From assembly GCA_903920865.1 (NCBI GenBank), contig CAIXNN010000003.1, forward strand, positions 1 to 39,229: 39,229 nt of DNA, in the 5' to 3' direction. This DNA is from an uncultured Actinomycetes bacterium. Lineage in GTDB: Bacteria; Actinomycetota; Actinomycetes; UBA12327. Within the stretch, counting starts at the first letter, position 1, and each line of letters begins with the position of its first letter. The position numbers and the translations under genes were made by a program. Positions 1-39,229 of this stretch are shown in pieces. The notes under the pieces are model-generated. The model was not told where the DNA came from, made no database searches, and was given only the letters and a program-made list of their open reading frames with translations.

Positions 1-166
1 CTTGATTGTCACTGTCAGCTCCTAAAACTTCCAGGGCTGCCAATACTGCGGCTAAGTGGCTCACGTTGTGATACCTGCGATGGGGTTCACGGTAGCGTTC
101 CAACAGTATTTCGCTCAGACCAGAGGGCAAGTTGCCAGAAATCTCAAGCGCCTGGTGCTTACCCAT
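1..166 (-). CDS. Partial HD-superfamily metal-dependent phosphohydrolase-like protein (COG4339-like), N-terminus only
   Basis: The minus strand from the ATG at 166 is open to the window edge and gives 55 residues. They include LLERYREPHRRYHN followed by VSHL, which matches the N-terminal signature I know from the COG4339 family of predicted HD-superfamily metal-dependent phosphohydrolases (E-P-H-R-x-Y-H-N-x-x-H-L). The start is well fixed: an in-frame TAG lies three codons upstream, and TAGGTT sits exactly 6 nt before the ATG, the leaderless arrangement seen repeatedly in this window. The gene diverges from the oxidoreductase gene, with only 27 nt between the two starts. Its substrate is unknown, and the HD metal ligands beyond the first His residues lie outside the window. 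A short reading frame on the other strand starting at 56 covers this region; I treat that part as antisense to this gene. Confidence 0.75.
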   Translation of the reverse strand, partial: MGKHQALEISGNLPSGLSEILLERYREPHRRYHNVSHLAAVLAALEVLGADSDNQ

Positions 167-172
167 TTGCTC

Positions 173-178
173 AACCTA
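173..178 (-). promoter_or_regulatory. Leaderless -10 element (TAGGTT) of the HD-family gene
   Basis: TAGGTT on the minus strand is followed by 6 nt and then the ATG at 166. No Shine-Dalgarno sequence precedes that ATG. The spacing would put the transcription start on or next to the start codon. Confidence 0.6.
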
Positions 179-193
179 CTAGGAGTTGTTGTG

Positions 194-784
194 ATGATCA
201 CCATTGTTGGCGCTGGTCAAGTGGGGCGCTCGTTGGCTCAAGGGCTGGAAGTCCTGGGCAAGTCGGTGCGCTTTGCGCGTAGACAACCAGAGCTCGCCCA
301 GGAGGTCGGTCTTCAGCGTTGCGCGGTGGGCAGTGATTACGTGATCTTGTCAACTCCGTTTATGGCAACTGGCGACGTCGTTCCCCAACTTGGCCTTGAG
401 ACAGGTCAAGTTCTCATTGACGCAACAAATCCATTTGGTCGAGGCTGGCCAGCTGGTTACAACGGCGCTGACTTTGCCAGCGGGGGCGAGTTCGTTCAAT
501 TCCTTGCCCCACAGGCTCATGTCGTCAAATGCTTTAACGTCATCGGATTTGAACATATGAATAAACCTCAGTTCCCCGGTGGGAAACCCTTTATGCCAGT
601 GTGCGGCAACCAAACGCAGGCCAAGGCCCTAGCGATGAATCTTGCAACTGATTTAGGACTCGATGCGGTGGATATCGGGGATATTTCGAAGGCTGCATTG
701 TTGGAAAATATGGGGCTGCTGTGGGGAGCTCTTCGCGACGTGGAGGGTTCTAGAGACTTTGCTTTTTCACTATTGCGAAGTTAA
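194..784 (+). CDS. NAD(P)-binding oxidoreductase, F420-dependent NADP reductase-like (COG2085 type)
   Basis: A 196-residue protein starts with ITIVGAGQVGRSL, a Rossmann dinucleotide-binding loop (GxGxxG, residues 6-11), followed by a basic segment (FARRQPE) where the adenosine phosphate of NADP would sit. VILSTPF, LIDATNPF and VVKCFNVIG are typical of the family that includes F420-dependent NADP reductase and related short reductases. The reading frame extends upstream to 56, but AGGAG at 181-185 lies 8 nt before the ATG at 194 and the Rossmann fold begins immediately after it, so I chose 194; a GTG at 191 is the alternative. The part upstream of 191 is antisense to the HD gene. Whether the cofactor partner is F420 or another electron carrier cannot be read from sequence. 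Its stop overlaps the stop of the convergent gene in TTAA. Confidence 0.8.
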   Translation: MITIVGAGQVGRSLAQGLEVLGKSVRFARRQPELAQEVGLQRCAVGSDYVILSTPFMATGDVVPQLGLETGQVLIDATNPFGRGWPAGYNGADFASGGEFVQFLAPQAHVVKCFNVIGFEHMNKPQFPGGKPFMPVCGNQTQAKALAMNLATDLGLDAVDIGDISKAALLENMGLLWGALRDVEGSRDFAFSLLRS

Positions 785-1311
785 TGACCCAGCAAGGACT
801 TCAGCTCTGCAACGAAAGTCATAAACGCTACGACGATGGCAACCAGTGCGAGCTGGCGGGCGCGAGTGAGCTCGTGCGCTAAGGCAGCCAACCAGGTGAC
901 AACGGCACACAGGACAATGATTCCAAAGTCAGCGCCATGGGTGACCGAATCTATCTGGGGGCTGATTTTGTCCCCGATAACTTCACCCAGCGAAGCAGCG
1001 ATGCCGACCAGGATTAGTGGCAAGATCACGGGCAGGAATCGTAGGTAGGTCCCAAAGGGCAGCGCGTGGGGCGAGGCTAGTCGTCGGGACAGGGCGAAGG
1101 CGAAGAAGAATGCCACGGACAGTCCTAGGCAGGCTTCCCAAACAGCAACCGAAAGTGCCAAGGGCGTTGTGACGATTTTCTCGTAGCGAACACCGATGAT
1201 GACTGCCTCAATAGTGATCGCTCCGTAGAGCAAGTGTTCAACGTTGCGTGTGGTGTGTGTCCACTCAAGTATTCGTTGACCCAGTGGGGTGGCCGTTGTC
1301 AGATCAGACAT
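781..1311 (-). CDS. Unrecognised five-helix membrane protein, last gene of the XPB operon
   Basis: I do not recognise this 176-residue protein. It has about five hydrophobic segments (roughly residues 28-46, 51-75, 88-110, 126-146 and 152-172) joined by short basic or acidic loops. There is no signal peptide, and the N-terminus (MSDLTTATP) resembles that of the helicase partner (MSNLTTATD), probably by chance. Its ATG follows the XPB stop codon with no gap (TAG then ATG), so it is almost certainly translated by coupling to the helicase. The stop overlaps that of the convergent oxidoreductase gene in TTAA. A conserved family name may exist, but I cannot assign one. The operon position says nothing firm about function; a DNA-repair link would be guilt by association. 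Confidence 0.75.
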   Translation of the reverse strand: MSDLTTATPLGQRILEWTHTTRNVEHLLYGAITIEAVIIGVRYEKIVTTPLALSVAVWEACLGLSVAFFFAFALSRRLASPHALPFGTYLRFLPVILPLILVGIAASLGEVIGDKISPQIDSVTHGADFGIIVLCAVVTWLAALAHELTRARQLALVAIVVAFMTFVAELKSLLGH

Positions 1312-2964
1312 CTACTCGGCTTTCGGGCTCAAAACATCATCGGCGTCAATGATGCGGTAGGCGTAACCTTGTTCTGCAAGGAATCTTTGCCGGTGGGCGG
1401 CAAAGTCTGCATCAACGGTATCGCGAGAAACCACGGTATAAAAGCGCGCACCACGACCGTCTGCCTTGGGGCGCAAAATCCGGCCCAAACGCTGTGCTTC
1501 TTCTTGTCGAGACCCAAAGGAACCAGAAACCTGAATTGCGACGTTGGCCTCTGGCAAGTCGATCGAGAAGTTAGCAACCTTGGACACCACTAAGCAGGGT
1601 AGTTCGCCGGTTCGGAATGCTTCGTAGAGTCGCTCGCGCTCTTTCACGGGTGTGGCGCCATTGATCACCGGTGCGCCGAGTGCCTCGCTGAGATTGTCTA
1701 ACTGATCTAAATACTGACCGATGACCAATACATGATCATCTGCGTGCTGATCGACTAGTGCTTTGACGACCTTTTCCTTAAGGGCGGTGGTTGCTGCCAG
1801 TCGGTAGCGCTCTTCACGTTCAGCAGTTGCGTACACAATGCGCTCGTGCTCTGGCAGGGTTACTCGCACTTCCACACAATCGGCAGGAGCGATGTAGCCC
1901 TGAGCTTCGATGTCTTTCCACGGTGCGTCATAGCGCTTTGGGCCAATGAGCGAGAAGACATCACCCTCGCGACCATCTTCGCGGACCAAGGTCGCGGTCA
2001 AGCCAAGCCTGCGCTTGGATTGAATATCAGCCGTGAAGCGAAAGATCGGTGCTGGAAGGAGATGGACTTCGTCATACATGATCAGGCCCCAGTCGTGCTC
2101 ATCAAAAAGGTCAAGGTGCGCATACACACCATTCTTTCTGGTGGTCAGAACCTGGTAGGTGGCAATAGTTACAGGGCGAATTTCCTTTTTTGCTCCGGAG
2201 TATTCGCCGATTTCCTCTTCGGTCAACGTCGTTCGCTTGAGAAGCTCTCGACGCCATTGGTGAACCGAGACCGTGTTGGTGACAAGAATCAGGGTCGTTG
2301 CTTTGGTCATGGCCATGGCTGCAGCACCCACGATGGTCTTGCCAGCGCCACAGGGAAGTACGACTACTCCGCTACCCCCGCTAGCAAAGTTTTCGGCTGC
2401 TTCACGTTGATAATTGCGCAAGTCCCAATCGTCTTGGACAAGTTCAATGGGATGCGATTGGCCATCTACGTAACCAGCTAGGTCTTCAGCAGGCCAACCG
2501 AGTTTGAGCAAGGTTTGTTTGATTTGGCCGCGCGCACTGGGGTGAACGACGACGCTGTCCTCATCAAGTCGCATGCCCACCAGGGGTGCGATCTTCTTGG
2601 CCCGAAGGACCTCTTCAAGAACTGCACGGTCACTTGATTCAAGGACTAAGCCGTGGGCCGGGTGCTTGAGTAAGCGCAGGCGTCCGTAGCGCCCCATGGT
2701 GTCAGCAATATCGATGAGTAAGGCGTGCGGAACGGAGTATCGGGAGTACTTGAGCAAGGTGTCGATCACTTGTTCTGCATCGTGCCCCGCGGCTCGTGCA
2801 TTCCATAGTCCTAACGGAGTAATGCGATAGGTGTGGATGTGTTCTGGTGCGCGCTCGAGTTCGGCAAAGGGAGCTATGGCATGCCGGCACTCACCGGAGA
2901 GTGGATTGTCAATGTCAAGCAGCAAAGTCTTATCACTTTGGACGATCAGCGGTCCTTCGGTCAT
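1312..2964 (-). CDS. xpb: XPB/Ssl2-type DNA helicase (SF2)
   Basis: A 550-residue superfamily 2 helicase. An N-terminal domain of about 180 residues precedes the motor. Walker A is PCGAGKT (GAGKT at 206-210), motif II is DEVH (298-301), motif III and the XPB-specific RED motif lie in LTATLVRED (322-330), and motif VI is QRLGRILRP (491-499). Length and motif set match the bacterial XPB homologues of actinobacteria, which are 3'-5' DNA translocases implicated in DNA repair. The ATG lies inside the end of the upstream gene (ATGA, 4-nt overlap), which indicates translational coupling. The upstream gene is the helicase_C_3/WYL-like partner typically found beside bacterial XPB. All motor motifs are intact. 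Confidence 0.93.
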   Translation of the reverse strand: MTEGPLIVQSDKTLLLDIDNPLSGECRHAIAPFAELERAPEHIHTYRITPLGLWNARAAGHDAEQVIDTLLKYSRYSVPHALLIDIADTMGRYGRLRLLKHPAHGLVLESSDRAVLEEVLRAKKIAPLVGMRLDEDSVVVHPSARGQIKQTLLKLGWPAEDLAGYVDGQSHPIELVQDDWDLRNYQREAAENFASGGSGVVVLPCGAGKTIVGAAAMAMTKATTLILVTNTVSVHQWRRELLKRTTLTEEEIGEYSGAKKEIRPVTIATYQVLTTRKNGVYAHLDLFDEHDWGLIMYDEVHLLPAPIFRFTADIQSKRRLGLTATLVREDGREGDVFSLIGPKRYDAPWKDIEAQGYIAPADCVEVRVTLPEHERIVYATAEREERYRLAATTALKEKVVKALVDQHADDHVLVIGQYLDQLDNLSEALGAPVINGATPVKERERLYEAFRTGELPCLVVSKVANFSIDLPEANVAIQVSGSFGSRQEEAQRLGRILRPKADGRGARFYTVVSRDTVDADFAAHRQRFLAEQGYAYRIIDADDVLSPKAE

Positions 2965-5051
2965 GGCTGCACCTGCTCTGGAATTGCGGGAAGGGCTTCA
3001 ACACCAGTAATTCTGCTTACGGTGAAGGTACGCACATCACCACCGCGATGGTCGTAGGCAGTAACTTGTCCAGCGTTAACCCGCACTGGATCAATCATGT
3101 GTTCAACCGTGGTGCCATTGCTACTGGCATAACCGATCCGTAACGCCACCCCCTCTTCAATTGCTTCGCGCAATATCCCCAGTGTTTTTGACGGAGCCGA
3201 ACGCGGTGGAAGAGGTCGTGAGGGTTCGCTGCTGCTTTCAAGTGCACGTTCGGTGTTGTCTTCACCACCGCGAAGTGCTTTGACTGCCGCGGCAAGCAGT
3301 CGCTGACTTGGGGCGCCTTCGTCACGCAGGTGTGGTTGGGGGCGGTGTGCTGTTGGTTGACGTGAATTTCCCCGAGTGATAACCATTCCGCCGTCGGGGC
3401 CCTCCGCGGTGGGGGTCAAGCCGATTGCATGCAAGCGAGCAATCACACTTGCTGGTGCTGCTGAGGTGACCACAACTGATGGTGCGATACGCCGCAGATG
3501 CAAGGGTTGTGCTTCGCTAGCTGCCATGACTGAATCAAGCAGGGCCAGATCGTCGCATCGGATGTAACAGGCGGCATTGCCGATCCTGAGTTGACCATGG
3601 CGTTTGGCCAGATCGGCGATCGCATACTCCAGCGGTTGCGGAATGGGCGTGCGAGAAAGTTTGGTTAAGAAGTCAAGGATTTCGCTAGCTTCTTGACCTA
3701 AGTCAAAGGCTCGTCGCAGACTCTGCTCGCTGAAGCGGAACACCGTGGCTCCACCTGTTGACTCCACATCGGCCATCGTGGCAATTTCTTTAGCAAGTTC
3801 AGGCCTGAGTGGTCCAGGAGCAATAGCTGTCAGGTCCGGTTGCAAGATCACGTGATCCACCGGCTCTGGCAAATGTTGGCTCAGAGTTGTCACCACGATG
3901 TCGTCATCTGCTGGGACAAGATTGTTAATCAAATCAAATCCATGGGGAGCCAGTGCGCCAAGACCTGTGACACCAAGTGTTGCTGCCTCACGGGTAGTCC
4001 AGAGCACAAACTCATGTTTGCGCGGATCGACCTTTCGTGGTCGGCGCCAGTCGAGCCTTTCAATAATTGTTGAGTCGCCCACCGATGTGTTAGGTGGAAG
4101 GCTTGCAAGTTCACGAATGATGGCCAGACGAAGTTTCAAGGCGAAGCTTCGCTCCAAATCCACCGAGAGCGCGGTCAATTTATTTTCTTTTGCATCGCGT
4201 TCACCAACAAGACCTGGTACCCGGTCGTTGAGAAGCCAGGAACGAGCCAAAAGGGCCCATCGAGTGCCAACATCGCACTGTTCCCACTCGTCAAAGTTGG
4301 TAGTCGCGGTGAAAACAGAATCGCTGGCACCGTCGTTGGCAATCAATCCAGCTGCGTATGCGGTTTCAATAATCAAGGCCGCAGTATCAACGTCAACGTC
4401 GAGTTGATCAGCAGCCCGAGCCAGGTCTCTCGCGCTCAGGCCACCAGTTTTTAGGCCATTGGGAGGTTCGGTGGTCCAAAGGCGACATAGGGCTTCAGTG
4501 AGACGAACAAACTCCAGTGCATTTTGTGCGGCTGAGGTTGCAATGTGTTGTCCATCGCGCGCAACGGCATCAGCAGCCAAGCCAATGCTCGGATGAGCAA
4601 GCCCAGCGTCAACAAAATCATCAGTGTGTGCCACCAGAATGTCTCGACACCCGCGAACCATGGCGATACTCGAAGGCAATCCCCAGGTCAGCCCCAGGTC
4701 GAATAGCTGATTGAAGATTTCCTCTACTAGTTCGCTTGGGCTCTCCGGTGCTTTTTCGCGGACGGCAGTTTGCAGGTCAGCCAGGGTGATCGGATCTTCG
4801 ATGCGCGCGGCAAGGCAGGCCACCGCGATACCAAACGCGTTGAACAGATCAAGGGCTCGAGTCATAGACGGTGCACCGGTAGCCCGAGCTGCCAGAGCTC
4901 GCAGATCGGCCGGCACTGGATTGACCAAATCGGGACGATTCTTAAGTAATTGGGTTAAGGCTTGGTCATCACGTCGGCGCAGGTCGTCGGCAAGGCTGCG
5001 AGGACGAGCCTGGGTTGCCTGCGTATCGGTGGCGGTCGTGAGGTTAGACAT
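2961..5051 (-). CDS. Helicase-associated protein (helicase_C_3, WYL-like C-terminus), XPB partner
   Basis: A 696-residue protein of the actinobacterial helicase_C_3 family, normally encoded next to XPB. The N-terminal half is helical and looks like winged-helix DNA-binding modules (the LSARDLARAADQLDVDVDTA region). The middle contains the conserved block starting VILQPDLTAIAPGPL. After a polar, poorly ordered linker (about residues 570-625) the C-terminus (LREAIEEGVALRIGY ... HMIDPVRVNAGQVTAYDH) resembles a WYL-type sensor fold. It has no ATPase motifs, so it is likely a DNA-binding or regulatory partner rather than a motor. A GTG at 5057 is possible, but TAAGGT sits 7 nt before the ATG at 5051, either as a leaderless -10 or with its AAGG as a weak ribosome site, and supports 5051. 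It overlaps XPB by 4 nt. Confidence 0.85.
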   Translation of the reverse strand: MSNLTTATDTQATQARPRSLADDLRRRDDQALTQLLKNRPDLVNPVPADLRALAARATGAPSMTRALDLFNAFGIAVACLAARIEDPITLADLQTAVREKAPESPSELVEEIFNQLFDLGLTWGLPSSIAMVRGCRDILVAHTDDFVDAGLAHPSIGLAADAVARDGQHIATSAAQNALEFVRLTEALCRLWTTEPPNGLKTGGLSARDLARAADQLDVDVDTAALIIETAYAAGLIANDGASDSVFTATTNFDEWEQCDVGTRWALLARSWLLNDRVPGLVGERDAKENKLTALSVDLERSFALKLRLAIIRELASLPPNTSVGDSTIIERLDWRRPRKVDPRKHEFVLWTTREAATLGVTGLGALAPHGFDLINNLVPADDDIVVTTLSQHLPEPVDHVILQPDLTAIAPGPLRPELAKEIATMADVESTGGATVFRFSEQSLRRAFDLGQEASEILDFLTKLSRTPIPQPLEYAIADLAKRHGQLRIGNAACYIRCDDLALLDSVMAASEAQPLHLRRIAPSVVVTSAAPASVIARLHAIGLTPTAEGPDGGMVITRGNSRQPTAHRPQPHLRDEGAPSQRLLAAAVKALRGGEDNTERALESSSEPSRPLPPRSAPSKTLGILREAIEEGVALRIGYASSNGTTVEHMIDPVRVNAGQVTAYDHRGGDVRTFTVSRITGVEALPAIPEQVQP

Positions 5052-5058
5052 CCGCACT

Positions 5059-5064
5059 ACCTTA
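5059..5064 (-). promoter_or_regulatory. TAAGGT element 7 nt before the helicase-partner ATG
   Basis: TAAGGT fits TANNNT and lies 7 nt before the ATG at 5051. It could be a leaderless -10 giving the helicase genes a promoter separate from the broken upstream gene, or its AAGG could serve as a Shine-Dalgarno sequence. The two readings cannot be separated by eye. Confidence 0.4.
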
Positions 5065-5100
5065 CGCGACCGGCCCGCCCCGTGCCTAGTCGCGCTCCCG

Positions 5101-6252
5101 CTAGGGCGCTGGGCTCACCTCTTGGCTATTCCGGAGGATGTTGCCTCGCATGATTGCGCCTTGGGCCCCGGAGCCGAAGGTAATGATCGTCAGAGTCAAC
5201 AGCAGTATGACCGGGGTGTTATTGAAAACAAAAACAGCTAGCCCAATGGCTGGAATAATCCACGCTTGTTTCCAACCAGATTTGCTTGCCCACAGCGTGA
5301 TGTCAATGGCGAGAATGGACACCATCACACACATCAGGCCTAGAGCGAGGATGAGCGAAATCGTGGGGTTCAAGGTGGGGTCATGTTCTGAGATTAAAAC
5401 TTTGACCGATGCAGCTAAAAGGACCACACCAAGAAATCCTGGGAATTGGCCGTAACTAAAAAGATCCCTAGCCAGCCTGCCACCCTGCGGACCGGAGAGG
5501 GCAGTAAAAACTTCTTCTTGTTCGATTTCTTTACCCAGTGGTGCATAAAATCTCCAAAAGACGGCTGTGATGAGCGCGAAATATAAAGTCCCGAGCGTGA
5601 GGGATTGAGCACTGTCCTTTGAATCAGCGATCGCCTCACCCACGCAGAACAGCGCCGTTCCTAAGCCGATCATGAAGATCAGACCAAATCGATGGGGGAA
5701 TTGCAGCGGATTGATCCGAGCATTTGACAGTAATTGGCGCTTTCCAGCAATCACCGGCAATGCAATGGAAGTGATCAGCCCAACGAGAAAGGCTAAAAAG
5801 CACCATGGTTTGGGGAGAAAAATTGAAACGGTAGAGATGGCTGCCGCAGCACCGAATCCTTTGACGTAAAACCAGGCGAGCGGACTTGAGGTTCGTCTGG
5901 CTGCAAACACGTACATTGCGACAAGGCACTAGCGAAGGCCGGCATAACTGATAAAGAAAACGCGCAGGCGCAGCGACCAGGATGAGTCCAATGTGGTGGC
6001 CAGTGAGGTTGCAAACAAGGTGGCCACAACTAGGAGGACCGAGGTGCTGGTGTGTCTTTGTGAATAGCGGGCTGTGTAGAAAGTAAATCCAACCCATGCC
6101 CACCAAATAGGAACGGCGATAGCAAAGGTGATGAGTAGGTAGCGCAGGTTAGGCGTGTGGGCTAGCAAGTTGGAGAGGTTCGTAACCACAAGTACCAGTG
6201 CAAGATCAAAGAAGAGGCTGACGTAACTAGTCTCAGCGTCCTTGCTCTGCAT
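5101..6252 (-). pseudogene. ltrA: LtrA-like low-temperature-requirement membrane protein, interrupted by one in-frame TAG
   Basis: Two reading frames in the same minus-strand phase are separated by a single TAG at 5929-5931. The N-terminal part (107 residues from 6252) has SLFFDLALVLVVTNLSNLL and WWAWVGFTFYTARY, the LtrA signature. After the TAG the same frame runs on through CLVAMYVFAARR to the stop at 5101, giving further membrane helices and FPHRFGLIFMIGLG, which corresponds to the LtrA segment around R-x-GLF-x-I-x-LGE. Read through, the protein is about 383 residues, a usual LtrA length, with no frameshift. The amber codon falls in the conserved Y-x-x-x-R helix and is one base from CAG or TGG. 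A recent nonsense mutation, a sequencing error or suppression are the options. The start ATG at 6252 is supported by TATATT 7 nt upstream. LtrA function is poorly defined. Confidence 0.75.
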
Positions 6253-6259
6253 ACTTGTC

Positions 6260-6265
6260 AATATA
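6260..6265 (-). promoter_or_regulatory. Leaderless -10 element (TATATT) of the ltrA-like gene
   Basis: TATATT on the minus strand is followed by 7 nt and the ATG at 6252. There is no Shine-Dalgarno sequence. An in-frame TTG at 6261 overlaps this element, which argues against it as the start. Confidence 0.5.
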
Positions 6266-6352
6266 ACCCACCCAAGCAGGGTGCTTGAGTAATCTTTAGG
6301 GCCTAAACTGGGTTGATTGACCGTATGGTTTCGCCAATCACAGTGCAGGCGG

Positions 6353-6358
6353 TATTCT
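6353..6358 (+). promoter_or_regulatory. Candidate -10 (TATTCT) of the cold-shock gene
   Basis: TATTCT fits a -10 hexamer. It predicts transcription starting near 6365 and a 5' untranslated leader of about 43 nt before the ATG at 6408. I see no good -35 hexamer at the right distance. Confidence 0.45.
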
Positions 6359-6407
6359 TGAGAAGTTGATGTTGAGTTTCGTGCAGATGCGAGAGGCAGA
6401 GGGTGTT

Positions 6408-6788
6408 ATGCCAACCGGCAAGGTCAAGTGGTACGACCAAGAAAAGGGCTTCGGTTTTATTGCCAACGATGATGGTGGCGATGTCTTTCTGCATGAATCT
6501 GCGCTGCCCGCAGGGGTGAGCACCATTAAGCCTGGTACCAAATTGGAGTTTGGAGTAGCCGAAGGCCGAAGAGGAGAGCAGGCGCTCTCGGTTCGCATTC
6601 TTGACCCGTTGCCATCAGTTGCTGCTGGCTCGCGCAAAAGCCCTGATGACCTTGCGGTCATTATCGAAGACTTGATCAAACTGCTTGATGGCTTGGGCAA
6701 TGGCCTGCGTCATGGCAAGCGACCAACCTCATCCCAGGCAGGCAAGATTGCTTCCTTGCTTCGGGGCGTTGCTGACGACTTGGACTAG
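6408..6788 (+). CDS. Cold-shock-domain protein with C-terminal extension
   Basis: A 126-residue protein. Residues 1-65 form a cold-shock domain: TGKVKWYDQEKGFGFI contains RNP1 (KGFGFI, 13-18) and DVFLH (25-29) is RNP2, the two surfaces that bind single-stranded RNA or DNA. The C-terminal 60 residues form an extra, probably helical segment (DDLAVIIEDLIKLLDGLGN) as in the longer CspB-type proteins of actinobacteria rather than the 67-residue CspA type. The frame opens at 6366, but the domain begins right at the ATG at 6408, which is preceded by AGAGGG, so I chose 6408. Its stop overlaps that of mqnD in CTAG. Confidence 0.9.
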   Translation: MPTGKVKWYDQEKGFGFIANDDGGDVFLHESALPAGVSTIKPGTKLEFGVAEGRRGEQALSVRILDPLPSVAAGSRKSPDDLAVIIEDLIKLLDGLGNGLRHGKRPTSSQAGKIASLLRGVADDLD

Positions 6789-7585
6789 TTGGCTAACAGC
6801 GCATCAAACGCGGCACGTCCTTCTGGGCCAAGGTCAGCACTGAATTCATTCACGTACAGGTCAATGTGAGCTCGTTGAACATCCTCGTCCATGTCGTCTG
6901 CGTTTTCTGCAACGTAACTTCGAGATGCCTCAGGATGTTTCCACGCGTAGTTGACTGAATCAGCACACCACTGGGCCAGCGTTTGGATTCCATAGCGCTC
7001 GACGACATCATCGCGTGCCACGATCGCGCCAAGGGGAACCGGCAGACCCGTCTTTGCCTCCCACCACTGGCCCAGATCAACAATTTGGTGCAGTCCATAC
7101 CGCGGGTAGGTAAAGCGTGCTTCATGGATAACCAGGCCGGCATCGAAATCACCCTTGACAATCGCGGGCATGATGTCGCTGAAAACAACTTCGGTGACTT
7201 TACCAAAACCTTCCGGCAGATTCTCAGCCAACCATTTTCTAGCCAGTCGGTAGGCGGTGGAATTAAGTGAGGGTATTGCGAGCGAAGCACCAATCAGATC
7301 AGCAGGTGTGGTTGCCGCAGAGCGCGAAAGTAGCAACGGACCGTTGTTATGACCCACAGCGCCGCCAGCGGGAACGAGTTGGTAACCGGCCGCTTGCGCG
7401 ATCGGTAGTGCTGCTGATGAAATTTTGAGCAAGTCATAGGTTGATTCGCTAACCCACTTACTCGTCAGGTGAATGTCCGCAAAGGTCACATCGAGCTCAG
7501 GTGCTCCGCTGATAAGTCCGTGTGACCAGGCATGAAATATGAAGGTGTCATTGGGACACGGTGAGTGTGCAATTTTTAGGCTCAT
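6785..7585 (-). CDS. mqnD: 1,4-dihydroxy-6-naphthoate synthase (MqnD), futalosine menaquinone pathway
   Basis: A 266-residue protein beginning LKIAHSPCPNDTFIFHAW, the hallmark N-terminus of MqnD, which converts cyclic dehypoxanthine futalosine to 1,4-dihydroxy-6-naphthoate in the futalosine route to menaquinone. The fold is that of a periplasmic-binding-type protein, but there is no signal peptide, so it is cytoplasmic. Further typical blocks are LAIPSLNSTAYRLARKWL and GLVIHEARFTY; the His in this second block corresponds to the position reported as active in MqnD. It overlaps mqnB by 4 nt (ATGA), so the two are one translational unit. MqnA and MqnC are not in this window and should be elsewhere in the genome. 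Confidence 0.92.
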   Translation of the reverse strand: MSLKIAHSPCPNDTFIFHAWSHGLISGAPELDVTFADIHLTSKWVSESTYDLLKISSAALPIAQAAGYQLVPAGGAVGHNNGPLLLSRSAATTPADLIGASLAIPSLNSTAYRLARKWLAENLPEGFGKVTEVVFSDIMPAIVKGDFDAGLVIHEARFTYPRYGLHQIVDLGQWWEAKTGLPVPLGAIVARDDVVERYGIQTLAQWCADSVNYAWKHPEASRSYVAENADDMDEDVQRAHIDLYVNEFSADLGPEGRAAFDALLAN

Positions 7586-8301
7586 GATTGCAACAATCGA
7601 TGTGAGTCCGGCGAATTTAAGAGGGCGTAAACCGCATCGCTGAGGGCAACAAGTGCTTCATCCATGGACCATGAGCCGATATCGCGTACTCCGACTGGAT
7701 TAGAAATCGCGCGAAGTTCTAAAAATGCTTTGCCATGCGCCGTAGCTGCAACAGCGACCCCGTGGCCTTCCATCGCTTCGGCTAGAGCTTGGGGATGTCT
7801 TTGAATGAAGTCGTTCAGGCGCGCTTGGCTGGCGGTGATGGTGCTGACAGTCAAGATCATGCCAACCCGTGCATGAGTGATGGCTGCAGCTCGACGCACA
7901 AGTGTGGCGTCGCACTCGATTTCTCCACCTTCGTAACCCATTGCCGAAAGCCGAACTCTGGCTCCGGGAGATCCGGGGTCTTCGGCACCTAAATCAGCCG
8001 CCAAGATGTGATCAGCAATAACGACCTGACCGACCCCAATGCGTGGTGCAAATCCACCAGCGATGCCAGTGTTAATGACTAAATCAATGCTCGGGTCCAC
8101 GCTCAACGCGGTTGCGGTTGCCGTCGCCGCTGCTGCCTCACCAAAGCCAGCGGAAATGGCGGTAAATGACATTGCACCTGTTGCGCTACTGCTAGTGACG
8201 CAATTGGGGTAGGGGCCGATGGCAACCTTGCGAGTCGGGCCAAGCCGGCGCACGGTGGCGCGCGCTTCCTCAGGGACGGCACAGATCAATAAAACTCGCA
8301 C
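7582..8301 (-). CDS. mqnB: Futalosine hydrolase (MqnB)
   Basis: A 239-residue nucleoside-phosphorylase/hydrolase-superfamily protein. It cleaves hypoxanthine from futalosine in the menaquinone pathway. Visible signatures are LLICAVPEEARA at the N-terminus, VINTGIAGGF (residues about 80-90), and MEGHGVAVAATAHGK, the ME-x-x-x-(V/A)A block that contacts the nucleoside ribose. Coupling to mqnD supports the futalosine role over a methylthioadenosine nucleosidase. The start is GTG at 8301. TAAGTT lies exactly 6 nt before it and there is no Shine-Dalgarno sequence, so it is probably a leaderless message. It diverges from the DUF3027 gene across only 62 nt. Confidence 0.9.
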   Translation of the reverse strand: MRVLLICAVPEEARATVRRLGPTRKVAIGPYPNCVTSSSATGAMSFTAISAGFGEAAAATATATALSVDPSIDLVINTGIAGGFAPRIGVGQVVIADHILAADLGAEDPGSPGARVRLSAMGYEGGEIECDATLVRRAAAITHARVGMILTVSTITASQARLNDFIQRHPQALAEAMEGHGVAVAATAHGKAFLELRAISNPVGVRDIGSWSMDEALVALSDAVYALLNSPDSHRLLQS

Positions 8302-8307
8302 AGACCC

Positions 8308-8313
8308 AACTTA
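8308..8313 (-). promoter_or_regulatory. Leaderless -10 element (TAAGTT) of mqnB
   Basis: TAAGTT on the minus strand, then 6 nt, then the GTG start at 8301. It faces the DUF3027 promoter, so a 62-nt spacer holds two divergent leaderless promoters. Confidence 0.6.
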
Positions 8314-8351
8314 GAGCCATCCCATCGGCAGACTCGCAGGTGGCAGGCCGG

Positions 8352-8357
8352 TAGCGT
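8352..8357 (+). promoter_or_regulatory. Leaderless -10 element (TAGCGT) of the DUF3027 gene
   Basis: TAGCGT, then 6 nt, then the GTG at 8364. The AGGGG between them is too close to the GTG to act as a ribosome site. The same hexamer, with the same spacing, precedes the photolyase gene. Confidence 0.6.
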
Positions 8358-8363
8358 AGGGGC

Positions 8364-9200
8364 GTGACCAAGACCCAAACCCACAAAGCCGATCCAGCCC
8401 TGATTGATGGCAATGCCATCAAGGTGGCGGTGCTGGCCGCCCAAGGCGTTGAGGGTAGTGATCGAGTTGGAGCTCACGAAGGATTTATCGCCGAAGGCGA
8501 TCACGTTGTTACCCACTACTTTGCTTGCTTAAATTTCGCCTACAAAGGTTGGCGTTGGGCGGTAACGCTCTCGCACGCGCCCGGCACTAAAGGCGCAACC
8601 CTAGACGAGGTGGTGTTGCTCCCTAGTGAAGATGCAATCTTGCCACCGGCCTGGGTTCCGTGGAGTGAGCGAATTGAGCCCGGCGATCTAGGAATCGGCG
8701 ATGTCTTGCCCACGCGAGAAGATGACCCGCGTTTAGTTCCTGGCTACACCGGAGCCGATCTGACTTTGCCTGAGGAGTTAACCGATCCACTCAATCCACC
8801 CGGCTGGGAAGTAGGACTTGGGCGTGAGCGAGTTTTAAGCGTTGATGGTCGTGAAGCAGCCGCCGAGCGTTGGTACACCTCAGATTTTGGTCCCCGTTCT
8901 GCGATGGCTCAAGCCGCCCCAGCCCGTTGCACCACGTGCGGGTTCTTGGTTCCCATTGGTGGAGCAATGCGACAGGCATTTGGTGTGTGTGCGAATGCGA
9001 TTGCGCCAAGTGATGGCCATGTTGTGTCGTTGGACTATGGCTGCGGTGCTCACTCGCAGGCAGAAGTTCAACCGATCTCGCAAGCCCCGGATGCTTTGAT
9101 CATTGATGAAGAAAGTTATGAGCTCGTTGAGGTGCGACCTAGCCAAGAGTTGCCGGCGAACGAGGATTCCTCGCCAAGTGAAGAGTTAGGTCACTCCTGA
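8364..9200 (+). CDS. DUF3027 family protein with C-terminal zinc-ribbon-like motif
   Basis: A 278-residue actinobacteria-specific DUF3027 protein. The N-terminal two thirds contain the family block with HYFACLNFAYKGWRWAVTL and VLLPSEDAILPPAWVPW. The C-terminal third carries C189-x2-C192, C209 and C227-x2-H230, a set that could bind zinc. The last 45 residues are acidic and look disordered. No function is established that I know of. It is commonly found next to DUF2530, as here: the two convergent reading frames overlap by 10 nt at their 3' ends. The GTG start is supported by the leaderless -10 at 8352-8357. Confidence 0.85.
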   Translation: MTKTQTHKADPALIDGNAIKVAVLAAQGVEGSDRVGAHEGFIAEGDHVVTHYFACLNFAYKGWRWAVTLSHAPGTKGATLDEVVLLPSEDAILPPAWVPWSERIEPGDLGIGDVLPTREDDPRLVPGYTGADLTLPEELTDPLNPPGWEVGLGRERVLSVDGREAAAERWYTSDFGPRSAMAQAAPARCTTCGFLVPIGGAMRQAFGVCANAIAPSDGHVVSLDYGCGAHSQAEVQPISQAPDALIIDEESYELVEVRPSQELPANEDSSPSEELGHS

Positions 9201-9442
9201 TTTAGTCGCCTCTTGCGCCGGATCACCACAAGCGTGCCCAGTAGCCCTAGGGCGGCACCAGCAAGACAGATTCCAAGTCGCCAGATGTGGCGATCATTTG
9301 ACCACCCCAAGACTTGAGTTGCTTCAATCAGCGCAGCTACTAGCCACACAATGGTCCCGACCACAACTGGCCTAACGGCATCAACATCGACGTGGCTGGA
9401 CATATCAATGACTGTAATGCGCACGACATCGTTTCGTGGCAC
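9191..9442 (-). CDS. DUF2530 small membrane protein
   Basis: An 83-residue protein with two hydrophobic segments (about residues 27-46 and 57-76). VVVGTIVWLVAALI and GICLAGAALGLLGTLVVIRRKRR match the DUF2530 pattern of actinobacteria. The start GTG at 9442 has AGGT about 9 nt upstream; an ATG at 9403 would give a 70-residue form with no ribosome site. The C-terminus is strongly basic and should be cytoplasmic. It overlaps the convergent DUF3027 gene by 10 nt. Function unknown. Confidence 0.75.
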   Translation of the reverse strand: MPRNDVVRITVIDMSSHVDVDAVRPVVVGTIVWLVAALIEATQVLGWSNDRHIWRLGICLAGAALGLLGTLVVIRRKRRLNQE

Positions 9443-9466
9443 ATTTCTACCTGCAGGTTTGACGGC

Positions 9467-9472
9467 TACGCT
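9467..9472 (+). promoter_or_regulatory. Leaderless -10 element (TACGCT) of the 29-residue membrane protein
   Basis: TACGCT, then 6 nt (GGGGTA), then GTG at 9479. This is the same geometry as at mqnB, DUF3027, ideR and the photolyase gene. Confidence 0.5.
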
Positions 9473-9478
9473 GGGGTA

Positions 9479-9568
9479 GTGACTTCCCGATCTCGCCGAA
9501 TCATCACCGTTGGTGCACTCGTTTTGATGATTGCCGCAGTGGTTGTTCTTACCTTGATAAGAAACTGA
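9479..9568 (+). CDS. Putative 29-residue single-span membrane microprotein
   Basis: A short frame of 29 codons plus TGA. Residues 1-7 are VTSRSRR (three Arg), residues 8-27 are a continuous hydrophobic stretch (IITVGALVLMIAA then VVVLTLI), and the end is RN. This is the layout of a single-span membrane peptide with a positively charged cytoplasmic N-terminus. Two independent signals suggest that it is a gene: a TANNNT hexamer exactly 6 nt before the GTG, and a TGA that abuts the stop of the convergent aldo/keto reductase in the palindrome TGATCA, as other convergent pairs here do. It is divergent from DUF2530, with 36 nt between starts. Function unknown; conservation has not been tested. Confidence 0.55.
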   Translation: MTSRSRRIITVGALVLMIAAVVVLTLIRN

Positions 9569-10588
9569 TCACCAAGCGTAGGCTTCTGGGGCGTAGTGCT
9601 TCTTACGCTTTCCGTCCTCAGGCGCTCCACCCGGACCTGGGAAAATCTCATCCAGACGAGTCAACGAAGCTTCGTCCAAACAGATGTCCAACGCCCGCAG
9701 TGAGTTTTCCAATTGGGCAACCGTTCGTGGTCCGATGATGGGCGCGCTGACTCCTGGTTGGTGCAGTAGCCAAGCTAGAGCTACGTCCGCGGGATCGTGT
9801 CCGAGCTCATCGCAGAACGATTCGTAGGCTGCAAGTTGGTCACCATAGAGTTTGAGCCCAGCTGCGGTCATCGGTCCGGCCGAGCGACCTTCCTTTTCCT
9901 TGCGAAGGACGCCACCGAGTAGCCCACCTGTCAACGGCGACCACGGGATAACCCCGACTCCATACTTGATTGACGCGGGTAGGACCTCAAGTTCGACTGT
10001 GCGACGCAGCAGGCTGTACATCGATTGCTCGCTGACTAGCCCGAGCATGCCCAGCTCCTTGGCCGCGGCTTGTGCTTCGGCAATGTGCCAGCCGGCAAAG
10101 TTTGAGGATCCGAAGTAGACGACCTTGCCTTGTTGGCGAAGAACGGAAAATGCTTCCCAGATTTCTTCCCACGGAGTGTTTCGATCAACGTGGTGCATTT
10201 GGTAGAGGTCAATGTAATCAGTTTGCAAACGCTTGAGGGATGCATCGCAGGCTTTGCGAATATGTAACGCAGAAAGCCGAGCTTCATTAGGCCAAGGTTC
10301 AGGTGAGCCAAACGGGGCCATGACGTTGTACACCTTGGTTGCAAGCACGGTCTTGTCCCGTCGATCGCCACCTTGGGCAAACCATTGGCCAATGATCGTC
10401 TCTGTTGCACCCGCTCCGCTGGGTCCGCCGTAGATGTTTGCGGTGTCAAGAACATTGATTCCAAGTTCAAGTCCGCGGTCAAGCATCTTCTTGCCTTCAT
10501 CAGCTGGAGTTGTCCAACCAATATTCATAGTTCCCAGAATGAGGCGTGAAACTTTAAGGCCGCTACGGCCAAGTTGGGTGTACTGCAC
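9569..10588 (-). CDS. Aldo/keto reductase
   Basis: A 339-residue NADP-dependent oxidoreductase of the aldo/keto reductase superfamily (TIM barrel). The start YTQLGRSGLKVSRLILGTM is typical. The catalytic tetrad can be placed: D and Y in VLDTANIYGG, K in VLATKVY, and H in YQMHHVDR. The C-terminal WLLHQPGVSAPIIGPRT is the cofactor-binding block. The frame extends to 10627, but the family N-terminus begins at the GTG at 10588, which has GAGG 7 nt upstream at the end of the UbiD gene and lies 2 nt after the UbiD stop. It is therefore co-translated with the decarboxylase and may act on the same aromatic or aldehyde metabolite, which is inference. The substrate cannot be predicted. Confidence 0.9.
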   Translation of the reverse strand: MQYTQLGRSGLKVSRLILGTMNIGWTTPADEGKKMLDRGLELGINVLDTANIYGGPSGAGATETIIGQWFAQGGDRRDKTVLATKVYNVMAPFGSPEPWPNEARLSALHIRKACDASLKRLQTDYIDLYQMHHVDRNTPWEEIWEAFSVLRQQGKVVYFGSSNFAGWHIAEAQAAAKELGMLGLVSEQSMYSLLRRTVELEVLPASIKYGVGVIPWSPLTGGLLGGVLRKEKEGRSAGPMTAAGLKLYGDQLAAYESFCDELGHDPADVALAWLLHQPGVSAPIIGPRTVAQLENSLRALDICLDEASLTRLDEIFPGPGGAPEDGKRKKHYAPEAYAW

Positions 10589-10590
10589 AG

Positions 10591-12534
10591 TTATGCCTCG
10601 TTGTCGTTGGTGAAGTAGGTGTCCCACTTCGCATCAATGTTTGGAAAAGCGTTCGGCGCTAGCTCTTCGAGTAGCTCACGCGAGACAGGTGAGAGCGATT
10701 CCGGCCCACCTTCAATGGCAAGTTGTCGAGTTGCATCAATGATCACTCGTGAGGTGAGCCCGCGCTTTGGGGCCGATGGGTCAAGTGGAACGCCTTGGCT
10801 TTGCGGAATCAAGACAGTTCCTGGTACAGGTTGCCAGCGGGAACCAAGGGATGCCATCACGTCATCTAGCCGGTAGATGTTGACATCCTTATCAACAACG
10901 ATGACCACCTTGGCTAAACCAGATGCCGATGATGCGGCAAGACCAGCTGAGATGCCTTGGCCCGGTGATGTCTTGTTAATTTGCACGATGTAAACGCCTA
11001 GTGCTTGCAGCAGCAGGTGCATGTTCAAAAAGCCCGGCACTGAACGGCGGAACTGGGCGCGGAATCCTGCTTCAACCGGCGCCGTGCAGTAAGCACGCGC
11101 GATTCCGGTGTAGGCATTGACAATGATTGGCTTTGGTCGGTGCGTAACAGCAGTTACGTTCATGAAGAAGTTTTCTTCTTTGGCTCGGCCTAGGTAGCCG
11201 TAGAGCTCAGCGAATGGACCTTCGGGCAACATCTGGTCGAGCGGGATTTCACCTTCAATAATCATTTCGGCGTTTGCTGGAACCATGATGTCGCTGTGCT
11301 CACTCTTAACTACCTGAACTGCTTTTCCGCGAAGTCCACCAGCAAGTGCGATTTCGTCACCACCAAATGGTCCACCAAGTTTGGTCGATGATGCGGTGAA
11401 GACAAGCGGGTCAGCTCCCATCACGATTGAACACTTCAATGACTTTTCGCCACGTTTGCGAGCGGCCATGATCATTCGCCAGCCATCTTGGTTTGGCTCA
11501 GGGTTGACGCCAATTTGGCGCGGACCCTTGATTTGGCAACGGTAGGTGCCGGTGTTTTTACCTAGTTCGGGATCAATCATCATCACCGAGCCGGTCGTCA
11601 TATAGCGGCCAGCATCGGCTGGGTTGGTTTGAATAAACGCAAACTTGGTCAAGTCGATGTCATCACCGGTAAGAATGATTTCTTTGACCGGCGCAACGGA
11701 AGCGTCAACGACCTCTGGCTCAACCTTGGGCAACCCACCAAAGCCCATCTTCTTTTCAATCAGATCAAGGGTCTTTCGGTACATCTGCTCGTGGTTGTCA
11801 TTGATTTCGTCCATCGGGACACCAAGGCACAGCGCTTCTGCCGCCCAAGGACCGTAGGCGTTGGCCAAAAGCGGTCCTTCCACCCACTGGCCATCAATCT
11901 TGACGCGATCAACTAGGAGTGCAGGAGCTTTCCAGTATCCAAGACGCTCGATGGAGCGGTAGACAAATGCGGTGGTTTCGTATTCGTCCTGATCCATTTC
12001 CGGAACATGAACTAAATTGCCGGTTGCTTCCATCGCCTTGATGTAATCGCGAATGGAGTCGTAGGGACCCGTCCAGGGAATTTCTTGGATCTCATGTTCA
12101 TGAACGATTTCGTCATACAGCGGTGCTGGTGCGGCCGGGCTTATCTGCTCGATGGGCGCAACAAACGGGGCAGCAGCCGGGTCAGGCGTCGGTGCAGCAG
12201 GGGCTTGCGGCGCAGGAGGTGCTTGGCTTACCGCCACTGCTGCAGCTAGGGGAGTGGGCTCAACCTCAGTTGGAATTGGCGGCGGTAATTGTGTTGCTGG
12301 CACCGGTGGAGGCAACTGTGTTTCGGGTGCAGGTGGTGGAAGTTGCGTTGGAGCTTGGGTAGCTGCCGGCGGGATCGGCGCAGCCATCGGAGTTGGCGTT
12401 GGTTGTGCAATCGGTTCCGTTGGTGCAGGTGCCTGCGTGGATGCAGAACTCATCATGGCGCGCACCGCCTCTAGCGCGGCAGCCGATGGCATGGCAGAAG
12501 GTAGCGGGCTGCCTTGTGAGATTTGCTCCGTCAT
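10591..12534 (-). CDS. UbiD-family (prFMN-dependent) decarboxylase with long Pro/Ala-rich N-terminal extension
   Basis: A 647-residue protein. Residues about 150-647 form a complete UbiD-type (de)carboxylase: NAYGPWAAEAL, GTYRCQIKGPRQIG, LGGPFGGDEIALAGG, EGPFAELYGYLGRA and VIVVDKDVNIYRLDDVMASL can be seen, the GPF-x-E block holding the family's catalytic acid. Such enzymes need prenylated FMN made by UbiX; no ubiX is in this window. Residues 1-30 form a short helix-like segment (LEAVRAMM) and residues 32-139 are almost all Pro, Ala, Thr and Gln, with three exact-period 9-residue units TQLPPP-x-P-x (residues 63-89). Typical family members are near 490 residues, so the extension is unusual. The ATG at 12534 has AGGAG 6 nt upstream; the frame opens further up at 12597 without a ribosome site. 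Confidence 0.9.
   Translation of the reverse strand: MTEQISQGSPLPSAMPSAAALEAVRAMMSSASTQAPAPTEPIAQPTPTPMAAPIPPAATQAPTQLPPPAPETQLPPPVPATQLPPPIPTEVEPTPLAAAVAVSQAPPAPQAPAAPTPDPAAAPFVAPIEQISPAAPAPLYDEIVHEHEIQEIPWTGPYDSIRDYIKAMEATGNLVHVPEMDQDEYETTAFVYRSIERLGYWKAPALLVDRVKIDGQWVEGPLLANAYGPWAAEALCLGVPMDEINDNHEQMYRKTLDLIEKKMGFGGLPKVEPEVVDASVAPVKEIILTGDDIDLTKFAFIQTNPADAGRYMTTGSVMMIDPELGKNTGTYRCQIKGPRQIGVNPEPNQDGWRMIMAARKRGEKSLKCSIVMGADPLVFTASSTKLGGPFGGDEIALAGGLRGKAVQVVKSEHSDIMVPANAEMIIEGEIPLDQMLPEGPFAELYGYLGRAKEENFFMNVTAVTHRPKPIIVNAYTGIARAYCTAPVEAGFRAQFRRSVPGFLNMHLLLQALGVYIVQINKTSPGQGISAGLAASSASGLAKVVIVVDKDVNIYRLDDVMASLGSRWQPVPGTVLIPQSQGVPLDPSAPKRGLTSRVIIDATRQLAIEGGPESLSPVSRELLEELAPNAFPNIDAKWDTYFTNDNEA
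12268..12348 (-). repeat. Three in-frame 27-bp units encoding TQLPPPxPx
   Basis: Within the UbiD extension, three consecutive 27-bp units encode TQLPPPAPE, TQLPPPVPA and TQLPPPIPT. The third codon positions differ between copies, so selection on the peptide seems likelier than very recent slippage. Confidence 0.85.
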
Positions 12535-12611
12535 TGCAACTCCTGATCGGCGAGGCTGAAGGACTGATTGTGTCCGGTTTAGGGGCGTGAGCGCCACCCC
12601 AAAAGGTCAGA

Positions 12612-13763
<1,152 letters not shown>

Positions 13764-14882
13764 TTAGATCGTGTACTTCGGTGCAATCAGGGCTGGGTCC
13801 CATCCTTCAACAGCTTGCGGAAGGCGTGGACCTGGCCCGACATAACGTGCAGATGGCCGAACGAGTCGGCCGGTCTTCTTTTGTTCGAGAATGTGCGCGC
13901 TCCATCCAGCCAAGCGAGCACAGGAAAACATTGCGGTGAACATATGGGATGGCACTTGAGCGAAGTCCAAAACAATGGCTGCCCAAAATTCAACGTTTGT
14001 CTCAAGGACCCGATCAGGTCGACGTTCACGCAGTTCAGTCAGCGCAGCTTGCTCAAGGGCAACGGCAACTTCATAGCGAGGAGCATTCAACTCTTGGGCG
14101 GTGCGGCGTAAAACACGCGCGCGAGGGTCTTCGGCCCGGTAAACGCGATGGCCAAACCCCATCAATCGCTCGCCGTTGTCAAGAAGTTGCTTGACGTAGG
14201 TGCGCGCATCGCCTTGTGCTTCGACTCCTTCAATCATGTGCAGGACGCGAGAAGGTGCGCCACCGTGAAGCGGACCGCTCATGGCTCCGATGGCTCCAGA
14301 GATTGACGCGGCCACGTCGGCTCCGGTGGATGCGATCACGCGGGCCGTGAAGGTGGATGCATTCATCCCGTGTTCGGCCGCCGAAACAAAGTATGAGTCA
14401 ACAGCTTGAACGTGAGCTGGGTCCGGATCATCGCGCCAGCGCTTCATGAATCGCTCAACAATGGTGTGAGCTTGATCAATTTCTTGTTGTGGCACCATCG
14501 GCTTTGCGATGCCACGTGCTGATTGAGCAACGTAGGACATTGCCATGACGCAAACGCGGGCCAAGTTGTCGCGAGCTTGATCATCATCTATGTCGTGGAG
14601 TTGCTTCAGTCCCCAGGAAGGGGCCAACATCGCGATAGCACTTTGCACATCAACGCGAACATCGCCGGAGTGCACCGGCAGGGGGAATGGTTCGGCCGGT
14701 GGCAGTCCTGGCCCAAACTCACCGTCAACGAGCAATCCCCATACGTTGCCGTAGCTGACTTTGCCGACGAGGTCTTCAATATCAACCCCGCGATAGCGAA
14801 GGGCGCTGCCTTCTTTGTCTGGTTCGGCAATTTGAGTCTCGAAGGCGACAACACCTTCTAGACCGGGCACGAAGTCAGACAT
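13764..14882 (-). CDS. Citrate synthase (actinobacterial citrate synthase 2 / CitA type)
   Basis: A 372-residue citrate synthase that condenses acetyl-CoA and oxaloacetate. The active-site His blocks are visible: EHGMNASTF (H171), GPLHGGAP (H206) and GFGHRVYRAEDPRA (H245). At the position of the usual catalytic Asp the sequence is TNVEFWAA, with Glu298, which I believe is seen in this subfamily rather than being a defect. Methylcitrate synthase is a possible alternative, but there are no prpB/prpD neighbours. The start is ATG at 14882 with GGAGAG a few nt upstream; an in-frame ATG at 14915 has no ribosome site. It is followed by serC after 24 nt and diverges from pdxH. Confidence 0.9.
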   Translation of the reverse strand: MSDFVPGLEGVVAFETQIAEPDKEGSALRYRGVDIEDLVGKVSYGNVWGLLVDGEFGPGLPPAEPFPLPVHSGDVRVDVQSAIAMLAPSWGLKQLHDIDDDQARDNLARVCVMAMSYVAQSARGIAKPMVPQQEIDQAHTIVERFMKRWRDDPDPAHVQAVDSYFVSAAEHGMNASTFTARVIASTGADVAASISGAIGAMSGPLHGGAPSRVLHMIEGVEAQGDARTYVKQLLDNGERLMGFGHRVYRAEDPRARVLRRTAQELNAPRYEVAVALEQAALTELRERRPDRVLETNVEFWAAIVLDFAQVPSHMFTAMFSCARLAGWSAHILEQKKTGRLVRPSARYVGPGPRLPQAVEGWDPALIAPKYTI

Positions 14883-15008
14883 TGGCTCTCCAGCAACTAT
14901 GGACGTAAGTCCCATTCAACCGGTGTGGGCTCGGCCACATGGGGGCGGGTCGGCAATCGGGATCGTGACGCAACCCCTTACAGGGGCAATAAGTGGTAGA
15001 ACGAATAC

Positions 15009-15656
15009 ATGAAGGGTGACGATCTCTATAAATTGCGCAGGTCCTATGCCGACAATCCGCTCAATGAAGCAGATATGGCGGCCGATCCCTTTACGCAATT
15101 TGAGCATTGGTTTGACCACGTTCTAGGAATCCCAGATGTCATTGCAGAACCTAACGCGATGGTCTTGGCAACCGCTGACGCAGATGGCCAACCAAGTGCC
15201 CGCATGGTTTTGTTGAAAGGTTTTGATGACCGTGGCTTCGTCCTGCACACCAATTACACCTCCCGCAAAGGTCAAGAAGCTGCGGCAAATCCGAAGGGAA
15301 GTTTGGTTTTCCCGTGGAATCACATTGAACGTCAAGTCGTCATCGTTGGCTCAGTGGAAAAGGTCAGCGATGCCGAAAGTGTTGAGTACTTCTCGGCGCG
15401 TCCCCGTGGTTCGCAAATTGCCGCTTTAACCTCTGAGCAATCGCAGGTGATAACGCGTGAAGGACTTGAGCGGCGGTGGGCTGAGCTGGCCGAAAAGTAT
15501 GCAGGGGACCCGATTCCGCGGCCTGATTTTTGGGGTGGCCTTCGCGTCGTGCCAGCAACGGTGGAGTTCTGGCAAGGACGTAACAACCGCCTGCATGACC
15601 GATTGCGTTACCGACGAGATGCTTCAGCCTGGGTGCTGGAACGATTGAGCCCGTGA
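15009..15656 (+). CDS. pdxH: Pyridoxamine 5'-phosphate oxidase (PdxH)
   Basis: A 215-residue FMN enzyme that oxidises pyridoxamine or pyridoxine phosphate to PLP. ARMVLLKGFDDRGFVLHTNY is the FMN and substrate block, SLVFPWNHIERQV follows, and the C-terminus carries PDFWGGLRVVPATVEFWQG then RLHDRLRYRR, the classic PdxH signature with the PLP-contacting Arg and His. No Shine-Dalgarno sequence is seen; TAGAAC lies exactly 6 nt before the ATG, a near match to the leaderless -10 pattern lacking the final T. The TGA stop overlaps the GTG of the following MFS gene by 4 nt. Confidence 0.93.
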   Translation: MKGDDLYKLRRSYADNPLNEADMAADPFTQFEHWFDHVLGIPDVIAEPNAMVLATADADGQPSARMVLLKGFDDRGFVLHTNYTSRKGQEAAANPKGSLVFPWNHIERQVVIVGSVEKVSDAESVEYFSARPRGSQIAALTSEQSQVITREGLERRWAELAEKYAGDPIPRPDFWGGLRVVPATVEFWQGRNNRLHDRLRYRRDASAWVLERLSP

Positions 15657-16933
15657 GCCGGCTAAGCAACCTTCGAACCACCCTGTTGGCGGATATAACG
15701 CCATTGAAAGTGTCCGTTGATTTTCGTCGGATCTTTTTCAGTCAATTAGTTTCGCAAATCGGCACGCAGATGACCGCCGTTGTCATCATTTTGCAAATCT
15801 TTGACATAAGTCGCTCAAACTTTGCCACCGGCTTAGTTGGCGCCGTTGCTTTTGTGCCGATGGTTGTTGGTGGCTTGTATGGCGGCTCAATAGCTGATGC
15901 ACGTGACCGTCGTGCAGTGGCCTATTGGACGACATCAGCCTTGGCCGGCGTCTCATTAATTTTTGCTGGCATTGCCTACACAGATCTGCGCGTCTTGTGG
16001 CCGCTGTACTTACTGATCGTTGGACAAACCTGGTTGTCGGCTATTGCTCAACCAACGCGGATGGCGATCATTCCCCGACTTGTTGGGGCTGAGCTGCTGC
16101 CAGCAGCTAATGCTCTTGCACAAATTTCTTGGAATATTGGATTCACCATCGGCCCTGTCATCGGCGCAACGATTGCAAAGAGTTACGGCTTTGGGTGGGC
16201 CTACCTGGTGGATGCGATTTCCTTTGGTGGTGCTGTTTATGCCTACTGGAGGCTTCCACCAGTGCCACCGGATGGGGCAGCCGGACATAAGGCCGGTTTC
16301 AAGTCCGTTCTTGAAGGTTTGAAATTTCTCAAGGGGCGAGACAACGTCTCGATGACTTTCTATGTCGACATTGTGGCGATGGCTTTTGGAATGCAACGAG
16401 TGTTGTTCGCATCAATTCCGCTTGCTTTTTATGGCTTAGTAGTCGTTGGTCTTGGTCCGGTGAACGTTTCCTTGAGCGGATTACTTTTTACTGCTCCAGC
16501 GCTGGGGGCCGTTATCGGCGCTGTTGGTTCTGGATGGTTTTCTCGAGTTCGTCGCCAAGGTCTTGCAGTGGTGATTTCAATTCTGGTGTGGGGCGGAGCA
16601 ATTTGTCTTTTCGGCCTCACTCATCAGTGGTGGCTCGGTTTGCTTTTCCTTGCAGTTGCAGGAGCCGCCGACATGGTCTCAGCCGTATTCCGAAACACAA
16701 TTTTGCAAGCTGCAACACCTGATGCCATGCGAGGTCGACTCCAAGGCGTGTTGATTGCCGTTGTCGCAGGTGGCCCTTACGTCGGGGACTTTAGAGCTGG
16801 CGCCATTGCGGAGTGGTTCGATGTTCGTTTAGCGGTGGTCAGTGGCGGGATTTTGTGCATCGTGGGGGTTTTGGCGCTGGTTGCTTGGCGTCCTGGGTTC
16901 CTGCGCTACGACGCTTGGCACCCAGTTCCATAA
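15653..16933 (+). CDS. MFS transporter, enterobactin-exporter (EntS)-like
   Basis: A 426-residue major facilitator protein with about 12 membrane helices. FRRIFFSQLVSQIGTQMTAVVIILQIFD and GGSIADARDRR (the loop 2-3 motif, D-x-x-D/R-R-x) fit the MFS_3 group containing EntS-like exporters, and AVVAGGPYVGDFRAG is a typical late block. The substrate is unknown. The GTG start overlaps the pdxH stop (GTGA), so the two are translationally coupled; this might suggest export of a vitamin B6-related or other small compound, but that is only inference from position. Confidence 0.85.
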   Translation: MSRLSNLRTTLLADITPLKVSVDFRRIFFSQLVSQIGTQMTAVVIILQIFDISRSNFATGLVGAVAFVPMVVGGLYGGSIADARDRRAVAYWTTSALAGVSLIFAGIAYTDLRVLWPLYLLIVGQTWLSAIAQPTRMAIIPRLVGAELLPAANALAQISWNIGFTIGPVIGATIAKSYGFGWAYLVDAISFGGAVYAYWRLPPVPPDGAAGHKAGFKSVLEGLKFLKGRDNVSMTFYVDIVAMAFGMQRVLFASIPLAFYGLVVVGLGPVNVSLSGLLFTAPALGAVIGAVGSGWFSRVRRQGLAVVISILVWGGAICLFGLTHQWWLGLLFLAVAGAADMVSAVFRNTILQAATPDAMRGRLQGVLIAVVAGGPYVGDFRAGAIAEWFDVRLAVVSGGILCIVGVLALVAWRPGFLRYDAWHPVP

Positions 16934-16972
16934 TTTGGCCCAAATCTTGCGGGTTGCAGTGAGGTGGGCAGG

Positions 16973-16978
16973 TACTAT
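16973..16978 (+). promoter_or_regulatory. Candidate -10 (TACTAT) for the giant surface-protein gene
   Basis: TACTAT lies 40 nt before the ATG at 17019. It predicts a start near 16985 and a leader of about 34 nt carrying GAGAGG at 17004-17009. No convincing -35 is visible. Confidence 0.45.
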
Positions 16979-17018
16979 GTGGAACTTGCTGGCGATATTC
17001 CCCGAGAGGCCACAATTC

Positions 17019-20000
17019 ATGAAACCCTTTGCGCGTAGGAATCGTCGCGCCTGGGTGGCTACTTTTGCCACCCTCAGCACTCTTGCGGGTTCATTAACTC
17101 TGGGAGCTGGTCCAGCCGCAGCCATTGGACCAGGCATTTCTGTAAGTCAGCAAGTCTCCTCAGCAGTTCTCGTGGGTCAAGACGCCTCCTTCACTCTTAC
17201 AGCCAGTAACCCGAATGTGCCACTTGCGCTAACGCAGTACAACGTCAGCTTCCGAACTGAATTGCCGCTAGGTGTTACCTACAAGGCAGGAAGTACTTCA
17301 CCTTCCTCCGATGGCGAACCCACCGTTGTGACCGATCCGGTTACCGGTCAACAAACGCTGATTTGGTCCAACGTGGCCGATGTTCAAATTGGAAGCTCGT
17401 TTGCAATTTCTTTTAAAGCAACCCCAGATCCGGCGACGCTGAGTGTGGGCTGGTCTTTCGATACGACCAGTCAGGCTTTTGCAAGTAGTGATCCCCGGTT
17501 GGTTCCTAAGTTTGATGCCGTTGGCGACCCCGTGGCTGGTGCGACGATTAATTCTGCGCAGACTTCACCGACCACCACCCAAGTCACAGCCATCACTGTT
17601 GCTAAGTCTGAACCGAGTCCGGAGGGTGAGTTAGTCCGGGGAGTGCACAATCACTCAACCGTTTACACGCTGACTGTCACGAACAATGACGAACATGCCA
17701 CGGACTTAGTTTTGGTTGAGGATTACATCCCTGCCGGCCTTGAATTCCTTGGCTGTGGTGGCGTGGATAACAGCGATGGCGTTGAGTACTCCGGTGCTGC
17801 ATCGTTGAGTGCAACCCCTGTGATCCCGGCGGCTAACTGCCCCACGCCCACTCGGGTTGAAACTGTCACGAATCCACCTGCTCAGGGATCAACGGTTTAT
17901 CCCGCTGGGGTCTATACCAAGGTCACCTGGTCTCTCGGCAATTTCGCGGCCAGTGGAGTCAAGACCATTAAGTACCGCGCAGGTATCCCGTTGCAAGCCA
18001 ATACGGCCACATTTGTTGGTGGGGCTCCAAGTCCAACAAGCCTGGATCAGATCGCCAATCTCGATAACAACACCGGCGCCTCAACGCGAGAAACTTCAAG
18101 TGAGCAAGCGCTGACAAATATTGCGCGCGTATCAGGCACCTACACCGGTCCAGTCGCGCCCACCGCAAGCACTCAGGTGGCCAGCGATGGTAGTTACACC
18201 GTTACTGCTGAAGACATCGCAATGCAAAAAAGTGTTAGCCCTACCTCTTTTACTGCTGGTGGCATTGCGACATTTACCTTGACCGTGCGGGTCAGTGAGT
18301 ATGTCGATGGGTCAGCCATTGTTTTGACCGACACCTTGCCCGATGGCATGTGTCCGCTATCGAGTTCAACAAACTTCTCTGACGCTTCGGTACCTGCATG
18401 TGATCCTGTTGCCGGTTCTGACCCAACAGGTGGATCCTTCTCCAGCATCACGCAACAAAGTGATGGCACTTTCGCCATGACGTTTAATGACCTGACTGTT
18501 GATGCCGATGGCGTGGCCGTGGTTAGTTTCAAAGCAGCCATGCTGGCCAACTACCTCAGTAATGGCGACCCGGTGGTTGCCGGCGACTCGGTTGTCAATA
18601 ACGCTTCGTTGACCGGAACCACTTCGCCCATTGCGGGAACCAGTGAGTCGGGAACCCAAACGGTCTATGACGTTTCATCGGCTCGGCTGACTACGTCAGC
18701 CTTGAGCATTGAGAAGAAGATCAAGCCAGCATCTGATCCCTATGAATGCGGAACCGGCCCGTACGTTAAACCGCCGACTGCTGGTTATTCGGCAAAAGAT
18801 TTCATTTTTGCTAAGGGATCACGGATTTGTTTCGAGCTCAACGTCACTTTCCCCACATCGACCGATTCTCGAAACGTTGTCATTAATGACGTGCTCCCTG
18901 ACGGCACGGTCTATGAGGCCGGCTCCCAGAGCACCGTGGTTAGCCCCACCTTTGATGTGACATTTAATGAAGCAGATGCTGCAGCTGACACGCAGTTCCC
19001 AACCTGGACATTGGGTAACACCATTGGCGGGGCTGCCTTTGTTCCAGCAGGTTCACGTTTTAAGGCTTATATCGGCGTAATCGTTACTCGGGCGTCGAAC
19101 AAGGCAGCAGTTGATCTCACTGACAACTTGATGAAGATGCGGTCGGAATCAACGGCCGGCACCGTGGTTTCTTATCGCGACAACGTTGGGTTCGGCATTG
19201 CGCCGGTTACTCCACTTGAAATTACCAAGGGCATAGCAACCATTACCGACGGTGCAGGAGCGGTTGATTCACTCAACCCACTCAACCGACCTGCCACCAA
19301 CGTCGATGATGAGGCAGTCGTCCAAGGCGATCGCGTTAAGTTCCGAGTGGACTTAAAGAATGCGGGCGTTGCAGGGGACGGCAATGCTGCGCCCATCAGG
19401 GGAACAGATGTTTGGGATGTGTTGGCACCCGGGATTACTTGCGCCCAGGTTTGGGCAATTTCGGCAGTTAGTAGTGCAGCGCGAGCTCCAGTTGGCGCTT
19501 GTACCAATCCTGGCGATGTTGATCAGCCTACGTTCGCCGGAAGTGGCACCTTAAGCGCTATTCGTTGGACCTTCCGCAGCGGTAGTGAAGATGAAATCTT
19601 GCCTGGGGCAACGCGCACCTTGAGTTATGACGTGCTGATTCCAACGCCAACCCGCGCCGGCGCAGACTTAGTTGACACCGCAAACGTGCGCTCGTATGAG
19701 GTCTTCAACGATCAAAGTGATGAGTCGACGACCTATTTCCCCACCAACAACATTGATCCATCGGTTCCCGTTGAGGATCAACGTGTTGGCGATTTGTCAG
19801 ATCCATCAAATGTCTTCCTTGTTGATACGTTCCTTAAGAAGGAAGTGATCAGCACTGGCGTCACCGATGCTAATAACACTGAACTGACCCAGGCTGTCAA
19901 TGGCGAGTCTGTGACGTATCGTGTCGGTTTGACCGTACCGGCGCGAACTAGTGTCTTCAATGGGGTGATCACTGATCCGCTACCCACCGGAATTACGTTC

Positions 20001-23000
20001 ACAAGTTCAAGCGTGAAGTTTTCTTCAACAGGTGTATCTCCGGCCACCGGAAATCTGCCAGCCGGATTTACTTTTAATGCGTTGGCTGGGACTTTGACCT
20101 TCCCCGCTACCTATACCAATTCCAGCTCCACCGACGATCTTTTCGAGATCACGATTGTGGCCAAAGCCTCACCCACTACTGGCGTGGGTAAAAAGACCAA
20201 TACCGCCAGCTTTGCCAGTACCGACACCGTGACCGGCTCTGCGCTTGCTCCCAAGACGGCAAACTCTGTCATCACAGTCATTCGCCCCGCACCGACATTG
20301 GCCAAGACCAACGATTCCACCGGAACGGTCCTGGGTGATCAGGTAGTGAAGTATCAACTTCGGGTAGAAAATGCGGCCAAGCGCCCAACCCTGTTTGATT
20401 CCCAAGTTGTTGACTGTGTCCCAGCGGGTCTGATCTTCCAAAGTTACTTACCGCCAACCTCGGGTACCACTTCGCCTGCAGTTCCTGGTGATGGAACCAA
20501 TGGTTGCGCGGTGGGGACGACGAAGTTGTCCTGGACCATTGGCGCGGTCGAAGCCGGAGTTGCAAAGACGGTCGAATATACGGTCAAGGTGACTAGTCAA
20601 GCAGTGGGAAATGCTTCGTACACGAACACCGCCACTTTGGTGGGCAGCACGTTGGATAACGGGGTTAATGACGCGGCTCTTGAGTATGTCTTTGGTTTGA
20701 ATGCGACCAACACCGTCAAGGTGGCCGGCGCAACCATCAGTAAAACTGTCACACCAGCTGCTCGCACCATTGGCCAAGTTGCCACGTTTACTGCAACCAC
20801 GACTTTGCCGGCGAATGTTAATTTCTACAACCTGTCCATCACGGACAAAATTCCAGCAGGCTTTGATCGCACCACTTTGACCACCGACACGGTGAGTTGC
20901 ACAAATGCCGATGGGTCTGATTGCAATCTTGATCCCACCGAACTAACTCCGATTGCTCAGCTAGATGGGTCCACTAAGGCTGCTTGGCTGTTTGGCGATG
21001 CCCGGGCTAGTGCCCAAAGGCGCACGATCAAGGTGACCTACTCCTTGCAGGTCAAGGACCTCACAGGAGTCAATCGCAACTCGGTCTTAGTCAACAGTGC
21101 GGATGCTCAGTGGGACCGAGCACCGTCAACACCGCCAACCTCAGCCGATTATGTCTACACCGACAAGACCCCGATTCCTGCCACAGCAAGTGTCACAGTG
21201 CAAGAGCCGCTGCTGTCGATAGACAAGCGAGTCAATGACTCCACGCCAGGTCCTGGTCAACTTTTCACGTACACAGTCAAGGTGTCGAACTCCTCTGCTG
21301 CCAATGTCAGCACTGCGTACAACACATCGGTGACCGACACGATTCCGGTAGGCGTTGTTATTCAAACGCCGCTGCCACCGGGTGCAACGCTTGCAGGAGT
21401 TGGACCAAATGGCGGCGGAACGATTACCTGGGTACCAACAGGAAACATTCTTCCCGGTGGATCGGTGACGTTGACCTACACAGCGTTGTTAGCCAATTCG
21501 ACAACGTTGAATGCAACGCCGCTGACAAATACAGCTGACATCACTTCGTATCGCAGTCAACCCGGTGGTGGACGTGTCTATGACGGGCCAAGTGATCCAG
21601 CCACACTCACCCCGGCATTCCCGGCCTTCACTGTCACCAAGACCGCGCCTGAGGGCGGCCTTGCGTACATCAATGATGACTTCCGTTGGAACATTCAGGT
21701 CAAGAACACCGGTAAGGCCGATGCCTTTGACGTTGATGTCAACGACGTTCTGCCTCCCAATTGGCGATACGTCGCCGGTTCGGCGTTGGTCAGTGTGGCC
21801 AACGGAGAATCCATTGCCCTTGAGCCAAGTAGTTCGACCATTGTGGGCGCTGTTCAGAGCCTGACCTTTGCCAACGTGGGTGACTTGGCAGTGGGTGAGT
21901 CCATCGTTATCAAGCTGACGGCCAAGCCACTTCCTGCGGTGGTTTCCACACCAGGGGTTGGATCGTCAACGCAGCACACCAACAGTTCCACTGCTAGGGG
22001 TAATGACGCTACTGGGCATGATCACAATGCAGATGGCCCGTACACCGACACGGATACGGCGAATGCGCACGTTGATAGTGCTGATGTTCAAATCGTCAAG
22101 TCCCATACGAGTCCAGTGGTTGCTGGTTCCACATTTAGCTGGAAACTTGATGTCAAGAACAACGGTGCAGATACCGCAGTCGGCCCGTTTGTTGTCACCG
22201 ATGAAGTTCCTTCTGGCCCGACCTTGGTCAGTGCCACGGGTACTGGTTGGTCCTGTGTTGTTGCCTCTCGCCAGGTCACGTGTGAGCGCACCAATGGAAC
22301 CAATACGTTGGCTTCCGGGGCTTCCTTCCCCTCCATCGTCTTGAACCTGCGCATCGCGGCCAATGTTGCTTCAGCAACGACGTACTCCAACACCGGTTCG
22401 GTCACTGATCGCACGTACGATCCTGATTCAGCTAACAATTCATCAACCGATGAGGTCACAGTGGCTACATCGGCAGACCTCAAGGTCACCAAAGGGCTCA
22501 GTGGTTCGATGGTCGCAGGGCGAAATGCCACGTACACGCTCGATGTGAGTAATCGTGGCCCATCGGTATCCCGTGGCACGATCACCGTGACTGATCTGGT
22601 ACCCACAGGTACGACCTTTGTCAGCGCCAGCGGTGTTGGTTGGTCGTGTTCGCAAGACGCCGGCACGATTTCGTGTGACCACTTAGCTGATCTTGATCCC
22701 AGCACTGCCGCGGGCCAAATCAAGGTGGTGCTGGCCGTTGATTCTGATCGCACCGGTGCAGTTGTCAACGCTGCACACGTGACCGGTCCAACCTCCGATC
22801 CTGATCTGACTAATAACGACAGTGAAGTCACCACCACCCCACAAACATCGGCCGACCTGATCCTCACCAAGACCTCTACCGGTTCAGTGATAGCTGGGAC
22901 TACGGCCACCTATCGATTGGTGGTCAAAAATCTCGGACCATCGAGTGCGCAATCAGTAACGATCAATGACACCTTGCCAACCGGCGGAACGTACGCGAGC

Positions 23001-25616
23001 TTTAGTTCGTCCACCGGTAGTTGGAGTTGTTCGGTCAATGCTGGAACTGTGACCTGTGACTTAAGTGGGGCGCTGGCCAGTGGTGCCTCGGCAGAGGTTG
23101 ACCTCAACGTTGATATTGCCTCGGGGGTAGTGGGCAATATCGCGAATACCGCGGCTGTAACGTCCACAACGACAGATCCCAATCCCGATAACAACACCGA
23201 CACGGACAATTCCCTGTTCACGGCGAAGGCCGATTTGCAGATTGTCAAGTCGCACACCGGTGACGGGGTTGCTGGTGAAAATATTTCGTTCACTTTGGCT
23301 GTGAAGAATAACGGTCCTTCAGATGCTGAAGCCTCAATCGTGGTCAACGATGTCCTGCCGGATGGTTTGAGTTTCGTATCAGCAAGTGGTTCTGGTTGGT
23401 CATGTTCGGCCGACGGGGCAGAGCTGACCTGCACTCGCAGCACCACTTTGATCAGCGGGGCGAGTGCGCCTTTGATCACGGTTGTGGCAAGCATCGATCC
23501 ATCGGCGGGTCCGTCATCGCTGTTCAACACGGCCACAGTTACTTCAACGACCACGCATGATCCGGATCAGGAAAACAACACATCAACAGATGAACTTGTC
23601 GTCAATGATTCGACTGATTTGACGATGACTAAGACCACCACAGGGGCAAACCCGGTCAAGGCCGGTCAGCGCACCGAGTTCTCCATCGTTGTCACCAATC
23701 AAGGGCCATCAACCGCAGATGATGTGATTGTGGAAGACACCTTGCCATCCACGTTCAGCGACATCACTATCGATGACAATGGGTGGACCTGCGGACCGGT
23801 GGCGGGCAACAAGATTCTCTGCCGGCTTGCAGAGCTCGTCCCTGGAACTTCACCGACGTTGCAAATCTCGGCAAAGGTCAATCCAGATGTTGATCCAGGT
23901 TCTACGTTGACCAATACCGCGTCAGTGACTACCACTACTCCTGGTGATGACCCGGCAGACAACTCAGATGAGTCAACAGTTGGCGTTCAAACAACTGCAG
24001 ACTTGGCCATCACCAAGTCCGTACCAGACTCAAGAGTTGAGGCAGGTGACTCGGCGCTTTACACCTTGGCTGTCCACAACAATGGGCCATCAAATGCTGC
24101 CGCCGACATTGTCATAACCGATACCCTGCCCCCGAACTTAACTTTTGCTGACAGCGTCGGTCCTTGGGACTGTGTGCCAGGTGCTGTCAACGGCTCAGGC
24201 CAGCTAGTCAGCTGTACCTTGCAGGGAAGTTTTGGCATTCCAGCTGATGGCGATGCGCCGGATCTGCAAATTCTGGTTGACATCAACTCCGCGGCAGATC
24301 CTGGCACGTACACCAACAGCGCACAGGTGAGTTCACCAACGGCTGACCCCGACTCTTCGAACAACACCGATGAAGCAGGCCTTAACGTGGGTCGCAAAGT
24401 TGATCTGGTGACGACCAAGTTGCACACCGGCGATGTGAAAGTCGGGGAAGATCTAACCTTCACAATCCGCGTGACAAATAACGGACCATCTCAAGCCCGC
24501 GCCGTTACCTCTACTGACACCTTGCCCACCGGATTGCAATTTGTTTCGGTCAGCGGTGACGGTGATTGGACCTGCGGGCAGGACAGCGGTGTCATCTCGT
24601 GCGACCTTGGCGCTCCACTGGATGCTTTGGCCTACGCCGAGTACACCGTGAGTGCCAAAGTTCTGCCGAGTGCTTATCCGTCGGTCACCAATACTGCGAC
24701 GGCTCAATCTGATATTCCAGATTCCAATGAGTCCGATAACACCGGCACAGATCAGGTAGATGTGCCCGCACTGGTTGATCTGAGTATCGCTAAATCACAC
24801 AGTGGGGTCTTCAAAGTTGGCACCCCTGGCACCTACGCGATCAAAGTCACCAACCAAGGTCCGACCGCAGATCCAGGACCGATCACTGTGACCGACACCT
24901 TGCCCAATGGTTTGACCTTCAATTCTGGCACCGGGACGGGATGGAGTTGTTCGGCAGTTGGGCAGGTACTCACCTGCACTCGGACCGGATCCTTGGGAAT
25001 TGATGCGAGTTCAACGGTGTCTGTGAAGGTCAATGTCTTGGCATCAGCAGCACCTGGCGTGACAAATAGTGCGACCGTGTCAACGCCGAGCGAAGATGTA
25101 GATCCGAGCAATAACACCGATGAGGATCCAACGATTGTTCAATCGGTTTCTGGATTGAGCATCCAAAAAGATGCGATTTCCTTTACCGGGACAGCCGCGA
25201 AGTATCGAATCACGGTGACCAACAACGGTCCGAGCACAACAACCACGCAGATCATCATTAAGGATCAGTTGCCCGCACAGCTGACCTATGTCGCCTCCGA
25301 TGGCTACTTCTGGGCGTGTGGCGCTGTTGGTCAAACGCTGACGTGCACCAACGATCAGCCACTTACGGTGGGCTCGTCCACCTCGGTGGTGATCTCCACA
25401 TCGGTCAAGGCCGGTGCAACGGGAACCATTAAGAATGTGGCCACGGTAAGTGGCGGTAACACTGACCAGGTGGCCACCGCAACCGATGATGCCGTGATCA
25501 ACGTCCCAGAAAAATTGGCACACACTGGTGCCAGCATCCTTGGCACGCTGATCTTGGGCTTGGTCTTTATCGGACTTGGTTTGAGCCTGCGATTGCGCCG
25601 TCGCTCCATCGGCTAG
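17019..25616 (+). CDS. Giant secreted DUF11-repeat surface protein with LAxTG sortase anchor
   Basis: 2865 residues. The N-terminus (MKPFARRNRR, a hydrophobic core, then GAGPAAA) is a signal peptide to about residue 35. It is followed by about 19 tandem DUF11-type domains, Ig-like beta folds with the pattern K-S ... Y-x-(V/L)-x-V-x-N-x-GPS ... D-x-LP-x-G. Ten N-terminal domains, starting near residues 40, 192, 400, 562, 733, 938, 1092, 1238, 1399 and 1537, are long and diverged (138-208 residues). Nine C-terminal domains, near 1689, 1820, 1946, 2072, 2200, 2328, 2462, 2587 and 2712, are regular (125-134) and most carry W(S/T)C plus a second Cys. The end is LAHTG (2833-2837), a membrane helix, then RLRRRS: a cell-wall sorting signal of the sortase E type. 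The frame opens at 16842 inside the MFS gene; the ATG at 17019 with GAGAGG fits the signal peptide. Probably a cell-wall stalk or adhesin. Confidence 0.9.
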   Translation: MKPFARRNRRAWVATFATLSTLAGSLTLGAGPAAAIGPGISVSQQVSSAVLVGQDASFTLTASNPNVPLALTQYNVSFRTELPLGVTYKAGSTSPSSDGEPTVVTDPVTGQQTLIWSNVADVQIGSSFAISFKATPDPATLSVGWSFDTTSQAFASSDPRLVPKFDAVGDPVAGATINSAQTSPTTTQVTAITVAKSEPSPEGELVRGVHNHSTVYTLTVTNNDEHATDLVLVEDYIPAGLEFLGCGGVDNSDGVEYSGAASLSATPVIPAANCPTPTRVETVTNPPAQGSTVYPAGVYTKVTWSLGNFAASGVKTIKYRAGIPLQANTATFVGGAPSPTSLDQIANLDNNTGASTRETSSEQALTNIARVSGTYTGPVAPTASTQVASDGSYTVTAEDIAMQKSVSPTSFTAGGIATFTLTVRVSEYVDGSAIVLTDTLPDGMCPLSSSTNFSDASVPACDPVAGSDPTGGSFSSITQQSDGTFAMTFNDLTVDADGVAVVSFKAAMLANYLSNGDPVVAGDSVVNNASLTGTTSPIAGTSESGTQTVYDVSSARLTTSALSIEKKIKPASDPYECGTGPYVKPPTAGYSAKDFIFAKGSRICFELNVTFPTSTDSRNVVINDVLPDGTVYEAGSQSTVVSPTFDVTFNEADAAADTQFPTWTLGNTIGGAAFVPAGSRFKAYIGVIVTRASNKAAVDLTDNLMKMRSESTAGTVVSYRDNVGFGIAPVTPLEITKGIATITDGAGAVDSLNPLNRPATNVDDEAVVQGDRVKFRVDLKNAGVAGDGNAAPIRGTDVWDVLAPGITCAQVWAISAVSSAARAPVGACTNPGDVDQPTFAGSGTLSAIRWTFRSGSEDEILPGATRTLSYDVLIPTPTRAGADLVDTANVRSYEVFNDQSDESTTYFPTNNIDPSVPVEDQRVGDLSDPSNVFLVDTFLKKEVISTGVTDANNTELTQAVNGESVTYRVGLTVPARTSVFNGVITDPLPTGITFTSSSVKFSSTGVSPATGNLPAGFTFNALAGTLTFPATYTNSSSTDDLFEITIVAKASPTTGVGKKTNTASFASTDTVTGSALAPKTANSVITVIRPAPTLAKTNDSTGTVLGDQVVKYQLRVENAAKRPTLFDSQVVDCVPAGLIFQSYLPPTSGTTSPAVPGDGTNGCAVGTTKLSWTIGAVEAGVAKTVEYTVKVTSQAVGNASYTNTATLVGSTLDNGVNDAALEYVFGLNATNTVKVAGATISKTVTPAARTIGQVATFTATTTLPANVNFYNLSITDKIPAGFDRTTLTTDTVSCTNADGSDCNLDPTELTPIAQLDGSTKAAWLFGDARASAQRRTIKVTYSLQVKDLTGVNRNSVLVNSADAQWDRAPSTPPTSADYVYTDKTPIPATASVTVQEPLLSIDKRVNDSTPGPGQLFTYTVKVSNSSAANVSTAYNTSVTDTIPVGVVIQTPLPPGATLAGVGPNGGGTITWVPTGNILPGGSVTLTYTALLANSTTLNATPLTNTADITSYRSQPGGGRVYDGPSDPATLTPAFPAFTVTKTAPEGGLAYINDDFRWNIQVKNTGKADAFDVDVNDVLPPNWRYVAGSALVSVANGESIALEPSSSTIVGAVQSLTFANVGDLAVGESIVIKLTAKPLPAVVSTPGVGSSTQHTNSSTARGNDATGHDHNADGPYTDTDTANAHVDSADVQIVKSHTSPVVAGSTFSWKLDVKNNGADTAVGPFVVTDEVPSGPTLVSATGTGWSCVVASRQVTCERTNGTNTLASGASFPSIVLNLRIAANVASATTYSNTGSVTDRTYDPDSANNSSTDEVTVATSADLKVTKGLSGSMVAGRNATYTLDVSNRGPSVSRGTITVTDLVPTGTTFVSASGVGWSCSQDAGTISCDHLADLDPSTAAGQIKVVLAVDSDRTGAVVNAAHVTGPTSDPDLTNNDSEVTTTPQTSADLILTKTSTGSVIAGTTATYRLVVKNLGPSSAQSVTINDTLPTGGTYASFSSSTGSWSCSVNAGTVTCDLSGALASGASAEVDLNVDIASGVVGNIANTAAVTSTTTDPNPDNNTDTDNSLFTAKADLQIVKSHTGDGVAGENISFTLAVKNNGPSDAEASIVVNDVLPDGLSFVSASGSGWSCSADGAELTCTRSTTLISGASAPLITVVASIDPSAGPSSLFNTATVTSTTTHDPDQENNTSTDELVVNDSTDLTMTKTTTGANPVKAGQRTEFSIVVTNQGPSTADDVIVEDTLPSTFSDITIDDNGWTCGPVAGNKILCRLAELVPGTSPTLQISAKVNPDVDPGSTLTNTASVTTTTPGDDPADNSDESTVGVQTTADLAITKSVPDSRVEAGDSALYTLAVHNNGPSNAAADIVITDTLPPNLTFADSVGPWDCVPGAVNGSGQLVSCTLQGSFGIPADGDAPDLQILVDINSAADPGTYTNSAQVSSPTADPDSSNNTDEAGLNVGRKVDLVTTKLHTGDVKVGEDLTFTIRVTNNGPSQARAVTSTDTLPTGLQFVSVSGDGDWTCGQDSGVISCDLGAPLDALAYAEYTVSAKVLPSAYPSVTNTATAQSDIPDSNESDNTGTDQVDVPALVDLSIAKSHSGVFKVGTPGTYAIKVTNQGPTADPGPITVTDTLPNGLTFNSGTGTGWSCSAVGQVLTCTRTGSLGIDASSTVSVKVNVLASAAPGVTNSATVSTPSEDVDPSNNTDEDPTIVQSVSGLSIQKDAISFTGTAAKYRITVTNNGPSTTTTQIIIKDQLPAQLTYVASDGYFWACGAVGQTLTCTNDQPLTVGSSTSVVISTSVKAGATGTIKNVATVSGGNTDQVATATDDAVINVPEKLAHTGASILGTLILGLVFIGLGLSLRLRRRSIG
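22083..25505 (+). repeat. Nine regular tandem DUF11 units, period about 375-402 bp
   Basis: Units begin at about 22083, 22476, 22854, 23232, 23616, 24000, 24402, 24777 and 25152, always at a D-L-x-(I/V)-x-K type strand (the last unit starts G-L-S-I-Q-K). Spacings are 393, 378, 378, 384, 384, 402, 375 and 375 bp, all multiples of three. Each unit boundary carries an Asp/Asn-rich linker such as DPDSANNSSTDE. The copies are clearly related in protein but well diverged in DNA, so this is an old expansion. Confidence 0.85.
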
Positions 25617-25652
25617 TTGGCCCGGGTGCCTGCAAACCCGCCAGCCTGCTGG

Positions 25653-26996
25653 CTACTGGTCAGCTTTCAGCTCGGCTAGTCGAGCAAGTGCTTCGTGACG
25701 CTCAAGACTGTGATCCACGATGCGCTCGGGGTAATCACCGGCAAGCAGTGGTGCTTGCCAGGGTTCGTGCGCGCTTGCTCCAGCAAGTTGTGCAAGTTCA
25801 GGAATGTATTTGCGAACGTAGTCACCTTCGGGATCGAATTTGATGCCTTGCATCACAGGATTAAAAACTCGAAAGTACGGCGCCGCATCAGTGCCGGTGC
25901 CAGCTGCCCACTGCCAACCGTGTTGATTGCTCGCGATGTCGCCGTCACGCAGCCACTGCATGAAATGCGCAGCACCGCGTTGCCAGTCCAAGTGCAGATC
26001 CTTAACCAAGAACGAAGCCACAACCATGCGCACTCGATTGTGAATCCAGCCTTCGGCTAGAAGTTGGCGCATGCCCGCGTCAACAAACGGATAGCCGGTC
26101 CGGCCTTCAGCCCAGGCAGCGAATCGAGCATCTGCGCTAGTTCCGCTATCTGTTCGCATGCCTTGCATGGTGGGTTTAAGGCTGTGCTGGGCAGATTGCG
26201 GGACATGGAACAGCACATCGGCGTAGAACTCGCGCCAGCACAACTCGCGCCGGTAGACATCGTGCGCCTTGGAATCATTGAGCTCAGCGAGCAAGGTGCG
26301 CGGATGCACCTGTCCCCATCGAAGGGCCATGGACAAGCTCGAGGTGCCCGCAAGATCGGGTCTGTCCCGGTGGTCCGGGTATTCGTCGATGAGGTCGGTG
26401 TGGAATGTCCTCCATAGATCCAGACTTGCCTCTTCCCCGATCGAGGGAAGTCGCACGCCAGTAGGCAGTTCCGCCGTTGGCCACGGATCACTGACCAGGC
26501 TGAGCCACGATGGATTGGAGTTTGCTACCGGTGCCAACCAGCCACTGTCACACCACGCTCGATAAAAGGGGGTAAAGACTTGGTAGGGCGTTCCATCTGA
26601 CTTGCGAACAACCCCTGGGTTAACCGCATACGGTGACCCCACGGATTCCAGCGCTACCTGGTTATCCATCAAAGCGCGTTCGACAGCTGCATCGCGTCGT
26701 TGACCATAGGGAGCAAAGTCTCTGCTTATAAAAACAGTGCTCGTGCCAACCTCCTTGGCCACGGCTGGCACCACCTGGGTGGGGCTTCCTACTCGCACCA
26801 CGAGTTGGCCGTCCATCGATTCGTTGAGTGCATCGAGACTGCGCAGCAGGCACACCCGCCGGACAGCACCGGCCCTGTCCCACAGATGCGGGTCAATGAC
26901 AAACAGTCCAAGCACCGGTCCGGCTTCCGCTGCACGAGCCAAAGCCGCGTGGTCATTGAGGCGCAAGTCCCGCCGAAACCACATCACCGAAGCCAT
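25653..26996 (-). CDS. phrB: Deoxyribodipyrimidine photolyase (class I CPD photolyase/cryptochrome family)
   Basis: A 447-residue FAD light-dependent DNA repair enzyme. The N-terminal alpha/beta antenna domain opens with VMWFRRDLRLNDHAAL. The C-terminal FAD domain contains ELCWREFYADVL, GYPFVDAGMRQLLAEGWIHN, RVRMVVASFLVKDL and the block with DGDIASNQHGWQW, which binds FAD and carries the electron-transfer Trp. The Asn-x-x-Trp features fit a CPD photolyase; a cryptochrome is less likely. The ATG at 26996 has TAGCGT exactly 6 nt upstream and no Shine-Dalgarno sequence, so the message is probably leaderless. It diverges from ideR over 83 nt. Possession of a photolyase fits a sunlit habitat. Confidence 0.93.
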   Translation of the reverse strand: MASVMWFRRDLRLNDHAALARAAEAGPVLGLFVIDPHLWDRAGAVRRVCLLRSLDALNESMDGQLVVRVGSPTQVVPAVAKEVGTSTVFISRDFAPYGQRRDAAVERALMDNQVALESVGSPYAVNPGVVRKSDGTPYQVFTPFYRAWCDSGWLAPVANSNPSWLSLVSDPWPTAELPTGVRLPSIGEEASLDLWRTFHTDLIDEYPDHRDRPDLAGTSSLSMALRWGQVHPRTLLAELNDSKAHDVYRRELCWREFYADVLFHVPQSAQHSLKPTMQGMRTDSGTSADARFAAWAEGRTGYPFVDAGMRQLLAEGWIHNRVRMVVASFLVKDLHLDWQRGAAHFMQWLRDGDIASNQHGWQWAAGTGTDAAPYFRVFNPVMQGIKFDPEGDYVRKYIPELAQLAGASAHEPWQAPLLAGDYPERIVDHSLERHEALARLAELKADQ

Positions 26997-27002
26997 GGGT
27001 TC

Positions 27003-27008
27003 ACGCTA
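27003..27008 (-). promoter_or_regulatory. Leaderless -10 element (TAGCGT) of the photolyase gene
   Basis: TAGCGT on the minus strand, then GAACCC, then ATG at 26996. The hexamer and spacing are identical to those of the DUF3027 gene. Confidence 0.6.
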
Positions 27009-27067
27009 GAGCGCAACCGGACTTGGCGCATCTGGATTAACGCAGAGCAGCGGGGGTCAGATCTGGG

Positions 27068-27073
27068 TACGGT
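27068..27073 (+). promoter_or_regulatory. Leaderless -10 element (TACGGT) of ideR
   Basis: TACGGT, then 6 nt, then the GTG at 27080. I see no clear dyad operator in the 83-nt spacer shared with the photolyase gene. Confidence 0.6.
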
Positions 27074-27079
27074 TGTTGT

Positions 27080-27769
27080 GTGAGCGGCCTGATTGACACC
27101 ACCGAGATGTACCTGCGCACCGTCTATGAACTTGAAGAAGAGGGCGTACGACCGATGCGAGCCCGCATTGCCGAGCGCCTGGGACAAAGCGGCCCAACGG
27201 TGAGCCAGACCGTTGCTCGTCTTGAGCGCGATGGCCTCTTGACCCTGCAAGACGATCGCCACTTGGAGTTCACGGCTGCGGGTCGAGCCATGGCTGTGCG
27301 GGTGATGCGCAAGCACCGACTTGCCGAGTGCATGTTGGTCGACATCATTGGTTTGCCGTGGGAAGTGGTTCATGCTGAAGCCTGCCGCTGGGAACATGTG
27401 ATGAGCGAAGCCGTCGAACGACGACTCGTTGAGTTGTTGGGTCGCCCCACTCATTCGCCCTACGGCAATCCGATCCCTGGTTTAGCTGATCTTTTTGATG
27501 AGGATGCCGAGCAGATTGACGGTGATGTATTTATTGGGCTTGACGCGCTGGCTGCTGTCACCACCCAGACGGTGACTGTTCGTCGGCTGGCCGAACCCAT
27601 TCAGGAGGACGAGTTGCTGATGTCAGTCCTTCGCCGGGCGGGGGTTCAACCGGGTGAAAGTGTGCACGTCAATCTTGCCGACGGCTCGATCAGGGTGGGC
27701 CGCTCAGGTGAGTACGTGGAGTTGGATGCTCAAACCGCATCGCAGGTATTTGTATCCCTGAACGCCTAG
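27080..27769 (+). CDS. ideR: Iron-dependent transcriptional repressor IdeR/DtxR
   Basis: A 229-residue DtxR-family regulator that binds DNA when loaded with Fe(II). The N-terminal winged helix contains SGPTVSQTVARLERDGLL (recognition helix, residues 37-54). Every metal ligand of IdeR is present at its canonical number: M10, H79, E83, H98, C102, E105 and H106 (blocks VMRKHRLAE and VHAEACRWEHVMSE). C102 rather than Asp points to the iron-type IdeR/DtxR, not the manganese-type MntR. The C-terminal 80 residues form the SH3-like domain. The start is GTG, leaderless-type. The stop overlaps a small convergent frame in CTAG. It should control iron uptake and storage genes elsewhere. Confidence 0.94.
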   Translation: MSGLIDTTEMYLRTVYELEEEGVRPMRARIAERLGQSGPTVSQTVARLERDGLLTLQDDRHLEFTAAGRAMAVRVMRKHRLAECMLVDIIGLPWEVVHAEACRWEHVMSEAVERRLVELLGRPTHSPYGNPIPGLADLFDEDAEQIDGDVFIGLDALAAVTTQTVTVRRLAEPIQEDELLMSVLRRAGVQPGESVHVNLADGSIRVGRSGEYVELDAQTASQVFVSLNA

Positions 27770-27933
27770 GAAATCTCGCTTAGTTCCCGGGTATTCGTTT
27801 CTGCCTTGGGCCGTTTGGGCACTGGCAGAGGCAGTTTCTTGAATACCACGGTCCACATCATGGCGATCATGATGTCGGCAAATACGTGGGATGGGTCGGC
27901 TGCAGTTTGGATCAAATTCTGGCCTGGAATCAA
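27766..27933 (-). CDS. Possible small hypothetical protein convergent with ideR
   Basis: A minus-strand frame of 55 codons from TTG at 27933, preceded by AAAGGTGGAG ending 2 nt before the start; an ATG at 27870 is another option (34 residues). The peptide has one moderately hydrophobic stretch (VFADIMIAMMWTVVF) and a basic, Pro-rich tail (KKLPLPVPKRPK). I recognise no family. The main argument for it is that its TAG overlaps the ideR TAG in the palindrome CTAG, the same arrangement as at 6785-6788 and 31968-31971. There is no clear promoter. It may equally be chance or the remnant of a longer gene. Confidence 0.35.
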   Translation of the reverse strand: MIPGQNLIQTAADPSHVFADIMIAMMWTVVFKKLPLPVPKRPKAETNTRELSEIS

Positions 27934-27960
27934 CGCTCCACCTTTGGTTCGTGCGCCTGG

Positions 27961-28140
27961 TTAACCCGTATGGGCTAACGAAGCCATATGGAGGTGCCTG
28001 AGAGGCTGATTTAGGCCAGCGTGTCGCGTGTTAATTAGTGTGACTGGTGTGATTTGTGCCTAAATACCCTCCCGAATGGTCCTTGGTCAGGGCCATCGGT
28101 TAGGGTCGTAGGAACTTCAATGAACCTGTTGGAGCCGTTT
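27961..28140. other. Non-coding stretch upstream of the c-di-AMP riboswitch
   Basis: With the doubtful small frame aside, the space between ideR and the NlpC/P60 start is 558 nt. This part has no open frame I would support. It is AT-richer around 28030-28070. TACCCT at 28065-28070 and TAGGGT at 28101-28106 are possible -10 hexamers for the riboswitch transcript; the second would start transcription about 35 nt before the aptamer. Confidence 0.4.
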
Positions 28141-28145
28141 TGACA

Positions 28146-28311
28146 CCGACGCCGAGTCCTGCCTGGTGGCAAAGCACAACCGCTTGGCAGGAGCGGGGGA
28201 CCCAAGATTTACGGCCCAGTTCGTCTGGGCCTTGGGGTGAAGCCAACTAGGTGACTAGTTGGCCGGGCCATACTCCGGCCCGAACCCGACAGCTGACCCC
28301 GAAGGCGTCGG
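28146..28311 (+). ncRNA. Cyclic di-AMP riboswitch (ydaO/yuaA type)
   Basis: The segment carries the conserved blocks of the ydaO aptamer in order: GCCGAGTCCTG near 28151, AGGAGCGGGGGACCCA near 28190, CTTGGGGTGAAGCC near 28231, a GC-rich hairpin, then GAACCCGACAGCTGACCCC near 28282. The closing P1 helix is an exact 8-bp pairing, CCGACGCC (28146-28153) with GGCGTCGG (28304-28311). A second hairpin, CGGGCC/GGCCCG, lies just before the GAACCCGACAG block. It sits directly upstream of an NlpC/P60 peptidoglycan hydrolase, the classic target of this riboswitch in actinobacteria. The Shine-Dalgarno GGAGAGGG (28310-28317) begins on the last two bases of P1, which points to control of translation. No terminator hairpin with a U-run follows. 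Confidence 0.92.
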
Positions 28312-28317
28312 AGAGGG
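28310..28317 (+). promoter_or_regulatory. Ribosome binding site abutting riboswitch P1
   Basis: GGAGAGGG shares its first two G with the 3' strand of P1 and lies 10 nt before the ATG at 28328. Ligand-stabilised P1 would pull part of the site into the helix. Confidence 0.6.
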
Positions 28318-28327
28318 CATCTTCGAC

Positions 28328-29116
28328 ATGCTCAGAGTTCCTAACCGCTCGCTGGCTTTTGCCGTGGGCTTTGGTCTTGTGGTGGCTTTGGTCACCCCTG
28401 TTGTTGCGCAAGCCAACAGTGGCGTTGCCGGACCTGATCAATCGGTCGGCACTGGACCTTCTACTCAATTGCCCGTGACGCAACTGCCCATCACGCCTCC
28501 ATTAGTTCACCCTGAACCGACGACCGGTGTGGTCTTGAAGGTTGGCTCGAGAGGTAAAGCAGTTTTAACTCTTGAAAAGCGCGTACACGTTCTACGCCCA
28601 GACCGAATCTTTGACCGTGGCACAGCTCAGCGGGTTAAGCAGATTCAACACTGGAGCAAGCTTCCCCGCACCGGAGCCGTTGACACTGTCACCAATCGCG
28701 CGATTTCTGCTTGGGATCGCTCGCGTGCTGGACGCTCTGTTGCCGCCCAGGTTGTCACGACGAGAAACTTGAACTCCATCATTGCCGCGGCTAGGCAATT
28801 CTCCGGTCGCCCCTATGTGGCCGGTGGCGCTGGACCAAACGTTTTTGACTGCTCCGGATTTACCCGTTACGTGATCGAACAGGCGATTTCTCGCTCATTG
28901 CCGCATCAGTCAGCACAGCAGGCTTCGGTCGTGCATCACATCAGTGCTTCGCAAGCTAAGCCTGGCGACTTGGTATTTTTCACCCACGGTGGGCACGTGT
29001 ATCACGTCGGAATCTACGCCGGTAATGGTCGGCTCTACCACGCATCTCGGCCGGGTACGCGAAGTGGCTTAGGACCTATTTTCTCAAGCAGTCATTTCTT
29101 CGGTCGGGTCGCTTAG
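28328..29116 (+). CDS. Secreted NlpC/P60 peptidoglycan hydrolase with peptidoglycan-binding domain
   Basis: A 262-residue exported protein. The signal peptide is residues 1 to about 30 (MLRVPNRS, hydrophobic core, then AQANS). A Pro-rich linker leads to a PG_binding_1-like domain (about 66-128: VLKVGSRGKAVLTLEKRV). An NlpC/P60 endopeptidase domain follows (about 148-262) with the catalytic Cys175 in VFDCSGF, His226 in VYHVGIYAG and a third polar residue at His238 in LYHASRPG. It should cut stem peptides in the cell wall. The frame opens at 28259, inside the riboswitch; the ATG at 28328 is chosen because it follows the ribosome site and begins a proper signal peptide. It is controlled by the c-di-AMP riboswitch and followed by an L,D-transpeptidase gene. 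Confidence 0.93.
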   Translation: MLRVPNRSLAFAVGFGLVVALVTPVVAQANSGVAGPDQSVGTGPSTQLPVTQLPITPPLVHPEPTTGVVLKVGSRGKAVLTLEKRVHVLRPDRIFDRGTAQRVKQIQHWSKLPRTGAVDTVTNRAISAWDRSRAGRSVAAQVVTTRNLNSIIAAARQFSGRPYVAGGAGPNVFDCSGFTRYVIEQAISRSLPHQSAQQASVVHHISASQAKPGDLVFFTHGGHVYHVGIYAGNGRLYHASRPGTRSGLGPIFSSSHFFGRVA

Positions 29117-29204
29117 CCTGTTTGGCGAATACGCGCTGGGTACGGCACACTTGTGATGTGACGGTGAAAGACACGGTCCGCGGGGTTTCTTGAAGGGCCG
29201 CATC

Positions 29205-30068
29205 ATGAGTTTCAAGGTTTTTTGGCCTGGAGTCGTGACTTTAACCTTTGTTGCTGGGACCTTGTTGGTGCCATCAAGTGCGATGGCTGTTGACCCCGCA
29301 CCAACAACTCCACCCCCAGCGACCACACCGAGTACGCCAAGCCCGACGCCAAAACCGACGCCAAGGCCAACCCCAAAACCAACACCACTAAATGCATGTC
29401 AGGTGGCAGCGATAGCAAAGAAGACCACGGCCTCTCGTCCCTTTTATCGAGCAGCCACCAAGCCAGGTATGAGGGATGGTGGGCCGTTCGCCATTAACCA
29501 TGTGCGTGAAGCCCAATATCGACTTCGTTGGGCCAAGGTTTATTCCGGTTCGGTCAATGGTCGTTACGGGTCTTCGACGAAGGCAGCTGTTAAGCGTTTC
29601 CAAGCCGGAAACTGTTTGCGGGCCACCGGAGTTTTGGACACTCCCACGTGGGCGGTATTGATCCAGCGAACTGTCCGCAATCGAGCTGCCATTCCCAAGA
29701 TCTGTAAGTCAGCTGGCTGGCACTCCTGCTATGACCGCGCTTCCCATCAAGACTTTTTGTTCGTCAACGGCAAGATGTTCAATGTGTGGTTAGTACGTGG
29801 TGGGATGTATTCATCGCAGACCCGCACCGGAAATTACGCGGTCCAGGCACGGTATCGCGAGAAAGTCTCGACCCTGTATCACGTAAAGATGTATTACTTC
29901 ATGCCTCATTCTGGGGGCGAAGGGCAGCACGGCTCGGGCTTCATGGTTGATCCTTGGACTGGTCACTCCCATGGCTGCATCAACATGTACATCAAGGACG
30001 CAAAGGTGCTCTACACCCTCTCGGCCGGCAAGCGCCTGAATGTGACGGTCTACGGGCACTGGTCCTAG
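29205..30068 (+). CDS. Secreted L,D-transpeptidase (YkuD) with Pro-rich linker and peptidoglycan-binding domain
   Basis: A 287-residue exported protein. The signal peptide ends near residue 28 (SSAMA/VD). Residues 30-61 are a Pro/Thr/Lys linker (PTPKPTPRPTP) of the kind that spans the cell wall. A PG_binding_1-like domain (about 98-153, with VNGRYGSSTKAAVKRFQ) precedes the YkuD catalytic domain (about 182-284), which has HGSGF (242-246) and SHGCINM with His256 and the nucleophile Cys258. It should make 3-3 peptidoglycan crosslinks or attach proteins to the wall. The ATG at 29205 has GAAGGG 7 nt upstream; the frame extends to a TTG at 29190. It lies 88 nt after the NlpC/P60 gene and may share its riboswitch-controlled transcript. 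Confidence 0.93.
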   Translation: MSFKVFWPGVVTLTFVAGTLLVPSSAMAVDPAPTTPPPATTPSTPSPTPKPTPRPTPKPTPLNACQVAAIAKKTTASRPFYRAATKPGMRDGGPFAINHVREAQYRLRWAKVYSGSVNGRYGSSTKAAVKRFQAGNCLRATGVLDTPTWAVLIQRTVRNRAAIPKICKSAGWHSCYDRASHQDFLFVNGKMFNVWLVRGGMYSSQTRTGNYAVQARYREKVSTLYHVKMYYFMPHSGGEGQHGSGFMVDPWTGHSHGCINMYIKDAKVLYTLSAGKRLNVTVYGHWS

Positions 30069-30181
30069 TTGCCCTAGCGGGACCGGTATCTAGCTAGGTG
30101 TTGCTCAGGGCCGGCAGATTTGGGGCCTAAAGTTTGACCCCCCAACGTGCGAAATGAGCATTGGCGCGCAAGAATAGGCAC

Positions 30182-31315
30182 ATGTTCAAAAACTTCTGGT
30201 ACGCGATCGCCTTCAGCGACGAAATCACTGCCGCCCCGTCTAAGCACCGCCTCCTGGCCCAAGACCTTGTCTTGTGGCGCACGTCAAAGGGCGAAGTTCG
30301 GGCATTGAGCAATACCTGCATCCACCGTGGTGGAAGTTTGTCGCAGGGCACCGTCAATGAGGACGATGACTTGGTCTGTCCCTATCACGGTTGGGGCTTT
30401 GGCGGCGACGGTGCATGCACCGTTATTCCGGCCAATGGTCGTGGCAAGCCAATTTCAAAGCGTGCTCGTGTCGATGCCTACCCAGTCGAAGAGCGTCATG
30501 GCTGGATCTGGGTTTTCCCTGGCGATATTCCAGAAGCTGATCGCGTGCCGATTCCAGACCTTTCGTTTATGGATGACCCTGAGTATCGCTCGATCCGCGG
30601 TGAGTGGACTTGGGATGCAAACTATGAGCGGGTAGTGGAAAACGGCACCGACCAGTCCCACACCCCATTTGTTCATGGTGGAGTTTTTGGTGACCCGAAA
30701 GCACCACCGGTTGAAGAATTTGAAATCGAACTGGGTGAATGGTGGGCGCGCCTGACGGTTGAGCAGCGTTCACCGAACAAGCCAGCGGGCAAGATTTCAC
30801 AGATTTTCCCCAAGTCACGTGCATACAAAGAAGAAGACCCACCCCCGGTGTTGGTCAAGACCGCTTTCTTCTTTCCTTCAATCGTCATGATTGACCTGAC
30901 CATTCCGAAATTGGGTCGCCAAGTCATTTGGGACACCAACATCCCCATTGACGAGAACACCACGCTGACCAAGTGGGTCGGAATGCGTAACTTCTACAAG
31001 ACCCCATGGGCTGACCGCATTGCCAAGAAGATGATTTTGAAGGTCTTCGCGCAAGACGATGTTGTGGTCAATGAAATTCGTCCGGAATTAATTCCTGAAG
31101 AGCTCAACGGTGAATTGCACCTTCGCTCAGACCAGATGTCCTTGGAATTCCGCCGCATCAAGCAAAAGGCAGTGGACTTGGGCTACTCGGTCTTGGGAAC
31201 CTCTGAGGGAACGAAGAGTTCTAGGACCATTATTGCTAGCCCATATCGACGAGAAGAAGGTCTTGAAAATGCCTTCATCTTGCCGGCCACTCCTGAGGGC
31301 ACAACCACCCTCTAA
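30182..31315 (+). CDS. Rieske [2Fe-2S] non-haem iron oxygenase
   Basis: A 377-residue ring-hydroxylating or demethylating oxygenase of the pheophorbide a oxygenase/vanillate demethylase type. The Rieske cluster ligands are C46-x-H48 (NTCIHRGG) and C66-x2-H69 (CPYHGWGF). The mononuclear iron site is in ENGTDQSHTPFVHGG, with H160, H165 and D157 nearby. No reductase or ferredoxin gene is adjacent, so electrons must come from an unlinked partner. The substrate is unknown. The start is uncertain: ATG 30182 is chosen because family members begin F-x-x-x-WY near here, but the ribosome site is weak (AGG 3 nt away); TTG at 30161 is the alternative. Confidence 0.88.
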   Translation: MFKNFWYAIAFSDEITAAPSKHRLLAQDLVLWRTSKGEVRALSNTCIHRGGSLSQGTVNEDDDLVCPYHGWGFGGDGACTVIPANGRGKPISKRARVDAYPVEERHGWIWVFPGDIPEADRVPIPDLSFMDDPEYRSIRGEWTWDANYERVVENGTDQSHTPFVHGGVFGDPKAPPVEEFEIELGEWWARLTVEQRSPNKPAGKISQIFPKSRAYKEEDPPPVLVKTAFFFPSIVMIDLTIPKLGRQVIWDTNIPIDENTTLTKWVGMRNFYKTPWADRIAKKMILKVFAQDDVVVNEIRPELIPEELNGELHLRSDQMSLEFRRIKQKAVDLGYSVLGTSEGTKSSRTIIASPYRREEGLENAFILPATPEGTTTL

Positions 31316-31443
31316 TGTGACAAATCGGTCCGGTTTGTCTGGCTAGTCAGGTTCTTCGTTTTCCTTGGTGCGTCAATGGTTATGTTATCGCGTGGTTTCG
31401 GTCATGATGGTCACATAACCAGCGCACCCTTTGGAGTCCAGCG

Positions 31444-31971
31444 ATGACCACTATTTCCCACTCTTCTACCTGCGCTGTGTGCGCTTTGATTGAAGCTGCG
31501 GATGCGGCCGCAGACGCGGCATTTGCAGCGCGCAGTACCAAGAACTCCAATGAGTTGGTTCGCGCTGCGATGCGCGCGCAGGATATTGCCGCGGACAAAA
31601 TCACAAACTTCGCTGGATCATTGAGATTTGTCTATCTTCATGGAGTCTGGTTCTTCATCTGGATCGCGATTAACACAGGCATCGTTTTTGGCGGTCTAGC
31701 GTTTGATACGTACCCCTTTGGCTTGCTGACTATGATTGTCAGTTTGGAGGCGATCTTCCTCTCGACTTTTGTCATGGTTAGTCAAAACCGCCAAGCACGA
31801 AGAGAATCCATCCGGGGCGAATTGGACTTCGAAACCAACATTCGGGCTGAGGTTTGGGCTCTGCACATTGGCGCAGCCTTAAAGATCGATCCTGATCACG
31901 TAGAACATGCTGTGCAGACAGCGTTGGACAACGCCAGGGAAGCGCAAGAGCGCGGTACTGCCACCTACTAG
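31444..31971 (+). CDS. DUF1003 membrane protein
   Basis: A 175-residue protein. Residues about 55-145 are a DUF1003 domain: FAGSLRFVYLHGVWFFIWI, then TGIVFGG, FDTYPFGLLT and VSLEAIFLSTFVMVSQNRQ, with two membrane helices. Residues 10-14 (CAVCA) hold a Cys-x2-Cys pair, followed by an Ala-rich helix. DUF1003 proteins are common in actinobacteria and have no firm function that I know of. The ATG has GGAG about 7 nt upstream. The stop overlaps that of the convergent EAL gene in CTAG. Confidence 0.88.
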   Translation: MTTISHSSTCAVCALIEAADAAADAAFAARSTKNSNELVRAAMRAQDIAADKITNFAGSLRFVYLHGVWFFIWIAINTGIVFGGLAFDTYPFGLLTMIVSLEAIFLSTFVMVSQNRQARRESIRGELDFETNIRAEVWALHIGAALKIDPDHVEHAVQTALDNAREAQERGTATY

Positions 31972-32765
31972 GTCCAGCAGGTGCAAGGAGCCGCATCGGT
32001 TGGACCCCATCCAGGCGCAACTTCACCGGGCAACGTGGCCCGAGACAGTAGCCACCCCTGTACGTAGTCAACGCCAGCTGCTTCAACACAGTTCCATTGC
32101 TGGGTCGTCTCGATCCCTTCGGCCACGACGACGGCGCCAACAGATTCAGCCAGCCCAACAACGTGCGACATGATGTTGATCTCTCGAGCTCCTGGTTCGG
32201 CTCCAAAGACCACCGGATCGACCTTGATCATGTCCACTGGAAGTGCTGACAGCAATCCAATATTGGAATGACCAATGCCGAAGTCATCCAACGCAAAAAG
32301 CACGCCGGCGCTGCGCAATTCGCGAATTTGGGTAATTGCGCAGCGGAAGTGATCTAAGTATTGAGTTTCAGTAAGTTCAACCAGGATGTTTCGTGGATCG
32401 CACGAGGAATCTTCCAAAATCTTCAGCAGCCGCTGGGCAAAGTTTGCTTCACCCAGGACTCTGGGGGATACGTTGATGCCAACACGGTATCCCTGAAGCC
32501 ATTCCTCCTTGGTCCAAATAGCGGCTTGTCGGGCTGCCAAAGTGGCTACGTAGTAGGTCAAATCGATATCGGTTCCAGAGCGTTCTGCTTGAGCCAAGAC
32601 CTGCATGGGTCCTAGCAAGCTCCCATCTGGTTCAAGACTGCGAAGCAAGGCTTCCGCGCCGGCGGGTTGACGGCATTGGACGTGGTGAACTGGCTGAAAG
32701 GCCAGTCGAATGTTCGACCAGACATGGGAGACAGAATCGACAGTGGCAATAGTTTCCTGAGGCAC
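31968..32765 (-). CDS. EAL-domain cyclic di-GMP phosphodiesterase
   Basis: A 265-residue protein that is essentially one EAL domain, with no sensor, GGDEF or membrane part. Residues that bind metal and substrate are present: GAEALLR (EAL motif), INVSPR, VELTET, ALDDFGIGHSN, IKVDPVV, VVAEGIE and VQGWLLSRA. It is therefore predicted to be active, cleaving c-di-GMP to pGpG in the cytoplasm. The GTG start at 32765 has AGGGAG 6 nt upstream. The N-terminal 20 residues are too short for a regulatory domain. It lies 133 nt downstream of the transporter-like gene and after its probable terminator, so it likely has its own promoter. Confidence 0.92.
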   Translation of the reverse strand: MPQETIATVDSVSHVWSNIRLAFQPVHHVQCRQPAGAEALLRSLEPDGSLLGPMQVLAQAERSGTDIDLTYYVATLAARQAAIWTKEEWLQGYRVGINVSPRVLGEANFAQRLLKILEDSSCDPRNILVELTETQYLDHFRCAITQIRELRSAGVLFALDDFGIGHSNIGLLSALPVDMIKVDPVVFGAEPGAREINIMSHVVGLAESVGAVVVAEGIETTQQWNCVEAAGVDYVQGWLLSRATLPGEVAPGWGPTDAAPCTCWT

Positions 32766-32859
32766 GGCCGGCTCCCTTCATGCGTCATTGGCCCCGTTTC
32801 CCCGATTTTCGCCCTTCACCTGCGCATTAGGCAAGGCTTTTGGGGCTCATTGTTATCAA

Positions 32860-32884
32860 ATCCCGCCTTACCACCGGGCGGGAT
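32860..32884 (-). terminator. Probable rho-independent terminator of the transporter-like gene
   Basis: On the minus strand ATCCCGCC pairs with GGCGGGAT (8 bp, 9-nt loop) and is followed by TTTGAT. The U-run is short. It begins 15 nt after the stop at 32899. Confidence 0.55.
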
Positions 32885-32898
32885 GTCCTCTGGCGGGG

Positions 32899-34383
32899 CT
32901 AGTCGGACAGGCGCTTGCGAATGCGTAACAACGGGTTGAGCATGGCCTTGTCCCACTGACTGGCCATGATCCGAGCCGGATACATCGCCATGAGGGCAAA
33001 GGGCAAAGCCACCAAAGGCGCCAACCCAGTTTTGCCCGTCCAATAAGTAAGCCCAATAGCTAGTCCGGCCAGGATTAGCCCAAGGCAGATTGGCAAGAGA
33101 TCAATGATGAAGGAAACGCGAGCTCGCCTTTCGTTGGGGACCACAGCCAATGCCGTGCGACGGGCAACATCATCGACGCTCCATCGTGGCACCCACCAGG
33201 CAATGATTCCAATAATCAAAAATGGCAGAAAGTTTGGCTTGATCCCCAGCCCACCATTGAGACCCCAGGCCATGAAGATTCCACACACTGTGGCCATGAT
33301 CGGCAAGATCAACAGTGCACCTGGGATGGTAAACCGCTCGAGAATTTTGGTGGTAAAGAATCGTTGCAAGATGCCACACATTGTAAAGACCGCGATCATG
33401 GTGAGGCCGTAGATGATTTGAAGTTTCGCTGGGTCATTCACGATTGCTGCGCTGTCGCTGAGGAACGAGCCTTTGTAAATCATTCCAGCGATAAAGACCA
33501 ATACCGACGTCGAAAACATGGCGGTAAACGCCTTCACGCCGCCAACAAAGGACCACGCAGACTTCAGGGAGGCGAGTGTGTTTTCCTCTCGCCCATGCCC
33601 CTGGCTCAACGGCTTGCCTTTGAGCGCACGCGGAACCAAAATGCCTAGACCGATCAACCCAACCGGGCATACCAAAAGCAGAAACGGCAAGGGAACCCCG
33701 AGCGGGATCAGTACAAACGGCGCAAGGGCGCTGATGGCTAGGCCAATGAGTTGTCCACCATATTGCCACTGGGTGATCGATGGGTAGATCTTTCGCCCCT
33801 CACCGGCACTGAAAATATCCCCAGCCATAGCCCAGACAATCAATGGCAAAAGGAAATTAAGTTGGTCTGCGAAGAGCCAAATAAAACCTGAACCAAAGAC
33901 CGTGGTCTGCGGGAATGCAACCAGTATCAGGCCGACAACAAATCCGATGGCATAGGCAATCGTGACCCGGCTGAGCGCCTTATCGCGTGGAAGTTTGTCA
34001 ATCCAAGTAATTTGTAACAGCGCAACACCGATCAGTCCAAGCCCGGCTAACGGATAGATGATGATCACGGCCTTGGCGCCAAGCAGTGATACAAATCGTG
34101 CACCAGCAACAATTTCATTGATGTAGCCCAAAATGAAAACGGCAGCGATCGCCAAGGAGATCGGGCGGGCCCTTTGTCGAAGTTGGTCCATCGAGGATTG
34201 GTCTCCCCAGGAGTCAAGTCGACTGCCAAGAACGTTTTTTACTGGTTCAGTCTTCTCGACGCTGTCGGCCTCGATCAGGTCAGCCAGGGCATCCTTATTA
34301 GTTGCACTTTGCCCTGAGGGCTTGGCCCGAGCAGTGATGAAACCCCAGTCGTCGTCTGCGCTGGAGCTGTCAACCTCGCGCAT
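32899..34383 (-). CDS. Polytopic membrane protein resembling Npt1/Npt2 (ATP:ADP translocase/MFS-like) transporters
   Basis: A 494-residue protein with a charged, probably cytoplasmic N-terminal region of about 75 residues and about 12 membrane helices. Blocks such as GDIFSAGEGRKIYPSITQWQYGGQLIG and VDDVARRTALAVVPNERRARVSF recall the nucleotide-transporter-like (TLC/Npt) group of MFS-related proteins, where a G-R-K/R-x-Y/F-P segment and a late R-R-x-x-x segment occur. I am sure of a multi-span transporter fold, less so of the subfamily, and would not assign ATP or ADP as substrate in a free-living cell. The ATG at 34383 has AAAGGAG about 9 nt upstream. It diverges from the binding-protein gene. 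Confidence 0.7.
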   Translation of the reverse strand: MREVDSSSADDDWGFITARAKPSGQSATNKDALADLIEADSVEKTEPVKNVLGSRLDSWGDQSSMDQLRQRARPISLAIAAVFILGYINEIVAGARFVSLLGAKAVIIIYPLAGLGLIGVALLQITWIDKLPRDKALSRVTIAYAIGFVVGLILVAFPQTTVFGSGFIWLFADQLNFLLPLIVWAMAGDIFSAGEGRKIYPSITQWQYGGQLIGLAISALAPFVLIPLGVPLPFLLLVCPVGLIGLGILVPRALKGKPLSQGHGREENTLASLKSAWSFVGGVKAFTAMFSTSVLVFIAGMIYKGSFLSDSAAIVNDPAKLQIIYGLTMIAVFTMCGILQRFFTTKILERFTIPGALLILPIMATVCGIFMAWGLNGGLGIKPNFLPFLIIGIIAWWVPRWSVDDVARRTALAVVPNERRARVSFIIDLLPICLGLILAGLAIGLTYWTGKTGLAPLVALPFALMAMYPARIMASQWDKAMLNPLLRIRKRLSD

Positions 34384-34532
34384 AACCGGGGTCTCCTTTG
34401 TTGGGGTTCGTCAAACACAGTAGAGGTACAGGTTGGATAAAGCCTGCGCTGTGGCGATGCGTGAGGGGAGTCACAACCGCCACAGTGGTCTCAGGCGAGG
34501 CGTTTGCGCCGGTTTTCGATCCTCATGCTCAG

Positions 34533-34538
34533 TATGGT
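34533..34538 (+). promoter_or_regulatory. Leaderless -10 element (TATGGT) of the binding-protein gene
   Basis: TATGGT, then 7 nt, then the ATG at 34546, with no Shine-Dalgarno sequence. Confidence 0.5.
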
Positions 34539-34545
34539 TGGCGTT

Positions 34546-35730
34546 ATGAAAAATACCAAGAAGATCTTCGCGCTTTGCGCTCTCGTTTCCTTGGCCGTGG
34601 CCGGCTGCTCGAGTTCATCGAGTAACTCCAATGCCACCGCTACTCCCGCTCTGACCGGCACCGTTCGGATTGGTGTGGAAGCCCCCATTACCGGTGATCA
34701 AGCCGAAACTGGCAAAGGCATGATCAACGCTGCCGGACTGGCAGCCTACCAGCTCAATGCCAAGGGCGGAATTAACGGCAAGAAGGTTGTCATCGTCCCC
34801 ATTGACGATGAAGCCAATCCGAAGATTGCTGGCGCGCGAGCCGCTGCTGCAATTAAGAGTGGTCTTGATGGCGTGGTTGGTCCTTATAACACCGGCACCG
34901 GTCTGATTACCTTGCCGCTATTTATTAAGGCTGGCCTGGTCCCCATTCGCTTGACGTCAAACAGTAAGACCAACAGTCTCGGCTACACCTTGCAGCCGAT
35001 GGACTACCAAATCACGCCGATGGCCACAGAGGCATTGACCAAGTGGAAGGCTGCAAAGACGGCTGCAATTTTGTATGACTCCACACCAGACAGCTACACC
35101 AATTCCATTGATGCTTCGTTGAGTAAGTCGTTCCAGGCAGCGGGTGTGAAGATTTTGGCCAACACGGCAATCAAGCCGGGTGCTAAGTCCTACGCCGACC
35201 AGGTCAAGGCGGCTGCTGCGTTGAAGCCTGACGTGATTTACGCGGCCACTTACTTCCCTGAAGGCGGACTCATTGCCAAGGCTGTCCATGACCAGAAGGT
35301 GACCGCGGCATGTATCGCTGACTATGCCTCGGATGATCCTGGCTATGTAACTTCTGCTGGCTCAACTGAAGCAGCTCAGGGCTGCTCCGTGATTGGTGTT
35401 CCTTCTCCTGGTGAATTCCTCAAGGGACCTGCCTTTGTCTCCCAGTACAAGGCAGCCTTTGGTGCAGAGCCTGGGACCTGGAGCCCGTACGTATTTGATT
35501 CGCTCAATTTGCTGGCCGATGCCGCCGAGAAGACTGGTGGCTTTGATGCAGCTAAATTGACCAAACAATTAAATGCGACTAAGGGTTGGCCAGGCGTTAC
35601 TGGTTCAGTAACAATTGATGCCAAAACTGGTAACCGCGATCCAGCAACGCTGGTCGTCTTGGATGTCACCAAGGACGGCGGGCTTGCCATAGACCGCAGT
35701 TGGGTCACCGGCGTGGGCGCTGCCTATTAA
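34546..35730 (+). CDS. Branched-chain amino-acid-type ABC transporter substrate-binding lipoprotein
   Basis: A 394-residue exported lipoprotein. The signal peptide ends in the lipobox AVAGC with Cys21, followed by a Ser/Asn/Thr linker. The body is a type I periplasmic-binding fold (Peripla_BP_6): VRIGVEAPITGDQAETGKGM, VVGPYNTGTGLITLPLF and AAILYDSTPDSYTNS match LivK-type proteins that bind branched-chain amino acids, amides or urea. No permease or ATPase genes are adjacent, so it is an orphan component serving an unlinked transporter. The frame opens at 34504, but the ATG at 34546 gives a proper signal peptide and has TATGGT 7 nt upstream. Transcription ends at the strong hairpin just downstream. 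Confidence 0.92.
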   Translation: MKNTKKIFALCALVSLAVAGCSSSSSNSNATATPALTGTVRIGVEAPITGDQAETGKGMINAAGLAAYQLNAKGGINGKKVVIVPIDDEANPKIAGARAAAAIKSGLDGVVGPYNTGTGLITLPLFIKAGLVPIRLTSNSKTNSLGYTLQPMDYQITPMATEALTKWKAAKTAAILYDSTPDSYTNSIDASLSKSFQAAGVKILANTAIKPGAKSYADQVKAAAALKPDVIYAATYFPEGGLIAKAVHDQKVTAACIADYASDDPGYVTSAGSTEAAQGCSVIGVPSPGEFLKGPAFVSQYKAAFGAEPGTWSPYVFDSLNLLADAAEKTGGFDAAKLTKQLNATKGWPGVTGSVTIDAKTGNRDPATLVVLDVTKDGGLAIDRSWVTGVGAAY

Positions 35731-35745
35731 GTAGCAGTTGAATCA

Positions 35746-35790
35746 AGTTCGGAGGCTGGGATTGAAAGATCTCAGCCTCCGAACTCTTTT
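35746..35790 (+). terminator. Strong rho-independent terminator of the binding-protein gene
   Basis: AGTTCGGAGGCTG pairs perfectly with CAGCCTCCGAACT (13 bp, extendable by 3 more pairs), closed by a short A/G-rich loop and followed by CTTTT. It starts 16 nt after the stop codon. Confidence 0.9.
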
Positions 35791-35808
35791 CAGGACAGTA
35801 AAAAAAGG

Positions 35809-35884
35809 TGGTGCCCCCGGCAGGATTCGAACCTGCGGCACACGGTTTAGGAAACCGATGCTCTATCCCCTGAGCTACGGAGGC
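35809..35884 (-). tRNA. tRNA-Arg (anticodon CCT), CCA encoded
   Basis: The minus strand folds as a full tRNA: acceptor GCCTCCG with CGGGGGC (one G-U pair), D stem GCTC/GAGC, anticodon loop TTCCTAA with anticodon CCT (reads AGG, Arg), T stem GCAGG/CCTGC with loop TTCGAAT. The discriminator is A and CCA is encoded at 35811-35809. The outermost anticodon-stem pair is T-T. A run of seven T follows three bases after the CCA and probably ends transcription. Confidence 0.95.
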
Positions 35885-35897
35885 GGGATGAGCCATC

Positions 35898-35903
35898 AGT
35901 GTA
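35898..35903 (-). promoter_or_regulatory. Candidate -10 (TACACT) of tRNA-Arg
   Basis: TACACT on the minus strand lies 13 nt before the tRNA 5' end, which would leave a leader of about 6 nt. No -35 is evident. Confidence 0.45.
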
Positions 35904-35913
35904 TTGACCACAT

Positions 35914-35954
35914 GCAAAGGGTGGGACCACAGCCAATGTGATCCCACCCTTTGC
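35914..35954 (-). terminator. Hairpin terminator downstream of carbonic anhydrase
   Basis: GCAAAGGGTGGGA pairs with TCCCACCCTTTGC over 13 bp with a 15-nt loop. It begins 13 nt after the carbonic anhydrase stop and separates that gene from the tRNA. There is no U-run beyond the stem on the minus strand, so its efficiency is uncertain. Confidence 0.65.
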
Positions 35955-35967
35955 CAGTTGCGTACCT

Positions 35968-36456
35968 CTACTTGACTTCGTTCAACGCGCCGGTGGCGAC
36001 ATCGAAGACAAAGCCACGAACAGCATCGGTGTGAGGAATGAACGGGCTGTTCTTGATTCGCTTGATGGATTGGCGCACGTCTTCGTCAAGGTCCGAGAAG
36101 GATTCGGCGGCCCATTCAGGCTTGATGCCAGTCTCGGCCTGGATGCCTGCCTTGAATTCATCGTCAGTGAAGGTCAACATCCCGCAATCGGTGTGATGGA
36201 TCAAGATGATTTCCTTGGTGCCGAGCAGGCGCTGGCTGATGGCCAGCGAACGGATCTCATCGTCGGTGACCACTCCGCCGGCATTGCGAATCACGTGGGA
36301 TTCGCCCTGGCCTAGTCCCAAGATCCCGTAGACATCGAGCCGAGCATCCATACAGGCAACGACAGCGATGTTGCGCGATGGGGGAAGGGGAAGCGGACCT
36401 GAAAAGTTCGCAGCATAAGCCTGGTTGTTCTTCAGGTATTCGTCGGTAACGCTCAT
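35968..36456 (-). CDS. Beta-class carbonic anhydrase
   Basis: A 162-residue zinc enzyme interconverting CO2 and bicarbonate. Zinc ligands and the gating pair are visible: C35-x-D37-x-R39 in CMDARLD, and H88-x2-C91 in IHHTDCG. VIRNAGG is the conserved block between them. This is the short actinobacterial beta form with a helical C-terminus (DEDVRQSIKRIKNSPF). The frame extends to 36531, but the ATG at 36456 has GGAGGA 8 nt upstream. It is followed by a 13-bp hairpin. The 253 nt upstream (36457-36709) holds no gene I support and should carry the promoter. Confidence 0.93.
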   Translation of the reverse strand: MSVTDEYLKNNQAYAANFSGPLPLPPSRNIAVVACMDARLDVYGILGLGQGESHVIRNAGGVVTDDEIRSLAISQRLLGTKEIILIHHTDCGMLTFTDDEFKAGIQAETGIKPEWAAESFSDLDEDVRQSIKRIKNSPFIPHTDAVRGFVFDVATGALNEVK

Positions 36457-36709
36457 TGCAGTATTCCTCCAGTAAGTGGTGCAGGGGATGGAGGGCGCAA
36501 CGGGGCATGAAGGATCAAAGTTCACACGCAATCCAGCAAGCGCCGCAGCGCCCGGGATGTGCGGACGGCGGACTAGTTACAGCAACAACAAAAGCTGGAA
36601 CAAATCCGCATGAGGTCAACGTGATGCCTTACGACAAGGACAATCGATGTTGTTGACATGAGCAGAAGATTAGCCACACCCGATATGTGCAGCGACTTTG
36701 GGGGTGTAC

Positions 36710-37624
36710 CTAAACGAGCGTTTTGCGAAGCCTTGGCAAGAGTGGATTTGAACGTCGCATGTAAGCGCGGTATTGCGGATCCTCGCCATACTTTTGTTGC
36801 TTAAGAAGTTCGCCACCGGTGGTTGCAGAAAGCATCAAAATGATGATGTAGAGCGGGGACAAGATGCCGGCTGCATAGATGTACCAATGGTTTCCGGTGC
36901 CAAAGCCCGAAATAATCAGACCCGCTTGGACCAGGATTTCGCCCAGGTAATTGGGGTGCCGTGTCTTTGCGAACAATCCGCTCTCCACCCATGTGCTGCC
37001 GTTAAGTTTCTTGGCTTTCTGCTTTTGAGAATCTGCAAGGGCTTCGATCACCAGGCCCTGCGCGAGGATCAGTGCGCCGATGATGAGCCAGCCGGATACG
37101 CCATTGGTTCCCTCAGTTTTGGCGTGCTGGGAAATGTTGTAGGTGGTCATGGCATGAAATGTCATCAAGGTGCTGGTTTGAACAAACAGGGCAATCTTGA
37201 TCGGTGTCGGCAAGGCCTTGTGGGCCATCTGCGTTCCTTGTTTCCTTGGCGCAAAGGACTCGGCTTGGTAACGCTGCCAAACAAAAATGAAGAGCCTGAT
37301 TGCATAAATCATCAGCAGTCCACCGATAATCACAGCGCCAAGGCAATGTCCCTGGGTAATGATGATCGTCAGGTTAAGAACGAAAAGCGCTGCGGCATAG
37401 CCGAAGTTAAAGACGTACACAAAATTCACAAAGACGATCGCGCAAATCACCGTTGCTTCAATGGCCAGGACGGTGTTGAAGGATGTCCACTGACCATTCT
37501 TGACCCAGAAGAATGTGGTGATCCACATGAGCACAACGAAGGCTGGGAAAATCTTTCGAATGGCCCCTTCGCCGATGGCTATGCCATTTCGTTGGCGCGT
37601 GCGACCGCTGTGATTTGTGGACAC
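36710..37624 (-). CDS. DUF1295 / isoprenylcysteine-methyltransferase-like membrane protein
   Basis: A 304-residue protein with about eight membrane helices. The C-terminal part has GLFAKTRHPNYLGEILVQAGL and, near the end, YGEDPQYRAYMRRSNPLLP, the signature of the DUF1295 (steroid 5-alpha-reductase C-terminal-like) family, whose R-H-P-N-Y-x-G-E motif is shared with isoprenylcysteine methyltransferases and binds a cofactor. Whether it reduces a lipid or transfers a methyl group is open. The GTG start at 37624 has TGGAGA 5 nt upstream. It lies 74 nt downstream of the thiolase stop on the same strand, so co-transcription is possible. Confidence 0.85.
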   Translation of the reverse strand: MSTNHSGRTRQRNGIAIGEGAIRKIFPAFVVLMWITTFFWVKNGQWTSFNTVLAIEATVICAIVFVNFVYVFNFGYAAALFVLNLTIIITQGHCLGAVIIGGLLMIYAIRLFIFVWQRYQAESFAPRKQGTQMAHKALPTPIKIALFVQTSTLMTFHAMTTYNISQHAKTEGTNGVSGWLIIGALILAQGLVIEALADSQKQKAKKLNGSTWVESGLFAKTRHPNYLGEILVQAGLIISGFGTGNHWYIYAAGILSPLYIIILMLSATTGGELLKQQKYGEDPQYRAYMRRSNPLLPRLRKTLV

Positions 37625-37698
37625 GTGATCTCCAGGTGGGTTATTGGTGTCACCAAGACTAAGAGATCAGCGGGCCCTGTCCGGTGATCCGCGCCGAT

Positions 37699-38919
37699 TC
37701 AGACTCGTTCAACCACCATGGCCATACCTTGTCCACCTGCGGCGCACATGGTGACCACTCCAATGGATGCATCCTTAGCTTTGAGGCCATTGATCAACGT
37801 GGTCGTTAAACGTGCACCCGCCATGCCAAAAGGATGACCGAGCGCAATCGCTCCTCCATGGACATTGACTCGGTCTAGGTCAAAGTCCAAGTCGGCAATA
37901 GTGGGCAAAACCTGAGCGGCGAATGCTTCATTGATCTCAACAAGATCCACATCACGAGCGCTCATCCCTGCACCCTTGAGCGCTCGCTTCGTGGCCTCAA
38001 CAGCTCCTAACCCCATGATTTCAGGCGAGAGCGCCGATACGCCGTGACTGACGATTCGAACCAATGGAGTCAGTCCGAGCTCAGCTGCTCGTTGTTGGCT
38101 CATCACGATGACAGCTGCTGCGCCGTCGTTGAGTGGACAGCAGTTGCCAGCAGTCACGGTTCCATTCGGGCGAAATGCCGGTTTCAAAGCCGCTAGATCC
38201 TCCGCATTGGTTAAGGGTCGCGGGGATTCGTCTAAGGAAATCCTGACATCGTCAACCACAACTGGAGTGATTTCGCGAGTGAAAAAGCCAGCATCAACAG
38301 CCTGTTGCGTTAACTGTTGCGATCGCAAGGCAAAGGCATCTTGTTCTTCCCGAGTGATCGCGCGCAGGTTGGCAACGTTCTCCGCTGTTTGCCCCATGGC
38401 TGCGTAAATGTCGGGGCGCTGCCCACGTTCTCTAGGGTCAGACCAGGTCAGATTCGCACCTTCATGTTGTCGGCTGCTTTCATCGGCGCTTGCAAACCCC
38501 GGGTGGCGATCGCCCGTGGCCGTGGAGCCGGCACTTGTTGGGTGTTCATAGCGGGAAATCGATTCAACCCCAGTGGCGATTACTGCGTGTGCTTCACCCA
38601 TTCCAATGGCGTGATGTGCCATTCGGATGGCTTGCAGGGATGAGGCGCAGGCTCGGTTGACGGATACACCCGGCACGCCGTCATAGCCCAAGAGCACCGC
38701 AATGCGACGAGCGATATTTCCACCCTGGTCCTTGGATTGCATCCAACTGCCGGTGATGATGTCATCGATGGTGTGGGGATCAAGTTCGGGAATGTGGGCA
38801 AGAGCTCCTTCAATTGCCGCCACCACGAGATCTTCAGCACGAGTGTGAGCGAAGGCCCCTTTGATGGCTCTAGTTATAGGAGTGCGAGTAGCCGCAACAA
38901 TGACGGCTTGGTTGTTCAT
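37699..38919 (-). CDS. Acetyl-CoA acyltransferase (thiolase, FadA-like)
   Basis: A 406-residue thiolase that cleaves 3-ketoacyl-CoA, or in reverse condenses acetyl-CoA. The nucleophile is C91 in VNRACASSLQAI, NEAFAAQ is the oxyanion block, GGAIALGHPFGMAG holds the active His, and VVTMCAAGGQGMA holds the second Cys. It starts 3 nt after the stop of an acyl-CoA dehydrogenase gene on the same strand, which supports a beta-oxidation role rather than polyhydroxyalkanoate or mevalonate synthesis. Confidence 0.93.
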   Translation of the reverse strand: MNNQAVIVAATRTPITRAIKGAFAHTRAEDLVVAAIEGALAHIPELDPHTIDDIITGSWMQSKDQGGNIARRIAVLLGYDGVPGVSVNRACASSLQAIRMAHHAIGMGEAHAVIATGVESISRYEHPTSAGSTATGDRHPGFASADESSRQHEGANLTWSDPRERGQRPDIYAAMGQTAENVANLRAITREEQDAFALRSQQLTQQAVDAGFFTREITPVVVDDVRISLDESPRPLTNAEDLAALKPAFRPNGTVTAGNCCPLNDGAAAVIVMSQQRAAELGLTPLVRIVSHGVSALSPEIMGLGAVEATKRALKGAGMSARDVDLVEINEAFAAQVLPTIADLDFDLDRVNVHGGAIALGHPFGMAGARLTTTLINGLKAKDASIGVVTMCAAGGQGMAMVVERV

Positions 38920-38922
38920 CGG

Positions 38923-39229
38923 TTAAAGCCCGAGATCTTTTGCAATCAAGTGCAACATGATCTCGTCGGCGCCAGCCCAGATCCGAGTGACCCGACCATC
39001 AATCCACCGCTGGTTGATTTCGGTTCCTTCAAGGAATGAGGACCCGCCGTGCAGTTGCATACCAAGATCCAAAACGTCATTTTCAAGTCGGGCGGACAGT
39101 AACTTAGCTCGCGCCCCGTTAGCACTCCTCAGCGTTCCGGCTTCGACCTCTTCAATACATGCATCAATGAGGGCGCGAACTGCAGACCTTTGAGCATCAA
39201 GTTCAGCAAGTCGAAAAGCATTGTGTTGC
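38923..39229 (-). CDS. Acyl-CoA dehydrogenase, C-terminal part only
   Basis: The frame is open from the window edge to TAA at 38925-38923 and gives about 102 residues. QLHGGSSFLEGTEINQRW, then VTRIWAGADEIMLHLIAKDLGL, is the C-terminal signature of FAD-dependent acyl-CoA dehydrogenases (the block Q-x-x-GG ... R-I-x-x-G-x-x-E-I-M). The catalytic Glu and the N-terminal two thirds lie outside the window. It is followed 3 nt later by the thiolase ATG. Confidence 0.88.
   Translation of the reverse strand, partial: QHNAFRLAELDAQRSAVRALIDACIEEVEAGTLRSANGARAKLLSARLENDVLDLGMQLHGGSSFLEGTEINQRWIDGRVTRIWAGADEIMLHLIAKDLGL

Follow-up and report, generated by a model that had tools for sequence, protein, structure and literature searches.

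A 19-unit DUF11 giant protein of a freshwater actinobacterium as a candidate sortase-E-anchored fibrillar adhesin with a conserved head

The domain known as DUF11 (PF01345) was renamed CLIPPER in a 2025 survey, and one such domain has been solved (9IFR); inside the domain, a Lys and an Asn are joined by an isopeptide bond in partnership with an Asp, and the bond makes the domain more resistant to heat and proteases (PMC12617251). The giant protein analyzed here resembles the CLIPPER fibrillar adhesins of that survey in its signal peptide, tandem DUF11 units with Lys-Asp-Asn, disulphides, and C-terminal sorting signal (PMC12617251). It differs from them in that no adhesive domain is recognized, the 19 units correspond one to one across families, and units 1-2 form a conserved head at the N terminus that has no name so far.

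Class E sortases accept LAXTG in the Streptomyces coelicolor chaplins (PMC5148588) and act on LPVTG in SspA, CwpA, and CwpB of Actinoplanes missouriensis (PMC13251363). Our protein is like these substrates in its LAxTG/LPxTG-helix-basic tail and in the presence of a class E sortase in the genome, but CwpA and CwpB have only 337 and 436 residues, and SspA has been described as intrinsically disordered (PMC13251363), whereas here a 2865-residue Ig-like chain is found. A third relative is the RrgB-type pilin backbone (TIGR04226), which matches in three stretches. In contrast to such pilins, fibre length would be set in one polypeptide and not by polymerization. No class C (pilin) sortase or pilin gene cluster lies beside the giant gene, and the only sortase-family matches in the genome are a class E enzyme and a degenerate one.

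The gene lies in a window of 39,229 nucleotides (the whole stretch of DNA analyzed) from a freshwater actinobacterial lineage close to acAMD-2. A sequence-only reading had placed a frame of 2865 residues with a signal peptide at 17019-25616; translation bore this out, and the earlier description proved correct in its main points. The features are as follows, in window coordinates:

16951..16978, + strand: putative promoter, GGGTTG - 16 nt - TACTAT; the arrangement recurs in the related genome G004 (GGGTTG-16-TATTAT)
17019..25616, + strand: giant surface protein gene, 2865 codons plus stop, stop-free translation
17019..17123, + strand: signal peptide, aa 1-35, ending at 17123; basic n-region, hydrophobic h-region, AxA
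17130..17588, + strand: unit 1, aa 38-190, the free N-terminal end; no Pfam match, no isopeptide triad
17589..18206, + strand: unit 2, aa 191-396, with K196-D235-N367 and C246/C274; best-conserved unit on average, candidate head
18207..22079, + strand: units 3-10, aa 397-1687, long DUF11/RrgB-type units of the head and upper stalk (Pfam, TIGR04226, orthologue alignment)
22080..25514, + strand: units 11-19, aa 1688-2832, nine tandem DUF11/CLIPPER units of the lower stalk, each with K-D-N and a Cys pair
25515..25613, + strand: cell wall sorting signal, LAHTG, hydrophobic helix, and LRLRRRSIG (preceded by K); LPXTG_anchor match

With the ATG at 17019 as start, the protein begins with a basic n-region, a hydrophobic core, and AAA before I36, and the signal peptide is probably cleaved after AAA35. 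This layout is identical in the orthologues. An alternative GTG start at 16842 would overlap the upstream MFS gene. The giant gene stands alone in its neighborhood, with pdxH and the MFS transporter gene upstream and a photolyase gene on the opposite strand downstream. The claim that it has its own −10 element is plausible: GGGTTG-16 nt-TAYTAT, shared with G004, may be the promoter, and we grade it no higher because a scan for the sigma-70 consensus before the gene returned no site. Over units 1-6, the orthologues of G001 and G004 give a dN/dS of ∼0.12 from small counts, and by this comparison we judge the gene to be real and under purifying selection. Elsewhere in the window, ARAGORN calls a tRNA-Ala at 29280-29371 (− strand), which overlaps a Pro/Thr-rich tandem repeat just past the signal-peptide-like start of a secreted-protein ORF; the call is probably a false tRNA.

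The division of the protein into 19 units is our own segmentation. It gives 10 long units of 139-206 residues each (aa 38-1687), followed by nine tandem DUF11 units of 122-134 residues each (aa 1688-2832). Pfam DUF11 covers 13 stretches (659 bits, E 4.6e-202), and NCBIfam recognizes both a DUF11-type repeat and the RrgB-type isopeptide-forming domain (TIGR04226, E 1.6e-60, in three stretches). The sequence-only reading had counted about 19 DUF11 domains. The number of Ig-like units agrees with this count, but not all of them are DUF11 by Pfam: 14 pass the gathering cut-off (2, 3, 7, and 9-19), units 4, 5, 6, and 8 score weakly beneath it, and unit 1 has no Pfam match. A Lys-Asp-Asn triad is present in 17 of the 19 units, the exceptions being unit 1, which lacks the Lys, and unit 5, which reads K-D-D. 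Fifteen Cys pairs are found, and all of them are retained in G004 and G005 wherever sequence exists.

A profile built from units 11-19 had a sole significant match in the PDB, 9ifr (E 5.3e-6), with its Lys, Asp, and Asn columns in line with those of the solved domain; a phmmer search of the PDB with the full-length sequence gave no match. Structure prediction of a unit pair had been suggested as a check, and the AF2 model of units 14-15 (pLDDT 93) placed the Lys on the first strand, the Asn on a late strand, and both Cys on neighboring strands. For residues 1-700, with three close sequences as input, AF2 reached a pLDDT of only 40. Foldseek searches with the unit pair also returned integrin alpha legs and assorted viral proteins, which we rejected as kin since the likeness is that of a generic beta-sandwich.

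The C terminus carries the LAXTG-type motif, hydrophobic helix, and basic tail expected from the sequence-only reading (LAHTG...LRLRRR), and the NCBI LPXTG_anchor model matches it above its cut-off. We relied on this model because a DNA pattern for LAxTG is uninformative alone, with 147 sites in the genome and 208 in a reversed control. The window holds no sortase gene, as had been stated. The anchoring proposal had been staked on a sortase E gene in the genome, and one is present: the host genome (G000; 1.68 Mb, 92 contigs) contains two sortase-family genes, one of which (L001) scores 229 bits against the class E model NF033747 (cut-off 160). Its nearest PDB entries are 5go5/5go6 (sortase) and 5cuw (SrtE1); the catalytic His (AGHR), Cys (TTC), and Arg (RLIV) align with the SrtE structures, as does the HY-motif Tyr. 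L001 adjoins trpG and a PASTA-domain gene, both named from sequence.

Among the orthologues, the motif is LAETG in G003 and G004 and TAKTG in G005, and the five full-length proteins from other families end in LPRTG, LPHSG, LPDTG, LPSTG, and LPSTG. Since class E enzymes are documented on both LAXTG and LPVTG, this mixture of tails is compatible with one enzyme. A class E sortase match was obtained for each of the nine head-bearing genomes from other families that we checked, and in seven it exceeds the cut-off. Together, the class E sortase, the LAHTG/LAETG tails of the genus, and the LPxTG-like distant tails support the sequence-only view of a sortase-E-anchored surface filament, and the giant protein is probably linked covalently through sortase E.

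Several further sortase-related genes were observed. In one of the other-family genomes (L103, G380:C1), a class E sortase-like gene adjoins the giant gene on the opposite strand, near record 3598565-3599179, unlike the arrangement in the genome of the window. The second sortase-family gene of the host (L002, G000:C55, 1165-2127), which is flanked by genes for an Ig-like protein and a pstB-like product, encodes a sortase-fold membrane protein with counterparts L043, L044, and L045. The catalytic His is replaced by Arg, and the Cys by Ala or a Gly-flanked Ala in all four genomes; judged by these residues, it is a conserved dead sortase. A second DUF11 surface protein of ∼1241-1253 codons adjoins enolase (L083, G000:C60:40000-47000; L086, G001:C1). 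The G000 copy ends in an LPKTG tail and the G001 copy in LANTG, thus an Ala/Pro exchange at the sortase motif between orthologues. A third protein with a sortase tail (L069, G000:C39:11255-11335; ∼257 codons, LPKTG-helix-basic tail) is the top LPXTG_anchor match of the genome.

Comparison of repeat number between relatives had also been proposed, and the 19 units are kept in G004, in G005, and in five orthologues from other families. The G004 orthologue lies on two overlapping contig pieces (70-73% identity) and that of G005 on two pieces abutting at residue 1180 (53-56%). Joined by alignment, the pieces cover the protein end to end in both, and all 19 units are present without additions. From G001 and G003, the giant gene is represented by fragments only. 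A class-wide sample of 395 genomes, searched for the head (units 1-2), yielded matches in 10 genomes outside the family, one of them weak. In five of these genomes (L101-L105), ORFs of 2816-2896 codons align end to end with the giant protein at 38-45% identity. The sequence-only reading had stressed one of the longest filaments of a small-genome-style bacterium; this emphasis is misplaced, as the same-length orthologues occur in high-GC actinobacteria with genomes of 3.4-4.2 Mb and the protein is thus not peculiar to small genomes.

Each unit was placed separately on each orthologue, without a multiple alignment, and 16 to 18 of the 18 steps were in order, the out-of-order placements being confined to the similar units 11-19. 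For units 1-10, the orthologous score was 134-515, compared with 71-110 for the best-scoring non-corresponding unit in the same protein. The K-D-N triad is retained in 16 units in nearly all of L101-L105, as are nearly all Cys pairs. Beyond this class, the head is found elsewhere in the phylum at 38-47% identity, in frames of ∼1500 to 3730 codons, which are lower bounds where frames run off contig ends. Several of these relatives carry units 1-6 or 1-8 in order, after which the stalks diverge. No plasmid record was found with the head, and a shallow look recognized no conserved neighbor genes around the other-family orthologues. One relative (L008, CAMCVY010000076.1) is titled Bifidobacterium breve, yet its protein is 97% identical over units 1-6 to that of actinobacterium acAMD-2, and the label looks wrong.

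The domain, the anchor, and the kind of protein are already known; the uncommon parts are the constant 19-unit plan and a scarred loss of the gene, described below. We tentatively propose, with somewhat less than even confidence, an unrecognized, phylum-wide family of actinobacterial giant surface fibres with a common head (units 1-2, often to unit 8). In part of the class Actinomycetes, its members would share a constant 19-unit plan whose units each occupy a fixed, conserved position and are not interchangeable stalk beads. Our search of the open-access literature found no description of a phylum-wide head with a 19-unit plan constant across several families, which is a weak negative.

Within this plan, unit 2 stands out. 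It is 70% identical in G005 and 51-56% identical (mean 54%) across the five full-length orthologues from other families, where unit 18 is the runner-up with a mean of 49%; in one of the five, L101, units 11 and 18 are slightly above unit 2. In the more distant relatives, the top score always comes from unit 2. Between G001 and G004, units 2-4 are almost without amino acid changes (dN/dS 0-0.04, 0.04 for unit 2, compared with 0.12 over units 1-6), again from small counts. No recognized adhesive domain is among the Pfam hits of the giant protein. This counts only weakly against adhesion, because >90% of predicted fibrillar adhesins with known stalk domains likewise have no known adhesive domain (survey, PMC9210967). 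On the grounds of conservation, unit 2 is the best candidate for the working part and the most likely one to bind a ligand or partner.

The sister species G002 has lost the gene. There, the MFS and photolyase genes lie 68 bp apart on one contig, and the 68-bp junction (L130, G002:C96, 1427-1494) keeps ∼26 bp from around the gene start and ∼30 bp of the gene end. The two matches score 42 and 40, whereas shuffled sequence reached at most 28 and 22. The two corresponding sites of G004 share the 8-bp direct repeat GCGCGTGC, and in L130 the two remaining gene ends are joined at a direct repeat like GCGCGTGC. G002 is also without most of the leader. The scar is known from a single contig of a draft assembly. 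Because it retains both gene ends, it points to deletion and not original absence; the gene was once there and was lost between short direct repeats. The giant gene is dispensable in G002, and the clean loss shows nothing more.

We consider the giant protein to be probably a fibrillar adhesin that is anchored by sortase E and carries a conserved head. It has the layout of such adhesins, namely a signal peptide, a long stalk of repeated domains, and a surface anchor. From these parts we infer that the signal peptide would export the protein and that the 19 Ig-like units would fold as a chain, most of them locked by an Asp-catalyzed Lys-Asn isopeptide bond and by a disulphide. If each unit is counted as 4 nm, as a rule of thumb, the extended chain would measure ∼75 nm. 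The class E sortase would process the LAHTG tail and so anchor the protein to the wall, leaving the conserved head at the free end, where unit 2 is predicted to bind a ligand or partner. As far as the sequence can tell, attachment is the likeliest of the roles suggested in the sequence-only reading; predator defence and phage binding are unsupported. Against the adhesin reading count the TAKTG tail of G005 in place of LAxTG, the sister species without the gene, and the negative search for a known adhesive domain, with no Pfam match for unit 1.

The main alternative is a structural coat fibre, a spacer or armour of constant length, such as a bristle layer against predators, phages, or drying, in which the head would serve assembly. 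Although identity between families is down to 38-45%, all 19 units persist with little change in length, which fits a structural part of fixed length better than the usual stalk of an adhesin, and the search for a known adhesive domain was negative. However, in other classes the same head sits on differing stalks, so that length is not fixed across the phylum, and conservation is higher in unit 2 than along the stalk. We regard a coat fibre as unlikely, if still the strongest competitor of the adhesin.

That the tail is a membrane anchor alone, with the sortase not processing the giant protein, seems quite improbable. The G005 motif is what speaks for it; the LPXTG_anchor score, a class E sortase with its catalytic residues, LAHTG/LAETG within the genus, and LPxTG at the matching position in all but one of the five full-length orthologues from other families, the exception having LPHSG, all speak against it. 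Least credible of all, and to be given very little weight, is a main role as phage receptor or in phage defence. Prominent surface proteins commonly serve as phage receptors, and the clean deletion in G002 resembles a possible escape from a phage using the giant protein; but a costly non-essential adhesin would be lost likewise, and no phage link was found.

Repeat-built adhesin stalks commonly differ in repeat number, as repeats recombine. Unlike these variable stalks, the protein sorted here as a probable fibrillar adhesin keeps 19 units in the same order in five other-family orthologues and in the pieced-together relatives of its genus and family. This constant plan, with the best-conserved unit near the tip, singles out a definite candidate for the part that binds and lets the contributions of length and head be compared, and the scarred G002 offers a natural knock-out for comparison.
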